Origin: Oceanirhabdus seepicola | Lineage (GTDB): Bacteria; Bacillota; Clostridia; Clostridiales; Clostridiaceae | Direction: 5' to 3' | Length of the DNA: 64,000 bases | NCBI RefSeq assembly: GCF_023684385.1 | Contig: NZ_JAGSOJ010000001.1 | Coordinates: 1-64,000, forward strand | Shown here: piece by piece, positions 1 through 64,000 of the stretch | Position numbering within the stretch: position 1 is the first letter of the stretch | How the letters are laid out: each line of letters starts with the position of its first letter | Program-made: the position numbers and the translations under genes | Notes under the pieces: generated by a model | The model's input: only the letters and a program-made list of their open reading frames with translations | Told to the model about the DNA's origin: nothing | Databases searched by the model: none

Positions 1-362
1 ATTTCTGATGATAATGAGTCAATCTCTGATTTTATAGCAGTTCTATCAGCTGTAACGTTAGTATCGTTTGATGCTTGTACTGATAATTCTCTCATTCTTT
101 GAAGTATGCTTTGAGTTTCATTTAATGCACCTTCTGCTGTTTGTATTAATGAAATACCATCTTGTGCGTTTCTTGATGCTTGATTAAGACCTCTTATTTG
201 AGCTCTCATTTTTTCCGAGATAGAAAGTCCCGCTGCGTCATCTCCAGCTTTATTGATTCTTAAACCAGAAGATAATTTTTCCATAGACTTTCCAGCTGAA
301 TTTATGTTCATACCCATATTTCTGTGTGCATTCATTGCATTAAGATTGTGATTAATAATCAT
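1..362 (-). CDS. fliC: Flagellin, N-terminal part (runs off the window)
   Basis: Second of two tandem flagellin genes; only the 5' end lies in the window and the 3' end is beyond base 1. It encodes the conserved N-terminal D0/D1 helices ([15 protein letters not shown], then [20 protein letters not shown]), which polymerise into the filament after export. Over its whole visible length, plus 38 bases of leader, it is base-for-base identical to the first flagellin gene (935-1334). The start ATG has an AAGGAGG ribosome site 7 bases upstream. No sigma-28 promoter was found in the 106 bases between the two genes, so it may depend on read-through from the first copy. Whether the central and C-terminal parts also match cannot be seen. 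Confidence 0.95.
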
Positions 363-369
363 TTTTATT

Positions 370-400
370 CCTCCTTGAATTTACAGGTGGCATCCTTGCC
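370..400 (-). promoter_or_regulatory. CsrA-type translational control site in leader of flagellin copy 2
   Basis: Reading the minus strand, GGCA-AGGA-TGCC (389-400) forms a small hairpin with GGA in the loop, the hallmark of CsrA-binding RNA. A second GGA lies in the AAGGAGG Shine-Dalgarno sequence (370-376). This two-site layout resembles the characterised CsrA sites of the Bacillus subtilis hag leader. csrA and its antagonist fliW are about 4.5 kb away. Binding itself is inferred. Confidence 0.7.
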
Positions 401-438
401 TACCAATGTTAAAATATTTATATTTATATTAATTTAAT

Positions 439-460
439 TAAATCTTATTATTAAGATTTA
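439..460. repeat. Short AT-rich inverted repeat between the flagellin genes
   Basis: Nine-base arms (439-447 and 452-460) with a 4-base loop, just beyond the stop codon of the first flagellin gene. No T-run follows on the minus strand, so it looks more like a stabilising 3' hairpin than an intrinsic terminator. This fits possible read-through into the second flagellin gene. Confidence 0.4.
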
Positions 461-468
461 TGTCATAA

Positions 469-1296
469 TTATCTTAATAATTGAAGTACTCCCTGTGGAG
501 ATTGATTAGCTTGTGCTAACATTGATTGTGCTGCTTGTTGTAAGATATTGTTTTTGCTAAAGTTCATCATCTCTTTAGCCATATCTACGTCTCTTACTCT
601 TGATTCTGCTGCTTGTAAGTTTTCTGAAGCATTATCAAGGTTAGAAATTGTATGTTCTAATCTATTTTGGTACGCACCTAATTTAGATCTTTGAGTTGAT
701 ACAGCTTTTATAGCATTATTAACATTAGTAATAGAAGTTTTAGCATTTGCATTTGTGTCAACTGTAAGAGAATTCACAGTTAAAGCTGTTGCATCCATAT
801 CTTCTATAGCTACTTCTAATGTTAGAGCAGCGTCAGAATTAGCTCCTATTTGTAGTTTAGCACCTGATCCACTTGTAAGAGTTCCATCTAAAAGATTCTT
901 TTCATTAAATTGAGTTGTACCTGCTATTCTATCAATTTCTGATGATAATGAGTCAATCTCTGATTTTATAGCAGTTCTATCAGCTGTAACGTTAGTATCG
1001 TTTGATGCTTGTACTGATAATTCTCTCATTCTTTGAAGTATGCTTTGAGTTTCATTTAATGCACCTTCTGCTGTTTGTATTAATGAAATACCATCTTGTG
1101 CGTTTCTTGATGCTTGATTAAGACCTCTTATTTGAGCTCTCATTTTTTCCGAGATAGAAAGTCCCGCTGCGTCATCTCCAGCTTTATTGATTCTTAAACC
1201 AGAAGATAATTTTTCCATAGACTTTCCAGCTGAATTTATGTTCATACCCATATTTCTGTGTGCATTCATTGCATTAAGATTGTGATTAATAATCAT
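469..1296 (-). CDS. fliC: Flagellin
   Basis: Filament subunit of 275 residues, exported through the flagellar type III apparatus. The conserved N-terminal helices cover roughly residues 1-140 and the C-terminal helices roughly 195-275 (ENLQAAESRVRDVDMAKEM, ending NQSPQGVLQLLR). The central variable region is very short, as in many clostridial flagellins. The start ATG follows AAGGAGG by 7 bases. It is the first of two tandem copies; the first 362 bases of coding sequence and the leader are identical to the partial copy upstream in coordinates. A sigma-28 type promoter (1411-1438) and a CsrA-type leader lie in front. A FliB-type lysine methylase gene at 60001-61137 could modify this protein. 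Confidence 0.97.
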   Translation of the reverse strand: MIINHNLNAMNAHRNMGMNINSAGKSMEKLSSGLRINKAGDDAAGLSISEKMRAQIRGLNQASRNAQDGISLIQTAEGALNETQSILQRMRELSVQASNDTNVTADRTAIKSEIDSLSSEIDRIAGTTQFNEKNLLDGTLTSGSGAKLQIGANSDAALTLEVAIEDMDATALTVNSLTVDTNANAKTSITNVNNAIKAVSTQRSKLGAYQNRLEHTISNLDNASENLQAAESRVRDVDMAKEMMNFSKNNILQQAAQSMLAQANQSPQGVLQLLR

Positions 1297-1334
1297 TTTT
1301 ATTCCTCCTTGAATTTACAGGTGGCATCCTTGCC
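935..1334. repeat. 400-bp perfect direct repeat (matches 1-400)
   Basis: Bases 935-1334 are identical to bases 1-400. The repeat covers the 5' part of the flagellin gene, its ribosome site and the CsrA-type hairpin, and ends abruptly after TGCC. Offset is 934 bases. The true repeat may extend left of base 1. Perfect identity at synonymous sites points to recent duplication or gene conversion. Confidence 0.97.
1304..1334 (-). promoter_or_regulatory. CsrA-type translational control site in leader of flagellin copy 1
   Basis: Same element as at 370-400: hairpin GGCA-AGGA-TGCC at 1323-1334 with GGA in the loop, and a second GGA inside AAGGAGG at 1304-1310. CsrA bound to both would block ribosome access; FliW released from flagellin would relieve this, as known for the FliW/CsrA partner switch in other Firmicutes. 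Confidence 0.72.
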
Positions 1335-1354
1335 CCAACTTATTTATTATTAAA

Positions 1355-1368
1355 AGTCAGCGCTGACT
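1355..1368. promoter_or_regulatory. Perfect palindrome in flagellin 5' leader
   Basis: AGTCAGCGCTGACT is a 14-base perfect palindrome, extendable to about 24 bases (1350-1373) with one mismatch. It lies between the predicted transcription start and the CsrA-type hairpin of the first flagellin gene. It may be an mRNA-stabilising 5' hairpin or a dimeric-protein site. The second flagellin copy lacks it. Confidence 0.6.
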
Positions 1369-1410
1369 CTTAAAGCTTAGTTAACTAATGTTAATTTTGT
1401 CTACACTATA

Positions 1411-1438
1411 TATATCGCAACTATTTTGAATTACTTTA
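1411..1438 (-). promoter_or_regulatory. Sigma-28 (SigD/FliA) type promoter for flagellin
   Basis: On the minus strand TAAA (1435-1438), a 15-base spacer, then TGCGATAT (1412-1419). This agrees well with the sigma-28 consensus TAAA-N15-GCCGATAT. The predicted start leaves a leader of roughly 110 bases before the flagellin ATG. Confidence 0.75.
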
Positions 1439-1512
1439 TACTTTTTTCTATCTTTTTTAGCTTTTTAAAATATTGTTTTCGATATTTCATTTCACATAAA
1501 CAAAGTATATTA

Positions 1513-1848
1513 TCATTTTCTTTTACTTAAAAAAACTGCTTTTGCACTTAAATTATTATAACCCCTAGTTGCTTGTTTTCTTTTTCTTAATTTATTTAAT
1601 TCTTGCTTTACTATATGGATTTTATCATTAAATTTTTCCTTCATAATCTTATCAATATTAAACAAATCATATTTAGTATATAATTCTTGTAGTCGTTCTT
1701 TCTCTACTTCATTAGACATTATGTTTTTAAGTATCTCTTCCCTCTCAAAAAGTAAGTCTTCCAAAGCATCTAAGTCCTCTTTTTCTAATGCAGATATAAT
1801 TTCCTGAGAAATTTGTTTATATTTTTTGTATAACTCTTCTAAATTCAT
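1513..1848 (-). CDS. fliT: FliT-like flagellar protein
   Basis: Small, highly charged, all-helical protein of 111 residues directly downstream of fliD, the usual place of the FliD export chaperone FliT. It has Glu/Lys-rich helices (KKYKQISQEIISALEKEDLD, then LLFEREEILKNIM) and a basic C-terminus. Sequence similarity to proteobacterial FliT is weak, so the name rests on size, helical make-up and position. The ATG follows AGAAGGATGA. It would act in the cytoplasm, holding FliD before secretion. Confidence 0.7.
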   Translation of the reverse strand: MNLEELYKKYKQISQEIISALEKEDLDALEDLLFEREEILKNIMSNEVEKERLQELYTKYDLFNIDKIMKEKFNDKIHIVKQELNKLRKRKQATRGYNNLSAKAVFLSKRK

Positions 1849-1863
1849 AAAATCATCCTTCTA

Positions 1864-3537
1864 TCAACTTATTCCCATCTGAGAGTTAAAACTACTCATT
1901 TGAGAATTCATGTCATTCATTGCTTTTTCAAGTCGAGCAAATTTAGTATAATATCTAGTTTCTGCATCAATTAATTTTCTTTGAAGTTCATCAATACTTA
2001 TAGTCCTTTTATAAATTTGATCTGGAATTGTATTTTTTCCCGAAGCTCCTGTAATACTATAATCATACTGCTTATTAGCATATATATTCAATGTTCCTTT
2101 TAATGTAGATTCCCCGTCTTTCCCTATACCAGGATCTCCAGCATAATCTCTTATAATATTATCCATTCTTGTAAAAAGTCCGTCTTCATAATAAGTATCA
2201 GTTCCAATATACTTATCTTCAGTATTTTCTGTAGAAGATTTTCCAATAAAGAAATTAGTAAATTCTTCTATGTTATTTGATATTGCTTCTTTAAATTTTG
2301 TTTCATCTTTAATTAATATCTTTCCATTCTGCTTCATATCTGATGAAGTGTCTAACCATAAAGCTCCTTCTCCATACATACCCATATTGTATTTATTTTT
2401 AACATCTCCTGACTTATCAGAATATACACCTTCAAAAAGACATCCTCTTAAGCCACTCATTAATCTTTCAAGATTTTCATCGTTATTTAAGATTCCTTGT
2501 TTTGCTTTACTTTCCCACTTCTTTATATCATCTTCTGACATTGCTTCTTTTTGTTCAGCACTTAATGGTTTATACGTATACTGCTTTTTCTCTGTAAGTT
2601 TATCTTGAATTTTTTCTATAATATCATTGTAATCATCTATAAAACTTTTAATATTATCAAAAACAGCATCTACATTATTTTTCTCTACAGTAATAGTAGT
2701 ATCACCAGTACCTGCAGCTTTCAAATCGTATGTTATACCATTTGCAGTAAATTCATTTTTCTCTTGATTTGTTATATTTTCATTTCTTCCATCTGGATAG
2801 GTTATTGTGAACTCTGCATTTTGACCACTATCTGAAGATGCACCACCTTCAACAAACCCCAAAGAACTTACTAAATCCGCGCCCACAGCATCATCTGTTA
2901 AGATTACAGATAAGTTTTGATTTGAACCTGTTTCATTAGACTTAAAAACAAATTTCTTTGAAAGTTCATCAAAACTAGCGTTAACATCCGCTGATATATT
3001 TGAGTCATTATTAATAGTATCCAAGACATCTTGTATTGATGTATCTGCATCTACGTTTATCTTTACTATCTTAGTATTAATATTAAAAGTAATTTCTTTA
3101 CCTTCTAGACTTGCATTAATATCCTTTAATTTAGAGGCTGTCCCATCATTAGCTGCAACATCTGTTCCATTAACTGTAGCAGCTTTAGCTAACTTAGTTA
3201 CATTTATCTTATAAGTACCTTCTTCAGCTTTGGCATTTGCCGAAAACCCAACAGCATTCTCATTACTATTAGTAATTTTTATAGGATTAAATTTATCATC
3301 AGATAAAATATTTTTATCTGATATTGGATCGAAATACTCTTGCAAACCTTTTATATCCTTTATTATATCTCTATATTCCTGCTGTCTCCACTCTACAACT
3401 TGCTTTTCTTGATTAACTTTATCAATTTTATACTGAAAATTAGCTGTCATTGCTTTTACCATAGCATCTGTGTCCATACCAGTTGCCATACCAGTAACTC
3501 TCATCAAATTACTCCCAGCACTTCCAACACCAGCCAT
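1864..3537 (-). CDS. fliD: Flagellar filament cap protein FliD
   Basis: 557-residue hook-associated protein 2, the pentameric cap under which flagellin folds at the growing tip. The N-terminal FliD_N segment (residues ~1-100, with RVTGMATGMDTDAMV and KVNQEKQVVEWRQQEYRDI) and the C-terminal coiled coil (~500-557, DAETRYYTKFARLEKAMNDM) are clear. The middle is rich in Asn, Asp and Thr as expected for the exposed leg domains. The start ATG follows AAGGTGGTG. It sits between fliS and fliT, the usual chaperone-substrate grouping. Confidence 0.95.
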   Translation of the reverse strand: MAGVGSAGSNLMRVTGMATGMDTDAMVKAMTANFQYKIDKVNQEKQVVEWRQQEYRDIIKDIKGLQEYFDPISDKNILSDDKFNPIKITNSNENAVGFSANAKAEEGTYKINVTKLAKAATVNGTDVAANDGTASKLKDINASLEGKEITFNINTKIVKINVDADTSIQDVLDTINNDSNISADVNASFDELSKKFVFKSNETGSNQNLSVILTDDAVGADLVSSLGFVEGGASSDSGQNAEFTITYPDGRNENITNQEKNEFTANGITYDLKAAGTGDTTITVEKNNVDAVFDNIKSFIDDYNDIIEKIQDKLTEKKQYTYKPLSAEQKEAMSEDDIKKWESKAKQGILNNDENLERLMSGLRGCLFEGVYSDKSGDVKNKYNMGMYGEGALWLDTSSDMKQNGKILIKDETKFKEAISNNIEEFTNFFIGKSSTENTEDKYIGTDTYYEDGLFTRMDNIIRDYAGDPGIGKDGESTLKGTLNIYANKQYDYSITGASGKNTIPDQIYKRTISIDELQRKLIDAETRYYTKFARLEKAMNDMNSQMSSFNSQMGIS

Positions 3538-3640
3538 ATCAACACCACCTTTTTAAATTATAAATAATATATTTTCTCATTAACAAATTTTTCTCACACT
3601 AATATACCCATTCATTACTAAAAAACATCAGGGGTAATAT

Positions 3641-4033
3641 CTATCTAGTACCTCTTGAGATTTTCTCTGCTTCACACCAAGTATTTCTAATATCTTCTAT
3701 CAAAGGTATTATCTCCTCTAAAATTTTTGCATCCTTTTTCATATTAGCCTCACCCAGTCTTCTAGTTATAAATTCATATATATTATATAAATTTTTACCC
3801 CACTCACCGGCAGCATTCATGTCAAGTGTTGCCATTAATTCATAAAAAATGTTTTGAGTTTTAGTTAAATTAATATGAGCTTCTTGCACTCTTTTCTCTA
3901 ATATATCATTATGGGCCTTTTTTACAAACTTAACAGCACCATCAATAAGCATTAATAATAATTGTTCTTTTGAAGCATAATTTACACTGTTTGTTTTATA
4001 TGCATTCGCTGCGTTATTATATCCAAATGCCAT
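3641..4033 (-). CDS. fliS: Flagellin-specific export chaperone FliS
   Basis: 130 residues, the normal length for FliS, which binds the C-terminal helices of flagellin and prevents premature polymerisation. Typical features are the N-terminal NAANAYKTNSVNYASKEQLL, LLMLIDGAVKFVKKA and the helical ELMATLDMNAAGEWGKNLYNIYEFI. It lies just upstream of fliD and downstream of a small unknown gene. The 103-base gap to fliD holds no obvious terminator. Confidence 0.94.
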   Translation of the reverse strand: MAFGYNNAANAYKTNSVNYASKEQLLLMLIDGAVKFVKKAHNDILEKRVQEAHINLTKTQNIFYELMATLDMNAAGEWGKNLYNIYEFITRRLGEANMKKDAKILEEIIPLIEDIRNTWCEAEKISRGTR

Positions 4034-4041
4034 CTATATCA

Positions 4042-4320
4042 CTACCTTTTCTTATCAATATATTTTCCACCAACATTGTTATCATATTTAGTTGCATTTA
4101 TTGTAATTTCATTTTTATTTTTATATGCATCTACTACTATTCTCTTACTATTCAAACTTTGTTTCTTCTGATTAGAATATTTTTTATTAGTAAACTTCTT
4201 ATTTGAATAATTAATAGTACTTTCTTCTGATTTCTGTGTACCATGGACTCTTCCTTCTTTGGTGATATCAATTACTTTCTGAATTATTTCCACATCAACT
4301 TTATTTAGCTTGTGCTCCAC
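4042..4320 (-). CDS. Hypothetical protein in flagellar operon
   Basis: 92-residue protein very rich in Lys and Asn (KKFTNKKYSNQKKQSLNSKR), with a short N-terminal helix (VDVEIIQKVIDITKEG). No family was recognised. It starts with GTG after AGGAG, which overlaps the stop of flaG, and ends 8 bases before fliS, so it is probably translated with its neighbours. The low-complexity basic tail suggests disorder or nucleic-acid or chaperone contact, but function is unknown. Confidence 0.7.
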   Translation of the reverse strand: MEHKLNKVDVEIIQKVIDITKEGRVHGTQKSEESTINYSNKKFTNKKYSNQKKQSLNSKRIVVDAYKNKNEITINATKYDNNVGGKYIDKKR

Positions 4321-4332
4321 TTAGAACATCTC

Positions 4333-4779
4333 CTATGCTTTTTTATCGATGACAATACCTTCAGCCATTTCAACCATAGTTGCAATCATATCAAGAATTT
4401 TTTTAGGTGGAACTTCCACCAAAACTTCTCCTGTTTCCTCATCAATTATCTTCATCATAAGGTCATTTTTAAAGAAATCATGATTTTCTACTTCAATCTT
4501 ACTTTTTCTCTTATGTAGAAGCTTATTAAGTATTTCTATCGCTTCCTCAATTTTCTCTTCCTTATTATCACTTTTTATGAAGTCTTCTGCTGAAATTGAC
4601 TCATTACTCTTATAATTCTTTTCATTCTCAACATTATCTTTTTTAGTAATAGTTGTGTTTAACCTTTCATTATCAACATTAATACCTTTAATATCACCAT
4701 TCCCTTCAGCTTTAAGCTTCAAATACTCATTCTTTTTAAAATGATTACCACGTAAGTACGACCTTGAATTTATTTCCAT
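4333..4779 (-). CDS. flaG: FlaG family protein
   Basis: 148 residues. The C-terminal ~75 residues match the FlaG pattern (EAIEILNKLLHKRKSKIEV, MMKIIDEETGEVLVEVPPKKILDMIA). The N-terminal half is charged and Asn-rich and probably disordered. FlaG proteins influence filament length; the biochemical role is not settled. Located after csrA and before a small unknown gene and fliS. ATG preceded by GGGGGAAGG. Confidence 0.88.
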   Translation of the reverse strand: MEINSRSYLRGNHFKKNEYLKLKAEGNGDIKGINVDNERLNTTITKKDNVENEKNYKSNESISAEDFIKSDNKEEKIEEAIEILNKLLHKRKSKIEVENHDFFKNDLMMKIIDEETGEVLVEVPPKKILDMIATMVEMAEGIVIDKKA

Positions 4780-4797
4780 ATTCCTTCCCCCTAAACA

Positions 4798-5022
4798 TTA
4801 CTTGCTATAATCCTTCAACGCATTCAAGGAATTCAAATCTCCAACTAAAGCATTTTTGTTTTCATCCATAACCTCTTCCAATAATTCACTTCTTAAAATA
4901 ATAGTTTCTTTAGGAGCATCAATAGCAATCTTTACTGCATTATCTGATATTCCTACTATTTTAATAGTAATATCTTCCCCTATTTGAAGTCCCTCATTCT
5001 TTTTCCTCTTAATTACAAGCAC
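4798..5022 (-). CDS. csrA: Carbon storage/flagellin translation regulator CsrA
   Basis: 74-residue RNA-binding translational repressor. It begins MLVIKRKKNEGLQIGEDITIKIVGI and contains APKETIILRSEL, matching the CsrA fold with the key Arg just after the strand that contacts GGA motifs. It starts with GTG after AAGGGGG and overlaps fliW by 10 bases, so translation is coupled. Probable targets in this window are the two flagellin leaders. FliW binding would free those mRNAs when flagellin is exported. Confidence 0.95.
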   Translation of the reverse strand: MLVIKRKKNEGLQIGEDITIKIVGISDNAVKIAIDAPKETIILRSELLEEVMDENKNALVGDLNSLNALKDYSK

Positions 5023-5465
5023 TCTGTAACCCCCTTGAAAATTGGGTGTTTAACCAAATATTCTTCTTTATTTATAATTATTTGTTCACCCAAATTCTTT
5101 TTTATATTAACTGCGAGAGGTGCTCTAAGATTAGCTGTTATATTTTTCATTTCAGAATGTAATGTAACTATAGAATAAAGAACAACATCTGATGGTTCAT
5201 ATATTTGTAATCCACTTAAAGTATCTTCATTTAATTTAATTTCATAATGTTTCTCACATTCAAATGTTGAAATAATTACAAAGGCAACATCCATATTGTC
5301 AAGAGAATGCATTAATTTAAATATAGGATTTCCTTCAATTTCTTTAATAATAAAATTATTCAATCCTTCAAATCCCAGAAGCCCCTTACCAAATCTTATT
5401 ACTTCATTCTCAGTATACTCAATTTTTCCATGAACTTTTGATATAAGCTCCATATTCTCACCCAT
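5013..5465 (-). CDS. fliW: Flagellar assembly factor FliW (CsrA antagonist)
   Basis: 150 residues, normal for FliW, which binds either flagellin or CsrA and so links filament export to flagellin translation. Typical segments are KVHGKIEYTENEVIRFGKGLLGFEGL and the C-terminal NLRAPLAVNIKKNLGEQII. The first ATG lies one base after the flgL stop; a second ATG four codons downstream (MELIS) has a GGGTGAG ribosome site and may be the true start. The gene order flgL-fliW-csrA is the common Firmicutes arrangement. Confidence 0.94.
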   Translation of the reverse strand: MGENMELISKVHGKIEYTENEVIRFGKGLLGFEGLNNFIIKEIEGNPIFKLMHSLDNMDVAFVIISTFECEKHYEIKLNEDTLSGLQIYEPSDVVLYSIVTLHSEMKNITANLRAPLAVNIKKNLGEQIIINKEEYLVKHPIFKGVTECL

Positions 5466-5466
5466 C

Positions 5467-6792
5467 CTATCTTAAATAATCTAATAAACTAGGTTGAATA
5501 ACCTTAGCACTAGTTTGTAGTGATGCTAAATACACTGTCTGCATTGTTGCATATTCCATAGTCTTTTCTGCTATATCAATGTCCTCAGTTTTTGATAATA
5601 TCTCTTTTATATTAAAGTTCTCTTCTTCATTTCTTACTTGAGCACCTTCCATTCTATTCTGCATTGCTCCAACTCTAGATCTTAACTTAGTAAGATTTTC
5701 CAAAATATCTTTAACATCTTTTAAATCTCCATTTAAAAGTTCTTTAATACTATCAATACTACCCGCTTCAGCTCCATCAGCTGTTTTACCATCCAAATGA
5801 TTTACCAAGGAATTTAAAATATCTATAGCATTCTTGCTTTCGCCCTCACTATTCTTAAATTCTAGTATTTCCGAAGCTGTCACATTATATCCTACAGTAA
5901 CTCCTGTTGAAATTTCTATGTTTAATTTATCTCCAATCATTTTTCGCTCTGCATCAGTAACTTCATCATTTTCATTTGAATAATACTCAAGCTGTATATT
6001 ACCACTATCGATTTTATCCGCCTTATCTACAGGGTCAAGTTTACCTTTTATATCAAGAATGACGTCAGGCGAAACCGCAGTTACTGATACAGCATTTATT
6101 TTATCTTTATTAGCTATAAAAGTAAGGGACTTCTCATTAAAGTCAGATTTAACCTCAAGTTCAGTAATATTATGTTTTTCTAGCTCATCATTTATCTTAT
6201 TAGCAATATCATGCACTGATTTAATATCAGCAGGTATATCCACTTCTACAGAAGCACCGCCAGCAACTTTAACTGACAGTTTTTTCCCCTGCCACTCAGA
6301 GATTTTATCCACTTTAATCACTGGAGCATTCTTATACTGAATCCCCCCCGTAACATCTGTAGGTTTAACAGTTCCTCTACTCCCCCCAAATATAAACTTT
6401 CCATCAAAACTGGTATTTAATATTTGTGAGAACTCAGATATTCTCTCATTTATCTCATCTTTAATAGCTCTTCTCTCATTATCACTGTAACCACCATTAC
6501 CAGCTGAAATCATCAACTCATGCACTCTCTGGAATACATTGTTTGCTTGTCCAGTAGCTGTATCTGTGGTATCTAGCCAATTAATAGTATCTTTTACATT
6601 CTCATTGTATTGTTTATTTGCACCTATATCAGAATATAGCTGCATTGATCTAGCTACTTTAAAAGGATCATCTGAAGGCTTCTTAAACTCTTTACCAGTT
6701 GTCAATTGCGTTTGAAGACGCTGCATATTCTTAAGGTTGTAGTTCATATCCCTTAAGAAATTATTCGACATCATTTTATTTGTAACTCTCAT
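5467..6792 (-). CDS. flgL: Hook-filament junction protein FlgL (HAP3)
   Basis: 441 residues. Flagellin-like N-terminus (MRVTNKMMSNNFLRDMNYNL, LTTGKEFKKPSDDP) and C-terminus (RVGAMQNRMEGAQVRNEEEN, then MEYATMQTVYLASLQTSAKV). The protein joins FlgK to the filament. It is longer than the ~300 residues of many FlgL proteins, the extra length lying in the variable centre (~170-350). It follows flgK after 29 bases and is coupled to fliW. Confidence 0.94.
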   Translation of the reverse strand: MRVTNKMMSNNFLRDMNYNLKNMQRLQTQLTTGKEFKKPSDDPFKVARSMQLYSDIGANKQYNENVKDTINWLDTTDTATGQANNVFQRVHELMISAGNGGYSDNERRAIKDEINERISEFSQILNTSFDGKFIFGGSRGTVKPTDVTGGIQYKNAPVIKVDKISEWQGKKLSVKVAGGASVEVDIPADIKSVHDIANKINDELEKHNITELEVKSDFNEKSLTFIANKDKINAVSVTAVSPDVILDIKGKLDPVDKADKIDSGNIQLEYYSNENDEVTDAERKMIGDKLNIEISTGVTVGYNVTASEILEFKNSEGESKNAIDILNSLVNHLDGKTADGAEAGSIDSIKELLNGDLKDVKDILENLTKLRSRVGAMQNRMEGAQVRNEEENFNIKEILSKTEDIDIAEKTMEYATMQTVYLASLQTSAKVIQPSLLDYLR

Positions 6793-6821
6793 TTTATCAC
6801 CAACCTATATTAGAATATTTA

Positions 6822-8783
6822 CTATCTTTTTAAACCATTAATAACAACATCAAGTAATTCATCAACTGTTGAAACGATCTTAGCATTTGCTGAATAAGCA
6901 TGCTGATATTGTATTAAACTTGCCATTTCTTCATCTAATGATACACCTGAAACAGATTCTTTAGCTTGTTGAAAGCCTGAAATTAAAGTTGTTTGATTTA
7001 AACCAATTCTCTTTGCTTCTTGAGTCTGTATACCAAGTTCATCAATAACATCTTTAAAATAATTATCTGATGTCATCCCAGAAGTGTTATTTTTTATAGT
7101 TTTAACACCAACAGAGTTCTCAACTAATCCCCCCGTTGTTCCATCTCCAGTACACTTGGATATGAAAAATTCTCTGGTCATTTCCCCTTCAACATCTCCA
7201 ATCTTCATAAACGCATTACGAAGTTGAGCTATTGTCAGAGCTCTATTACCATCAGTATTTCCATTTTCTTTATTATTTTCAGTATATGAATAGTCGTCAT
7301 CATCAGTTTTTGTCTTTATCTTCATAACATCTTTAAGAATTTCTTCATTTATTGTAATATTACCAGCTGTAATCTCATCTTCACTCATAAGTATTGTTTT
7401 AAGATTCGTCATATTTCCATTTTCATCATATTCTGCCTCTTCTCCATTGATAAAGAACGGAAGAAAATCCATTTTATAGGAATGCGGAACCACATTTCCA
7501 GCATCATCCTTTTTATTTACTACTACCGTAATTAACTTCCCATCAGCATCCTTATAGTCGCTTAATGATAATTTTTTGAGTTCCTCTTCATCTGGAATTT
7601 CTGTTACCCCACTATGAATACTATTTACAGCCATAGCCAATCCTTTTGCTAGCTTATCCATACGCTCCATATATTTATCTACATCTTCTTGAACCGACTG
7701 AAGTCCATTTAATTTTCCTTTTGATGGTTCAAATAATCCAAGTTTACTTCTGAAATCATCTTTTGTTACTACAATTGAACTTGCGCCATTAAGTTCAGCA
7801 TAAGATGTCCCTTCTTGATTTGCCCATAAAACCCTTGTTTCTTTAATCTGTCTTATCACTTCATCCCTATCTTTTGGATCAATTGCTGAAAGATCAACTG
7901 TAATAGGCTCACCAACCTCATTAGAATTCCCAAGTTTATATGTTTCTAATGTCATTTTATCACCTTTAACAGTAACTCCACTTATATACGTAAATCTAGA
8001 AACAGACATATTCGGATCTTTTCTAACTAGAAGTTTTTCAGCTCCTCCTGGTATTGTAGTGGAATCTTGAGCTGTTATATCCTGTCCATAAAAGCTCTGC
8101 TTTTTAACATCAACATTTAATAAAGAACTCAATTCATCTATCAGTAGATCTCTTCTATCCATTAAATCATTAGGTTCTTGTTCAGAAACCTTAACACTTA
8201 TAATCTGCTGATTTAAGTCATCAATCTGTTCTAGAACATTATTAACTCGAAAAACACTTTCCTTTATTTGAAGATTAGTATTCTCTTTTAATTTATTCAA
8301 CTGATTATAGTTATGATTAAGTTCATCTGCAAGTGCTTTTGACTGTTGTGCAACAACTGTTCTTGCATTTGAGCTCTGTGGTTGTTTTGAAAGTTGTTGC
8401 CATGAGTCATAGAACTTACCTAAAAGACCTGAAATTCCAGTATCTGAAGGTTCATTATAAATATTTTCAACCTCACTTAACAATGCTTCTCTCGCCTCAT
8501 ACTTACCCTGTGTACTCAGCTCACCTCTTATTTGGAAATCTATGAATTCATTTCTTACTCTCTGTACTGTTGCAACTTCAACTCCTGTACCAAGTTGACC
8601 AGGTCCAATATATGAGTTCATTGATGGTGCCATAAACGGATTTGAAGTTTGCAACTGTGCTCTTTGTCTCGAATATCCTTCTGTATTTGCATTAGCAACA
8701 TTGTGATTAGTAATTCCTATCGAATATTGCTGAGCAGACATTCCTCTTTTTGCTACATTAAAAATTGATAATAATCCTGACAT
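6822..8783 (-). CDS. flgK: Hook-associated protein FlgK (HAP1)
   Basis: 653 residues. The rod/hook-family N-terminus (LLSIFNVAKRGMSAQQYSIG, then NANTEGYSRQRAQL) and C-terminal helix (EEMASLIQYQHAYSANAKIV) are diagnostic. The protein forms the first junction layer between hook and filament. Start ATG after AGAGGTGATA. Preceded after 4 bases by flgN, its export chaperone, and followed by flgL. Confidence 0.95.
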   Translation of the reverse strand: MSGLLSIFNVAKRGMSAQQYSIGITNHNVANANTEGYSRQRAQLQTSNPFMAPSMNSYIGPGQLGTGVEVATVQRVRNEFIDFQIRGELSTQGKYEAREALLSEVENIYNEPSDTGISGLLGKFYDSWQQLSKQPQSSNARTVVAQQSKALADELNHNYNQLNKLKENTNLQIKESVFRVNNVLEQIDDLNQQIISVKVSEQEPNDLMDRRDLLIDELSSLLNVDVKKQSFYGQDITAQDSTTIPGGAEKLLVRKDPNMSVSRFTYISGVTVKGDKMTLETYKLGNSNEVGEPITVDLSAIDPKDRDEVIRQIKETRVLWANQEGTSYAELNGASSIVVTKDDFRSKLGLFEPSKGKLNGLQSVQEDVDKYMERMDKLAKGLAMAVNSIHSGVTEIPDEEELKKLSLSDYKDADGKLITVVVNKKDDAGNVVPHSYKMDFLPFFINGEEAEYDENGNMTNLKTILMSEDEITAGNITINEEILKDVMKIKTKTDDDDYSYTENNKENGNTDGNRALTIAQLRNAFMKIGDVEGEMTREFFISKCTGDGTTGGLVENSVGVKTIKNNTSGMTSDNYFKDVIDELGIQTQEAKRIGLNQTTLISGFQQAKESVSGVSLDEEMASLIQYQHAYSANAKIVSTVDELLDVVINGLKR

Positions 8784-8787
8784 AATA

Positions 8788-9201
8788 TCACCTCTTCACT
8801 TTACCATACGAATTATATACATTAGTTCTTCTACTGTTAGGTTTCATAGCATTCAACAGTTGATTAGTAAAACTTAGCTTCTGCTTAAGAATCAAATCAT
8901 TTGTTTCCTTTTGCATGCTTAAGGACTCTAACTGCCTTCTGATATCTTTATAAAGCTCACTTAACTTAGAGTCTCCAATCTCATTTACAACAGATTTCAT
9001 ACTAATCTCACCTAGCAAACTTCTTCTTTCCATCTCAATTTCAGCAATGCTCTTTGATGCGCTCTGAATCTTCTTAACGCACTCTTCCATCTCTAACAAT
9101 GAATCACTTGCAATATATCTATGTTGTTCTTCAAGTAAATTTAGCAAATTCTCCAATGCATCGTGTTCCATATTCATGATTTCAAATATCTTATCTCTCA
9201 T
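8788..9201 (-). CDS. flgN: FlgN-like export chaperone for FlgK/FlgL
   Basis: 137-residue, mainly helical, charged protein between flgM and flgK, the standard flgM-flgN-flgK order. Heptad-like helices (EHDALENLLNLLEEQHRYI, MQKETNDLILKQKLSFTNQLLNAM) fit the FlgN family, which keeps FlgK and FlgL soluble and targets them to the export gate. Start ATG after TTAGGAGGA. Confidence 0.88.
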   Translation of the reverse strand: MRDKIFEIMNMEHDALENLLNLLEEQHRYIASDSLLEMEECVKKIQSASKSIAEIEMERRSLLGEISMKSVVNEIGDSKLSELYKDIRRQLESLSMQKETNDLILKQKLSFTNQLLNAMKPNSRRTNVYNSYGKVKR

Positions 9202-9237
9202 TATTTCCTCCTAACTAAGGTACATAAGAAAAATAAA

Positions 9238-9510
9238 CTAAACTTCCTCTCCCTTAATGTGACCCATTATCTTTTTAGCAAGAAGTTTGCTATCAACTTT
9301 GTATGTTCCATTCTGAACTTTTTCTTTAATCTCACTAACCAGTTTTTCTCTATCTTCCTTGTTTAGAGAATCTATTTTACTTAGTTTCCTACCTATTTCA
9401 GAGATTTGAATTTTATCTTTCTCATTTCTGATTTGCGTATTAGTACTCTTATTAACATTTTTACTATAGTATTGATTAACATAATTTGCTCTAATTCCAT
9501 TAATTTTCAT
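9238..9510 (-). CDS. flgM: Anti-sigma-28 factor FlgM
   Basis: 90 residues from the ATG at 9510, which has a better-spaced GAGG site than the in-frame GTG two codons upstream. Domain pattern: MKINGIR start, KDKIQISEIGRKLSKI, and the sigma-binding KEDREKLVSEIKEKVQNGTYKVDSK split over the C-terminal half. FlgM holds sigma-28 inactive until it is exported through the completed hook. A sigma-28 type promoter lies directly upstream, giving feedback control. Confidence 0.93.
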   Translation of the reverse strand: MKINGIRANYVNQYYSKNVNKSTNTQIRNEKDKIQISEIGRKLSKIDSLNKEDREKLVSEIKEKVQNGTYKVDSKLLAKKIMGHIKGEEV

Positions 9511-9555
9511 ATCCACACCTCAGATATTTATTTCTTTTTTTATTTTCTAATACTA

Positions 9556-9582
9556 TTATCGTAATTTATCCTTCAAAGTTTA
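9556..9582 (-). promoter_or_regulatory. Sigma-28 type promoter for the flgM operon
   Basis: Minus strand TAAA (9579-9582), 15-base spacer, TACGATAA (9556-9563). Same architecture as the flagellin promoter at 1411-1438. It would drive flgM and the late genes down to fliT. Confidence 0.72.
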
Positions 9583-9630
9583 TAAGTTTCCTTTAGATTT
9601 TATTGATACTATTATTTAATTTTAAAAAAC

Positions 9631-9669
9631 AATAAGCTCACAAGAGAAGGATTCCCTTGTGAGCTTATT
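9631..9669 (-). terminator. Intrinsic terminator after fliY
   Basis: Perfect 14-base stem, AATAAGCTCACAAG paired with CTTGTGAGCTTATT, 11-base loop. A GTTTTTTAAAA tract follows on the minus strand. It separates the fapA-che-fliM-fliY transcript from the flgM operon. Confidence 0.85.
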
Positions 9670-9678
9670 CTAATAAAT

Positions 9679-9727
9679 ATATCTTTAATTTAGTTTTTCG
9701 CTTATCTCAAAACTAAATTAAAGATAT
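9679..9727. repeat. 19-bp perfect AT-rich inverted repeat
   Basis: Arms 9679-9697 and 9709-9727 are perfectly complementary around an 11-base loop. It sits between the fliY stop and the terminator at 9631-9669. No T-run follows on either strand, so it is not a simple terminator. It could be a 3' processing or stability hairpin. Confidence 0.6.
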
Positions 9728-9746
9728 TCTGAAGAATGAAGAATAT

Positions 9747-9784
9747 CAACCAAATTTATTCTTTGTTCTTTATTCTCTATTCTC
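9747..9784. repeat. Dispersed intergenic repeat arm (TTTATTCTTTGTTCTTT)
   Basis: Shares a ~38-base block (CAACCAAATTTATTC, then TTTGTTCTTTA) with 22354-22391, with only a few differences. The core also recurs in hairpins at 27043-27077, 34929-35010 and 61216-61360. Confidence 0.6.
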
Positions 9785-9793
9785 TGTTTTCAT

Positions 9794-10579
9794 CTATCTC
9801 CCTAGACTTTTAATTCTATCTTCATTACTTACAATATTAGTAATTCTAACCCCAAAATTCTCATCAACAACAACTACTTCGCCGTAAGCTACTTTCTTAC
9901 CGTTAATAAGAACTTCAACTGGCTCTTCTGTTAACTTATCCAACTCTATTAACGAACCTGTTCCCAGCTCAAGGACATCTTTTATATTCAACTTAGATCT
10001 ACCAAGAACAACTGAAACCTCAAGAGGAACATCTAATATTAAATCAATATTTTGTGGCTGAGAAGCCATTCTTCCATCATTAAGTTGCTGAAATGATGCT
10101 GATTGAACATTCACTGGTTGAGCAGGCGGCATATTATCATACATATTATTACTTCCCATCATCCCACCATTGTTCTGTGGTTGCTGTTGTTGATATACAG
10201 GCTGATTATACTGCATACCTTGAGGATTATTATTTTCAACCTGTGGTTGAGGATTATTGTTCACAGGAATTTGAGAAACATTTTCTTCAATTCCTTTTGC
10301 TTGAACAGTAGTCTCTGTTTCAACTTCCCCATCAGTACCCATCATAATAGCAATTATTTTTCTAGCTGTTTTAATCGGAAGAATTTGCATTATATTACTA
10401 TCCACAAGTTCTCCTATAGCTAATTTAAATAATACTTGGACCACTGGTTCATCATCTGTAAGTTCACCTGATATTGGTGATGTATCATCACAAACCTTTG
10501 ATACTGGAGGTGATATATTAACTTCTCTAGCAAACATTGTAGCCATAGAAGTAGCTGCTGAACCAATCATTTGATTCAT
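9794..10579 (-). CDS. fliY: FliY, C-terminal part (after an in-frame stop)
   Basis: This is the rest of fliY in the same frame as 10586-11017. The reading continues through TAA as EAMNQMIGSAATSMATMF, the second CheC-like phosphatase motif. A Gln/Asn/Pro-rich linker (~100-160) and a C-terminal FliN/SpoA domain (~175-255) follow. The nearest ATG is three codons after the stop, so re-initiation could make a 261-residue protein with an intact FliN domain but without the Glu of the second E..N motif. No strong ribosome site precedes that ATG. It may be a nonsense mutation, a sequencing error, or a working split gene. Confidence 0.8.
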   Translation of the reverse strand: MNQMIGSAATSMATMFAREVNISPPVSKVCDDTSPISGELTDDEPVVQVLFKLAIGELVDSNIMQILPIKTARKIIAIMMGTDGEVETETTVQAKGIEENVSQIPVNNNPQPQVENNNPQGMQYNQPVYQQQQPQNNGGMMGSNNMYDNMPPAQPVNVQSASFQQLNDGRMASQPQNIDLILDVPLEVSVVLGRSKLNIKDVLELGTGSLIELDKLTEEPVEVLINGKKVAYGEVVVVDENFGVRITNIVSNEDRIKSLGR

Positions 10580-10585
10580 AGCTTC

Positions 10586-11017
10586 TTAAACTGCACTTAT
10601 TTCAATTTCAGACAACTCACTGGCAACACCAACAATACCATCTCCACCCATCATGAGATTAGCAACTACAGCTGCATCAGATACCTTCATTAAAAGCAAA
10701 TTACTTCCCACAATACCGCTAGTATATTGAACATCAAGTGCAATATTTGGTGTTTCAAAACCTGATTTAATTTCCCCTAAATTTGTCGGAGCAACTACTG
10801 GAGTAGTAATATTAACCTTCTGTCCAATAATCTGTGATAATGCAGTTGATGCTGATCCCATTGATATATTTCCAACCTCACCTAAAACATCTTTTTCAAG
10901 ATCAGTTAAAATTTCTTCAACCTCATTGTCTAGAGAGGCATTACTATCTTCGCTAGTTTCATTATCTCCACCTAAAAGAGCATCTATTTCTTCCTGTGAC
11001 AGAAACCCATTATTCAT
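10586..11017 (-). CDS. fliY: FliY, N-terminal part (ends at premature TAA)
   Basis: Flagellar switch phosphatase, N-terminal 143 residues. Start ATG at 11017 (MNNGFLSQEEIDALLGG) overlaps the fliM stop and follows GGAAG. It holds the CheY-P binding EIDALL motif and the first CheC-like site (LGEVGNISMGSASTALSQI). The protein stops after EIEISAV at TAA (10586-10588), one codon before the second phosphatase motif. Normal FliY is about 400 residues; here 143, the stop and 263 in-frame codons add up to that length, so the gene is one fliY broken by a single in-frame stop. Confidence 0.85.
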   Translation of the reverse strand: MNNGFLSQEEIDALLGGDNETSEDSNASLDNEVEEILTDLEKDVLGEVGNISMGSASTALSQIIGQKVNITTPVVAPTNLGEIKSGFETPNIALDVQYTSGIVGSNLLLMKVSDAAVVANLMMGGDGIVGVASELSEIEISAV

Positions 11018-12005
11018 TTTCTTCCACATCCTTATCTATAATATCTAGCACTTGAATCCCTCTGCTCTTTCCAATAATACCTGGCTTACCGTAAAAATAT
11101 GTTTTATTCATAATTTTCACCTTAACAGGTTCAGTTGATTTTTTATTAAGAGTCAGAACATCTCCAGCTTTTAAACTTAAGAAATCTTGTACATTTATGT
11201 TAGAATCCCCTAACACTCCAGTCAATTCTATATTAACACCATTCAATCTTTCTTTTATCTTAGTTTTAGATTCAAGTTTATCTGCTTCATTCCTACCTCT
11301 AAACCAATACTGAACTTCTAATTTATCCAAAATCTTTTCAACACTTAAGAAGGGAATACATAAATTAATAAATGTATGATTTTTCCCAAGATCAACTGAA
11401 AAAGTTATTAATGCAACGGATTCATTAGGTGCCAATGTTTGATTTAACGCTGGATTTGTCTCTACCCCTACAACCTCAGACTCTACTTCCAGGACATCTT
11501 CCCATGCTAATTTCAGATTAGAAATGAGCCCTTCATTCATTCTAGTAATTATATTTTTCTCTATATCAGTGAATTCTTTGCTCTTAAATTTCTTATCACC
11601 TGTTCCACCTAAAAGAATATCTAGAATCTGATAAACGTAGTCTGGATTAGTTTCAAACAAAAGATTTCCTTCTAAAGGAAACAATCTAAAAATCGTCAAC
11701 ACTGTAGGGTTAGCTATATTCCTAATAAATTCTTCATACGTAAACTGTTGCATTGTTTCGATTTTAATTTTCACACTTTTTCTAATTTGCCCCGAAAGGT
11801 ATGTTGAGATAATTCTAGCAAAATTCTCATGTATCAACTCTAACGTCCTTAAGTGTTCTTTAGAAAATTTATTAGGAGTTTTAAAGTCGTAAACTTTTAT
11901 CTTTCTTTCTTCCTCTACCGCGACAAGACTTTCTGCTTCTATTTCACCGGTAGATAATGCGGATAGCAACGAATCTATTTCGTTCTGAGATAAAACTTCT
12001 GACAT
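11010..12005 (-). CDS. fliM: Flagellar motor switch protein FliM
   Basis: 331 residues, standard length. It has the N-terminal CheY-P binding motif (LSQNEIDSLLSAL, residues ~5-17), the CheC-like middle domain with the conserved LFETNPDYVYQILDILLGGTGD, and the C-terminal SpoA/FliN-like domain (GDVLTLNKKSTEPVKVKIM). It forms part of the C-ring that sets rotation direction. The start follows AGGAATGAGG. Its stop overlaps the fliY start, so the two are translationally coupled. Confidence 0.95.
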   Translation of the reverse strand: MSEVLSQNEIDSLLSALSTGEIEAESLVAVEEERKIKVYDFKTPNKFSKEHLRTLELIHENFARIISTYLSGQIRKSVKIKIETMQQFTYEEFIRNIANPTVLTIFRLFPLEGNLLFETNPDYVYQILDILLGGTGDKKFKSKEFTDIEKNIITRMNEGLISNLKLAWEDVLEVESEVVGVETNPALNQTLAPNESVALITFSVDLGKNHTFINLCIPFLSVEKILDKLEVQYWFRGRNEADKLESKTKIKERLNGVNIELTGVLGDSNINVQDFLSLKAGDVLTLNKKSTEPVKVKIMNKTYFYGKPGIIGKSRGIQVLDIIDKDVEENE

Positions 12006-12021
12006 ACTATTACCTCATTCC

Positions 12022-12420
12022 TTAATTTATTAATCTACCTACATCTATTAAAGTAACTATCCTATCATTAAAATTAAGTACACCCCTGATATAATTTTTT
12101 TCTCTATTTTCTTCGAAATTTTCAATAATAGATTCTTCTATATCCAAAACTTCTTCAACAGTATCTACTGCAATACCAACAGCTTCATCACCTATTTTAA
12201 TAATGATAGTACTATCATGTTCTTCTTTTTTCCCTTTAACATCCAAAAGTAAATTTAAATCTAAAAGTGATATTATATTACCTCTAAGATTTATTAAACC
12301 TTTAATATACTTAGGAGCTTTAGGTACACGCGTTACTTCCATCATATCTGTAATGTTCTGCACTACCTCAGTTTTTACGGCAAATTGTTCTTCACCTAAA
12401 TTAAAAATGATAACTTGCAC
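12022..12420 (-). CDS. cheW: Chemotaxis coupling protein CheW
   Basis: 132-residue CheW-fold protein linking receptors to the CheA kinase. Conserved segments: VVQNITDMMEVTRVPKAPKYIKG, with LINLRGNIISLLDL following, and the C-terminal FNDRIVTLIDVGRLI. Starts with GTG after AAGGAGTG. One of two CheW genes in this operon; this one is nearer the canonical short form. Confidence 0.94.
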   Translation of the reverse strand: MQVIIFNLGEEQFAVKTEVVQNITDMMEVTRVPKAPKYIKGLINLRGNIISLLDLNLLLDVKGKKEEHDSTIIIKIGDEAVGIAVDTVEEVLDIEESIIENFEENREKNYIRGVLNFNDRIVTLIDVGRLIN

Positions 12421-12431
12421 AAAATCACTCC

Positions 12432-12791
12432 TTATCCAATGACTTTTTTAATAGCTTCTAATACCCTGTCTGCTTGGAAAGGTTTTACTATGAAATCTTT
12501 AGCTCCTGCTCTAATAGCATCCATTACCATAGTTTGTTGTCCCATTGCAGAACACATTATTATTTTAGCATTTGGTTCAAAAGCCTTAATGTTCTTCACA
12601 GCTTCAATCCCATCCATATCAGGCATTGTTATGTCCATAGTTACTACATCTGGTTTCTCCTGTTTATAAAGTTCAACAGCTTGAACTCCGTTAGCAGCTT
12701 GTCCTACAACCTCAAATCCATTTTTCTCTAAAATATCCTTAATCATCATTCTCATAAACGCAGCGTCGTCAACTATTAATACTCTAGCCAT
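12432..12791 (-). CDS. cheY: Chemotaxis response regulator CheY
   Basis: 119-residue single receiver domain. Acidic pair D8/D9 (VLIVDDAAFMR), phospho-acceptor D53 (VTMDITMPDMDG), switch Ser in IIMCSAMG and conserved Lys in FIVKPFQ. Phosphorylated by CheA; binds the N-termini of FliM and FliY. Lies between cheC and cheW with short gaps. Confidence 0.95.
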   Translation of the reverse strand: MARVLIVDDAAFMRMMIKDILEKNGFEVVGQAANGVQAVELYKQEKPDVVTMDITMPDMDGIEAVKNIKAFEPNAKIIMCSAMGQQTMVMDAIRAGAKDFIVKPFQADRVLEAIKKVIG

Positions 12792-12806
12792 TTTTCATAA
12801 CCTCCA

Positions 12807-13406
12807 TTATTTTACTCCTAGTGAACTAAGCATTTTTTCTAAAGACCCCGGCATAGGGATATAGTAAAAATACCCTTGAATTTCTGTATCATCTTGCATG
12901 AATGTAGTCTCAATATCTAAAACACATTCATCAAATTGTTCTGATTCGATAAATGTAGTTGATAATATCGCCCCAAGCATATCAAATGTAACTGCTGGTA
13001 CTGACGGCATTATAAGCAAATTAGTGAATTTACTAATTGCATTCATATATGAACCAGAAATAATATTTCCTATTTCGCAGAGAACTGATGCTCCCATCTC
13101 TGAAATTTCTTCTTCTTCTTTATGGGTTAATTGCTTAATTAAATCCATCCCAGTCTCTCTAGTGAAAATAAATAATATGTTACCCGGTGTATCACCTAGC
13201 ACTCTAACAATTACACCAAGCACAACTTCTTCTCCACCTATTCTAGAAAAAATCTCATCAAATGAAACTATATTAACATTAGGAACTGTCATATCTACTT
13301 TGCTTCCTAACAACTGTGAAAGCGCTGTAGCTGCATTTCCTGCCCCTATGTTACCAATTTCTCTCAAAGCATCAAGTTGCATATTTGAAAGTTTACTATA
13401 GTCCAT
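12807..13406 (-). CDS. cheC: CheY-P phosphatase CheC
   Basis: 199 residues from the ATG at 13406, which follows AAGGAGG by 6 bases. Two copies of the E..N active-site helix are visible (LREIGNIGAGNAATALSQLLG and LCEIGNIISGSYMNAISKF), the mark of true CheC. It removes phosphate from CheY and, in Bacillus, works with CheD. cheD is 4 kb upstream in the same operon. With fliY damaged, CheC may be the only intact CheY-P phosphatase here. Confidence 0.93.
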   Translation of the reverse strand: MDYSKLSNMQLDALREIGNIGAGNAATALSQLLGSKVDMTVPNVNIVSFDEIFSRIGGEEVVLGVIVRVLGDTPGNILFIFTRETGMDLIKQLTHKEEEEISEMGASVLCEIGNIISGSYMNAISKFTNLLIMPSVPAVTFDMLGAILSTTFIESEQFDECVLDIETTFMQDDTEIQGYFYYIPMPGSLEKMLSSLGVK

Positions 13407-13417
13407 CAAAGTCCTCC

Positions 13418-15487
13418 TTAGATTAATGCTGCTACATCTAAGATTAATGTAACTAATCCATCACCTAAAATTGTAGCACCTATATACTCTTTAAGATTTT
13501 GTAATGTTTTTCCTAAAGGTTTTATTACTATTTCTTGTTGCCCTAATAATCCATTAACCAATAAACCAACACTTTTTTCACCAACTTTTACAATTACAAC
13601 ATAATCCTTACTCTCTTCATTATGATCAATATCCAGAACTTCGTTCACTCTTATTAACGGAATTACATTCTCATTAAAAATCATAACCTCTTTATTATTA
13701 GTTCTCTTTATCATGTTTTCTTCATAATCAAGTACTCTATCAATATATCCTAAAGATATAGCCATAGTCTCATCACCTATTTTAACAAGTAATGCTTGAA
13801 TAATTTGAAGTGTAAGAGGTAATCTTATTATAAAAGTTGTCCCTTTACCAAGTTCACTAATAACATCAACAGTTCCACCAAGAGAAGCTATTTTAGTCTT
13901 AACAACATCCATACCTACTCCTCTACCTGAAACATCAGTCACTTGCTCACTTGTACTAAATCCTTGTGCGAATATTAGATTCTTAATATCACTTTCAGAC
14001 ATATTTTCAGTATTTATACCCTTTTCTTCTGCTTTCATCCTGATTCTTTCCACATCAAGACCTGCTCCATCGTCTTCAACCTTTATTACGGCTTTAGTAC
14101 CTTCTGGGTATGCACTAAGTTTAATATGTCCTTTTTTACTTTTACCATTAGCAATTCTTTCTTGTTGACTTTCAACCCCGTGATCTGCTGCATTTCTCAA
14201 AAGATGTAAAAGAGGATCACCAATCTCATCTATTACAGTCCTATCAAGTTCTGTGTCTGCACCATAAATTGAAAACTCAATTTCCTTGTCCAATTCAACA
14301 GATAAATCTCTTATCATTCTAGGGAATCTATTGAAAACAACATCAAGTGGTAACATTCTGATTTTCATAACAAGATCTTGTAAATCAGATGTTGTTCTAG
14401 CTATCTGTTCAAGAGTCTCATTTAAATCATTTAATTTGTGGTTACTTGAAATCTGTTCAAGTCTTGTCCTATGAATTACTAATTCAGAAACCATTGTTAA
14501 GAAATTATCCAATCTCTCAAGGTCGACCCTTACAGATTGATGTACCTTTTTCTTTGCAACTGTTTTGTCATCTTCCTTTGATTTTTTCTCTGTTGTTTTA
14601 TTAACTTGAGCTTTTTTCAAAGGTTGATTATTATTTAAGGTTTCTTCAACATTGTTTTTTTCTTTTATCTCAATTTCCTTATTTATTATATCATGTTTTA
14701 TACTACTCTTTTCAAGATTTATTTTTTTTATTTCCACATTATCAATCTCAGAAATAGATAAAACTGTTTTTTCAATAGCTTCAGATTCAGATTTTGAAAG
14801 ATAAACAAGTTCAATATCAAACTCAAAGTTTTCATTTTCAATATCTTCAGCATTAGGATTAGATTTTATTATTTCTCCATATTCCTCTAATGCTTTAAAT
14901 ACTAAGAATGCTCTAGCTGATTTTAAAAGTGTATTACTATCAAAAGTAACTTTTAGGTAATATGATGAAAATTCTTTTGTTAATGCTTGTTTCATAACAT
15001 TTAAATCATATTCATTTAAATCCATCACATCATTGTACTCCATAAAATCTTTTTCTTCTTCATTCTCTATTGTAACAGCAACTTCTTTTGCAGCATCAGA
15101 TTCACACTGAATAACAGCTACTTCCTTAAGAGAATCCATTAATTCTTGAATATCAGTATTATCTTCTACACCTTCTGAAATATTGTTCACCATAATTTCC
15201 AAAGTATCTAGACATTTAAAGAGTACAGTAACCATTTTTTGTGTTACTTTAAGCTCTCCTTCTCTGAATTTTGTAAGAACATCTTCCATTTTATGTGTTA
15301 GTTCTGAAATTTTAACATATCCCATAGTTGCAGACATTCCTTTTAATGTATGTGCAACCCTAAATATCTCATTTACTTTATCAATATCATCAGGATTCTG
15401 TTCTAACTCTAAAATCGAGTCATTTAATATCTGCAAATTTTCGATTGATTCCTCTAAAAACATTGAAAGGTATTGGGATGTATCCAT
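13418..15487 (-). CDS. cheA: Chemotaxis histidine kinase CheA
   Basis: 689 residues from ATG 15487, chosen because it follows AAAGGAGG and because an upstream in-frame start would overlap cheR. Order of domains: HPt with phospho-His H46 (VAHTLKGMSATMGY), a P2-like CheY-binding region, a charged linker, dimerisation helices, the kinase domain with N box (LLHLLRNAADHGVE), G1 (EDDGAGLD) and G2 (GRGVGMDVV), and a C-terminal CheW-like domain. Central to signal transfer from receptors to CheY and CheB. Confidence 0.95.
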   Translation of the reverse strand: MDTSQYLSMFLEESIENLQILNDSILELEQNPDDIDKVNEIFRVAHTLKGMSATMGYVKISELTHKMEDVLTKFREGELKVTQKMVTVLFKCLDTLEIMVNNISEGVEDNTDIQELMDSLKEVAVIQCESDAAKEVAVTIENEEEKDFMEYNDVMDLNEYDLNVMKQALTKEFSSYYLKVTFDSNTLLKSARAFLVFKALEEYGEIIKSNPNAEDIENENFEFDIELVYLSKSESEAIEKTVLSISEIDNVEIKKINLEKSSIKHDIINKEIEIKEKNNVEETLNNNQPLKKAQVNKTTEKKSKEDDKTVAKKKVHQSVRVDLERLDNFLTMVSELVIHRTRLEQISSNHKLNDLNETLEQIARTTSDLQDLVMKIRMLPLDVVFNRFPRMIRDLSVELDKEIEFSIYGADTELDRTVIDEIGDPLLHLLRNAADHGVESQQERIANGKSKKGHIKLSAYPEGTKAVIKVEDDGAGLDVERIRMKAEEKGINTENMSESDIKNLIFAQGFSTSEQVTDVSGRGVGMDVVKTKIASLGGTVDVISELGKGTTFIIRLPLTLQIIQALLVKIGDETMAISLGYIDRVLDYEENMIKRTNNKEVMIFNENVIPLIRVNEVLDIDHNEESKDYVVIVKVGEKSVGLLVNGLLGQQEIVIKPLGKTLQNLKEYIGATILGDGLVTLILDVAALI

Positions 15488-15500
15488 ACAGTTTCCTCCT

Positions 15501-16265
15501 TTATAACTTTTTATAAATAAATGTAGATGCTTTCTCAAATCCAAAGTCTCTATAATTATATATGCTCTCAGTGGCTCCTACAAAGAGTAATCCCCCACTT
15601 TTCAGGGATTGTGAAAACTTCTGATAAATTTTATCTTTTATCTCCTGCTTAAAATATATAACAACGTTCCTACATACTATAACATCAAAATCTTTTTCAT
15701 AAGATCCCAGTATGAGGTCATGCTTTTTGAAAGTTATCATACTTTTAATTGAAGGACTAATAACATATTTTGAATCTTCCTTAGAGAAGTACTTAGAAAG
15801 CAAATTACTATCAATATTTTTTATTTCATTTTCATTAAACACACCAGCTCTGGCTTTATCCAAAATAGTTGCATCAATATCTGTAGCGATAATTTTATGA
15901 CCTTTCCCAGCATTATTACTGTTTAGAATCATTGCTATAGAATATGGTTCCGCACCAATTGAACAAGCAGCGCTCCATATTTTCAACTTTTGTTTACTTC
16001 TTGCTTCCTTTATTAAAATATTATTAAATTCATCAAAAATATCAGGATTTCTAAAAAACTCAGTAACATTTATTGTGACAAAATCCAGAAATTTTTGTCT
16101 CTGGTCTTTGTCTGTTTTCAAAAGTTTTATGTATTCATCGACTGTTTTAACACCAATCCTTGACATGAGACTTAATAACCTTCTGTGTAATTGAGTCTCT
16201 TTATATGCTGTTAAATCAATTTTCAACTCATCTTTAACCCATTTTTTGAAATATTCTAGATTCAT
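15501..16265 (-). CDS. cheR: Chemotaxis protein methyltransferase CheR
   Basis: 254 residues. N-terminal helical substrate domain, then a SAM-dependent methyltransferase fold with IWSAACSIGAEPYSIAM and DVIVCRNVVIYF, both typical of CheR. It methylates glutamates on receptors in adaptation. The start overlaps the cheB stop by 4 bases, giving direct coupling of the two opposing adaptation enzymes. Confidence 0.95.
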   Translation of the reverse strand: MNLEYFKKWVKDELKIDLTAYKETQLHRRLLSLMSRIGVKTVDEYIKLLKTDKDQRQKFLDFVTINVTEFFRNPDIFDEFNNILIKEARSKQKLKIWSAACSIGAEPYSIAMILNSNNAGKGHKIIATDIDATILDKARAGVFNENEIKNIDSNLLSKYFSKEDSKYVISPSIKSMITFKKHDLILGSYEKDFDVIVCRNVVIYFKQEIKDKIYQKFSQSLKSGGLLFVGATESIYNYRDFGFEKASTFIYKKL

Positions 16266-17320
16266 AATGTTTTCCGCCTTGTCATAGATACTATTTTATC
16301 AGCTATTTTCTCCAGTGGTAAAACTTCATCAACCTTTCCTGTTTCGAAAGCAGCTTTTGGCATTCCATATATGGTACATGTCTCTTGTGATTCTGAAATA
16401 GTATAACCACCTGCGTCCTTTACTTTCTCAGTACCTTGTGCACCATCTTTTCCCATACCAGTTAATACAACACTTAATATTTTCCCATTGTATTCTTTTA
16501 TAGCAGATTCAAAGAGTTTATCAACAGCTGGTCTAACTCCCCACATAGTAGGTTCTTTATTTAACCTTATATGACCACCTTGAACTTCCATATGACTGCC
16601 ACCTTGTGCTATATATACTGTATCTTTTTCTATAGGACATCCATCATATCCCTCTACAACTTTCATTTTACAATTAGTGTTTAACCTTTCTGCAAATGCC
16701 TTCGTAAATCCTATTGGCATATGTTGAACTACAAAAACTGGTACACCTAGAATAAATGGTAATTCAGTTAAAACATTGTATAAAGCTTTAGGGCCTCCAG
16801 TTGATGCTCCAATCACTACCGTTTTAATATCTTTTTTAGCTAAATCTTTTTTATTCACAAAGCTACTTTCAGTCTTTTTTGTGAATGTTCTTTTTCTTTC
16901 GTAACTAATACTTTTCTTATTGTTTGTTGCAGCTCTGATTTGTTTCACTAATCGCCCTTTAACAGTATTAATATCTAATGATATTGAACCTGATGGCTTT
17001 TCTATAAAGTCAAATGCACCTCCATGAAGGCAATCAATTGTTAACCTTTTAGCTCTTTCGGAAACACTACTTAAAACAATTACAGGAATATTAATTTTCC
17101 TTTTCTCCAGCTCCTTTAGAGCTTCAATTCCATTCATCTTTGGCATCTCAATATCTAGTGTAATCAAATCTGGTTTAACTGTTTCAAGTTTTTTAAACAA
17201 TTCTTCACCATTTCTAACTTTATCAATAACCTCAAGATCAGCTTCTTCGTTAATCATATCACTTATAATTTTTCTCATCAAAGCAGAATCATCAACCACT
17301 AGTATTTTCCTTTTTTCCAT
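16262..17320 (-). CDS. cheB: Chemotaxis methylesterase/glutamine deamidase CheB
   Basis: 352 residues from ATG 17320, which has GGAGTG 6 bases upstream; an in-frame GTG three codons earlier lacks a good site. Receiver domain with D10/D11 and phospho-Asp D56 (LITLDIEMPKMNG), then the methylesterase domain with GASTGGPKAL, HMPIGFTKAFAERLN and LTGMGKDGAQG. It removes methyl groups from receptors when phosphorylated by CheA. Confidence 0.95.
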   Translation of the reverse strand: MEKRKILVVDDSALMRKIISDMINEEADLEVIDKVRNGEELFKKLETVKPDLITLDIEMPKMNGIEALKELEKRKINIPVIVLSSVSERAKRLTIDCLHGGAFDFIEKPSGSISLDINTVKGRLVKQIRAATNNKKSISYERKRTFTKKTESSFVNKKDLAKKDIKTVVIGASTGGPKALYNVLTELPFILGVPVFVVQHMPIGFTKAFAERLNTNCKMKVVEGYDGCPIEKDTVYIAQGGSHMEVQGGHIRLNKEPTMWGVRPAVDKLFESAIKEYNGKILSVVLTGMGKDGAQGTEKVKDAGGYTISESQETCTIYGMPKAAFETGKVDEVLPLEKIADKIVSMTRRKTL

Positions 17321-17333
17321 TAAAATCACTCCA

Positions 17334-17822
17334 TCAGATTACCTTAATTCCTTCACCTACTGTTTTTATTGATACATTACCATCATTGGCATCTAGTATC
17401 ATTGTTCTTCCTCTGTTTCCTCTTAATTCTTCAGAAATTATTTGTATTCCCAAATCATTTAATTGCTTTTTAACTGCAACACAGTTTCTTTCACCAATAT
17501 CCATAACCATTTTTTTATCGCTGAAATTAAACATAGAAGCACCACCTGCAACCTTTGCAACTATATTATTCTTGAATGCACCTAATTTCAACATTTCATT
17601 ATAAAGGTCTTTTATAGCAAGATCTGCAAATTTGTATTTGTTAGTTGTATTAGAAAACTGAGTACTGTCAGGCAGCATTATATGTGCTAACCCCCCAATT
17701 TTTCTCCTATTATCGTAAAGAGCGATACCTACACAAGAGCCTAAACCTACAGTTATTATAGTATTTGGAGATTTAGTAATTTTACAATCACCAATTCCAA
17801 CCCTTAATTGTACAGAATCCAT
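17334..17822 (-). CDS. cheD: Chemoreceptor glutamine deamidase CheD
   Basis: 162 residues. Conserved TVGLGSCVGIALYD carries the active-site Cys, and GGLAHIMLPDS carries the active-site His; the C-terminal VAGGASMF and GERNCVAVKKQL segments are also typical. CheD deamidates receptor glutamines and binds CheC. Two bases separate it from the preceding cheW stop. Confidence 0.94.
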   Translation of the reverse strand: MDSVQLRVGIGDCKITKSPNTIITVGLGSCVGIALYDNRRKIGGLAHIMLPDSTQFSNTTNKYKFADLAIKDLYNEMLKLGAFKNNIVAKVAGGASMFNFSDKKMVMDIGERNCVAVKKQLNDLGIQIISEELRGNRGRTMILDANDGNVSIKTVGEGIKVI

Positions 17823-17823
17823 A

Positions 17824-18279
17824 CTATCCTTCTATAGCTTTCTTTTCATCATCTGTAAGTATTGATTTTAAATTCAAGAAAATAATAATTTTTTCTTCAA
17901 ATTTAATTAGCCCTTTCATGTATCTCTTGGAAATACCTTTCATTATTTCAGGTGGCTCTTCGATATTTTCTATTTTAATATCTCTTACTTCACTGACAAC
18001 ATCAACAAGTATACCTAATTTGCTATTTCCGTCTTTTGCAACTATAACTTTTGAATCATTAATATCTTTCGTTTTATCTTCCACAAGTGAAAACCTCTTA
18101 GAAAGCTTCAAAATCGGCAGGATACTACCTTCATAATTTCTTACTCCCTCTATAAAAGGCGGTGAATCCGGCAGAGGAGTAGGCACTTCATATCCTAAAA
18201 TTCTCTCCACTTCCATTATATCTGCTGCATAATATTCATTGTTAATACAGAATATCAGAATCTTAATTTCTTCATTCAT
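17824..18279 (-). CDS. cheW: CheW-like chemotaxis coupling protein (second copy)
   Basis: 151 residues with a CheW domain (EEIKILIFCINNEYYAADIM, VRNYEGSILPILKLSKRF, YMKGLIKFEEKIIIFLNL). It differs clearly from the cheW at 12022-12420 and has a slightly longer C-terminus. Duplicate CheW proteins often serve different receptor classes. It lies between fapA and cheD with gaps of a few bases. Confidence 0.9.
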   Translation of the reverse strand: MNEEIKILIFCINNEYYAADIMEVERILGYEVPTPLPDSPPFIEGVRNYEGSILPILKLSKRFSLVEDKTKDINDSKVIVAKDGNSKLGILVDVVSEVRDIKIENIEEPPEIMKGISKRYMKGLIKFEEKIIIFLNLKSILTDDEKKAIEG

Positions 18280-18293
18280 CTTGATTCCCCCTA

Positions 18294-20198
18294 TTACTCT
18301 TTAATTTTCTCCACAACAATTTCTCCATTTTCATTCATATAAGCATGTACATCTTTACATTCATCTTCTATTATACATTCCATTTTCCCTACAATTAATT
18401 TTGTGTTTGGGAAGGCTTTATCAATATAAATGTGCCCTTCTTTATCTACTTTAAGTGTAGTCCTAACTCTACCACCACTACCAACAATACTGCATTTAAT
18501 TTCTTTTCTTGCTTGCAAAGTTCCACCTCTAGCTACAGACCTCTCAGCAAAATATATATTTCCATCAGCGAAAATCTCTGATATATACTCTCCCTTACCA
18601 TTAATATATACATCTCCGTAACTTACAATTTTAGAATCTTGTATATAGTTTAATTTAATATCTGATTGTGTAAATTCATCACAATAAATCTTTTCCTGTT
18701 CACTTTTTATTAAAAATAATATCTTATCCAATTCATCTATATTTTTTAAATTTATTATTCCTAACCCTGTAAGTTTATTCTTCAAGATACTTGCAATTAA
18801 CTTCAATCTTTCACTTTTGCTTTCTACTAGAGTTTCATACTCTTGAATATTTTTCTCTAGTTTTTTAAACCTTTTCTCTATGAGTATCTTGATCACTTCA
18901 CCAATTTTTACATTCTGCCCTAACATCTTACTCTTATATACCTGATCACCCATATTTTTTAGTTCAGTGATTGTAGAATGCAGATTGTTTAAAGCGTTGA
19001 ATATTTTTTTCTTATAAACCTCATCCTTACCTGATGAAACATTCGAGGTCATTACATTTCCATTAATTGATATATCATTTTCAGAAATAATTTCTGCTCC
19101 TGAAGCACCACTGTGAATAAAAACTGATTTTCCACTCTTTACTTTCATACCATCTAATATTTCACCAAAGATTTCAATATTACCGTCAAATGTAACATCA
19201 CCTGTACTAACATCAACATCTCCATTTATTACGTATACAGGTTCTATGGAAAATGTATATCCTTTTTTCACAGGCTTACCTGTTTCAACTGCGATAATTT
19301 TACTGTCAATAAAAGTACATCCCTTACCAGCATTAACACTGATTTTCTTACCTTCATTAGCAGAAATCTTATTTCCATATACGTCTTTTCCTTCTACAGC
19401 TGTTACCCCTTTTATAAGTTCACACAGCACTTCTCCGCTTTTGATAGTACAAATATGTCCAATTGATTTAAAATCCACATTTCCTTTTTTATCTTTCACA
19501 GGAACCTTATTCTCATTGTATTTCAATATAAGTCTATCATCGGAGCCATCTTGTGGCTGAATACCTTGTGCTACAATTAACTTATCAGCTTTGTTGTTTT
19601 TAGATATATTTTTTATATTATCCATTAATAGTCCATTGGTTATTTTGAATTGCGTAAGCACTTCAAGGATATCCTCTACACTATACCCTGGGGGATATAT
19701 TTCTTCTTCGATAGATGATCCTACTATAAGATCAGTCATTTCTAGAGAATCTTTTATTCCATAAACCCTCCTAGGTATACTTTGCAACTCAATGTATGCT
19801 TCAGTTTTATCGTCACTTATAGTAACATTTAATTCTCTTTTACCTTCAACCACTGCTCCTGTCCATGCAATATCATCTTCCAGAGATATTGAAGTTTTTC
19901 TATCTATTTCATCTTCATTTACTTTAAGGAAAATTTCTTTACTAGGAGTTATAGTTGCTTTTCTTCCCCCATCTTTAGGGTTACTGACTTGGATTTCACC
20001 ATCACTAATCATTACTTTCCCATCAATATCTTCATCTAAAGGTATCTTTACTTCTATTTTAAAATGCTTCTTAAAAAGCGTTTTCTTTTGCTCTAAAATT
20101 TCATATTCTAAGTCATTTATATCTACTTTTAAATCAATAGCTGCTTTTTTCAGACATTCTTCAACAGAACCACCGGTAAAAACTCTCATATCATCCAC
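18294..20198 (-). CDS. fapA: DUF342/FapA family flagellar assembly protein A
   Basis: 634 residues. The N-terminus (RVFTGGSVEECLKKAAIDL) looks like a Jag-N domain. The long middle and C-terminal part is the DUF342 beta-helix type region, rich in Gly and Val (GDVDVSTGDVTFDGNIEIFG, SGAEIISENDISINGNVMT), interrupted by a coiled coil at ~400-500. Such proteins occur at the head of flagellar/chemotaxis operons and affect motility and cell polarity in some bacteria; the mechanism is unclear. GTG start with AAGGGGGTG. Confidence 0.85.
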   Translation of the reverse strand: MDDMRVFTGGSVEECLKKAAIDLKVDINDLEYEILEQKKTLFKKHFKIEVKIPLDEDIDGKVMISDGEIQVSNPKDGGRKATITPSKEIFLKVNEDEIDRKTSISLEDDIAWTGAVVEGKRELNVTISDDKTEAYIELQSIPRRVYGIKDSLEMTDLIVGSSIEEEIYPPGYSVEDILEVLTQFKITNGLLMDNIKNISKNNKADKLIVAQGIQPQDGSDDRLILKYNENKVPVKDKKGNVDFKSIGHICTIKSGEVLCELIKGVTAVEGKDVYGNKISANEGKKISVNAGKGCTFIDSKIIAVETGKPVKKGYTFSIEPVYVINGDVDVSTGDVTFDGNIEIFGEILDGMKVKSGKSVFIHSGASGAEIISENDISINGNVMTSNVSSGKDEVYKKKIFNALNNLHSTITELKNMGDQVYKSKMLGQNVKIGEVIKILIEKRFKKLEKNIQEYETLVESKSERLKLIASILKNKLTGLGIINLKNIDELDKILFLIKSEQEKIYCDEFTQSDIKLNYIQDSKIVSYGDVYINGKGEYISEIFADGNIYFAERSVARGGTLQARKEIKCSIVGSGGRVRTTLKVDKEGHIYIDKAFPNTKLIVGKMECIIEDECKDVHAYMNENGEIVVEKIKE

Positions 20199-20218
20199 TT
20201 TCTCACCCCCTTGTGAAT

Positions 20219-20247
20219 ATTATACCATACTCACTATAACATATAGT
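20219..20247 (-). promoter_or_regulatory. Extended -10 promoter and palindrome upstream of fapA
   Basis: Minus strand TGGTATAAT (-10 at 20219-20224) is an extended -10 of the vegetative sigma type. A perfect small palindrome, ACTATA-ACA-TATAGT (20233-20247), covers the -35 region and could bind a dimeric regulator. No good sigma-28 match is present here. Confidence 0.5.
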
Positions 20248-20314
20248 AAGTTATCGTTTGTTTTTGACAATTCTTTATAATTTCAACAAGCTTTTTTGTG
20301 GATTTTTAGTTCTA

Positions 20315-21169
20315 TTAACTTTTCAATTCCCCTTGCTCCTCAATATCATTTTCACATTCTAATTCATAGTACCTCATCAAATCACTTATCAATCTATTAC
20401 TAGCAGATTCAAAATTGAAATCTCCTATTGTTTTTATTGGTAAAACCTTTGGTGATGTACCACTTATAAAAGCAGCATCCATATCTTCTATTTCTTCTTT
20501 TCTGATAATTCTTTCTTCAAAGCCATAACCTTCTCGACGAATAATTTCAATTATTTTCATCCTCGTTATTCCCTCAAGTACCTTTTCCCCCCTTGAAGTA
20601 ATAAATTTTTCACCCTTCACAAAGAAAACATTAGACTTACTACCTTCAGTGATTTCATTATCTTTATTTATTAAAATAGCTTCAAATGCATTTTTTTCTG
20701 TTATAATTTTTTTTATACGTTCTTTATACTTAAGATTAAGAACTTTTGCATTAGGATCCTCTCTTTCAATCTCAACACAAACTGTTTTTATTCCTTCATC
20801 ATAAAGATAATCTTCTGGATAGTAATGATCAATAAAATAAACGTAATTTTTGATTTCATTATTATTAACTTCAATCAAAATCTGCACATTACCATTCAAA
20901 ATATTATTTTTATCACACAAGCAATTAATGGATTGTTGTAATTTTTCAAATAATTCTTCTTTATTGAAACTAACATCTGAATATTTTAATTTAATGGATT
21001 TAAACAATCTTATTACATGTTCGTTAAGAAAAAGTGGTTTGCCCCCTATTATACGTAAAACTTCATATATTAAATACTCACTGTCTACTATAATAGTTTG
21101 AGTTTCACTTTTTAGGGTTTCACCATCTTTTCTATAAAATTCACCTCTGATATCAATCGTATTTTTCAT
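20315..21169 (-). CDS. PLP-dependent class IV aminotransferase
   Basis: 284 residues from ATG 21169 (GGAGG 5 bases upstream). Fold type IV features: KYKERIKKIITEKNAFEAIL with a probable Schiff-base Lys, ITEGSKSNVFFVKG, and the cofactor-binding SGTSPKVLPI near the C-terminus. This family includes branched-chain aminotransferase, D-amino-acid aminotransferase and aminodeoxychorismate lyase (PabC). Sequence alone does not separate them and no pabA/pabB is adjacent. Two bases follow the HAD phosphatase stop, so the two form an operon. Confidence 0.8.
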   Translation of the reverse strand: MKNTIDIRGEFYRKDGETLKSETQTIIVDSEYLIYEVLRIIGGKPLFLNEHVIRLFKSIKLKYSDVSFNKEELFEKLQQSINCLCDKNNILNGNVQILIEVNNNEIKNYVYFIDHYYPEDYLYDEGIKTVCVEIEREDPNAKVLNLKYKERIKKIITEKNAFEAILINKDNEITEGSKSNVFFVKGEKFITSRGEKVLEGITRMKIIEIIRREGYGFEERIIRKEEIEDMDAAFISGTSPKVLPIKTIGDFNFESASNRLISDLMRYYELECENDIEEQGELKS

Positions 21170-21171
21170 GG

Positions 21172-21819
21172 TTACCTCCACCTTAGTACCTCAATTGTCT
21201 CATGACCTTTCCTAAAGTTAATCAATCTTGGATTTCCAACAAGATTCATCAAAGGAAGGTCTGATAAGGAATCTGAAAACATATATGAATTTTCAAAATC
21301 AATCTCTTTCCCCTGAGTTTTTAATACTTCTTTTAATCTCTTAACCTTTTCTTCGCCCTTACAATTAAACCCCTCAATAATATTGCATAATTTTAAACCT
21401 TCTTCATTACGTTTCATTTTTGTTCCTATTATCATATCAATCTCTTTAATATTATATAACTCATTTAGATAGAATTCTGGCGAAGCTGAAATAAGATATA
21501 TTAGAAATCCCTGTTTTTTTAAATCTTTTATCGTTTCAATTGCATCTTTATATAAAATCTTACTTAATCTCTTTTCATAAAAATCCTTAACAATCTCCTT
21601 CATGTCATCCTCGTGGATATTATTAATAAATCCTAGAAACCTTTCTTTTGATTCATGAGCTGTTAATTTCCCAGTTAAATATGAAAGTCCTGAAAAAATA
21701 TTTTTAGGAAGATGTCTTACCAATTTCGGATTTTTTTTTACCATAAAAGAATAAAATTGTATCAATGTTTCTTTTCTAGTCAATGTGAAATCCACATCAA
21801 ATATTGCTAATTTTTCCAT
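21172..21819 (-). CDS. HAD-IB family phosphatase
   Basis: 215 residues. Catalytic motif I FDVDFTLT (nucleophile Asp and acid/base Asp), motif II Ser in LISASPEF, motif IV SDSLSDLPLM. The helical cap between motifs I and II fits the SerB-like HAD-IB group. Substrate unknown; phosphoserine is possible but related enzymes act on other phosphomonoesters. Cytoplasmic. Directly upstream of the class IV aminotransferase. Confidence 0.85.
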   Translation of the reverse strand: MEKLAIFDVDFTLTRKETLIQFYSFMVKKNPKLVRHLPKNIFSGLSYLTGKLTAHESKERFLGFINNIHEDDMKEIVKDFYEKRLSKILYKDAIETIKDLKKQGFLIYLISASPEFYLNELYNIKEIDMIIGTKMKRNEEGLKLCNIIEGFNCKGEEKVKRLKEVLKTQGKEIDFENSYMFSDSLSDLPLMNLVGNPRLINFRKGHETIEVLRWR

Positions 21820-21845
21820 TCCAATCTCCTTTTAAACGAATTAAA

Positions 21846-21866
21846 AGCTGGCAACAAGCACCAGCT
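21846..21866 (-). terminator. Weak intrinsic terminator after DUF1292 gene
   Basis: Six-base GC-rich stem AGCTGG/CCAGCT with a 9-base loop, followed on the minus strand by TTTAATT. It would end the DUF1292 transcript before the HAD gene. Confidence 0.55.
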
Positions 21867-21875
21867 ATTAACATC

Positions 21876-22205
21876 TTAGATTTCTCTTTCTTCTAAAATT
21901 CTTTCATAAAAACTAGAAGCTTCTTCAAACTCTTCCTCAGTTGGAACAACTAATTCTCCAACCTCTTCATCGCCTTCAACTTTGAAAATATAGTAATTCT
22001 CATCATCAGGAGAAATCAATATAGCATATTCATTACCCTTTAATTCAAATCCCTCTATAATTTCGCACTTTATTATTTCTCCATTTTCATCTTGAAGATC
22101 TACAAACATAGGCTCATGCCCGCATCCACATTCTTCATTATGGTTATGTCCACATCCACACTCGTGATCATGCTCATTATTACATCCACAATTCTTTTCA
22201 GTCAT
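21876..22205 (-). CDS. DUF1292 protein with His/Cys-rich N-terminus
   Basis: 109 residues. The acidic C-terminal ~75 residues match the small DUF1292 family (QDENGEIIKCEIIEGFELKG, EYAILISPDDENYYIFKVEG). The N-terminal ~30 residues are packed with Cys and His in CGCxxEHDHECGCGHNHN-type repeats, a likely metal-binding tail absent from most DUF1292 proteins. Function unknown. Start ATG after AAGGAGG. Confidence 0.85.
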   Translation of the reverse strand: MTEKNCGCNNEHDHECGCGHNHNEECGCGHEPMFVDLQDENGEIIKCEIIEGFELKGNEYAILISPDDENYYIFKVEGDEEVGELVVPTEEEFEEASSFYERILEEREI

Positions 22206-22353
22206 AAAAAAAACCTCCTTAGCCTTTTATAATTACATTTTACTATCTTTTACCCCAATTTAAAAGCAGAAATTTCATTTTAAAGAAATAATTTATTATT
22301 TTTTCTGCTCTTTATTAATTTTTAACATAAAATATGCTAATTATACATAAAAA

Positions 22354-22393
22354 CAACCAAATTTATTCTTTGTTCTTTACTCTTTATTCTTTG
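22354..22393. repeat. Dispersed intergenic repeat arm
   Basis: Near-copy of 9747-9784, carrying TTTATTCTTTGTTCTTT. It lies in the 257-base gap between the DUF1292 start and the PFOR terminator; nothing else was seen in that gap apart from AT-rich sequence. Confidence 0.55.
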
Positions 22394-22422
22394 AATTATA
22401 GTGTATGTATACAAAAAGAAAA

Positions 22423-22440
22423 CCAAACCCTAAGGTTTGG
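22423..22440 (-). terminator. Intrinsic terminator of PFOR gene
   Basis: Stem CCAAACC/GGTTTGG with a 4-base loop, followed on the minus strand by TTTTCTTTTT. It lies 23 bases after the PFOR stop. Confidence 0.9.
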
Positions 22441-22462
22441 CTTTCATCATTTATATTTAAAA

Positions 22463-25400
22463 TTATTGATTAGCTAACTTCTTGTAGTTTTCAAGTCTTT
22501 CTTTAGCATCAGCTTCAACTTTATTAAATAATTCTTGAGCGATTTCTGGTTTAATCTTTTCAAGAGCTGCGTATCTTACTTCACCTTTAATAAACTCTTG
22601 GAAATCACCTTTTGGCTCTTTAGAATCTAATGAGAATGGATTCTTACCTTCATTTTTAAGTGTTGGGTTGAATCTGTAAAGTGCCCAGTATCCACAATCT
22701 ACAGCTCTCTTCATCTCATCTTGAGTAGTACCCATACCTTTTTTGATTCCGTGGTTGATACATGGTGCGTAAGCGATAACTAATGATGGACCATCATAGT
22801 TTTCAGCCTCTGTGATTGCTTTGATTGTTTGGTTTTTATCTGCACCCATAGAAATCTGAGATACATATACGTAACCATAGCTCATAGCCATCATACCAAG
22901 ATCTTTCTTCTTAGTTCTCTTACCACCAGCAGCAAATTTAGCTATTGCAGCAGTTGGCGTAGCCTTTGAAGATTGTCCTCCAGTATTAGAGTAAACCTCT
23001 GTATCCATTACGAAAATATTAATATCGTCTCCTGAAGCTAGAACGTGGTCAACTCCACCATAACCGATATCATATGCCCATCCGTCTCCACCAAATACCC
23101 AAACAGATTTCTTAACTAAGTATTCTTGCTTCTCTAAGATTTCTTCTACTATTGGATTAGACTTCTCTGCTTCTAATAATGGTAATAATCTATCTCTTAT
23201 TTCTTTACCTTTTTCACCATCTTTAAAGTTTTCTTTCCACTCAATTAATGTAGCTTTTAACGCTTCGCTTAAGTCACTATTTTGAGCTTCATCAGCTAAT
23301 ATTTGTAATCTATCTCTCATTTGTGCAACAGCTAAGTACATTCCATAACCATACTCTGCATTATCTTCGAATAAAGAGTTAGCCCAAGCTGGTCCATGTC
23401 CTTTATCGTTAGTTGTGTATGGAGTTGCAGGAGCACTTCCACCCCAAATTGATGAACAACCAGTAGCGTTAGCTATAATCATTCTATCTCCAAATAACTG
23501 AGTTATAAGTTTAGCATATGGAGTTTCTCCACATCCAGCACAAGCACCAGAGAATTCGAATAATGGCTTCTCAAATTGGCTTCCTTTAACTGTAGTCTTC
23601 TTCATTGGGTTTTGCTTCTCTGGAAGATTAACTAAGAATTCGTATCTTTCTTGTTCAACTTCTTGAGTAGCTAATGGTTTCATAACTAAAGCTTTGTTAG
23701 GTGCTGGACAAATATCAGCACAGTTTCCACATCCAGTACAGTCTAGAACTGAAACACCCATAGAGTATTTAAATTCTTCAAAAGCTTTACCTTTAGTATC
23801 AAGAACTTTCATTCCTTCTGGAGCATTCTTAACTTCTTCATCATTTACTAAGAATGGACGTATTACAGCGTGTGGACATACATATGAACATTGGTTACAT
23901 TGAATACAATTATCAGATAACCATTCAGGTACGTTTACACCAATACCTCTCTTCTCATAAGCAGATGTTCCTTGTGGGAATGTACCATCAGCTTTTTCAG
24001 CAAATGCACTTACAGGAAGCGTATCTCCTTCTTGAGCATTCATAACATCAGCGATTTCAACCATGAAATCCCATCTATCTTTATCTACTTCTGCTTCTTC
24101 AACAGTTATGTTATTCCAAGATTCAGGAATGTTAACCTCAACGATTGACTCAGCTCCTTTGTCAATTGCATCAAAGTTCATATCAACTATCTTCTGACCT
24201 TTTTTACTGTAAGAAGTTACAACCGCTTCCTTAAGGTATTTAGCAGCATCTTCCATAGGAATGATATTTGCTAACTTAAAGAACGCTGATTGCATTATCA
24301 TGTTAATTCTTCCACCAAGACCAACTTCTTGAGCAATTTTAAGTGCATTAAGCGTGTAGAACTTAATTCCATGTTCTGCAATATATTTTTTCATCTTAGT
24401 TGGTAACTTACTCTCTAATTCTTCTGCATTCCAAAGAGTGTTAAGTAAGAATATACCATTATCTTTAATACCTTTTAATACATTATATTTATTAACATAT
24501 GCTTGGTTGTGACAAGCAACGTAGTCTGCTTTATTAATTAAGTATGTAGATTTGATTTTTTCTTTACCAAATCTTAAGTGAGATACTGTAATACCACCTG
24601 ATTTTTTAGAGTCATAAGAGAAGTATCCTTGAGCATACATATCAGTTTTATCACCGATAATTTTGATAGCGCTCTTGTTAGCTCCTACTGTACCATCTGA
24701 TCCAAGTCCCCAGAATTGACAAGCTTTTGTGCTTTCAGAAGCTACATCAATTGCTTCTCCAACTGGGATTGATGTATTAGTTAAGTCATCATTAATACCT
24801 ACAGTAAATCCAGTTTTAAGAGAATCAGCATTTAAGTAATCATAAACAGCAACTATTTGTGCTGGAGTTGTATCTTTTGATCCAAGACCGAATCTACCAC
24901 CAACGATAACTGGTCTGTTTTCTTCATTATAATAAGCATCTCTAATATCTAAGTATAAAGGCTCTCCTGTTGAACCAGGCTCTTTAGTTCTGTCTAATAC
25001 AGCAATTTTCTTAACTGTTTTAGGCATTTGACCTAAGAAGTGCTTTATTGAGAATGGTCTGTATAAGTGAACTGATAATAAACCAATCTTTTCACCTTTT
25101 GCTACTAAGTGATCAACAGTTTCTTCAATAGTCTCACAAACTGATCCCATTGCAATAATTACTCTATCAGCATCTTGTGCTCCATAGTAGTTGAATAATT
25201 TGTAGTCAGTACCAATCATAGCGTTAACTTTATTCATAGTTTCTTCTACTAATTCAGGTAATCTGTCATAGTAAGGGTTACACGCTTCTCTAGCTTGGAA
25301 GTAAATATCAGGATTCTGTGCAGTACCTCTTGTAACAGGGTGCTCAGGATTTAAAGATTTCTTTCTGAATGCTTTAATATCATCCATACAATCAGAAGCT

Positions 25401-25981
25401 AATTCTGCTAATTGATCGTAATCCCATACTTCAACTTTTTGTAATTCGTGAGAAGTTCTAAATCCATCGAAGAAATGTAAGAATGGTACCTTTCCTTTTA
25501 TAGCACCGATATGAGTAACAGCAGCTAAGTCCATAGCTTGTTGAACACTGTTAGATGCTAATAAAGCAAAACCTGTTTGTCTAGTAGCCATAACATCTTG
25601 GTGATCACCAAAGATTGATAAAGCTTGAGCAGCAAGTGCTCTTGCACTAACATGGAATACTCCTGGTAATAATTCTCCAGAAATTTTATACATGTTAGGA
25701 ACCATAAGTAATAATCCTTGAGAAGCTGTGAAAGTTGTTGTTAAAGCTCCTCCTTGTAATGATCCGTGTACCGCACCAGCAGCACCAGCTTCTGATTGCA
25801 TCTCTACAACTTTAACCTCTTGGCCAAAAATGTTTTTTCTTCCTTGAGATGCCCACTCATCAGCTTTTTCTCCCATAGGAGAAGATGGAGTGATTGGGAA
25901 TATAGCAGCAACATCAGTATAAGCATAAGCAACGTGAGAAGCAGCAGTATTACCATCCATAGTTTTCATTATTCTATTCAT
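22463..25981 (-). CDS. nifJ: Pyruvate:ferredoxin (flavodoxin) oxidoreductase
   Basis: 1172 residues from ATG 25981 (AAGAAGGG upstream), the usual single-chain PFOR length; an in-frame extension of 49 residues upstream is hydrophobic, unconserved and rejected. It oxidises pyruvate to acetyl-CoA and CO2, reducing ferredoxin or flavodoxin. Visible features: N-terminal TPP-binding alpha-like domain (AYAYTDVAAIFPITPSSPMG), ferredoxin-like clusters CIQCNQCSYVCP and CTGCGNCADICP, a further CAGCGE, and the C-terminal TPP domain (GGDGWAYDIGYGGVDHVLA). A flavodoxin gene lies just upstream. Confidence 0.96.
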   Translation of the reverse strand: MNRIMKTMDGNTAASHVAYAYTDVAAIFPITPSSPMGEKADEWASQGRKNIFGQEVKVVEMQSEAGAAGAVHGSLQGGALTTTFTASQGLLLMVPNMYKISGELLPGVFHVSARALAAQALSIFGDHQDVMATRQTGFALLASNSVQQAMDLAAVTHIGAIKGKVPFLHFFDGFRTSHELQKVEVWDYDQLAELASDCMDDIKAFRKKSLNPEHPVTRGTAQNPDIYFQAREACNPYYDRLPELVEETMNKVNAMIGTDYKLFNYYGAQDADRVIIAMGSVCETIEETVDHLVAKGEKIGLLSVHLYRPFSIKHFLGQMPKTVKKIAVLDRTKEPGSTGEPLYLDIRDAYYNEENRPVIVGGRFGLGSKDTTPAQIVAVYDYLNADSLKTGFTVGINDDLTNTSIPVGEAIDVASESTKACQFWGLGSDGTVGANKSAIKIIGDKTDMYAQGYFSYDSKKSGGITVSHLRFGKEKIKSTYLINKADYVACHNQAYVNKYNVLKGIKDNGIFLLNTLWNAEELESKLPTKMKKYIAEHGIKFYTLNALKIAQEVGLGGRINMIMQSAFFKLANIIPMEDAAKYLKEAVVTSYSKKGQKIVDMNFDAIDKGAESIVEVNIPESWNNITVEEAEVDKDRWDFMVEIADVMNAQEGDTLPVSAFAEKADGTFPQGTSAYEKRGIGVNVPEWLSDNCIQCNQCSYVCPHAVIRPFLVNDEEVKNAPEGMKVLDTKGKAFEEFKYSMGVSVLDCTGCGNCADICPAPNKALVMKPLATQEVEQERYEFLVNLPEKQNPMKKTTVKGSQFEKPLFEFSGACAGCGETPYAKLITQLFGDRMIIANATGCSSIWGGSAPATPYTTNDKGHGPAWANSLFEDNAEYGYGMYLAVAQMRDRLQILADEAQNSDLSEALKATLIEWKENFKDGEKGKEIRDRLLPLLEAEKSNPIVEEILEKQEYLVKKSVWVFGGDGWAYDIGYGGVDHVLASGDDINIFVMDTEVYSNTGGQSSKATPTAAIAKFAAGGKRTKKKDLGMMAMSYGYVYVSQISMGADKNQTIKAITEAENYDGPSLVIAYAPCINHGIKKGMGTTQDEMKRAVDCGYWALYRFNPTLKNEGKNPFSLDSKEPKGDFQEFIKGEVRYAALEKIKPEIAQELFNKVEADAKERLENYKKLANQ

Positions 25982-26379
25982 CGCAAACCCTTCTTTCTTT
26001 GTGTTTTTTAAAGGATAAATTTTTTTTAAATACCATTCTTCAACAAAAATTATAGCAAAAATTTCGCATAAATGGAACAAGCAGAGCGAAAAAATTTTAA
26101 ATATTTTTTCCAAACTTTTTATAACCAAATTGGAAATAAATCTATAACTTAGTTCTTATACCATTACTCATAATTATTTCATCATTTTGTAATGTAAAAC
26201 CAAATCTAATATAACATTATTATGCTTTTTTTGCAACTTGTCAAGTAAGAATAATCAGTTTTTTCTCATTATTTTTTTGTTAAATTACTTAATATTCTAT
26301 ATTTTTATAATAATTTTTTACAATATAAAACTAACATTACTAAATTAGGTGTATAACTAGTTATTTCTTTAAATATGTC
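25982..26379. other. AT-rich gap between PFOR and flavodoxin
   Basis: About 400 bases without a gene. It presumably holds the PFOR promoter and leader, but no convincing -35/-10 pair, riboswitch or strong hairpin was seen. A TTGTTAAATTACTTAATA stretch near 26275 is a partial Rex-like match only. Confidence 0.4.
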
Positions 26380-26808
26380 TTAATAAGTTACCAATCTTTT
26401 TCCAAACTCAAAACATTTATCTAAATCTTGCTTTGCAGGAGCTTCTTGAATCACATATTTATCAACAACATCAAAGTCATAATCAAGCATTGTTTTAATC
26501 CATTTATCCATGAATTCGCCTTTATCCCAACCATATGAACCAAAAAGAAAGCATTTTTTCTTTTCAACTGGAATTAATTTAAATTCAGTTATAAATGGTT
26601 GCATCTCATTTGATTCTATAGTATTTCCATCCATAGACGGACTTCCAAAAGCCACTATATCAGCATCTAAAACATCATTAACCTTTGCATCCTGAACTCT
26701 TGATATTTTTACTATTGCACCATGTGATTCTGCACCTTTTGCTATTTTTTCTGCCATTGCTTCTACATGTCCTGTTGAACTATAATAAATTACTGAAACG
26801 TTTTTCAT
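26380..26808 (-). CDS. Flavodoxin
   Basis: 142 residues, short-chain flavodoxin length. The phosphate loop is YYSSTGHVEAMAEKI near residue 9, followed by the FMN-binding FGSPSMDGN and FGSYGWDKGE loops. It carries one electron at low potential and can replace ferredoxin. Its place beside PFOR suggests it may accept PFOR electrons. ATG preceded by AGGAGGAATT. Confidence 0.93.
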   Translation of the reverse strand: MKNVSVIYYSSTGHVEAMAEKIAKGAESHGAIVKISRVQDAKVNDVLDADIVAFGSPSMDGNTIESNEMQPFITEFKLIPVEKKKCFLFGSYGWDKGEFMDKWIKTMLDYDFDVVDKYVIQEAPAKQDLDKCFEFGKRLVTY

Positions 26809-27018
26809 CTAATTCCTCCTTTTGATGTATATACATGTAATAATTCTTAATGGATTACAGATAGTAATCCATTAACCAATTTTATTTTTTCTTAATTCAC
26901 CTTATTTTATTTATTATGAATTAAATTTATTATATATATACTAAAGATTCCACGTATTGATACCCTATCTTAAAGTTTAATAACCCAAGTAATCTACTTA
27001 TATTCTTAACCTAAATTA

Positions 27019-27077
27019 TTGGTTAAATAAAGAATAGTGAAAAAAGAACAAAGAATAAATTAGATTCTTTGTTCTTT
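27019..27077 (-). repeat. Hairpin of AAAGAACAAAGAAT family, downstream of murG
   Basis: AAAGAACAAAGAAT (27043-27056) pairs perfectly with 27064-27077 around a 7-base loop. It lies 14 bases beyond the murG stop and may act as a weak terminator. The same core recurs at several other intergenic sites in this window. Confidence 0.65.
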
Positions 27078-27090
27078 GTATAGTTTTATC

Positions 27091-28161
27091 TTATTTGCTA
27101 TTTTCTAGAATCACCTTAATAACATTATCAAGCCCATTTTTAAGTTTGCTTTTAATCATATTATCAATATATTTATCTCTGTCTCTTTCTAGTTTTTCTA
27201 ATGCTTCAAATATATTTTCACTACTCAAATTATCGTCATCTAAAACTATACTAAATCCGTTTTTCTCAAAGGATTGAGCATTCAAAATCTGATCTCCTCT
27301 ACTTTGACTCTTTGACAAAGGGATTAAGATATTTGGTTTATTTAAAGATAAGAATTCAAAAATCGAATTTGCACCAGCTCTGCTTATTATAATATCCGCT
27401 AATTTAAAAATATCCTTTAATTCATCCGATACATACTCAAATTGAATATATCCTTTATATTTTTGAAAATTATTATCGATATTTCCTTTACCACAAAGAT
27501 GCACTACATTATACTTTCCAGAAATTCTTGGTAAAAGTTCTCTTATTTTATCATTAACATTTTTAGCGCCTAAACTGCCCCCCATTATTAAGATAACAGG
27601 TTTATCGTCTTTAAATTTACATATTTGTTTCCCAACTTTTGCATCTCCCAAAAATATTTCTTCTCTAATAGGCGTTCCCGTTACAATTACCTTATCATCT
27701 TTGAACCATTTTTTCGCCTCAGGAAATGTAACACAAATTTTATTGCAAAATGGAGTAGCTATTTTATTAGCTAACCCTGGTGTAATATCCGATTCATGCG
27801 CTACAACAGGAATTCCTAATATTTTTGCAGCTATTACCACTGGCACAACAACAAAGCCACCTTTAGAAAAAACTACTTGTGGCTTTTCTTTTTTTAGAAT
27901 TTTAAGCGCATCTCCTATTCCTTTTATTACCCTAAAAGGATCAGAAAAGTTTTTTAAATCAAAGTACCTTCTTAATTTACCTGACGAAATCCCATAATAT
28001 TTTATTCCTTCTTTTTCAATTAATCCTTTTTCTATTCCATTCTTACTTCCTATATAAGATATCTCAAATCCTATTTTTTTCAATTGTGGCACCATAGCAA
28101 TATTAGGCGTTACGTGTCCTGCACTTCCGCCACCTGTAAGTATAATTTTATTTTTTTTCAT
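27091..28161 (-). CDS. murG: UDP-GlcNAc:lipid I GlcNAc transferase MurG
   Basis: 356 residues, standard. It makes lipid II at the inner face of the membrane. Conserved [15 protein letters not shown] at the N-terminus, [28 protein letters not shown], the central [11 protein letters not shown], and the UDP-binding [22 protein letters not shown]. It stands alone, outside a division/cell-wall cluster. Confidence 0.95.
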
Positions 28162-28362
28162 ATAACCTCACCCTAACTCTTAATATATAATTTTGTAGCA
28201 TACACTTATTATATATTAATTATTGCATTAAATGAATATATTAGAAAAGTATTCTTTCTTTTCTTCAAAAGCTACTTTATTGTTTCCAATCCTTCAATAC
28301 ACCAATATATTTAATGAGAAAATGGATAAACTATTTATATAACAGAAGGGAGGTGTAACATA

Positions 28363-28542
28363 GTGAGTAAAAACTTAGTTCCTGAAGCTAAAGAAGGTTT
28401 ATCAAGATTTAAAATGGAAACTGCAGCAGAACTAGGAGTAACTTTTGGAGATTATAATGGGAATTTAACATCAAAGCAATGCGGTTCTGTCGGTGGAGAA
28501 ATGGTTAAAAAAATGGTTCAGGCTTATGAGCAAAACCTATAA
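28363..28542 (+). CDS. Small acid-soluble spore protein, alpha/beta type
   Basis: 59 residues starting at GTG (28363) after GGGAGG. It has the alpha/beta SASP pattern: VPEAKEGLSRFKMETAAELGV, with the germination-protease region around METAAELG, then GSVGGEMVKKMVQAYE. Such proteins coat spore DNA and protect it from UV and heat. Contains one Cys (KQCGS). First of a tandem pair. Confidence 0.95.
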   Translation: MSKNLVPEAKEGLSRFKMETAAELGVTFGDYNGNLTSKQCGSVGGEMVKKMVQAYEQNL

Positions 28543-28582
28543 ATGAAAAATTACAAAAGATAAAATTTAAGGAGGATATAAA

Positions 28583-28762
28583 ATGAGTAAAAATTTAGTA
28601 CCTGAAGCTAAGGAAGGTTTAGCAAGATTTAAAATGGAAACTGCAGCTGAACTAGGTGTTCAATTTACAGAATATAACGGAAACTTAACTGCTAAGCAAT
28701 GTGGTTCAGTTGGTGGAGAAATGGTTAAAAAAATGGTTCAACAATACGAGCAAAATATATAA
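28583..28762 (+). CDS. Small acid-soluble spore protein, alpha/beta type (second copy)
   Basis: 59 residues, ATG after AAGGAGG. Nearly the same as the preceding SASP (LARFKMETAAELGVQFTEYN, then QCGSVGGEMVKKMVQQYE). The 40-base spacing suggests co-transcription, most likely in the forespore, though no sigma-G promoter could be assigned with confidence. A terminator follows. Confidence 0.95.
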   Translation: MSKNLVPEAKEGLARFKMETAAELGVQFTEYNGNLTAKQCGSVGGEMVKKMVQQYEQNI

Positions 28763-28799
28763 TCTAAAATTAAAAGATTACTATAAAGTATAATATAAC

Positions 28800-28838
28800 G
28801 GGAACCCTAGGTGACTTCACCTTTGGGGTTTCCTTTTA
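28800..28838 (+). terminator. Intrinsic terminator of SASP pair
   Basis: Plus-strand stem GGAACCC..AGGTGA paired with TCACCTTTGGGGTTTCC (small bulges), followed by TTTT. Confidence 0.85.
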
Positions 28839-28850
28839 AATATAAAGCTA

Positions 28851-29055
28851 TAGGGGAGAATAATCTCCCCTACATGTTGAAAAGTCTAATTTTGAAATAA
28901 GCATTATTGGCATTTTCAATTATTGTTTATACAACCTGTTGTTCAATCTCTTTGTTTTTAACCTAAGGCATATTCAAATACCTAAAACCTTTTTACGTCA
29001 GAAACTCTAAAGAAAGACATCAGAGTAAAATCAATATATCAAGACTTTTTCAACA
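28851..29055. repeat. Inverted-repeat DNA between SASP and DUF1657 genes
   Basis: Holds most of a 325-base gene-free stretch. Contents: hairpin TAGGGGAGA/TCTCCCCTA (28851-28872); an inverted repeat TGTTGAAAAGTCT (28875-28887) with AGACTTTTTCAACA (29042-29055) bounding ~181 bases; and inside it a fragment TAAGGCATATTCAAATA (28964-28980) matching the end of the ~160-bp element family. It looks like nested remains of small mobile elements. Confidence 0.55.
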
Positions 29056-29087
29056 AGTTGAAAGGAAAAATTTTTGACTTAACTCCT

Positions 29088-29309
29088 TTATTGTGTAGTA
29101 TTTCCAGGATATCTGTCAGTAGCTAAAGTGCTTTCAATGCTCTCACACTTGTTTATCATTGCTTGAACATTAGTTAATTCGTTTTGAATCATTTCTTTAG
29201 TTCGAGGATTTTCTACTGTTTGTGTTGCATTAGTCAAATTTTGTTCAATGTTCTTTAACTCATTAATTGAACTTTGTACATTTTGATGTGCATTTCTTTT
29301 TAGCGTCAT
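29088..29309 (-). CDS. DUF1657 family protein
   Basis: 73 residues from ATG 29309 (GTGGAGG 8 bases upstream). Helical, Asn/Gln/Glu-rich sequence (HQNVQSSINELKNIEQNL, NPRTKEMIQNELTNVQAMI) matching the DUF1657 pattern. In other spore-formers DUF1657 genes accompany spoVA-type spore operons, and here SASP genes are adjacent, so a spore role is possible but not shown. Confidence 0.75.
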   Translation of the reverse strand: MTLKRNAHQNVQSSINELKNIEQNLTNATQTVENPRTKEMIQNELTNVQAMINKCESIESTLATDRYPGNTTQ

Positions 29310-29327
29310 GAGAATTACCTCCACAAT

Positions 29328-29481
29328 TTAAGGCATATTTAAATAAATAACTACACGTAGATTTATAGTGTATACTGCGTCAGAACGCATGCATAGAACA
29401 ACTATCAGTAGAACTCAACTCATCGTCATATGCAAAATATACACTGCATCTTTGACTACTTATTTCTTTTCATATGCCTAA
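29328..29481. mobile_element. ~155-bp terminal-inverted-repeat element (family 1, copy A)
   Basis: Ends AAGGCATATTTAAATAAATA at left and, inverted, TTAGGCATATGAAAAGAAAT at right, with a further imperfect pairing towards the centre (TGTATACTGC with GCAGTGTATA). The centre GAACGCATGCATAGAAC...ACTCATCG is shared with copies at 37934-38094 and 42838-42995. No coding capacity; MITE-like or structured RNA. Confidence 0.75.
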
Positions 29482-29584
29482 TTTTTATTTTGTACTGTCA
29501 AAGAAATTTGCTCTCTCTTTAGTACAAAATTAGTATGTGCATTTTGGAGATAATAATTCTAAGTAAATTTTAATTATAAAACAA

Positions 29585-31360
29585 TTATATATTACTTACT
29601 CTTAAATCTTCTATTTTTAAAACTAAACTTACCTTACCACTAAATTCATTTAAACTTGGGAAAAAAGCTAAATCTAATTTTAATCCTTTAGGTTTTTTTA
29701 AAATTTCGTTATAGCATGCACCAAATGATTCTTTAAGTTCATCCAATAAAGTATCTACTTTATTGAATCCTATAGCATCTATAGTTTTTCTTGTATTACC
29801 AATTTTACAAATTAACTTTAATGTGTTTTGATTTTTACCTAGGATTTTTATATCCAATATTTCAATATTTTTTTCAGCAAAGATGGGTTTAGAATTACCT
29901 TTTCCAAAAGGTTCTAAATTACTTAACTCAGTTATTAAGTCTTTAGATATATATTCTAATGGAAGCCTGTTATCAATTCTTAATTTAGGAATCACATCAT
30001 CATCTTTTAAAGTACAGTTCTCATTTAACTTTTCTCTAAACAAGTCTATTTTATCTTCTTCTATACTTAATCCTGCAGCCATAGGATGACCACCAAATTT
30101 ATTAAGAACATCTTTGCACTTTATCATTTCTTCAAACATATTATATTCATCAATAGATCTACCTGAACCTTTGGGCATTTCTTTCCCACCTGTAAGGACA
30201 AAAGCTGGCAGGTTGTATGTTTCCCTAACTCTTCCTGCTACTATACCTGCGATACTTTCATGTATATCTTCTTTATAAATAACCAGAACTTTATCCTTAA
30301 TTCCCGCCTTTAGTTCATTAAGAATAAGTTCTACATTCTCATTAGTCATATCTTGCCTTTTTTTGTTCAATTCAAATAGGATTTTTGCTAATTCTTTTGC
30401 TCTACCTTCATCTTCAGTCACTAATAATTCAAAGGATAAATCTGCTTTTTCCAATCTCCCAGTGGCATTGATGCATGGACCTATTTGAAATCCGATATTA
30501 TAAGATTTAATATTATCTTTTTGAACACCCAAAACATTAATTAATGCTTGAAGACCTTTATTTTTTGTTTTACACATCTCTTTCAATCCATTTATGGCTA
30601 TAACTCTATTCTCATCAACTAAATCAACAACATCGCAAATAGTCCCTATAGCAGCATATTGAATTATGTCTTTCAAAAAATTCTCATCCTTATTAAATCT
30701 TTTAAGTAATGCTTGTGAAAATTTAAAAGCTATACCTGCTCCACACAAATTTACAAATGGATATTCACAATCAAATCGTTTAGGATTGATAATAGCATCT
30801 GCTTCTGGAAGTATATATTTTCGTTCATCATTTTCTTCAACAAAAGGAAGTTCATGATGATCAGTAACTATAACTGTAAAACCTAATTCTTTGGCAAACT
30901 TTATTTCTTCTAGTGCAGAAATTCCATTATCGCAGGTGATAATAATATCAAACCCTTCTTCTTTTATTTTTTTTATCCTATTTTTGCTCATTCCATACCC
31001 TTCCGACTCTCTATCAGGTATATGAAAATCCACTTCTGCATTACAATTTTTAAGTGTTTTATAAAGAATTGTTGTACTAGTGACACCGTCGGCATCATAA
31101 TCTCCATAAATAAGTATCTTTTTATTCTCTTTAATACCATTCGTTATTATTTCGATGCCTTTTTCCATATCCTTCATCAAAAAGGCATCATGAAGGTTAC
31201 TTAAGGATGTATCAAAAAAACTTTTTATCTTCTCACTTGTATTTATCTCTCTATTTACAAGCACTTTAGTTGTGATCCCATATATACTACTATTACTTGC
31301 TAACTCTTTTATATCAATATTCGTTCTTCTCAATAACCATTTCTTTTTAATTCTGCCCAC
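29585..31360 (-). CDS. recJ: Single-strand-specific exonuclease RecJ
   Basis: 591 residues. DHH phosphoesterase motifs: GDYDADGVTSTT (D87, D89, D91) and TDHHELP (166-172), with ITCDNGIS between them, and the DHHA1 part with GGHPMAAGLSI. RecJ degrades 5' single-stranded DNA in recombination and repair. GTG start after AAGAAGG. The MITE-like element lies beyond its stop codon. Confidence 0.93.
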   Translation of the reverse strand: MGRIKKKWLLRRTNIDIKELASNSSIYGITTKVLVNREINTSEKIKSFFDTSLSNLHDAFLMKDMEKGIEIITNGIKENKKILIYGDYDADGVTSTTILYKTLKNCNAEVDFHIPDRESEGYGMSKNRIKKIKEEGFDIIITCDNGISALEEIKFAKELGFTVIVTDHHELPFVEENDERKYILPEADAIINPKRFDCEYPFVNLCGAGIAFKFSQALLKRFNKDENFLKDIIQYAAIGTICDVVDLVDENRVIAINGLKEMCKTKNKGLQALINVLGVQKDNIKSYNIGFQIGPCINATGRLEKADLSFELLVTEDEGRAKELAKILFELNKKRQDMTNENVELILNELKAGIKDKVLVIYKEDIHESIAGIVAGRVRETYNLPAFVLTGGKEMPKGSGRSIDEYNMFEEMIKCKDVLNKFGGHPMAAGLSIEEDKIDLFREKLNENCTLKDDDVIPKLRIDNRLPLEYISKDLITELSNLEPFGKGNSKPIFAEKNIEILDIKILGKNQNTLKLICKIGNTRKTIDAIGFNKVDTLLDELKESFGACYNEILKKPKGLKLDLAFFPSLNEFSGKVSLVLKIEDLRVSNI

Positions 31361-31468
31361 ATCCCTTCTTAGCCATATTCATCTTATTTTATTTTATACG
31401 TTTTGATTATGAGATACAAGTGTGGTATCATACTTAATAAAAAAGAAAGAACAAAGTGAGGTACGATT

Positions 31469-32287
31469 ATGAATAAACTTTTATTTGGAATCTCTGGATT
31501 ACCTATTGGTGATGGAGTTTCAAAGTTCAAATATTCTACTGGGATTGAATATTTATCTGAGATTGGTTTAGATGCCATGGAACTCCCCTTCGTGCGTTCA
31601 GTAAATGTTACCAAAAAAAATCAAGAAGAAATTCTACAAAAAAAATCAGAAAAAGATTTTTACCTATCTGCTCATGGCTCATATTACATAAATCTTAATG
31701 CTAAGGAAGAGGAAAAAAAGGAAAAATCTCTTGAAAGAATTATTAAAGGTGCTCAAGCCTTATCTTTAGTTAAAGGAACAAGCCTTATTTTTCATCCTGG
31801 TTTTTATCTTGGTATGGATCCGAGTATAGCATATAATGAAATCAAGCGTAATTTAGAACGCCTTCCTTTCTTCGGAGTAGATTATAGATTAGAGACTACT
31901 GGAAAAGGAACGCAATTTGGTTCACTACAAGAAATTGTTCAACTTTCCAAAGAAATTGAAAGTTGCAAACCATGTATTGATTTTGCACACATTCACGCAA
32001 GAGGCAATGGATGTCTAAAAGAATATGATGATTTCAGAAAAATCTTTGAGTACATAGGGACTGAGTTAGGACAGGAAGCATTAAATGATATACATATTCA
32101 CGTTGCTGGTATTAATTACGGTCCCAAAGGCGAAAAAAATCACCTTCCTTTCAAGGAAAGTGATTTTAAGTATGAATATTTTATTAGAGCTCTAATTGAA
32201 TACGATATAAAAGGTTGTATCATATGTGAAAGTCCAGTATTGGAACATGATGCCCTACTTCTGAAAAAACTTTATGAAAACAGCTAA
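31469..32287 (+). CDS. nfo: Endonuclease IV-like AP endonuclease (TIM barrel)
   Basis: 272 residues. Zinc-ligand pattern of the AP endonuclease 2 family: H69 (SAHGSY), H109 (FHPG), E142 (LETTGKGTQFG), D171/H174 (CIDFAHIHARG), H209/H211 (DIHIHVAGI), H225 and E254 (CESP). It would cut the DNA backbone at abasic sites. Divergent from recJ, another repair gene, with 108 bases between their starts. Confidence 0.85.
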   Translation: MNKLLFGISGLPIGDGVSKFKYSTGIEYLSEIGLDAMELPFVRSVNVTKKNQEEILQKKSEKDFYLSAHGSYYINLNAKEEEKKEKSLERIIKGAQALSLVKGTSLIFHPGFYLGMDPSIAYNEIKRNLERLPFFGVDYRLETTGKGTQFGSLQEIVQLSKEIESCKPCIDFAHIHARGNGCLKEYDDFRKIFEYIGTELGQEALNDIHIHVAGINYGPKGEKNHLPFKESDFKYEYFIRALIEYDIKGCIICESPVLEHDALLLKKLYENS

Positions 32288-32302
32288 CAAATAAAAAACA
32301 TA

Positions 32303-32544
32303 GTTGAGAGCGGTGAGTGGAGAGTGGTGAACGAAGGATGGTTCTGACTAAAGTCAGAACCCACATTTTATTTGTAATAAGCAATAAAGATTTACTCGTT
32401 TCATCTTTAGATGAAACATTATATTTAAAGTACAACATTTTATCTAAATATAAAATGAGTAAAACCCTCTTTGTCTAAAGAACAATAAGATGTAGTTTCT
32501 GCGTTAGCAGAAACATCCACCGTTCTCCACTCTCCACTCTCAAC
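32303..32544. repeat. ~240-bp nested-hairpin intergenic element (family 2, full copy)
   Basis: Outer arms GTTGAGAG...TGGAGAGTGG pair imperfectly over ~35 bases with the other end (ending CTCTCAAC). Inside are perfect hairpins GTTCTGAC-taaa-GTCAGAAC (32341-32360), GTTTCATC-ttta-GATGAAAC (32398-32417) and GTTTCTGC-gtta-GCAGAAAC (32495-32514), and TTTACTC/GAGTAAA. A partial copy in the other orientation lies at 62691-62786. No coding potential. Confidence 0.8.
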
Positions 32545-32556
32545 TTCCCACTTCTT

Positions 32557-33699
32557 TTATATCTCTATTACTTCCATTCCCTCAATTGCTTCATTACAAA
32601 GTCTATCAAATTCAAGAACGCTCTCTGATTTTATAATTTCTTTTAACTTTGGTTTTGTTTTAGGATGCTTTGGAACAAAAATTGTACAACAATCTTCATA
32701 AGGTAAAATAGATGTTTCGTATGTATCAATTTTTCTAGAGATATCCATTATCTCATTCTTATCCATTGCAATCAGTGGTCTAAATGCAGGTCTATCCGCT
32801 ATATTATCAGTGACTACCAAACTCTCCATAGTTTGACTAGCAACCTGCCCAATACTTTCTCCACTTGTAACTGAATGTACTCCATATTTTTCTGCAAGCA
32901 TACATGCAATTTTCATCATGAATCTTCTCATAATTATAGTAAGTTCATCTTTACGGCATTTTTCAATAATATCCATTTGAATCTCAGTAAAAGAAACAAC
33001 ATAAAGTTTAAAGGATCCTGTATATTTTTTTAATTTCTTTGCTAAATCTATAACCTTTTCCTTTGCCTTTTCACTTGTATAAGGATGACTGTGATAATAT
33101 ACACATTGTAATTCAACGCCTCTTCTAGCCATCAAATAACCAGCTACAGGCGAATCAATACCACCTGACAACATTAACATAGTTGATCCATTAATTCCGT
33201 ACGGTAAGCCTCCTACAGCCAAAATAGTCTCAGTATAAACATATGCTTTCTTTCTTATCTCAATATAAATCATATGATCAGGATTCTTCATCTTTACACT
33301 AAGCTTATCATTATTCTCTAGTATCTCTCCACCGATTTGTCTGTTAACTTCCATAGACTTCATTTCAAATTTCTTATTCGCTCTATTAGTGCTAACTTTA
33401 AAAGACCCACTAAGATCCGAAGTTATATTTGTAGCCACTTCTTTTATAGAATCATATTCTGACTCTACTTCATAAACAATACACAATTCTGTAACTCCGA
33501 AGACATTTCTCACTGCATCTATAGCCTCTTGGACTCTATCACAATTAATAAACCATCTACCTTCATCATTTAATATCTCATATTTTATTTCTCCAAGTGC
33601 AAACTTAATGTTTTTAATGAGTTTATCTTCAAACATTCTTCTATTTAGACCTTTTAAAAATATTTCAGAAGCATATTTGATTAAAATAAGTTTTCTCAT
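32557..33699 (-). CDS. thiI: tRNA 4-thiouridine synthetase ThiI
   Basis: 380 residues, the short Gram-positive form without a C-terminal rhodanese domain. N-terminal ferredoxin-like/THUMP region (~1-165) and PP-loop MLSGGIDSPVAGY (178-183). It adenylates U8 of tRNA and receives sulfur from a cysteine desulfurase; a role in thiamine sulfur transfer is uncertain without the rhodanese domain. The start overlaps the stop of the desulfurase gene by 4 bases. Confidence 0.95.
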   Translation of the reverse strand: MRKLILIKYASEIFLKGLNRRMFEDKLIKNIKFALGEIKYEILNDEGRWFINCDRVQEAIDAVRNVFGVTELCIVYEVESEYDSIKEVATNITSDLSGSFKVSTNRANKKFEMKSMEVNRQIGGEILENNDKLSVKMKNPDHMIYIEIRKKAYVYTETILAVGGLPYGINGSTMLMLSGGIDSPVAGYLMARRGVELQCVYYHSHPYTSEKAKEKVIDLAKKLKKYTGSFKLYVVSFTEIQMDIIEKCRKDELTIIMRRFMMKIACMLAEKYGVHSVTSGESIGQVASQTMESLVVTDNIADRPAFRPLIAMDKNEIMDISRKIDTYETSILPYEDCCTIFVPKHPKTKPKLKEIIKSESVLEFDRLCNEAIEGMEVIEI

Positions 33700-34838
33700 A
33701 TTTTTAACCTCCTTAAGAATTTTACTGCCTCTAGGAATTTATCAATAGCATAATCTAGCTCTTTCAAAGTGTTTCCTTCACAAAAACTTATTCTGATAGT
33801 ACCCTTAATTTCACTTTCAGTAAGTTTCATTGCTTCTAGAACATGACTAGCACTTTCTGTTTTTGAACTACAAGCTGAACCTTTTGAAATATAAACTCCT
33901 TTATCACTCATAACTCTCACCATTACCTCGCTAGGAGTCCCATCAATACTAACATTAAGAACATAAGGAGAAATACTTTCACATATTTCAGAATTAATCC
34001 TTATACCACTTATCCTTGTTGTCAATTGATCTATACAATACTTTTTAAGTCCAGTTACTTTCCTTTTATTCTCATCCATACAACCATGCATTATTTCTGC
34101 AGCTTTAACCATGCCTGCTATAGAATAAAGATTTTCAGTTCCTGCACGAAATCCTTTTTCCTGTGCAGATCCATGAATCAGTTGTTTTGGGCTTAACTCT
34201 TTTCTTATATAAGCAAATCCAACCCCTCTTGGACCATGATGCTTATGAGCAGATGTTGTAAGCATATCAATTTTCATCCTTTTAACATCAATCTCATGCT
34301 TACAAAAACTCTGTACAGCATCAACATGGAACTTTACTCTTTTGTGATTTACTTTGAGATATTCCCCAATAGATTCTAGATCCTGCAAAATTCCCAACTC
34401 ATTATTCATATGCATAACTGTTAAAAGTACTGTATTATCTTTAATTGCACTATTTAATTCCTCTATAGTTATTAACCCCTTTTCATTTACATTTAATACA
34501 GTTACCTCACATCCATTCTTTTTTAAGAATTCAACTGTATTCTTAACACTTGGATGTTCTATATTAGATGTGATAATATGGTTCCCTGGTTGAACTATAC
34601 CTTTAATACATAAATTATTCCCTTCAGTTCCCCCTGATGTAAATACTATTTCACTAGAGTCACAATTAATAAACCCACTTATCTTTTCTCTACACTCTTT
34701 TAACTTTTTATGAGCGTTATACCCAAGTTCGTGAGCTGATGAAGGATTTCCCCAATTACTTTCCATAACATTAGATACTTCTTCAATAACCTCTTTGTAC
34801 GGTTTGGTAGTTGCACTATTATCTAAATATACCTTCAA
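33696..34838 (-). CDS. Cysteine desulfurase (NifS/IscS type), partner of ThiI
   Basis: 380 residues. PLP Lys K199 in TTSAHKHHGPRGVG and active-site Cys C323 in SKGSACSS. N-terminal YLDNSATTKP is typical. It removes sulfur from cysteine as persulfide. The 4-base overlap with thiI makes ThiI its most likely recipient, as for NifZ-ThiI in Bacillus subtilis. Confidence 0.93.
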   Translation of the reverse strand: MKVYLDNSATTKPYKEVIEEVSNVMESNWGNPSSAHELGYNAHKKLKECREKISGFINCDSSEIVFTSGGTEGNNLCIKGIVQPGNHIITSNIEHPSVKNTVEFLKKNGCEVTVLNVNEKGLITIEELNSAIKDNTVLLTVMHMNNELGILQDLESIGEYLKVNHKRVKFHVDAVQSFCKHEIDVKRMKIDMLTTSAHKHHGPRGVGFAYIRKELSPKQLIHGSAQEKGFRAGTENLYSIAGMVKAAEIMHGCMDENKRKVTGLKKYCIDQLTTRISGIRINSEICESISPYVLNVSIDGTPSEVMVRVMSDKGVYISKGSACSSKTESASHVLEAMKLTESEIKGTIRISFCEGNTLKELDYAIDKFLEAVKFLRRLKI

Positions 34839-34928
34839 TTTAAAATCTCTCCTTCTTATATAGATATGCTATAACAAAATGTCATTTATACAAATAGCTA
34901 GATTGTATTTTAAACAAAATTTCCATAA

Positions 34929-35010
34929 TAAAAAACAAAGAAAAAAGATTAAAGAACAAATTTGCTGAAAGGTATCAATATTTGTTCTCTCTTCTTTATT
35001 CTTTGTTAAT
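34929..35010. repeat. Hairpin of the AAAGAACAAA family, downstream of parC
   Basis: AACAAAGAA..AAAGAACAAAT pairs imperfectly with ATTTGTTCTCTCTTCTT..TTCTTTGTT around a short centre. It lies between the desulfurase start and the parC stop. Related to hairpins at 27043-27077 and 61216-61360. Confidence 0.55.
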
Positions 35011-35020
35011 TATTTTTTAT

Positions 35021-37888
35021 CTATGCCTTCACAATATCTTTAATGCCTCCGTTTTCAGTAGAATTAATAATTTTTGCTCCAACGGAAGCTCTATTTTTCA
35101 ATGATATACTGTCAATTTCAAAATTATCATTTTTTCCATTCTTGTATTTGACAGATAATACTTCATTAGATGAATCACGACTCAAGAAAGCAACATAAAC
35201 TACATTGTCGTCTTCTTTCAAACTAATTGATGTTACTCCTTTTGCATTCTTACCAATAATACTCAATGAGTCACTTGCAAACTTCAATACTCTCCCCTTT
35301 GAAGTTATGATTATTAACTCTCCCTCTTTATCAATTTCGGTAATTTCAGGCTTCAATAAATAATCTTCACTGAGTATTTTCGTTGAAGTTATACCATAGT
35401 TTTCTAATAAAATTTCATCAGTTTTACATCTCTTAATTAATCCTTTTTTCGTAGGAAGAATAATCTGTTTACTATCATCAAATTTAGAGAAGTTGTAAAG
35501 AAATATTAAGCTTCCGTATTTTTTATATTCCGGTATAAACTTATCAATATTTACATCACCTTCAATATTTTGAAGCATATATGAAGGAACTGTAACCATA
35601 TATCCATTTTCAAATATAAATAGTAACCTACCATTTGTTTCAGTATAGGTTTTAAGTCCACTTCTCTTCCATTCTTTAAACACATCTCCCTTTTTATTCA
35701 CTGATATTGGGAAGGTCTCAAAAACAAATTCTTCAGATAAATCTACTTCTTTTACATAATCTCCATCTGGAATAGAAATTACACTTAATAAAACAGAATT
35801 TCTACTTGCACATTCTATTTCAGGTTCTTCAATAACATAACTCAAACCTTTTAATGTTTTAACTTTGATGAACTTCTTTTCTCTACTTCCTTCAACTAGC
35901 TTAACATCAACAAGTTTATCTTCCTTTTTAACATTCACTGATGAGATTTTTACATAATTCGATTTAAATTCATTTAATGGGATTGATCGCATTCCACCCC
36001 GCTCACTAAAGAACATAAATTCTTTATCCTCTATATAATTCGCAACAGGATAGACTTCTATTATATTATTTTTCTCACTATCGAAGCCTTTTATTAATAA
36101 ATCTAATTTTTCTCCTTTATCTTTCCACTTCTTCTCTGGAATATCAATTCCTTGAATACGATAAGAATAACCATCATCAGTAAAGAACAGCAAGCTATCT
36201 TTAGTATTACTATGAATAACATTTGTATTAAAGTCCCCTTCTCTATACTCAATATCACTAACATCACCACTAGTTCTGTTATATGATTTTAATGGAATTC
36301 GTTTAACGTATCCTTCATTTGAAACAGTAATAACAATATCTTCAATTATGATAAGTTCTTCTGTATCAATTTTTGCATCTTCTTCATTCTCAATTATTTT
36401 TGTCCTTCTCTCATCTGTATATTTCTCTTTAATTTCAAGAATTTCTTTTCTGAATACTTTTAATAATTCTTTTTCATTACCAAGAATCTTTTTATATTTA
36501 TTTATTGCTTTCTGCAATTCATCATGTTCCTTTTGAAAAATCACAATTTCAAGCCCTGTTAATTTATAAAGCATCATCTCAAGAATAGCAGTGGCCTGTT
36601 CATTAGTAAAACCGAATTTTTCTTGTAAGTTACCATTTGCATCTTTTTTAGACTTTGATTCTCTAATAGTCTTAATAACCTCATCCATAATACCTATAGC
36701 TTTGATAAGTCCTTCAACTATATGGAATCTAGTTTCAGCAACCTCTAACGCTTTTCTAGTTCTTCTCGTAATAATTTCTTTCTGATGATTTAAATAGTGT
36801 ACTAACATAGTTTTTAAGTCTAGCAGTTCAGGTTTACCATCAACCAAAGCTATCATATTAAAACTAATATTGCACTGTAAGTCAGTTTTTTTATATAAAT
36901 ATTTAAGTGTTTTCTCAATATAATCTTTCTCTGCAGACTTTTTAAATTCAATTACGGATCTAATACCATGTCTATCAGATTCATCTCTTATATCAACAAT
37001 GCCTTCTAACATTTTTGAATGTCTTTTATCTCCAGTCATATCCGAGATTGTCTGCAGTAACTTAGCCTTGTTCTTTCTGTAAGGAAATTCTGTTATTACA
37101 ATTCCCATTCTGCCATTTTCAAGCTCTTCAATTTTTGTTTTTGCCCTCATAGGAACTCTTCCTTTACCAGTTTCGTATGCATTTTTAATTGATTTTGAAC
37201 CAATAAGCATACCAGCAGTAGGAAGGTCGGGCCCTTTTATGTATTTCATTAACCCTTCATTTGTTAAATCTTCATCTTTAGAAAGAGCTACTACACCATC
37301 AATAACTTCACCTAAATTATGTGGCGGTATGTTTGTTGACAATCCAACAGCAATACCAAAGCATCCATTCACCAATAAATTAGGAAATCTTGCTGGTAAT
37401 ACCGCTGGCTCTTTCTCTGTATCTGAGTAGTTATCAACCATATCAACTACATCTTTTTCAATATCTCTTAACATTTCCATAGATATTTGTGATAATCTAG
37501 CCTCTGTATAACGCATTGCAGCGGCGCTATCTCCATCAACACTTCCCCAATTTCCATGTCCATCAATCAATGGATTTCTAGTACTAAAGTCCTGAGCTAA
37601 TATTACCATAGCTTCATATACAGAAGAATCTCCATGAGGATGATATTTACCTAGAATATCCCCTACAATTCTTGCTGATTTTAAATAAGGTTTATCAGGA
37701 GATGCTTTTAAGTTATAAGCACCATATAAAATTCTTCTATGAACTGGTTTTAATCCATCCCTTACATCAGGTAAAGCTCTATCCTTTGCAACTTCAACTG
37801 CATATGGAAGGTAATTTTCTGACATTGCCTCATCTAGTGATATCTTTAAAATATTATTATCTTTAGGAACGTTATATTTTTTACCCAT
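35021..37888 (-). CDS. parC: DNA topoisomerase IV subunit A-like protein
   Basis: 955 residues, longer than most ParC/GyrA (~800-880). The breakage-reunion domain has the catalytic Tyr Y127 ([10 protein letters not shown]) and a wild-type-looking quinolone region ([12 protein letters not shown]). The C-terminal beta-propeller region (~500-955) is divergent and lacks a clear GyrA box, so decatenating Topo IV is favoured over gyrase. It forms an operon with the B subunit at 38099. ATG after AGGAGGAAAT. Confidence 0.88.
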
Positions 37889-37933
37889 ATTTCCTCCTAT
37901 CCCGGTTTATAATAAAACAGTTACACATTGTTT

Positions 37934-38094
37934 CAGGTATATTTAAAAAAATAACCAGTCAATATGCTAGTCTTTTTTGTTTCATACTTAATAATCAGAA
38001 CCCATTTGTAGAACTACTATCTACGGAATCCTCCTCATCGTGTGAATCAAAATATTATTAGCACCTTTGACTTGTTATTTTTTCATAAACCTAA
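37934..38094. mobile_element. ~160-bp terminal-inverted-repeat element (family 1, copy C)
   Basis: Left end AGGTATATTTAAAAAAATAACC, written here as AGGTATATTTAAAAAAAT, and right end CATAAACCTAA. The centre GAACCCATTTGTAGAAC..CTCATCG matches copies A and B. It separates parE from parC, so it would be transcribed within that operon. Confidence 0.7.
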
Positions 38095-38098
38095 ACTG

Positions 38099-40048
38099 TT
38101 AAAATTCTCCGTATCTATATAAATAATTTCTTCTCGGTTCAACAATATCTCCCATAAGAAGGGAAACCATTTTTTCTGCTTTAGCCGCATCTTCTATTGT
38201 AACTCTATAAAGAGTTCTAGTCTCTGGATTTAATGTGGTATCCCATAATTGGTCAGCATTCATCTCACCAAGACCCTTAAATCTCTGGATATTTATTCCT
38301 TTACCCATTTCCTTTTTTATCTCTTTAAGTTGCTCATCGTCAAATGCATATCTAATATCTTCTTTTTTCTTTGTTTTCTTTGACACTTTATAAAGTGGTG
38401 GTTGAGCTAGGTAAAGAAATCCATTAGTTATTATAGGCCTCATATATCTATAAATATAAGTCATCCATAATGTTTTTATGTGAAATCCATCCACATCTGC
38501 ATCACTTAAAATTACAATTTTATGATACTTTAAATCTTTTTCACTAAAGTTATCTAGCATTCCAGTACCCAATGCTGTATTGAATATTTTAAGTTCTTCA
38601 TTCCCAATAACATTTTCAATTTTTTGTTTCTCTGTATTAAGAATTTTTCCTCTTGAAGGCATTATTGCTTGGAATCTTCTATCTCTTGCTTGTTTTGCAG
38701 AACCACCGGCTGAATCTCCCTCAACCACAAAAATTTCACATAGTTTTGGTTCTTTAATAGAACATCTTGCAACCTTACCTGCAAGTGGAGATGTTCCCTT
38801 ACCAACTTTCCTCTTTTCAGCGTCATTAATCTTCTTAATTTTCTCACGCCTAGTTGCTGCATTTATTGCATTCCCAATAATAATGGAAGCAGTTTGAACA
38901 TTGTCTTCAATCCATTCACTGAATCTCTGAAAAGCAAGTTCATTCATAAATGTATAAGCTTCTGTATTTCCAAGTTTCGTCTTTGTTTGTCCTTCAAAAA
39001 TCGGATTTGTCATTTTAGTCTTAAGAATCGATGTCATTCCTTCTCTTAAGTCCGAGCCTTCAAAATCCTTATCTTTTATTAAATTAAGCTTTTTAGCACC
39101 TTCCTTGAAAGCTCTAGTCATTCCAGTTTTAAAACCTGTCTCATGAGTTCCCGCTTCTGTAGTTGGTATATTATTTACATAAGATGCTATATTTTCTGTG
39201 GAGCTATCTGTAAATTGCACACACACTTCACCTGAAAGCTTCATTCCATTTATCTCTTTTTCACCAGTGAAAAGAATTGGTTCTTTATTTAAAACAGTTT
39301 TACTCTCATTTAAATACTCAATAAAATCAAGTAACCCTCTTTCTGAAAGATATTCCTTTTCAACAAACTCATCTTTTCTATGGTCCTTTAGATATAATCT
39401 AACTCCCTTATTTTGAAAAGATAGTTCTTTTAATCGTTCATCGATAATATCAAATTTAAATTCTGAAGCTGAGAATACTCTTTTATCAGGCATAAATGTA
39501 ATTTTAGTTCCACTTTGCTTAGTTTTACCGATTATCTCCAATTCAGTGACAGGCGTTCCTGGCATTTCTTTGTTCATACTTTTATCGAAAGCGTATTCAA
39601 AACGCATTCTAAAAACATTACCATTTTGCTTAACTTCTACTTCAAACCATTCAGACAACGCGTTTACAACTGCAGCTCCAACTCCATGAAGTCCACCTGA
39701 TGTTTTATAATTCTCATTATCAAACTTTCCTCCTGTATGTAGTTCTGTGTAAACCATCTCTACTCCAGTCTTCTTCTTTACTGGATGTTTTCCCGTTGGA
39801 ACCCCTCTTCCATCGTCAGTAACTGTAACACTTCCATCTTTGTTTAATACCACTTCTGCTGTAGTACCAAATCCATTTGTTATTTCATCTATAGCATTAT
39901 CGAATATTTCCCAAATACAATGATGAAGTCCTCTTGATCCCGTTGACCCAATATACATTCCTGGTCTAACTCTAACAGGTTCTAATTTTTCAAGAGAGGT
40001 TAGTGCTGTTACATCATAGATATTAATATTCTCTTTATTGCTACTCAT
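38099..40048 (-). CDS. parE: DNA topoisomerase IV subunit B-like protein
   Basis: 649 residues. GHKL ATPase motifs (WEIFDNAIDEI, DDGRGVPTGKHP, GLHGVGAAVVNALS), transducer, and the TOPRIM domain with FVVEGDSAGGSAKQARDR and LSDADVDGFH. The C-terminal KRFKGLGEMNADQLW is typical. It supplies ATP-driven strand passage with the A subunit encoded downstream. Starts 25 bases after selU. Confidence 0.93.
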   Translation of the reverse strand: MSSNKENINIYDVTALTSLEKLEPVRVRPGMYIGSTGSRGLHHCIWEIFDNAIDEITNGFGTTAEVVLNKDGSVTVTDDGRGVPTGKHPVKKKTGVEMVYTELHTGGKFDNENYKTSGGLHGVGAAVVNALSEWFEVEVKQNGNVFRMRFEYAFDKSMNKEMPGTPVTELEIIGKTKQSGTKITFMPDKRVFSASEFKFDIIDERLKELSFQNKGVRLYLKDHRKDEFVEKEYLSERGLLDFIEYLNESKTVLNKEPILFTGEKEINGMKLSGEVCVQFTDSSTENIASYVNNIPTTEAGTHETGFKTGMTRAFKEGAKKLNLIKDKDFEGSDLREGMTSILKTKMTNPIFEGQTKTKLGNTEAYTFMNELAFQRFSEWIEDNVQTASIIIGNAINAATRREKIKKINDAEKRKVGKGTSPLAGKVARCSIKEPKLCEIFVVEGDSAGGSAKQARDRRFQAIMPSRGKILNTEKQKIENVIGNEELKIFNTALGTGMLDNFSEKDLKYHKIVILSDADVDGFHIKTLWMTYIYRYMRPIITNGFLYLAQPPLYKVSKKTKKKEDIRYAFDDEQLKEIKKEMGKGINIQRFKGLGEMNADQLWDTTLNPETRTLYRVTIEDAAKAEKMVSLLMGDIVEPRRNYLYRYGEF

Positions 40049-40073
40049 AAATCTAACCCCCGTTCTCGAACAT

Positions 40074-41117
40074 TTATTCGTCTATTTCATTATAATTACT
40101 ATTGAACCATTTTTCAATATCTTTTGCCGCTTTATTTATATCATTAATAGTTAATTTAAGTTCATATTCATATTTATCCGAAGTATTTGTATACATAGGA
40201 TCGTAATATGTTTCCATTAACTCCTTTGTTACTTCTCTTATTTCTCCATGTTTTAGTTTTTCTTTATAATACTCTGCTTTATTCTTACCCATATATTTAG
40301 ATAACTTATCTAGAGCTATTGAAATCTCTTCTAAGTAGTTTTCATTCTTGGTATACTCATCAATAATAATTTTGCTTCTAAAGTCTAAGTTAGCGTCAAT
40401 AAAAATATGCTTACCATCTTTCATTTTATTATGTACGTATTCAGGAACAAATACACTACCAATCCTTCTACTTTCCGCTTCAACAAAAACAAATTTATTT
40501 CCTTTATTTTTACTCAATTCATCATGTATATATGATTCAAACATTTTCTGAGAATTACAATTATTAAGTCCTACACTTCCAAGCAATGAACCTCTATGAT
40601 TTGCTGCTTTCTCTAAATCCAAAATGGAATAACCATCCTCTTTAAGTTGTTTTAGAATTTCGGTTTTTCCAACACCTGTATTTCCATGTATAACGATATA
40701 TTCCACAGAATCATTTAATTCCACTAATTCTTCCATTACAACTTTTCTATAAGCCTTATAACCGCCTCTTATTCTACAAACACTTATTCCCATAGAACTT
40801 ATAAAAGTTGAAATAACACCACTTCTCATTCCACCTCTTGCGCAAAATAAAGTTATATCCTTATGAGATTTCTTAAGTTCATAAATCTCTTCAAAAAAAC
40901 CTAGAAGCTTTTTTGATGCACATTCTATGCCCGCCTTACTTGCTTCATATGGACTTTCTTGTTTATACAATGTACCAATTATTTTTCTCTCTTCATCATT
41001 AAATATTGGCATATTAATTGCGCCTGGAATAGTTTCTTGTTTAAATTCTCCTGGACTTCTAACGTCAATAAATAGCCCATTTCTATTAACTTTTTTATAA
41101 TCTTGAGGTAATAACAT
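40074..41117 (-). CDS. selU: tRNA 2-selenouridine synthase
   Basis: 347 residues from ATG 41117 (GAAGGA 5 bases upstream); an in-frame ATG at 41138 is also possible and would give 354. N-terminal rhodanese domain with active Cys in TLFCARGGMRS (C99 counting from 41138), and a P-loop GNTGVGKT in the C-terminal part. SelU/MnmH replaces sulfur by selenium at the wobble 2-thiouridine of some tRNAs, using selenophosphate. It implies a selD gene elsewhere. Upstream of parE in the same direction. Confidence 0.9.
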   Translation of the reverse strand: MLLPQDYKKVNRNGLFIDVRSPGEFKQETIPGAINMPIFNDEERKIIGTLYKQESPYEASKAGIECASKKLLGFFEEIYELKKSHKDITLFCARGGMRSGVISTFISSMGISVCRIRGGYKAYRKVVMEELVELNDSVEYIVIHGNTGVGKTEILKQLKEDGYSILDLEKAANHRGSLLGSVGLNNCNSQKMFESYIHDELSKNKGNKFVFVEAESRRIGSVFVPEYVHNKMKDGKHIFIDANLDFRSKIIIDEYTKNENYLEEISIALDKLSKYMGKNKAEYYKEKLKHGEIREVTKELMETYYDPMYTNTSDKYEYELKLTINDINKAAKDIEKWFNSNYNEIDE

Positions 41118-41206
41118 GCGATTCCTTCTTCCTATCATTTAATAATTCCTTACAAACTTTAATAATAATTAATTATTCAAAAAAAGTCAAATTTCATTTC
41201 CTCAAC

Positions 41207-41242
41207 AACAAAATCACCATTATTATTAATGGTGATTTTGTT
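41207..41242. terminator. 16-bp perfect hairpin at the end of a membrane-protein gene
   Basis: Arms 41207-41222 and 41227-41242 are perfectly complementary, 4-base loop, overlapping the last codons and stop of the gene at 41226. No immediate T-run, so it is either a weak terminator or a 3' stability element. Confidence 0.55.
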
Positions 41243-41582
41243 CATTTGAAATTATAAACTTTACAAGTCTGAATATCTTAAAAGTATACTCAACATTCAC
41301 CTTATGTTTCAACTTATTATCTTCTAACATGATCATAAGAGTTCTATAAGCCTTTTCATCATCAATTTTAGGATTATCCCTTATCAATTCAATCATCAAA
41401 TGAATTACTTTTTCAGTATACTTTTGATGAAATTCATTTTCTATGGAAGATATTAATAATTTATTTTCTATTCCATAGTTTTCTTCATGGTTATTTTCAT
41501 TACCTAATAAGAAAAATACTAAAACAATAAATCCTAAAATAATAACTATTCCAATAACAATAAGAACTACTAATTCTCCCAA
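41226..41582 (-). CDS. Hypothetical membrane-anchored protein
   Basis: 118 residues. One N-terminal transmembrane helix (LVVLIVIGIVIILGFIVLVF, residues ~4-24), then a soluble helical region (ENEFHQKYTEKVIHLMIELI, YTFKIFRLVKFIISN) likely in the cytoplasm. No family recognised. Downstream of the HD-GYP gene by 80 bases and upstream of selU. Confidence 0.65.
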   Translation of the reverse strand: MGELVVLIVIGIVIILGFIVLVFFLLGNENNHEENYGIENKLLISSIENEFHQKYTEKVIHLMIELIRDNPKIDDEKAYRTLMIMLEDNKLKHKVNVEYTFKIFRLVKFIISNEQNHH

Positions 41583-41662
41583 AATAGCCTCCCATAGTAT
41601 TTTTTAGGCAGATGCCTTACTATAAGATATGCAGCTTATTACTCTAAGTTACATTAATTATT

Positions 41663-42778
41663 CTATAAAAGTTCTTCTATGTATAAATCACTTCTCGTTT
41701 TTAAATCCATAAATTCTTCTTCAACATTTATCAATGGTTTTGAAATATTAAACATATCAAGCTTAACTATTTTCCCAACTTTCCCATTGTTAAGACGCAC
41801 ATATTCCCCTGTATATACGGTAGTTAGATGCTTTAAAAAAGCAGCACAAACATCCCCATCTAATTGATTCCACGCTACACTTTGAAGCTCTTCAAGACAC
41901 AAAAAAGGTGATTTTTTACTACTATACACTTTATTAGAAGTCATAGCGTCAAACTCATCTGCCACAGCTATAATCTTGGCAAACTTATGAATTTTATCCC
42001 CCTTTAATCCAAGTGGATATCCACTTCCATCAATTCGCTCGTGATGCATCAATACCCCCATTCCTACTGAAGGGTCTAAAAATTGAGACTTTTTAACGAT
42101 TTTATAACCATATTCAGAATGCTTCTTAATTTCATCAAATTCTTTTTTTGTAAGTGCACTGGGCTTATTCAATACTTTTTGATCAATTACTGTTTTCCCA
42201 ATATCATGAAGCAAGGCACTATAAGTTAGTAATAATAATTCTCTTCCTTCAATTCCCATCCATTTACCAATCATAGAAGATAAAATACTTACATTAATTG
42301 AATGACTATATAGATACTCATCAACGCCTTTATCAAACAATAAATTTTTGATAAGTAGATCGTAATCATAATCACCAAACTCTTCTATAATTGTTTTGGA
42401 ATATTTTCTTACATCGTCAACATCAATTTTCTCATCAATAGAAATACATTTAAAAACACCTTTCATTTCTTTAGTAAAATCATCTACTGATTTCTCTAAT
42501 TTTTGTGCTTGAACTCTTCTAGTTTCAGATAAATTTGCATACTTATAACTATCCTTATTATAAACTTCTGTAGGCCTCTCAGCTAATGCACCTTTTTCTA
42601 AAGCCTTATAGACATATACATCCATGAATGGCTGAAGACTGATTATTTTATCAATCATCTTTTGTGTGAGTTTAGCACCTGTTACAAGAAGTTTAACATT
42701 GTCTATTACAAGATTTTGAGCCAATATCATACCTGGTCTCAATTCATTCGGCAATAACTTTTCTACAGTGTACTTCAT
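41663..42778 (-). CDS. HD-GYP domain protein (probable c-di-GMP phosphodiesterase)
   Basis: 371 residues. The C-terminal HD-GYP domain (~150-300) shows the metal motif HDIGK (191-195) and HHERIDGSGYP (245-255). The N-terminal ~140 residues match the region often preceding HD-GYP in Firmicutes and have no transmembrane helix. Such proteins hydrolyse c-di-GMP, which would favour motility over attachment; activity here is inferred from intact motifs. Confidence 0.9.
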   Translation of the reverse strand: MKYTVEKLLPNELRPGMILAQNLVIDNVKLLVTGAKLTQKMIDKIISLQPFMDVYVYKALEKGALAERPTEVYNKDSYKYANLSETRRVQAQKLEKSVDDFTKEMKGVFKCISIDEKIDVDDVRKYSKTIIEEFGDYDYDLLIKNLLFDKGVDEYLYSHSINVSILSSMIGKWMGIEGRELLLLTYSALLHDIGKTVIDQKVLNKPSALTKKEFDEIKKHSEYGYKIVKKSQFLDPSVGMGVLMHHERIDGSGYPLGLKGDKIHKFAKIIAVADEFDAMTSNKVYSSKKSPFLCLEELQSVAWNQLDGDVCAAFLKHLTTVYTGEYVRLNNGKVGKIVKLDMFNISKPLINVEEEFMDLKTRSDLYIEELL

Positions 42779-42837
42779 ACTGTTCCCCCTAAAATCTTCT
42801 TTAACTCAATTTCGCACAGTTTTCTATAATTTATAAG

Positions 42838-42995
42838 TAAGGCATATTCAAATAAATAACTATTCTACTAGGCTTATAATGTATACTTCATCCTTGAAAC
42901 CCATTGGTAGAGCAACTCTCCCAGAGTTCCAACTCGACCTATGCTACAAAATATCCAACATATCTTTAACTACTTATTTATTTTCATACACCTAA
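42838..42995. mobile_element. ~158-bp terminal-inverted-repeat element (family 1, copy B)
   Basis: Left end TAAGGCATATTCAAATAAAT; right end, inverted, TTAGGTGTATGAAAATAAAT. The centre AAACCCATTGGTAGAGC..CTCGACC aligns with copies A and C. It lies in the gap between the TPR gene and the HD-GYP gene. Confidence 0.75.
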
Positions 42996-43039
42996 AACTA
43001 CTTTTATTATATCAAATATTACATATTTCTGTAAAGTTT

Positions 43040-43918
43040 TCAAAGCAATCTCATTATATTTGATAACTCATTATCATTTTTTGCATATTCCATAAATTTG
43101 GGGTATAATTCTATTGCTTTATTTAAGTCTTCTATCCCTAGTTGTTCTTTATTAATGATGGAAAATAAACAAGCTCTATTGTAGTATAAAAATGCTTCAT
43201 TGCAATTATTTTCGATTCCTTTTGTTAACCAGAAAATTCCTTTTAAATATTCTTTCTTTTCTTTATAAATCACTGAAATATTCAAATATGCATAGGAATA
43301 TTCCTTATTTAATTCAATTGTTTTCCTATAAAAAGAAATAGCTTCTTCAATTTGATTCATTTTCTTTAATACTACTCCAAGATTAAAGTTCACCATAAAA
43401 TCTTTATTATCAATTTCATATGCTTTCTGCAGCAATTCAAAGGCCTTATTATTATCATTCAACTCTTCGTAAATAGCTGCTAAATTAACATACGCCCAAA
43501 AATCATCTTGAACTAATTCTAGAACTTTTTCATAAAACTCAATAGCTCTAACTTTTTCACCTTTTTCATCAAGTAGATTAGCATAAAAAAATAATCCTCT
43601 ATCATTCTTAGAATTATACTCTATACACTTTTTGTAATAAGCTTCAGCCATGTCTACTTCACCAAATTCTTCAAATATTATTGCTATCCCGTAGTATGCT
43701 CTATCATCTTCCCGCTCTTTAATAACTTGTTTATATATATATATCGCATCTTCCTTTAAGCCCAGTTCATCGCATAATAAGGCGTAATCTATTAAAAATT
43801 CACTGTCCCCATCTTGGTATATTTTATGAGCCTTTTTGAAAAATTTATATGCTTTAATTTTCTCACCTTTATATAAATATTCATTTGCAATACTTTTATA
43901 GTTATTAAATTTGTACAT
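43040..43918 (-). CDS. Tetratricopeptide repeat protein
   Basis: 292 residues made almost wholly of ~34-residue TPR units (for example AIYIYKQVIKEREDDRAYYG, AIEFYEKVLELVQDDFWAYV, AISFYRKTIELNKEYSYAYL), about eight in all. No signal peptide or other domain. A cytoplasmic scaffold; the partner is unknown. Confidence 0.88.
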   Translation of the reverse strand: MYKFNNYKSIANEYLYKGEKIKAYKFFKKAHKIYQDGDSEFLIDYALLCDELGLKEDAIYIYKQVIKEREDDRAYYGIAIIFEEFGEVDMAEAYYKKCIEYNSKNDRGLFFYANLLDEKGEKVRAIEFYEKVLELVQDDFWAYVNLAAIYEELNDNNKAFELLQKAYEIDNKDFMVNFNLGVVLKKMNQIEEAISFYRKTIELNKEYSYAYLNISVIYKEKKEYLKGIFWLTKGIENNCNEAFLYYNRACLFSIINKEQLGIEDLNKAIELYPKFMEYAKNDNELSNIMRLL

Positions 43919-44115
43919 ATTTGCTCCTAACTAATTTAACGTTAATTCTTCTATTAGTTATTTTATCATTATACATTTCATTTTCCAATCAGTTATTAAC
44001 TTCCCAACAGTGGATAATCCCTAATTTTGAAATTCTTTTTTATTTTTATATACTTTAGTAGGAATTTCATTCATGTGCAAAACTTAGATATATTTTCTTT
44101 TTAAAGTAAATCAAA

Positions 44116-44173
44116 AGCATATATTGCTGTAAATGTACTCAATGAGTTTAATACATTATAAGCAATATATGCT
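44116..44173 (-). terminator. Terminator-like hairpin after psuK-like gene
   Basis: AGCATATATTGCT (44116-44128) pairs perfectly with 44161-44173; an inner weak stem lies between. On the minus strand the stem is followed by TTTGATTTAC. It starts 3 bases beyond the stop codon. Confidence 0.65.
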
Positions 44174-44175
44174 AA

Positions 44176-45135
44176 TTAAACTACCCTTACCGCTTCTTCC
44201 CAACTAATTTCTTTTAATTTATCCAACACATAATCATAAGACATTTTTGGATGTATTGTCTCCACGTGAGATATTGTTATAATTGACATCCCCATAGAAA
44301 ATTTAACCGCTTCTTCAATGGCTAAATTATTCATATAAGAATAACCCAATCCAGCCACAAATGAATCTCCAGCTCCCGTTACATTTCTAACCAGAACATT
44401 TTTAGCTTTAATTTGTCCTCTCTTATCTCTATTTGAGAAAAATATCCCATCTTCATCTAAACTGATGAAAACATTTTCAACTCCTAAATCTAAGAAATAA
44501 TCACACGCTCTTTCTAAATCTTCAACATCATTAATTTTAAAACCTACTAAGACTTCTGCTTCATGCCTATTAGGTTTAATCGTATGAAAATACTTAATTA
44601 AATGTTTTATTTTTTCAGCTTTTGCTGCTGATACTGGATCCAAAATAAATTTAGTTTTTCCCTCAAACTGAGTTAGTATAAACTCAAGATTATTAGGATC
44701 ATCTGCATCTAAAAAAGTATACTCAGCATTTTCTATTAGTTCTGACTTAGATAATATGAATTTCATATCCATCTCACCAATACTCTTCATATCTGCTATT
44801 CCAGATACCATTTCTCCATTTTCATTTAAAATAGCCATATATGTAGGAGTTCCACCCTTTTCTAATATTAGAGATTCACTCATATCGTATCCGATAACTT
44901 TGGAATGATCTAACATACTTCTACCGATTTCATCATTACCTAAAATTGAAATAAGTTTTGTATTCACACCTATTCTAGCCATGTTTTCAGCTATATTACG
45001 ACAAACTCCTCCAAACGATATCTTAACTCTTCCAGGTGTTGAGTTAAACTGTCTGTAACTATCCCCTGAAAATCCAAATATATCAACAACCGACGCACCA
45101 AAAACTAAGGCATAGTCTTTTGAATTTACACTCAT
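44176..45135 (-). CDS. psuK: PfkB family carbohydrate kinase, probable pseudouridine kinase
   Basis: 319 residues. N-terminal pattern RQFNSTPGRVKISFGGVCRN with IAENMARIG resembles PsuK-type kinases, and the PfkB signature NVTGAGDSFVAG (catalytic D257) is present. It would phosphorylate pseudouridine to the 5'-phosphate. The expected partner psuG is not adjacent, so other nucleoside or sugar substrates remain possible. Start after GGAGGAGG. Confidence 0.8.
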   Translation of the reverse strand: MSVNSKDYALVFGASVVDIFGFSGDSYRQFNSTPGRVKISFGGVCRNIAENMARIGVNTKLISILGNDEIGRSMLDHSKVIGYDMSESLILEKGGTPTYMAILNENGEMVSGIADMKSIGEMDMKFILSKSELIENAEYTFLDADDPNNLEFILTQFEGKTKFILDPVSAAKAEKIKHLIKYFHTIKPNRHEAEVLVGFKINDVEDLERACDYFLDLGVENVFISLDEDGIFFSNRDKRGQIKAKNVLVRNVTGAGDSFVAGLGYSYMNNLAIEEAVKFSMGMSIITISHVETIHPKMSYDYVLDKLKEISWEEAVRVV

Positions 45136-45304
45136 ACCTCATCCTCCTCCTAATCTAACCATGTAATTTTATCACATTTCGACAATAAATTAAAGTCCAT
45201 AAATATTAGCTTCTCTATCTTCAGATTATTTCAAATATTATCAAATATAATAAAATTTTTCTACTATAAATGCCTTCTATATAAAATGATATCTCTTTTC
45301 TGTA

Positions 45305-45353
45305 TTATAAAAAACACACAGAAAAGTTTCCAAATTAACAATTTCCTGTGTGT
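45305..45353 (-). terminator. Intrinsic terminator of ABC transporter operon
   Basis: ACACACAG..AAA (45314-45321) pairs with TTTC.CTGTGTGT (45346-45353). On the minus strand TTTTTT follows; on the plus strand a T-run also follows, so it may work both ways. Confidence 0.85.
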
Positions 45354-45372
45354 CTAATTTTTTTTTATTTTA

Positions 45373-46110
45373 TTATAATCTTTCTTTAAATGTCTTTAAA
45401 AATTTATTCAAACTTTCATTTTTACTAAACATAATCTCTGTTGGTGTCCCTGAATATTCAATTTTTCCATCTTTCATGAAAATAATTCTATCTGATATTT
45501 TTAATGCAAATTCAATCTCATGTGTAACAATCAACATAGTCCTATTTTCAGCTGCAATTTCCCTTATCAAGTTTAATACTTCACCCACCAACTCAGGATC
45601 CAAAGCTGAAGTAGGTTCATCCAGCAAAAGCAATTTAGGTTCCATGGCTATCGCTCTTGCAATACCAACTCTCTGTTGTTGTCCACCTGATAATTGACTT
45701 GGATAATGGCTACTTCTATCTTTAAGGTTAACTTTTTCTAGAAGTTCTATAGCTTTTTCCTTTGCAAGTTCTTTATTTATCTTTTTAACAGATCTTAAAC
45801 CTTCCATTATATTCTCTTCAGCCGTCTTGTTATTGAAAAGGGCAAAACTTTGAAATACCATGGCTGTATTATTTCTTAAAAAACTGATTTCTTTTTTATC
45901 AGCTCTATTAAATCCAACTCTACTGTTATCTATTTCTATTGATCCTCCATCTGCTTTTTCCAGATAATTAATGCATCTTAAAAAAGTTGACTTTCCTGAT
46001 CCAGATGAACCAATTATTGAAACAACTTCCCCTTCTTCTACATCTAATCCAATATTCTTAAGAACTTCTATATCTCCAAAACTCTTTTGTATATTCCTTA
46101 TCTTAATCAT
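45373..46110 (-). CDS. tcyC: Polar amino acid (probable cystine) ABC transporter ATPase
   Basis: 245 residues. Walker A GSSGSGKST, signature LSGGQQQRVGIARA, Walker B LLLLDEPTSALDPE and H-loop THEIEFAL. Belongs to the GlnQ/TcyC class. Last gene of a three-gene operon with permease and binding protein. The Cys-rich leader peptide upstream points to cystine or cysteine as substrate. Confidence 0.9.
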   Translation of the reverse strand: MIKIRNIQKSFGDIEVLKNIGLDVEEGEVVSIIGSSGSGKSTFLRCINYLEKADGGSIEIDNSRVGFNRADKKEISFLRNNTAMVFQSFALFNNKTAEENIMEGLRSVKKINKELAKEKAIELLEKVNLKDRSSHYPSQLSGGQQQRVGIARAIAMEPKLLLLDEPTSALDPELVGEVLNLIREIAAENRTMLIVTHEIEFALKISDRIIFMKDGKIEYSGTPTEIMFSKNESLNKFLKTFKERL

Positions 46111-46121
46111 AAAGTCCCCCC

Positions 46122-46790
46122 TTAATAGGATTTATCCATTCGTGTCTCAATCATCTTCGTAACATAAGATATTAATATTGTAATTCCCCAGTATATTAAG
46201 CCTACAGCTAAAAAATTCTCGAAAAACTTATAACTAGCTGATGCACCAACTTTTGCTGATGCCATTATATCTTTTACACCTAAAATAAAAGTTATTGATG
46301 TTCCTTGAATCAAACTTATAAAAGTGTTACTCAATGGCGGAACAGCAATTCTCGCAGATTGAGGAATAATTATTCTTACCATTGCTTTAATTCTCCCCAT
46401 TCCAAGAGATTGTGCTGCCTCCATCTGATTTTTATGAACTGAATTCATAGCAGATCTAATTATTACAGACATATATGCTCCAGCATTTAAACTCATAACT
46501 ACAATTGACATTTCATAGGCTCCAACATTTGAAAATGATTCAAATAGTTGTGGTAATCCAAAATAAAAGATAAACAATTGAACCATTAAAGGAGTACCTC
46601 TAAAAAAAGATATATAAGTATCAATTATTAAATTAACATATCTACTTTTAACTTCACTTTTTATTATTGCTAAAACCATACCTATCATTATTCCAAAGAG
46701 CATAGCGAATACCGCTATACTCAAAGTAGTAGGTAAATACCTACCTATAACCAAAATTCTCTTTACAAAATAATTTATATCAAAACTCAT
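46122..46790 (-). CDS. tcyB: Polar amino acid (probable cystine) ABC transporter permease
   Basis: 222 residues with about five hydrophobic helices and the HisM/GlnP-type coupling motif around MEAAQSLGMGRIKAMVRIIIP. It would form a homodimeric channel. Gaps of 8 and 11 bases to its neighbours fit one transcript. Confidence 0.9.
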   Translation of the reverse strand: MSFDINYFVKRILVIGRYLPTTLSIAVFAMLFGIMIGMVLAIIKSEVKSRYVNLIIDTYISFFRGTPLMVQLFIFYFGLPQLFESFSNVGAYEMSIVVMSLNAGAYMSVIIRSAMNSVHKNQMEAAQSLGMGRIKAMVRIIIPQSARIAVPPLSNTFISLIQGTSITFILGVKDIMASAKVGASASYKFFENFLAVGLIYWGITILISYVTKMIETRMDKSY

Positions 46791-46798
46791 TTTCCCAC

Positions 46799-47590
46799 CT
46801 ACTTTTTGGTAATATCAATTGGGAACCACTTAAGAGATATTTCAGTTAAAGTTCCATCGTTCTTCATTTCTTTCATTACTTTATTAATCTCTTCCACAAG
46901 TTTTTCATTATCACTGTCTTTAACGAAAGGAAAGGCGTTTATCAGCTCCTGAATTGGTTCACCAGCTAATTTGATATTCAAGTCTGTTTCTTCTATTACA
47001 GTTAATCCTGAGAGCTTATCCATTAATACAGCATCAATTCTTCCTAATGATAAATCATGATATAATCCTGCTCCATCATATGTTACTATTTCGATTTCAC
47101 TATTCTTATCTAATTTTCTAATAATATTTTCATAATTTGATCCTAAACTAACACCTACTTTTTTCCCTTTCAAATCTTCTAATAATTTTATGGAATCATC
47201 ATCTTTATGTGATAGTAATTGAGCACCATAATACACATAAGCATCCGTAAAAATATATTTTTCTTCTCTTTCTTTTGTAACAGTAATCTGGTTTGCAATT
47301 GTGTTTAATTGTTCATTGTCCAACATTCCAAATAGCCCACTAAAATCAGCTCTTTTGAATTCTATTCCATAGTCAAGTCTTGAACCAATTTCTTTCCATA
47401 CATCAACATCAAAACCTTGTAATTCATCAACTTCATTTAAGAATGTATAAGGTTTATACCCACCACTCATACCAATTACGATTTTTTTGCTATCCTCTTT
47501 CTTTGCTACTTCACTGTTTTTTTTGCCACATGAAGCAACTCCTAATACCAATAGTACTGCCATTAATAAAACTAAACCTCTCTTTTTCAT
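46799..47590 (-). CDS. tcyA: Extracellular amino acid (probable cystine) binding lipoprotein
   Basis: 263 residues. Lipoprotein signal with lipobox GVASC near residue 21, then a family 3 solute-binding fold (GMSGGYKPYTFLNEVDELQG, FDVDVWKEIG; LKGKKVGVSLGSNYENII). It captures the substrate outside the cell. ATG after TTTAGGAGG. It follows the attenuator-like leader described at 47609-47831. Confidence 0.92.
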   Translation of the reverse strand: MKKRGLVLLMAVLLVLGVASCGKKNSEVAKKEDSKKIVIGMSGGYKPYTFLNEVDELQGFDVDVWKEIGSRLDYGIEFKRADFSGLFGMLDNEQLNTIANQITVTKEREEKYIFTDAYVYYGAQLLSHKDDDSIKLLEDLKGKKVGVSLGSNYENIIRKLDKNSEIEIVTYDGAGLYHDLSLGRIDAVLMDKLSGLTVIEETDLNIKLAGEPIQELINAFPFVKDSDNEKLVEEINKVMKEMKNDGTLTEISLKWFPIDITKK

Positions 47591-47608
47591 AAAATACCTC
47601 CTAAATTT

Positions 47609-47643
47609 AAAAATAAAAAAGGGATACCTAATTTAGGTATCCC
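47609..47643 (-). terminator. Attenuator terminator in leader of cystine transporter operon
   Basis: Minus-strand stem GGGATACCTA/TAGGTATCCC followed by TTTTTTATTTTT, placed between the Cys leader-peptide stop (47673) and tcyA (47590). The loop side, CTAAATTAG, could instead pair with CTAAATTTAG around the leader stop codon (about 47666-47676), giving an alternative fold. Confidence 0.85.
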
Positions 47644-47672
47644 GTATAAACATATGTTTTTACGCACTAAAT

Positions 47673-47771
47673 TTAGCTATACTTGTCTATTAAATTTTGA
47701 CAGGTACAGCAACAACATAGAGAAATAGATTTAATTTTATAATTTTTCATTGACGTAATTATTATTTTCAT
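47673..47771 (-). CDS. Cysteine-rich leader peptide
   Basis: Short reading frame of 32 codons, ATG at 47771 with AAGGAGG 7 bases upstream and TAA at 47673-47675. The middle reads ISLCCCCTCQNL: five Cys codons within six positions (47700-47717). It lies between a consensus promoter and an intrinsic terminator, directly before a cystine-type ABC transporter. This is the layout of a leader-peptide attenuator: with scarce Cys-tRNA the ribosome would stall on the Cys codons and leave the downstream RNA free to avoid the terminator. The peptide itself probably has no further role. Confidence 0.82.
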   Translation of the reverse strand: MKIIITSMKNYKIKSISLCCCCTCQNLIDKYS

Positions 47772-47802
47772 ATCCATTCCTCCTTTTTCGACTTATATTG
47801 AC

Positions 47803-47831
47803 ATTATATATGTAGGTCAATCCATTGTCAA
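47803..47831 (-). promoter_or_regulatory. Consensus vegetative promoter of leader/transporter operon
   Basis: Minus strand TTGACA (47826-47831), exact 17-base spacer, TATAAT (47803-47808): a perfect match to the housekeeping consensus. Strong constitutive initiation fits control by downstream attenuation. Confidence 0.9.
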
Positions 47832-47869
47832 TAACTAAATGAGATTTTCTCTCATTTAATATCACTTAT

Positions 47870-47894
47870 AAAAAAAGCACGAACTACGTACGCT
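47870..47894 (-). terminator. Terminator-like hairpin ending an unknown minus-strand transcript
   Basis: AGCGTACG..CGTGCT type stem (bulged) followed on the minus strand by seven T. Upstream of it, 47895-48030 is less AT-rich than its surroundings and contains several small stems (CACTA-t-TAGTG among them). It could end the transcript of the transposase-like gene or a separate small RNA. Confidence 0.5.
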
Positions 47895-48030
47895 CTTAAC
47901 TTTCACTAATAGTGGAGCTTAGGCGTCAACATGTCAAACTTCGCTTGTTTGGTGATTTTCTTATTTGCAGTTCAATTTTGCATTTCGCCATTCAGAAGAT
48001 TTTGCTCATAAAAAGGCAAATAAATTTGTA

Positions 48031-48064
48031 ACATATCTCTCTTTTTTAAGATACTGTTGAAAAA
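48031..48064 (-). repeat. Inverted flanking repeat of the transposase-like gene
   Basis: Read on the minus strand: TTTTTCAACAGTATCTTAAA and on through AAAGAGAGATATGT. The same block occurs in the other orientation at 49702-49733 and 49786-49820 on the far side of the gene, so these repeats may be the ends of a mobile unit. Confidence 0.6.
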
Positions 48065-48157
48065 TATTTAACTTAATTTCTATATCAATGGACAAACCTA
48101 ATTATCATATTGTTTAGATACACTATTATTACACTACTACTTGCACACCCTTATCTC

Positions 48158-49513
48158 CTAAGCTGCAGTTACATAAATAGGCTTCCTGTCTTTGAAATCC
48201 TTTATAATCATACCAGTATACTTAGTGTGGCTCTCTAAAAACAAACACTCAGCCGCACTATGATTATTATCGTTACACTCCTCTGACTCTCCATCATAAA
48301 CCTTCTTCTCCTTCAGCCATCTATACCAATACAAATAATTAGTCAGATATTTACTAGATACTCCCTTAAAACTATTTAGCCAATTGTTTAACTCTCTTTT
48401 CATCCCCATAAGATTACCAACATGATATTCCTCATTATCATCACCAGTACAGCTCCTTCCTAATACCAACTCCATCTCCTGTGCAAATTGATGATAATGC
48501 CTATTTCCTTCTGTACACAAAATAGTCCCGACTGATATATTCTCACAGAATATTGTTTCTAACACACGCTTATCCACTCGTTTGTTATTACATGCCTCAA
48601 CTATGATATTGTTTCTCCTATCCACAGCACATACTACATAGTTAATCTTAGCTTTATCCTCATTGAAAATTAGTGTATATTTATTCTTAAAGCCACATCT
48701 TCTTCCTCTGTTAAATATCCCACGCTCCCCCTTCTTATTCCTATTACCTTTTATACTTTCAACTACAACCATATGCCCCATCTCAACTATCCCTCCCACA
48801 CAACCCGTTCCCATGTTTTCTCTCAAGCCATCCATTATCTTATGGCGCCAATAAAAGGCAGTGGCAATATTTATCCCTACTATGCGGCTACAATCACTTA
48901 ATGATAGCCCTCTCACCATACACTTCATATATTCAATCCATTTATCTATTCCCTTCTTACTACAATACATAGGCGATAAGGTTCTGTCACTGAATGTCTT
49001 TCCACACTCTTCGCTCTTGCATTTATATCTCTGCTTTCCTTGGTATTTACCATACTTCCAGATCTTCTTATATCCACAATGCGGACATACCCCACCCTCC
49101 ATGAATCTGCGCCCTCTTATACTATCTATTATTTCTTCCTCTTTACCCTGAACGTTCTCTATGTCAACCACCTTAATTATTCTCTCAAGAATTTTCAGCC
49201 TGCTAATCCTCTTCTCCTCTCTCCTAGCTCGCTCCTCAGCTTTCATTTGGTTTTCTTCGAACTTCTTTCTCTCCCTACTTCTGCTTATATTGACCATTTT
49301 CATTAGATTTGATTTTATCTCGTCGCTTAGGTTAGAGTCTAATACATTTTTCTCAAATTTATCCAAGAAGTCATCCTTATAATCATCTTTAAGATTTTCT
49401 TTAAGGTTTTCTTTAAAGTTTTCTTTAAATTTGTCTTTAACTCCATCCTTGATATCAACTTTTTTTTGATCATTTGAATCTTGGTTTCTATTTCTACTGA
49501 AAAAATAAGTCAT
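48158..49513 (-). CDS. IS1595-type transposase homologue lacking catalytic residues
   Basis: 451 residues. Zinc ribbon CPHC (C143, C146) with C165 and C170 (QRYKCKSEECGKTF), a helix-turn-helix region (LSDCSRIVGINIATAFYWRH), and an ISXO2-like fold ending FKGVSSKYLTNYLYWYRWL. Expected active-site motifs are altered: ADE is MGH at 245-247 (D to G246), CTD is CTE (E335), and the Asn of HVN is M369. The N-terminal ~110 residues are an extra Lys/Glu-rich coiled-coil part with degenerate KENLKEN repeats. The frame is open throughout. It may be a domesticated DNA-binding protein or an old transposase in decay. Confidence 0.75.
   Translation of the reverse strand: MTYFFSRNRNQDSNDQKKVDIKDGVKDKFKENFKENLKENLKDDYKDDFLDKFEKNVLDSNLSDEIKSNLMKMVNISRSRERKKFEENQMKAEERARREEKRISRLKILERIIKVVDIENVQGKEEEIIDSIRGRRFMEGGVCPHCGYKKIWKYGKYQGKQRYKCKSEECGKTFSDRTLSPMYCSKKGIDKWIEYMKCMVRGLSLSDCSRIVGINIATAFYWRHKIMDGLRENMGTGCVGGIVEMGHMVVVESIKGNRNKKGERGIFNRGRRCGFKNKYTLIFNEDKAKINYVVCAVDRRNNIIVEACNNKRVDKRVLETIFCENISVGTILCTEGNRHYHQFAQEMELVLGRSCTGDDNEEYHVGNLMGMKRELNNWLNSFKGVSSKYLTNYLYWYRWLKEKKVYDGESEECNDNNHSAAECLFLESHTKYTGMIIKDFKDRKPIYVTAA
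49391..49438. repeat. Four 12-bp tandem units inside the transposase-like gene
   Basis: Units of the form AAGGTTTTCTTT (plus strand) occur four times in a row and encode the KENLKENFKEN-like part of the coiled coil. Slippage here would change the length of the coil without breaking the frame. Confidence 0.75.
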
Positions 49514-49701
49514 AATTACTTACATACCTCCCATTTATACAAAATACTTATTCATATAGAACAGTTATTTGCACAAACATATTTTCGTATCCATTTATAA
49601 TTATGACCATTCCTTATTTTTATAATCATTCCACAACAAAAAATCTTTGAATTTTACCAAACTTAATCATTTGCCAGCTTGTACTCTACCGAGTCTAGCT
49701 A

Positions 49702-49820
49702 TTTCAACATCTTCTTAAAAAAGAGAGCTATGTTTAGAATTTAACTATCAATAGATTTTTACTGGTTGTCCTTTTCAACAATCCATTTTTTCAACATTTT
49801 CTTAAAAAAGAGATATATGT
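49702..49820 (+). repeat. Two direct copies of the flanking repeat
   Basis: TTTCAACATCTTCTTAAAAA continuing AGAGAGCTATGT (49702-49733) and TTTTTTCAACATTTTCTTAA continuing AAAAGAGATATATGT (49786-49820). Both are inverted relative to 48031-48064. The rest of the 500-base gap 49514-50013 has no gene; near 49840-49890 there is a short GC-richer patch with a CGGC/GCCG stem and a T-run. Confidence 0.6.
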
Positions 49821-49999
49821 CACTATTTTTTTCAATGTGTAGGGGCTACAGCCTGTCCGGCCTCAAACCTAAAAAGCCGTCCTTTTTTATTCACAGCAAA
49901 TATAATTGGTACAATTTACACAACCGTGCCACCTATTGTTATAAACCTAATTGCATTTGATTATTTCTTAAAAATATTTTCCAATTTTAAAGAAACTAA

Positions 50000-50078
50000 A
50001 AAAGCACCCCTTTTGAACTGCACCCCGTTTATTGGACATTGACAAAAAAATGTTACAATATTACAAAGGGGTGCTTTT
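50000..50078 (+). promoter_or_regulatory. Hairpin hiding the ribosome site of IS orfA in read-through RNA
   Basis: AAAAGCACCCCTTT (50000-50013), just outside the terminal repeat, is perfectly complementary to AAAGGGGTGCTTTT (50065-50078), which contains the orfA Shine-Dalgarno sequence. RNA started outside the element would fold this shut, while RNA started inside would not. A related AAGGGTGCTT lies just beyond the right end, so the element's true ends may include it. Confidence 0.65.
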
Positions 50079-50081
50079 ATT

Positions 50082-50561
50082 ATGGCAAAATATACAATGG
50101 AATTTAAATTAGAAGTAGTTAAATACTTTAAAGAAAACGGTAAGGCTGAAACGGTAAAGAAATATAATATATCAAACACCGCAATTTACAAATGGGAACA
50201 TTTATATGATACTTATGGGATAGAAGGTTTTAAAAGAAAAACCGTTAAAAAATATACTGTTGAAGAAAAGTTAAATATTATAGATTTTTATAAGAAAGAA
50301 GGTAAAATTTCAGTACAAAAAAAATATAACATTTCATCTACACTAGTTAACAACTGGGAACGTATTTTATTAGAACAAGGTGAAATTGGATTATCTAAAG
50401 ATAATCGTGGTCGTAAGCGTGAAAATGCCATTATGAAAGATGTTAATCAAAGTGAAGATTTATTAGCTGAAGTACAGCGCTTAAGAATGGAAAATGCCTA
50501 TTTAAAAAAGTTACATGCCTTGGTTCAGAAGCGGGAAAAGAAACAAAGAAAGAAAAAGTAG
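50082..50561 (+). CDS. IS3/IS150-type transposase OrfA
   Basis: 159 residues with two helix-turn-helix units (FKENGKAETVKKYNISNTAI and FYKKEGKISVQKKYNISSTL) and a C-terminal leucine-zipper-like helix (LLAEVQRLRMENAYLKKLHA). It recognises the element's ends. A canonical slippery heptamer A-AAA-AAG lies at 50504-50510 in frame, and a second G-AAA-AAG directly before the stop (50552-50558); either could give the OrfAB fusion. Confidence 0.88.
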   Translation: MAKYTMEFKLEVVKYFKENGKAETVKKYNISNTAIYKWEHLYDTYGIEGFKRKTVKKYTVEEKLNIIDFYKKEGKISVQKKYNISSTLVNNWERILLEQGEIGLSKDNRGRKRENAIMKDVNQSEDLLAEVQRLRMENAYLKKLHALVQKREKKQRKKK

Positions 50562-51409
50562 TTGCAATTACTGAATTAAGGCGTGAAAAAAAATTCAAGT
50601 TACAACCATTATTAGATATTGCTAATCTATCAAAATCAACGTATCATTACATTAAAAATTGCCTAGATCAGCCATCAAAATATGAATCTGTAAAAGAAAT
50701 AATCTTAGGGGTTTATAATAAACATAAAGGAAGATATGGGTATCGTAGAATCACTTTAACACTTAAGCTTCAATATGGTATGGTTATAAATCATAAAACG
50801 GTTCTAAAGTTAATGAGGGAACTCGGAATTGCAAGCAAAATTAGAGTTAAAAAGTATAAATCATATAAAGGCCAAGTTGGGAAAATAGCATCAAATGTTC
50901 TAAAACGAGATTTCTCAACAACAAGAGTAAATGAAAAATGGGTTACTGATATAACAGAATTTAAAATAGATAATAAAAAAATCTATTTATCTCCACTAAT
51001 TGATTTACACTCGAAGAGTGTTCTGAGCTACACCATAAGCACCACACCAAATTTAAAGTTGGTTACTGATATGCTTAATAAGGCTATTAAAAACACAGAC
51101 CTAGACGGTCTAATTATACATTCCGATCAAGGGTGGCATTATCAACACAAAAAGTACAGAGGAATATTAGAAAACTCAAATATTATACAAAGCATGTCTA
51201 GAAAAGGGAATTGTTTAGATAATTCATTAGCTGAAAACTTCTTTAGTCATTTAAAGTCTGAATTTTATTATTTAGAATCGTTTGATACTATTGATGACTT
51301 TATTAGAGGCCTCGATGAATATATTCAATACTATAATACCGAAAGGATTTCGAGTAAATTAAAAGGAATGACCCCTGTACAATACAGAAATCATTCCATT
51401 GCTGCTTAA
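50507..51409 (+). CDS. IS3/IS150-type transposase OrfB (DDE integrase, -1 frame)
   Basis: Read in the -1 frame relative to orfA; the frame is open from the slippery site, with no good start codon of its own until 50780. It contains the HTH_21-like region (GRYGYRRITLTLKLQYGM) and the rve integrase core with D in WVTDITEF, D in IIHSDQGWHYQ and E in NSLAENFFSHLKSE, so the DDE triad is intact. The C-terminus TERISSKLKGMTPVQYR is typical. The element appears potentially active. Confidence 0.85.
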   Translation, partial: KVTCLGSEAGKETKKEKVVAITELRREKKFKLQPLLDIANLSKSTYHYIKNCLDQPSKYESVKEIILGVYNKHKGRYGYRRITLTLKLQYGMVINHKTVLKLMRELGIASKIRVKKYKSYKGQVGKIASNVLKRDFSTTRVNEKWVTDITEFKIDNKKIYLSPLIDLHSKSVLSYTISTTPNLKLVTDMLNKAIKNTDLDGLIIHSDQGWHYQHKKYRGILENSNIIQSMSRKGNCLDNSLAENFFSHLKSEFYYLESFDTIDDFIRGLDEYIQYYNTERISSKLKGMTPVQYRNHSIAA

Positions 51410-51464
51410 TTATATATACTTATGTCCAACTTTTGGGGTTCAGTACATTTAAGGGTGCTTAAAA

Positions 51465-53186
51465 CTATTTAATCATAAACATTTCATTACTATCTAACTC
51501 AATCGTTCCATCAAATTGAATTTCTTTTTCAGTCAACATATCAAAATACTTTCCATTTAACTTATTACATTGGATAGATTTTTTCTCTTCATTATTATTA
51601 AGTATAGTAACTACACTATCCTTATCATCATACATCCTTGTAATCAGTACATTATCATCAGCATATAAGCATTCAAATTCACCATAAACAAGAACCTTAT
51701 TATCTTTTCTAATTCTATTTAGCTTCTTATAAAGGTCTAATACTTCTTTATTTTGTTTCTCTTCTTCCCATATCATACATCTTCTACAATCTGGGTCTCC
51801 TTCTCCAACCATTCCAACTTCGCCACCATAGTAAATATATGGGACACCTATGTAGGAATATTGGAATACCATTGTATGCTTTAATCTATTAATATCCTCT
51901 TTACAAGTAGTCAAATATCTTTCAGTATCATGACTATCAAGTAAGTTAAACTGATTTCTATTAATTTGGTCCATATACAATACTCTATTTTGAACTAAAC
52001 CTCTAATAAATTCCTGAGAAGATATTTGTCTTTTAGCAAAGAAGTCCATAACTAATTCTCTAAATGGATATTGCATTATTCCATCCATTTGATCTCCTCT
52101 TAACCATTGAGATGATTCATGCATTATTTCTCCAATGATAATAGCCTCTGGATTAGTCTTCTTTACTCTTTTGTTAAATTCTCTCCAGAATTTATGATCT
52201 ACTTCATTACAAACATCTAATCTCCATCCGTCTATACCTACTTCTTTTATCCAATACTCAGCAACATCAAGCAAGTATTCTACAGCTTCTGGATTCTCAG
52301 TGTTTAACTTTGGCATTTCCGAAACATTATCTGCAAACGTATCATAATTTATTTTTTCAATATCAACAGGGAAATTATGAATAAAGAACCAATCTTTATA
52401 CTTTGATTTCTCACCATTTTTAATTACATCTTCAAATGCGAAAAAATCTCTTCCTGAATGATTAAAAACTGCATCAAATAAAACTTTTATATTTTTTTCA
52501 TGACATCTTTTCACTAGTTCTTTAACCGTTTCAACTGTTCCAAATTGAGGATCGATTTTGTAATAATCTCTCGTATTATATTTGTGATTTGTTGTAGATT
52601 CAAATACAGGTGTGAAGTAAATAATATCTACCCCTAAATCATCAAGATAATCAATTTTATTTATTACTCCTTGAATATCTCCCCCAAACATTGTTTGAGT
52701 AGTAACAGGCTCTCCCCATGGAAGAACATTTTCCGGATCATTGTTTTTATCTCCATTACAGAATCTATCAGGGAATATTTGATATACAACACCCTCTTTT
52801 AGCCAATCAGGTGATTTATACATATCCGCATTACATATATAAGGGAATTGGAATCCTCCCTCTTTATTTAATTCTTTAGCTGATCCTCTTTCACTGAAAT
52901 AGAGAACTTCTCTATTACAACCTGTAAGTTTGAAATTATACTTAAATTTTCTACTAGGAAGTTTAATCTCACCCTCAAAATAATCAAACATATCTGTAAC
53001 AAATCTTTTTTCTATTTCTTTAACTTGATACTCATCTTCTCCATTATATCTATCTTTGAAAAACACTTCGCATTTATCAATTTCATCATGAGCTACTCTT
53101 ATTCTCACTTTTAATACATCTTTCTCTACACCATAAGCATATGGTACATCCGCAATATGATATATAGCATGTTTATTTATGTTCAT
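51465..53186 (-). CDS. GH13 cyclomaltodextrinase/neopullulanase-like glucosidase
   Basis: 573 residues from ATG 53186, chosen for its GAGGAAGGG site; a longer in-frame start would begin inside the 62-bp repeat. An N-terminal beta-sandwich domain (~1-120) precedes the (beta/alpha)8 barrel, as in neopullulanase-type GH13_20 enzymes. Catalytic residues: D324 (GWRLDVCNE), E353 (IIGEIMHE), D420 (LLDSHDTER). No signal peptide, so it would cut imported maltodextrins in the cytoplasm. Last gene of the malEFG operon; an IS element sits right beyond its stop. Confidence 0.9.
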   Translation of the reverse strand: MNINKHAIYHIADVPYAYGVEKDVLKVRIRVAHDEIDKCEVFFKDRYNGEDEYQVKEIEKRFVTDMFDYFEGEIKLPSRKFKYNFKLTGCNREVLYFSERGSAKELNKEGGFQFPYICNADMYKSPDWLKEGVVYQIFPDRFCNGDKNNDPENVLPWGEPVTTQTMFGGDIQGVINKIDYLDDLGVDIIYFTPVFESTTNHKYNTRDYYKIDPQFGTVETVKELVKRCHEKNIKVLFDAVFNHSGRDFFAFEDVIKNGEKSKYKDWFFIHNFPVDIEKINYDTFADNVSEMPKLNTENPEAVEYLLDVAEYWIKEVGIDGWRLDVCNEVDHKFWREFNKRVKKTNPEAIIIGEIMHESSQWLRGDQMDGIMQYPFRELVMDFFAKRQISSQEFIRGLVQNRVLYMDQINRNQFNLLDSHDTERYLTTCKEDINRLKHTMVFQYSYIGVPYIYYGGEVGMVGEGDPDCRRCMIWEEEKQNKEVLDLYKKLNRIRKDNKVLVYGEFECLYADDNVLITRMYDDKDSVVTILNNNEEKKSIQCNKLNGKYFDMLTEKEIQFDGTIELDSNEMFMIK

Positions 53187-53217
53187 CAGAATATTCCCTT
53201 CCTCTTCTAGATTATTA

Positions 53218-53279
53218 TTAGGCACATTCAAATAAATAGACTAGCATACTGACTAGTTATTTATTTGAATGTGCCTTAA
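53218..53279. mobile_element. 62-bp deletion form of family 1 element (copy D)
   Basis: TTAGGCACATTCAAATAAAT at left and the near-perfect inverted copy at right, with only ~8 bases between: the terminal repeats of family 1 without the central part. It lies between malG and the GH13 gene and folds into a ~27-bp hairpin in their mRNA. Confidence 0.75.
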
Positions 53280-53286
53280 ATGTCTA

Positions 53287-54153
53287 TTAACCTTTAACAG
53301 CTCCTGCAACCAATCCTTTTGAAATATATTTCTGTAATGCTACAAACAGCCCAACAACTGGTAATGCTCCCATAATTGCCGCTGCAGCAAATTGTGTCCA
53401 CTTGGCAGAAAATTCATTCTTAATAAATGTATTTAATCCTATAGCCAATGTGTAATTTTCAGGGCTTTTTAATGCTACACTTGAAATTACAAACTCACTG
53501 TATATACCAATAAAGCTAAACAAGAATATTACTGCTAGCATTGATCTACTCAAAGGCATTATAATCCTAGTGAATATTTGCCAATGGGATGCACCATCAA
53601 CCATAGCAGCTTCGTCAAGTGCCTTTGGTATTCCATCAATAAATCCTTTCAATAACCAAATATTATATGCACTACCTCCACAAAGTATAAGGATTAAAGC
53701 AAACTTATTATCAATCATATCATATTTATATAAAACCCCATATATGGCAGCTATTGTCATCATAGGTGGAAACATCTGTAGTATTAATAATGACATTAAA
53801 CCGTACTTTCTACCTGTGAATCTTAATCTTGAGAAAGCATATGCTGAAGTAACTGACATTATTAGTTGCAGAACCGCAACAGAAATAGAAATAATTAAGC
53901 TATTTTTCATCCATGTTAAGAAACCTGTTTCTTTAAATACAGCTATATAGTTATTAAATGTTATTTCTTTTGGAATAAGATCTGAAGAGAAAAAAGCATC
54001 TCCTGTTCTAAATGATGCCGACACAATCCAAAACACAGGGAATAATACAGCCACTATAGCAAACCAAATAAATACTCTACCAGCCCACAGAGATAACTTT
54101 TCATGTTTTTTCATCTTTCTAACATATTTTATTGAATTAGTATTAGCACTCAT
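53287..54153 (-). CDS. malG: Maltodextrin ABC transporter permease (MalG-like)
   Basis: 288 residues, six predicted membrane helices, with the EAA coupling loop DEAAMVDGASHWQIFTRIIMP. It pairs with MalF to form the channel. Its start overlaps the malF stop by one base. Confidence 0.9.
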   Translation of the reverse strand: MSANTNSIKYVRKMKKHEKLSLWAGRVFIWFAIVAVLFPVFWIVSASFRTGDAFFSSDLIPKEITFNNYIAVFKETGFLTWMKNSLIISISVAVLQLIMSVTSAYAFSRLRFTGRKYGLMSLLILQMFPPMMTIAAIYGVLYKYDMIDNKFALILILCGGSAYNIWLLKGFIDGIPKALDEAAMVDGASHWQIFTRIIMPLSRSMLAVIFLFSFIGIYSEFVISSVALKSPENYTLAIGLNTFIKNEFSAKWTQFAAAAIMGALPVVGLFVALQKYISKGLVAGAVKG

Positions 54154-55097
54154 TAGTCTACCTCCTTAAATGCACCTGACATCTTCATGTTTATTAAACT
54201 CAATGTACCAATTACAATGAAAATAAGTACACTTAAAGCAGATGCAATGTTGAATAAATTATTATTCATTGCCAATTTGTACGCTGCACTTATAAGTATA
54301 TCTGTACCTCCTGCAAACTGTGATCCTCCTGGAACTCTTGGTCCACCACCAGTAATTAAGAATGCATTCATGAAGTTATTAAAGTTAAATGCAAAAGATG
54401 AAATTAAAAGAGGTAATGTTGAAGACATTATTGAAGGTAAAGTTATTTTTCTAAACTTAGTCCACCAATTAGCTCCATCTATATCAGCTGCTTCATAGTA
54501 TGTCTTTGGTATTGCAGATAATGCTCCAAGACAAACATTCATCATATATGGAAACCCTAACCAAAGATTTACTATGATCAAACCAGTTCTAGCCCAAAAC
54601 ACATCACTCATCCATGGAATAGGTTCTGAAATAATTCCTATGTTTTGAAGTAATATATTTATACCTCCATAAGTTTCATGGAGTAATCCCTTCCAAGAAA
54701 GAATAGCTATTGTTGCTGGTAAGGCCCATGGAATTACTAAAAACGCTTTATATATATTACTTTCTTTCATATCTGGGTTATTTAATATAATAGCAAATAA
54801 CAAACCAATAAAATACGTTCCAAATACTGATATTATTGCATAAATAAATGTCCAGATAAATACTGGTAAAAATACTTTTGATAATGGGCCTGCAAGAATA
54901 TTTACAAAGTTTTTGAACCCTACGAAAGTATAATCATCTAAATGTTTTATAGAATAATTTGTAAAAGCTATATAAATAGTATATAATATTGGGAGTAAGG
55001 ATAATAACGAAATTGATATTAATGCGGGTGATAGATACCCATAAGGTCTTAAGTTCTCTCTTAAAGACCTTTTTTTATTTTTTGCTTTAATTTCCAT
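54153..55097 (-). CDS. malF: Maltodextrin ABC transporter permease (MalF-like)
   Basis: 314 residues, about six membrane helices, EAA loop YYEAADIDGANWWTKFRKI. Lacks the large periplasmic loop of enterobacterial MalF, as is normal in Gram-positives. No ATPase gene follows, so a shared MsmX/MsmK-type ATPase elsewhere is likely. Start ATG after AGGAGGAGAC. Confidence 0.9.
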   Translation of the reverse strand: MEIKAKNKKRSLRENLRPYGYLSPALISISLLSLLPILYTIYIAFTNYSIKHLDDYTFVGFKNFVNILAGPLSKVFLPVFIWTFIYAIISVFGTYFIGLLFAIILNNPDMKESNIYKAFLVIPWALPATIAILSWKGLLHETYGGINILLQNIGIISEPIPWMSDVFWARTGLIIVNLWLGFPYMMNVCLGALSAIPKTYYEAADIDGANWWTKFRKITLPSIMSSTLPLLISSFAFNFNNFMNAFLITGGGPRVPGGSQFAGGTDILISAAYKLAMNNNLFNIASALSVLIFIVIGTLSLINMKMSGAFKEVD

Positions 55098-55131
55098 AGG
55101 TCTCCTCCTTTGGATTTTTCATATGATTGCT

Positions 55132-55161
55132 AAAAAAAGAGGGGGTAACACTAGCCCCCCC
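55132..55161 (-). terminator. Intrinsic terminator between malE and malF
   Basis: Minus-strand GGGGG-CTAGTGTTA-CCCCC followed by TCTTTTTTT, starting a few bases after the malE stop. It would let most transcripts end after malE, giving more binding protein than permease, a common solution in ABC operons. Confidence 0.88.
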
Positions 55162-55167
55162 GTATTA

Positions 55168-56391
55168 CTACTCTGCGTTTTGTATTTCAATTGCTTCTTT
55201 AATATCTGATTCTACTTGCTTAGCAAAATCTTCTGGAGAAATTTCTCCGCTAGTTAACATTTTGAAAGATTCATTCTGACCCCAAACACTTTGCATTTCT
55301 GGAATGTTCGGCATTGGAATTCCATAAGTAGCTTGCTTAGCAAACCCTGCCATAATTTCATCATTTTTAATGTCATCATTATCTAAATGTGATTTTCTAA
55401 CAGGTAATCTAGTGAAGTGAGATTTTTCACTTAAATACTTTGTAAACTCCCATGCTACGTCTTGCTTATCGCTCTTTGAATTAACAAATGCTACTTGAAC
55501 ACCTAAGAAAGTAGGAGCAACTTTTCCATTGATTTTTGGCATTGGAGCAACACCAAAGTTCACTCCAGCCTCTTCAAATCCTGCTCTATCCCATGCACCA
55601 CTTACATAGAAAGCAATTTCACCGTTTGTGAATTTACCTTTAGCGATATCAGCACTAATATCTTTAGGCATTAACTCATACTTATGAACGAAATCATGTA
55701 ACATTTGATATCCTGGAATTGCTTTTTCTCCTAATCCAATATCATTTGCAGTTAAGTTTCCATTATCATCTTTACCGAAAACATATCCACCGTTTCCAGC
55801 AATTATTGGAAAGTTGAAATATAAGTTATTTGCATCAAACATAAATCCTTTTTCTTGACCTAATTTTATTAACTCTTCCATAGTTTCTGGAACTTTTTCA
55901 ACTAAATCTTTATTATAGTATAAAGCTATAGATTCCATTCCCATTGGAACTGCATACTCTTTATTATCAAACATTACAGCATCTAATGCTGATTGTTGGA
56001 AATCATCAGTAATTATTCCTTCTGGAACTTCAGCTAGTAATTTAGCTTGGTTTAACGTTCCTAGGTTATCATGTGGAAAACCAATGTAAGCATCAGGACC
56101 TTTTGCACTATTTGCTGCTTGAAGATAATTTTGGAATTCTCCTTTGTCATATATTACTTTAACCTTATTTCCAGTTTCTTCAGCCCACACTTGAGCCATC
56201 TTATCTAAATCTGCAACTTCTTCTTCTGTAAAGTGTGACCAAATTGTTAATTCAACTGGTCCTTTAGTATCACTTTTGCTTTGCTCGTTATTACCATTTT
56301 TGTTATTTGCTTTATTACCACAGCCAACGAAAGCCAATGATAATGCAACAACTGTTAGAATTGACATAAATACTTTAAAATGCTTATTCAT
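55168..56391 (-). CDS. malE: Maltodextrin-binding lipoprotein (MalE-like)
   Basis: 407 residues from ATG 56391 (GGGGGGAA upstream). Signal peptide with lipobox LAFVGC near residue 23, then a family 1 solute-binding fold (VELTIWSHFTEEEVADLDKM, FYVSGAWDRAGFEEAGVNFG, VAWEFTKYL). It delivers maltodextrins to MalFG. First gene of the operon; a cre-like site lies upstream at 56449-56462. Confidence 0.92.
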   Translation of the reverse strand: MNKHFKVFMSILTVVALSLAFVGCGNKANNKNGNNEQSKSDTKGPVELTIWSHFTEEEVADLDKMAQVWAEETGNKVKVIYDKGEFQNYLQAANSAKGPDAYIGFPHDNLGTLNQAKLLAEVPEGIITDDFQQSALDAVMFDNKEYAVPMGMESIALYYNKDLVEKVPETMEELIKLGQEKGFMFDANNLYFNFPIIAGNGGYVFGKDDNGNLTANDIGLGEKAIPGYQMLHDFVHKYELMPKDISADIAKGKFTNGEIAFYVSGAWDRAGFEEAGVNFGVAPMPKINGKVAPTFLGVQVAFVNSKSDKQDVAWEFTKYLSEKSHFTRLPVRKSHLDNDDIKNDEIMAGFAKQATYGIPMPNIPEMQSVWGQNESFKMLTSGEISPEDFAKQVESDIKEAIEIQNAE

Positions 56392-56448
56392 AGGTATTCC
56401 CCCCAATATTATGTTTTTTGTAATGTAATTATTGTATAAATTACTTTG

Positions 56449-56462
56449 TGAAAACGCTTGCA
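56449..56462. promoter_or_regulatory. cre/LacI-family operator near the malE promoter
   Basis: TGAAAACGCTTGCA agrees at 13 of 14 positions with the CcpA consensus TGWAANCGNTNWCA. It lies just upstream of a plausible malE -10 (TACAAT on the minus strand, 56431-56436), where binding would block initiation. Confidence 0.65.
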
Positions 56463-56531
56463 TTTCATACTTTTATTATACAAGCTGTTTTTTCATTAGT
56501 CAATAATTTTATTTTGTAAAAGTGGATGTTT

Positions 56532-56567
56532 TTAATATGCATTTACCTGTTAAAATTTGCATATTAA
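56532..56567. repeat. Inverted repeat in the malE-amylase gap
   Basis: TTAATATGCA (56532-56541) and TGCATATTAA (56558-56567) with a 16-base centre. Could be a site for a dimeric regulator or part of a promoter-proximal fold. Nothing else was recognised in 56570-56780. Confidence 0.45.
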
Positions 56568-56786
56568 GCTTACTCACATGATTTTTTCTGAATTTTCATT
56601 TACTAAGTAGCATTGTTCATTGTTTACGCTCAATATTCCATTGATTCTTATAATACTGCCAATGAGACTGTAAGAATTTATCAATTAATAATTAATAATT
56701 ACTTCCATCATATAATATGTAATAGAATTTTTTAGTTATTATGTGAATATTATTTGTAATTTAATACTTTTTATTCTTAAAAATTC

Positions 56787-56820
56787 TGCAAGTGATTGCA
56801 AATTCAGAGCAATCGTTTGC
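56787..56820. promoter_or_regulatory. Pair of LacI-family operators upstream of the GH13 gene
   Basis: TGCAAGTGATTGCA (56787-56800) and GCAATCGTTTGC (56809-56820, reverse GCAAACGATTGC). Their centres are 21 bases apart, two helical turns, suggesting co-operative binding. The pattern fits MalR-type or CcpA-type regulators. Confidence 0.6.
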
Positions 56821-56900
56821 ATTTGTTCCCTTAATACTATTGCTTTATTTTTTCAGTTCCATTATTCTAGATATAGATTAACATAAAAGGGGGTATTATT

Positions 56901-58493
56901 TTGAGTTTTTTTAAAAAAATTAGAAAGACACTTTTCATTTATTTAGTAAGCTGCATAGTGCTATTTTCACTTTTTAGCATTGGTTATTATACAAAAATCG
57001 CCAATAAGAGAAAGGAAGTAGAAAAAAATATTAAATATGCATATGAAACAAAAAAGAATGGAGATATTTATTATCAAATATTCGTACGATCATTTAACGA
57101 TTCTAATAATGATGGAATAGGTGATATAAATGGAATTACTAATAAGCTTGATTATTTAAACAATTTAGGAATTACAGGTATTTGGTTATCGCCAATATTC
57201 GAATCTCCAAGTTATCATGGATATGATGTAGCAGATTATAAAAAAGTTAATTCTGAGTTTGGTACGATTGATGACTTTAAAACACTTCTAAATGAATGTC
57301 ATAGTAGAAATATTAAAGTTATTTTAGATTACGTACCAAATCACACTAGTAATCAACATTTTTGGTTTAAGCAAGCTATAAGTTCCGAAGAAAACAAATA
57401 TAGAGATTACTACATTTGGGCTAATGAAAGTAGTAATTTAAGTACCATTTCACCAGTAGGTAATAAAGCTTGGGCAAAAGCAGATAATAGTTATTATTAT
57501 AATACATTCTGGTCAGGAATGCCTGATTTAAATTTCGAGAATCCAGAGGTTCAAAAAGAAATAATTGACACAGCAAAATGGTGGCTGGATCTTGGGGTAG
57601 ATGGATTCCGTATAGATGCGGCCCTACATATTTTTGAACCAGATAGATTTGACGATTCAATCGCTTGGTGGGATACATTCAGGAAATCTCTGACTGCTTA
57701 CAAAAAAGATACTTATTTAGCTGCTGAGGTTTGGAGTTCACCAGGTGTAATAACATCATATTTCCCTGTTATGGATTCATGCTTCAATTTCAATATAGGG
57801 AAACCAATTATAAGTGCTGTTAATTCTGGTTTTGCATTTGAATTACGTAATGCTTTAAATGGAGTATATAAAACTTATAGCTATGAAATGACAGAGTCAT
57901 ATGTGGATGCGCCATTTTTAACTAATCATGATATGGATAGAGTTATGTCATTAGTAACTAATGAAAATCAAGCTAAGGTTGCTGCTAGTATATATCTAAC
58001 TTTACCTGGAAACCCTTTCATATATTATGGTGAGGAAATTGGTATGAAGGGAAAAAAACCTGATGAACTAATACGTGAGCCATTTATCTGGAATGGTGAA
58101 GGAAAAGATGGTGAAACTTCTTGGCAAGAATTAAATTATAATCTTGATACCACTCCCGCAAATATACAACTCACAGATTCAACATCAATGTTTTCCCATT
58201 ATAAGAATCTAATTGATTATAGAAAAGAAGATTCTACTTTATCAGAGGGTAATATAGAACTGATTAAGTCCCATGTAAAATTACTTTCATTCTATAGGTT
58301 CACAGATGAACAAACTGAATTAGTTATTCATAATGTGAGTGCTGATAAAGTTCAAGCTGAATTTAAAATTGATAAATCGCTAACTGGATCGATACTTAAG
58401 ATCTTTAACTGTATTGAGAATGTAGATTTTTCTTATGATAAAGGCTTTATTAAGATAACTTTGCCACCTTACTCTTCAATTATTGTTAAATAA
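56901..58493 (+). CDS. Membrane-anchored GH13 alpha-amylase/oligoglucosidase
   Basis: 530 residues, TTG start after AAAAGGGGG. An N-terminal hydrophobic segment (LFIYLVSCIVLFSLFSIGYY, ~11-30) with no cleavage or lipobox motif suggests an anchored extracellular enzyme. GH13 catalytic residues D239 (GFRIDAALH), E276 (LAAEVWSS), D344 (FLTNHDMDR). The calcium-loop-like NDSNNDGIGDINGI is present. It would shorten starch or dextrins outside the cell for MalEFG uptake. Divergent from malE with shared operators. Confidence 0.88.
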   Translation: MSFFKKIRKTLFIYLVSCIVLFSLFSIGYYTKIANKRKEVEKNIKYAYETKKNGDIYYQIFVRSFNDSNNDGIGDINGITNKLDYLNNLGITGIWLSPIFESPSYHGYDVADYKKVNSEFGTIDDFKTLLNECHSRNIKVILDYVPNHTSNQHFWFKQAISSEENKYRDYYIWANESSNLSTISPVGNKAWAKADNSYYYNTFWSGMPDLNFENPEVQKEIIDTAKWWLDLGVDGFRIDAALHIFEPDRFDDSIAWWDTFRKSLTAYKKDTYLAAEVWSSPGVITSYFPVMDSCFNFNIGKPIISAVNSGFAFELRNALNGVYKTYSYEMTESYVDAPFLTNHDMDRVMSLVTNENQAKVAASIYLTLPGNPFIYYGEEIGMKGKKPDELIREPFIWNGEGKDGETSWQELNYNLDTTPANIQLTDSTSMFSHYKNLIDYRKEDSTLSEGNIELIKSHVKLLSFYRFTDEQTELVIHNVSADKVQAEFKIDKSLTGSILKIFNCIENVDFSYDKGFIKITLPPYSSIIVK

Positions 58494-58538
58494 GGCGTAT
58501 GAAAACAAATAAATTCAATTTGTTCTTTCATTTTAGGT
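58492..58538. repeat. Imperfect inverted repeat after the GH13 gene
   Basis: TAAGGCGTATGAAAACAAAT at the stop codon pairs imperfectly with ATTTGTTCTTTCATTTTAGG. The ends resemble family 1 terminal repeats, so this may be a decayed copy. It might also serve as terminator. Confidence 0.4.
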
Positions 58539-58593
58539 ACGAATGTAAATCAGATAAATATAATATATTAGAACAATTATAAGGTGATTTTTT

Positions 58594-59124
58594 ATGAGTT
58601 ATACCGTTCACAATGGTCAACCTCAAGGAATTGCTAATAATAATAGTAATTTTTTAAGGGAAGCTTTAATTGGAGAAATAGTAGCTATTAATGATTATTC
58701 ACATCATATTGCTCTTTGTCCAATCAACGAAGTTTCAAAAGTACTTACACATATTATGCAAGAAGAAAAAAAGCATTATGGTATGTTTCTTGAACTTATA
58801 CGAAAAAATGATGATATGCAGATGGAAAAGTATCTTGATATTATGAAAAACCATCACAGAAGAAGATCATCTCAGAAAAAGTATAGAAATACTTATGAAG
58901 GGGAAAAAATTCACATGATCAACCTTCTTAGCTTCATAAGACAAGATATAAAAGGAGAACTTGAAGCTATTATATCTTATGAACACATTCTTTCTAAAAC
59001 AGTAGACAAAGCAATTATCAAGACTTTAAATGATGTAATTGGTGATGAAAAGGAACACGTAGAGGAACTTACAAAGATTTTAATGAAATATGATAAAGAT
59101 TTATATGGACCTATAGAACCTTAA
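58594..59124 (+). CDS. Ferritin-like di-iron protein (rubrerythrin-type fold)
   Basis: 176 residues, four-helix pattern with two E..H half-sites: E28 (ALIGEIVAINDY) with EEKKH (57-61), and E122 (KGELEAIISYEH) with DEKEH (151-155). It lacks a rubredoxin domain. Such proteins bind two irons and act in peroxide defence or as spore-associated proteins; which applies here is unknown. ATG after AAGGTGATT. Confidence 0.78.
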   Translation: MSYTVHNGQPQGIANNNSNFLREALIGEIVAINDYSHHIALCPINEVSKVLTHIMQEEKKHYGMFLELIRKNDDMQMEKYLDIMKNHHRRRSSQKKYRNTYEGEKIHMINLLSFIRQDIKGELEAIISYEHILSKTVDKAIIKTLNDVIGDEKEHVEELTKILMKYDKDLYGPIEP

Positions 59125-59187
59125 TAATGTGAATATTTTATTGGTGAAAGGTAAAAATAAACGTAAAAAGTAAAGGAGTTTATTTTT

Positions 59188-59427
59188 ATGATTACTGCAG
59201 AGGTTGCTGTTTACCCTTTAAAAACTAATCACGCAACAAATATTATTAATGATTCAATTAATTCATTACAAAATCAAAATGTAGAGTACTGTGTAGGTTC
59301 AATGAATACAACTATCACTGGATCTCAAGATGAAATTTTTTCTTCTCTTAAACAGATGTTTAATGAAGCAGAGCGTAGTGGCGGAGAAGTTAGTATGGTT
59401 GTTACCCTTAGTAATGCATGTGAATAA
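59188..59427 (+). CDS. Thiamine-binding/YkoF-like small protein
   Basis: 79 residues, ferredoxin-like fold of the MTH1187/YkoF (PF01910-type) group: ITAEVAVYPLKT at the start, VEYCVGSMNTTITGSQDEIF in the middle, and SMVVTLSNACE at the end. Family members bind thiamine or its pyrimidine part. No thiamine operon lies nearby. ATG after AAAGGAG. Confidence 0.8.
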   Translation: MITAEVAVYPLKTNHATNIINDSINSLQNQNVEYCVGSMNTTITGSQDEIFSSLKQMFNEAERSGGEVSMVVTLSNACE

Positions 59428-59435
59428 TCTTCAGT

Positions 59436-59483
59436 AGCTAGAAGTCCTTAACAATATTGCTTTAAGGGCATCTAGCTTTTCTT
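59436..59483 (+). terminator. Intrinsic terminator
   Basis: AGCTAGA..GTCCTTAA pairs with TTAAGGGCATCTAGCT (one bulge), followed by TTTTCTT. Ends the ferritin-like/thiamine-binding transcript. Confidence 0.85.
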
Positions 59484-59553
59484 AATTTCGTTTTTAGTAC
59501 ACTTTGATTTTCAACTAGTATATTTTTATTGAAACAATTTTCAGGAGGATAGA

Positions 59554-59892
59554 ATGGAATTTAAATATCCTAGAAATTTTGATTTTAAGTCATACGCATT
59601 CAATTCACTTCATTTTATGGAGTGGTACCTTGACCAGAAGGAAATCTCTGATGATAATAAAATTCATCGAAACATATTGAGATTAGAAGAATGGAAACCT
59701 AATAAAGAGGATAATTATATTCCCCTTACAACCGCAGACTTGGATAGTTGGGATTTTAACCTTGCATACATTTGTGGTGACGTTGTAACATATAAAAATC
59801 ACATTTATGAGGCAAAATGGTGGACTTTAGGAGATACTCCTTCAATGAATGTACAATATCATTGGGATACTCCTTGGCAAATAATCCAATAA
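59554..59892 (+). CDS. Orphan CBM5/12-like carbohydrate-binding protein
   Basis: 112 residues. The C-terminal ~46 residues (SWDFNLAYICGDVVTYKNHI then YEAKWWTLGDTP, W104, W108) match the chitin-binding CBM5/12 pattern, including the AKWWT signature at 87-91. The N-terminal 60 residues are unassigned. There is no signal peptide, membrane helix or catalytic domain, which is unusual because this module is normally the tail of a secreted chitinase. It may be a fragment, or be used inside the cell or spore. Own ribosome site (AGGAGG). Confidence 0.8.
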   Translation: MEFKYPRNFDFKSYAFNSLHFMEWYLDQKEISDDNKIHRNILRLEEWKPNKEDNYIPLTTADLDSWDFNLAYICGDVVTYKNHIYEAKWWTLGDTPSMNVQYHWDTPWQIIQ

Positions 59893-60000
59893 GGCATAAG
59901 GAGAAGAAGTCACCACCCTCTTCTCCTATTAAGCAGAAACAAATATCAACTTATGTTGTAGCAGTATTTAATACTTATGTTTACCTTTACTACCCTCGCA

Positions 60001-61137
60001 TTAAACAACTTTTGATATTTTCTTCTCATAAAATTTATTAAATTCTATATTATGCTCATAACTTTTATAAAAAACCTGTATAAATTCTATAATTTCATTT
60101 TCTAATTCTTTTCCTTTATATAAGGAGAAAATAGACTTAAATAAATAATATTTTTCTAAAATCTTATCTAATCCTATTAGGATATTTGAGTGTGAGTTTA
60201 ATGGATACAAACTCATAAAAATCGAATTGATAATAAGGTTTCTATAAATATAATCATATTCCGCTTTCTCTAGATTATTTTCATAGTTTTCAATATCACA
60301 TTTTTCTTTTAAAATTTCATCAATCTTCCCCTTCAACTTTAAGTTCGTTGCTGTGTGATTTGATAACTCTGATAAAAAGCTTATTATTTTTTCATATTCA
60401 ATATACTTAAGCTCATTTGTTAATAATTCATATTTTTTATTTTCTATATTTGAATCCTTTATCTCTTCTATAATTTTTTCAATTTCATAAATATCATGAT
60501 TTTTATCCCATTTACTTTTCACTTGACTTATAAACCACCTAGAAATTGATATGTTTATATGAATATTTTCTTTTGGGGTATTAAAGATATTTATAATTGA
60601 ACTTCTTATCTCCCAGAAAAATGAACTTTCAATAGATTCTATTTCATATTCTAGAGAATCAAAAATCCTTTTTATATTAAAATTATCTTTTATTTCTTCC
60701 TCATCTTCTAAAAAATCAAATCCATCTCTTTGTAACAAAATAAGTCTAGCAGCCTCAGGACAAGATAACTTAGCACTTTTTTCATAAATTCCATCCACAA
60801 TATTATAAACTCTTGGATAGTGGTAACATGTTGAAGACAGCAAATCTTCACCATATTGGCATTGAATATCACATAAATTCTTTTCATTTAAAAATGTACA
60901 TTTATCGTGATTTTTTGTTAATGTACGTGCATAATTCATATTACTTTCATTATTAACTAACTGCAGTTTCCCTTTAAATATATTATTTTCTTTTTCCATT
61001 AGATTAGTATATTTCATATATGTCTCTTGATCTATAGGTATGGACCACCCAGCACAACACGTATCCTCGCAATTTGGCCCTATACATTTAAAACTCTTCA
61101 TATATTTAGGTATGAAAACCTCTTTATTTTCTATCAT
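60001..61137 (-). CDS. fliB: Flagellin lysine-N-methylase FliB
   Basis: 378 residues. N-terminal Cys-rich region with C18, C23, C27, C28 (FKCIGPNCEDTCCAGW), then C80, C89, C93 (CTFLNEKNLCDIQC) and C104 (CYHYPR), the FliB signature thought to hold metal or Fe-S. The rest is helical and divergent. FliB methylates surface lysines of flagellin. It lies ~59 kb from the flagellin genes in this window and is monocistronic. Confidence 0.88.
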   Translation of the reverse strand: MIENKEVFIPKYMKSFKCIGPNCEDTCCAGWSIPIDQETYMKYTNLMEKENNIFKGKLQLVNNESNMNYARTLTKNHDKCTFLNEKNLCDIQCQYGEDLLSSTCYHYPRVYNIVDGIYEKSAKLSCPEAARLILLQRDGFDFLEDEEEIKDNFNIKRIFDSLEYEIESIESSFFWEIRSSIINIFNTPKENIHINISISRWFISQVKSKWDKNHDIYEIEKIIEEIKDSNIENKKYELLTNELKYIEYEKIISFLSELSNHTATNLKLKGKIDEILKEKCDIENYENNLEKAEYDYIYRNLIINSIFMSLYPLNSHSNILIGLDKILEKYYLFKSIFSLYKGKELENEIIEFIQVFYKSYEHNIEFNKFYEKKISKVV

Positions 61138-61215
61138 TATTTTCTCCTCTGATACAATTATATAGATTTCTAATTGTAAAACTTATTTTATTAAAATATT
61201 CAAAAGTATTCCAAC

Positions 61216-61360
61216 AGTATTATAAAGAACAAAGAATAGAGGTATTGATTTGTTAATACAAATCTAATATACATTTTTTCTGATATTAGGAAGAAAAATA
61301 ACCTAATTTATTCTTTATTCTTTTTTCATTATTCTTTTTTCATTATTCTTTATTGTTCTT
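61216..61360. repeat. Long AT-rich inverted repeat of the AAAGAACAAAGAAT family
   Basis: Starts AAAGAACAAAGAATAGAGG and ends with repeated TTTATTCTTT/TTCATTATTCTTT units and TTGTTCTT. It fills the first half of the 463-base gap between fliB and the nitronate monooxygenase gene; the second half holds the promoter at 61492-61520. Confidence 0.55.
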
Positions 61361-61491
61361 ACGTTGCTATGTACTTTATACTACATGATATAAACAGAAA
61401 AATAAACAATTTTAAACAATTAGTACTATAAGTGAGTCTTTGTCCTATAAAAATATGCATTAATCCACTTATACATTTCCATTATTTGTCC

Positions 61492-61520
61492 TTTACATTT
61501 TCTTAGATATATATTATGCT
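61492..61520 (+). promoter_or_regulatory. Probable vegetative promoter for nitronate monooxygenase gene
   Basis: TTTACA (61492-61497), 17-base spacer, TATGCT (61515-61520). Distance to the ATG is about 75 bases. Confidence 0.5.
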
Positions 61521-61600
61521 AAAAATATATGTATTACAAAGAATACTTTGATAATCAAACATATTGACTTTCAAAAATTAATATGAAATGAGGTATTTAT

Positions 61601-62671
61601 ATGAATTTTAAACCTTTAAAAATAGGCAATATAGAAGTACCAATACCAATTATTCAAGGTGGAATGGGTGTTGGAATATCCTTATCTAACCTTGCAGGTG
61701 CTGTAGCTAAGCTAGGTGGAATAGGTGTTATATCTGCTGCACAACCTGGATATAACGAAAAAGATTTCAAAGAAAATGTTCTCAAAGCAAATATAAGAGC
61801 CTTAAAAAAACATATTGAAAGAGCAAAAGAGATTGCTCCCAAAGGTATTATTGGGGTAAATATAATGTGCGCAGCAACAAACTACGCAAAATTAGTTAAA
61901 GCATCTCTTGAAGCAGGTGCACATATGATTATTTCTGGCGCAGGTTTACCTTTGGATTTGCCTTCACTTTGCAAAGATTCTGATGTTAATTTAGTACCTA
62001 TCATATCTTCAAAAAAAGCTGCAGATGTTATTTTAAGATACTGGGTAAAAAAGCATAATAGATTACCTGACGCTTTCATTTATGAAGGTCCTAAAGCTGG
62101 AGGACACCTTGGATTTAAAAGAGAAACTCTAGATTCACTGGAAAATTATAATACTGAAGAAGAAATCACTAAAATCCTTAAAACTTTAGAAGAATATAAA
62201 GAAAAACATAATACAACAATCCCATTGATAGTAGCTGGTGGAGTATATACTGGTACCGATATTGCTTCTTTCTTGAAACTCGGAGCAAGCGGCGTTCAAA
62301 TAGGAAGCAGATTTGTAGCTACACATGAATGTGATGCTCATGATAATTTCAAAGAGGCATATGTGAATAGCATTAAAGATAATATAACAATTATGCAAAG
62401 TCCTGTTGGTTTACCAGGTAGAGCTATAAATAATAAGTTTCTAAAAGGGGTAAGCGAATCACGTCCAAAGTTTCCTAAATGTTTTAATTGTGTACAGAAA
62501 TGCGATCCAAAAACAACACCTTTCTGTATCACAGATGCTCTTATTAATTCAGTAAAAGGTGATCTTGATAAGGGATTAATTTTCTGCGGAAGTGAAACTT
62601 ATCGAATTGACAAAATTGTTTCAGTTGAAGAGCTATTTGATGAACTGCTAACCGATTTAAAAAAAGCTTAG
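61601..62671 (+). CDS. Nitronate monooxygenase (FMN-dependent)
   Basis: 356 residues, TIM-barrel of the 2-nitropropane dioxygenase/FabK group. N-terminal PIIQGGMGVGISLSNLAGAV, the phosphate-binding AGGVYTGTDIASFLKLGASG with VQIGSRF, and EGPKAGGHLGF. A C-terminal Cys motif (CFNCVQKCDPKTTPFC) is common in clostridial members and could bind metal. It oxidises nitronates; a role in fatty-acid synthesis (FabK) is less likely without fab neighbours. Confidence 0.88.
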   Translation: MNFKPLKIGNIEVPIPIIQGGMGVGISLSNLAGAVAKLGGIGVISAAQPGYNEKDFKENVLKANIRALKKHIERAKEIAPKGIIGVNIMCAATNYAKLVKASLEAGAHMIISGAGLPLDLPSLCKDSDVNLVPIISSKKAADVILRYWVKKHNRLPDAFIYEGPKAGGHLGFKRETLDSLENYNTEEEITKILKTLEEYKEKHNTTIPLIVAGGVYTGTDIASFLKLGASGVQIGSRFVATHECDAHDNFKEAYVNSIKDNITIMQSPVGLPGRAINNKFLKGVSESRPKFPKCFNCVQKCDPKTTPFCITDALINSVKGDLDKGLIFCGSETYRIDKIVSVEELFDELLTDLKKA

Positions 62672-62690
62672 TAAAAACCTAATGGACAAC

Positions 62691-62786
62691 GATGGATGTT
62701 TCTACATACGCTGAAACTACACCTTATTGTTCTTTAGGACAAAAGGGTTTACTCATTTCATTTAAAATGAAACGAGTAAACCCTTT
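62691..62786. repeat. Partial copy of family 2 nested-hairpin element
   Basis: In inverse orientation to 32303-32544 it shares GGATGTTTCT, GAAACTACA and CTTATTGTTCTTTAG with GGGTTTACTCATTT, lacking a middle block. The last part, GGGTTTACTC..GAGTAAACCC (62745-62783), is a strong stem followed by TTTATT and may terminate the nitronate monooxygenase transcript. Confidence 0.75.
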
Positions 62787-62809
62787 ATTATCCACTATGT
62801 TTTTAATTA

Positions 62810-63487
62810 TTATGGTTTTACTGCTTTCCAAATATATCTCCATTCTCTATAAAAAATACCTGCACTATCAGTGTGCTCAATAAGCTGTCTTTCTAATTTC
62901 TTATAATTTTCTGGTTCTGTATAATCTATGTTCCCTGGGATTCTGGTAAGGAATTTTGCAAAATCATCACGTGTATTAAAATATTCATAGGCTAAGTACT
63001 CTTTAATTTTAATATCTTTAAATCCAGCTTCTTTTAATCTTTTTACAACAATATCATATCTTTCACTGTGTATACCAAATATTGTTCCACCTGATTTCAA
63101 GCAATTATTATTTAAAATTATTGAAGTAGGTCCTCTCCTACAGTAAATCAAATCAAATTCATATGAAGATAATACATCATCTCTTGAGTCTGTACAAATA
63201 AAGTCTACATTACAAATTTCCCTTTGTTTTTTTAATTTCTTAGCAACACTGATCATTACTTCTGAAAAATCCGCTCCAATTAATTTGTCACAATATTGTG
63301 ACATTTCTAAAGTAAAGTCACCATATCCACATCCCATATCTAAAACACTATTGCTATTTGACAACAAATCTATAAGTTCTTTTTCAAAAATATATTCACC
63401 AGAATTTCCCACTTTGCAAGAATTCCAATTCTTTTCATAGCCGCTTGTTTTTAATGCAATTGAATTGTACCACTCTTTACCTACCAT
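62810..63487 (-). CDS. SAM-dependent methyltransferase (class I)
   Basis: 225 residues from ATG 63487 (AAAGGAGG 7 bases upstream). Motif I VLDMGCGYGDFTLEM, motif II-like LIGADFSEVMISVAKK, and FDLIYCRRGPTSI. Small-molecule methyltransferase type; substrate unknown. Transcribed in the same direction as the following GH13 gene fragment, whose stop lies 67 bases before this start. Confidence 0.85.
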   Translation of the reverse strand: MVGKEWYNSIALKTSGYEKNWNSCKVGNSGEYIFEKELIDLLSNSNSVLDMGCGYGDFTLEMSQYCDKLIGADFSEVMISVAKKLKKQREICNVDFICTDSRDDVLSSYEFDLIYCRRGPTSIILNNNCLKSGGTIFGIHSERYDIVVKRLKEAGFKDIKIKEYLAYEYFNTRDDFAKFLTRIPGNIDYTEPENYKKLERQLIEHTDSAGIFYREWRYIWKAVKP

Positions 63488-63554
63488 AAATTCCTCCTTT
63501 AATTTAGTAACTATTAGTATACCAAATATAATACCATTTGTCAAATATTGCTAA

Positions 63555-64000
63555 TTAACCTTTCTTATAAATTCTACTCTCAAATGCACTATATTCATTG
63601 GTATACCTACTTTTATTATAATTACATAATAACAACTCATATTTATCAGTATTATATTTAATGTTCTTCCTCATATTCTTCAAGTTCATTATTATTAAAA
63701 ATTCTTTATCCTCATCTATTCGTATATATATAAATTGATCTTTTTTATATTGATTTATAACTTTGAATTCTCCATATATCAAAGTTGTTTCAGATTTTCG
63801 CAATGATATCATATTCTTAAAAAAGGAAAGTACAGATGTCTTATTAAGCTCTTGTTCTCGTACATTGCAATCTCTGAAATATTCACCTATCATTATCCAT
63901 GGCTTTGTATTTGAGAACCCTCCATTTTTCTCATTCCCCCACATCATTGGAATTCTTGAATTATCCCTTGATCCAGTAAAAATAGAATTCATTATTTCTT
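63555..64000 (-). CDS. GH13 oligo-1,6-glucosidase-like enzyme, C-terminal part
   Basis: About 148 codons at the window edge; the frame stays open through base 64000, so the ATG at 63992 is not the true start. The visible part has the conserved SRDNSRIPMMWGNEKNGGFS and NVREQELN then LRKSETTLIYGEF of alpha-glucosidases/trehalose-6-phosphate hydrolases, followed by the C-terminal beta-sheet domain. Specificity cannot be told from this part. It adds a third GH13 gene to the region. Confidence 0.88.
   Translation of the reverse strand, partial: EIMNSIFTGSRDNSRIPMMWGNEKNGGFSNTKPWIMIGEYFRDCNVREQELNKTSVLSFFKNMISLRKSETTLIYGEFKVINQYKKDQFIYIRIDEDKEFLIIMNLKNMRKNIKYNTDKYELLLCNYNKSRYTNEYSAFESRIYKKG

Follow-up and report, generated by a model that had tools for sequence, protein, structure and literature searches.

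The locus and its leader region

The window analysed here comprises positions 1 to 64,000 of contig NZ_JAGSOJ010000001.1 of Oceanirhabdus seepicola (assembly GCF_023684385.1), and it holds an amino-acid ABC transporter operon of the tcyABC type preceded by a leader region, both on the minus strand (Table 1). Read 5' to 3' on that strand, from 47831 to 47591, the elements are ordered as promoter, AGGAGG, leader open reading frame (ORF), UAA stop codon (47675–47673), 29-nt spacer, terminator with six U residues, and the Shine-Dalgarno (SD) sequence and start of tcyA. A first-pass annotation, made from the letters alone, had described the transporter as cystine-type; the best models for the binding protein and the permease are indeed cystine models, matched below their cut-offs. 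The nearest solved structure to the tcyA-type protein is 9d5w, a YxeM-type substrate-binding protein of V. cholerae (50% identity, Z 33.8), and cysteine derivatives are therefore also possible as substrates. Cystine or cysteine is the probable import.

Table 1. Positions of the leader elements and operon genes in the window
Feature	Position	Strand	Remarks
Sigma-A-type promoter TTGACA-N17-TATAAT	47803..47831	-	12/12 consensus; kept in W0125-5
SD sequence AGGAGG of leader ORF	47779..47784	-	sequence; kept in W0125-5
Leader peptide ORF, 32 codons + stop (MKIIITSMKNYKIKSISLCCCCTCQNLIDKYS)	47673..47771	-	frame, length and Cys codons kept in W0125-5
Cys codons UGU UGU UGC UGU ACC UGU (leader codons 19-24), proposed sensor	47700..47717	-	
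1:2 hairpin GCUGUACCUGUC...GACAAGUAUAGC	47676..47710	-	Cys codons paired with leader ORF end; -11.8 kcal/mol
Antiterminator, GCUAAAUUUAGUG (leader end + stop) paired with CCUAAAUUAGGU of terminator	47626..47677	-	about -11.3 to -11.4 kcal/mol
Intrinsic terminator stem-loop GGGATACCTAAATTAGGTATCCC	47621..47643	-	10 bp; -14.4 kcal/mol
Terminator U tract TTTTTT	47615..47620	-	
tcyA-type substrate-binding lipoprotein	46799..47590	-	best NCBIfam PRK11260, cystine substrate-binding protein, 8.1e-56, below cut-off
tcyB-type permease	46122..46790	-	best NCBIfam PRK15100, cystine permease, below cut-off
tcyC-type ATPase	45373..46110	-	best NCBIfam PRK09493 (GlnQ) and PRK11264 (TcyN), below cut-offs

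An IS1595-like transposase insertion sequence with 46-nt inverted arms (48019–48064 and 49787–49832) occupies 48019–49832, and an IS3-like ORF pair marks a second insertion sequence at about 49960–51460. In O. seepicola, both separate the leader from an alpha-amylase gene; in Oceanirhabdus sp. W0125-5, the end of apparently the same amylase gene lies directly 5' of the leader.

The leader ORF was assigned to the second AUG (47771), after the first (47777, giving 34 amino acids) was rejected as lying too near the SD sequence. The ribosome site and the 32-codon frame with five Cys codons in six positions that the earlier reading had described are both present, the Cys codons being codons 19, 20, 21, 22 and 24. 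When the leader was shuffled 20,000 times with dinucleotides preserved, an ORF with five Cys in six codons never arose. The remaining short ORFs of the window all stay below four Cys in six codons; the cluster is not due to chance.

The promoter, likewise perfect as first described, has its -35 hexamer at 47831–47826 and its -10 hexamer at 47808–47803. No other exact match to TTGACA-N16-18-TATAAT occurs in the window, in which 0.17 would be expected, and transcription would begin near 47796. An inverted repeat, ATTGACA-N22-TGTCAAT (47797–47832), spans the promoter and may be an operator adding a second layer of control. Its arms are exact in both Oceanirhabdus genomes, and the motif occurs at this spacing at one locus only in each; W0125-5 also keeps both promoter hexamers, the spacer between them being just 24% identical. 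Firmicutes have cysteine repressors such as CymR, and one could suppose that a repressor bound to the repeat controls the promoter, the leader ORF being passive and the hairpin merely a partial terminator. That the arms stay exact around a promoter spacer altered at 76% of its positions would fit this. However, the left arm is at once the -35 box, and a repressor would explain neither the Cys cluster absent from every shuffle nor why the Cys run, the position of the stop and the alternative stems are kept 100–180 nt downstream. A repressor could also work alongside an attenuator rather than instead of it, and we regard repressor control with a passive leader as unlikely.

Alternative folds and the position of the ribosome

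The stem and T-run noted before the binding-protein gene form the terminator of Table 1, whose counterpart in W0125-5 has a stability of -13.4 kcal/mol as against -14.4 in O. seepicola; terminator-like sites are expected by chance 0.4 times in the 1.8 kb scanned. The pairing of CTAAATTTAG at the leader stop with CTAAATTAG in the terminator, also pointed out previously, exists within a larger alternative stem, the antiterminator, which encloses an inner hairpin CGUA-AAAC/GUUU-UACG. When the 29-nt spacer was shuffled, the sequestration of CCUAAAU was matched in 3 of 3000 shuffles for O. seepicola and 1 of 3000 for W0125-5; the antiterminator potential exceeds that of shuffled sequences. The 1:2 hairpin, which has the same pairs in both species, was equalled in stability by 25 of 3000 (O. 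seepicola) and 40 of 3000 (W0125-5) shuffles, and the count of its paired Cys bases is not unusual relative to shuffles. We propose from the modelled folds that it acts as a pause or protector hairpin.

To follow these folds during transcription, the growing transcript of both species was folded with a ribosome masked, using a general value of 14 nt past the A-site for the footprint, and the antiterminator probability was read at ..UAGGUAU, when all of the terminator but its CCC has been transcribed. With the A-site at codons 19–27 in O. seepicola, this probability was 0.34–0.72, falling to 0.14 at codon 28, and in W0125-5 it was 0.95–0.99 at codons 19–28. With the A-site at codons 30–33, up to the stop, it was 0. 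The dependence on ribosome position predicted by the first-pass annotation was thus found in both species, and a stall at the Cys codons favours the alternative fold in that the antiterminator is for the most part still present when the terminator is nearly complete. The antiterminator and terminator are mutually exclusive. Because the antiterminator's 5' strand begins about at the stop codon, it is predicted to be masked by a ribosome that has reached the stop and left exposed by one at the Cys codons. Once the last CCC is transcribed (full length), the terminator has a probability of about 1 in every ribosome state under equilibrium folding. Since the terminator wins at equilibrium in all states, the switch would have to be kinetic, that is, dependent on timing. 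In the trp leader of E. coli, too, the antiterminator is the less stable of the two structures.

Without a ribosome, the antiterminator probability at the same point was 0.02 in O. seepicola and 0.71 in W0125-5, intermediate between the values for a ribosome at the Cys codons and one at the stop. In these models, the 1:2 hairpin weakens the antiterminator without abolishing it; because the exclusion is incomplete, untranslated RNA may read through, chiefly in W0125-5.

All parts of a classical attenuator are present and in order: a short ORF with its own SD sequence and a run of regulatory codons lies close before the genes, and an intrinsic terminator stands between. We consider it probable that the leader is a ribosome-mediated transcription attenuator of the trp/his type that senses charged tRNA-Cys. 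In ample cysteine, a ribosome translating the leader would reach its stop codon and cover the RNA just behind it (AUUUAGUG), which would block the antiterminator, allow the terminator to fold and leave the transporter unmade. When charged tRNA-Cys is scarce, a ribosome stalled on the Cys codons would prevent the 1:2 hairpin and leave GCUAAAUUUAGUG free to hold CCUAAAUUAGGU as RNA polymerase crosses the U tract, and tcyABC would be transcribed. Ribosome-mediated attenuation, as first suggested, is thus supported by the masked-ribosome folds and by conservation of the elements in W0125-5, while promoter use, leader translation, stalling, read-through and regulation by cysteine are what we infer.

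The modelled folds would also suit a general sensor of translation stress, in which any slow ribosome, whether owing to an antibiotic or to low initiation, opens the operon irrespective of cysteine: stalls anywhere in codons 19–28 leave the antiterminator free, and it is partly free even without a ribosome. Yet five Cys codons in six fall exactly in that stall window, all of them kept, and the genes downstream encode a cystine-type transporter with homologues under Cys T-boxes, which makes a sensor without cysteine specificity highly improbable.

Conservation and distribution of the leader

Between the two species, the segment that begins with the Cys run and ends with the terminator is 94% identical, with 6 of 106 positions differing. 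Identity is 54% at the fourfold-degenerate sites in tcyABC, 52% in the sequence preceding the promoter and 74% in the interval between terminator and tcyA. The six changes spare the stop, the five Cys codons (all identical in W0125-5) and the pairing of the terminator and the 1:2 stem. One, in the 1:2 stem, turns ACC into ACA at an unpaired position, and another lies within the loop of the same hairpin. The stop codon changes from UAA to UGA with the position of termination kept, a C to U change lies inside the inner hairpin of the antiterminator, and each terminator arm carries one change that yields a G-U pair. Of the checks in relatives that the first-pass annotation proposed, conservation was borne out in the one relative with the element for the Cys run, the position of the stop and the two alternative stems; no double compensatory change was seen. 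Comparison of just two sequences from one genus accounts for this, and the pairing is supported by preservation rather than covariation. Structural conservation is also partly dictated by the peptide code.

Ahead of the Cys run, the leader has 7 amino-acid changes and no indel. Judged from the sequences, such a pattern fits an ORF that needs to be translated and in which the Cys codons would be the sole important residues. The final 16 residues are identical between both species, as would also be expected if the ORF encoded a functional small Cys-rich peptide, binding metal or active in redox reactions, that is co-transcribed with the transporter by coincidence; Clostridium genomes often encode small Cys-rich proteins, and several occur among the matches listed. 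However, the first half of the peptide is not conserved, conservation of the DNA extends beyond the stop codon and includes silent sites within the Cys codons, and the portion kept coincides with the base-pairing portion. A functional peptide is accordingly a very unlikely explanation, and the attenuator remains our preferred reading.

Distribution of the leader was narrow. A search of 207 Clostridiaceae genomes recovered it in O. seepicola and one other Oceanirhabdus genome only (E 6e-23 and 2e-23); no homologous leader was found in these family genomes beyond Oceanirhabdus, the next match (E 0.002) being unrelated. Scanning 84,980 species genomes gave one leader locus, that of the sister species Oceanirhabdus sp. 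W0125-5 (NZ_CP115913.1), which is the second genome of the family search. Cys leaders unrelated in sequence were sought upstream of 28 tcyA homologues outside Oceanirhabdus, with none found. The pattern of SD, ATG and Cys run was leader-like only at the O. seepicola locus itself across 391 genomes of the class, where the remaining matches were other reading frames or Cys/Arg-rich small proteins; in the 207 family genomes, those among the matches listed were mostly out-of-frame runs and Cys-rich small proteins. Within the two Oceanirhabdus genomes, no second Cys leader was present among the 30 of 99 Cys-run places checked in frame.

Known leader peptides and cysteine T-boxes

Several predicted systems resemble the Oceanirhabdus leader. 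In Rhodobacterales, the uORFC-8-2 motif that precedes cysS, a predicted ribosome-mediated attenuator (PMC8632094), is by its description also a short ORF with tandem Cys codons within a first stem and an intrinsic terminator as the second stem, but it belongs to alpha-proteobacteria, has two Cys codons and targets cysteinyl-tRNA synthetase. Leader peptides with Cys runs, later named polycysteine ORFs, have been predicted in Actinobacteria for cys operons of Mycobacterium and P. acnes and for cbs of B. longum (PMC1262725). As described, they too place a run of Cys codons within a short ORF that precedes cysteine genes; they differ in lineage and in having no conserved terminator hairpins, Rho-dependent termination having been proposed instead (PMC1262725). 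Within Firmicutes, His leader peptides predicted for hisS/hisZ paralogues of Bacilli replace T-boxes in the same gene family, in a study remarking that no regular leader peptides had been shown until then outside Proteobacteria and Actinobacteria (PMC2965389), and a Leu-rich attenuator peptide has been reported for the S. aureus branched-chain amino acid operon (PMC5794164). Both involve other amino acids, other genes and Bacilli rather than Clostridia.

Reports of ribosome-mediated attenuators in Firmicutes are rare, this work being done there by T-boxes. A T-box (RF00230), with its specifier loop and GGGUGGNACCGCG box, was sought at the leader, and the 64-kb window gave no Rfam match; elsewhere, each Oceanirhabdus genome has 27–30 T-box matches. 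Upstream of 6 of the 28 tcyA homologues in other Clostridiaceae genera (L006, L020, L023, L031, L032 and L033) lies an RF00230 T-box with UGC (Cys) in its specifier columns, which lends independent support to a cysteine role for the operon under the leader. Cys T-boxes resemble the proposed attenuator in sensing tRNA-Cys charging and acting through transcription antitermination, both at tcyA homologues and at cysK-cysE, and differ in binding the tRNA directly, without translation.

A rough regular-expression search had suggested loss of all Cys T-boxes in Oceanirhabdus; this was rejected when alignment identified UGC in the specifier columns of a T-box upstream of cysK-cysE in both genomes (L085 and L092). 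By this alignment, T-boxes appear not to have been replaced genome-wide. With a Cys T-box at cysK-cysE and the leader at tcyABC, a single genome seems to monitor the charging of tRNA-Cys in two ways; on this reading, T-boxes would serve biosynthesis and the leader peptide the ABC importer. A broader proposal, about which we are rather more doubtful than confident, is that the attenuator arose within one clostridial genus whose relatives use a Cys T-box, that two unrelated RNA mechanisms came to read tRNA-Cys, and that a ribosome parked at the stop is the main switch, with the Cys hairpin as modulator.

No report of a Cys leader in Clostridia was found in the literature searched. As far as that search extends, the mechanism is already known, and the lineage, the target and the coexistence with Cys T-boxes are new. 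If correct, the sensor was exchanged at one operon in one genus while cysK-cysE keeps its T-box, two mechanisms responding to one tRNA signal could be compared within one cell, and the question opens why leaders arise where T-boxes already exist.

Two further loci were observed. In W0125-5, a T-box with a UGC specifier (L088, 3,320,837–3,321,074) precedes a glutamate/dicarboxylate-family symporter that may transport cystine in the manner of TcyP and whose O. seepicola relative is only 24% identical. One tcyA homologue of another genus (L021) has a SAM riboswitch upstream, with neither T-box nor leader, which suggests a methionine transporter among the tcyA homologues.
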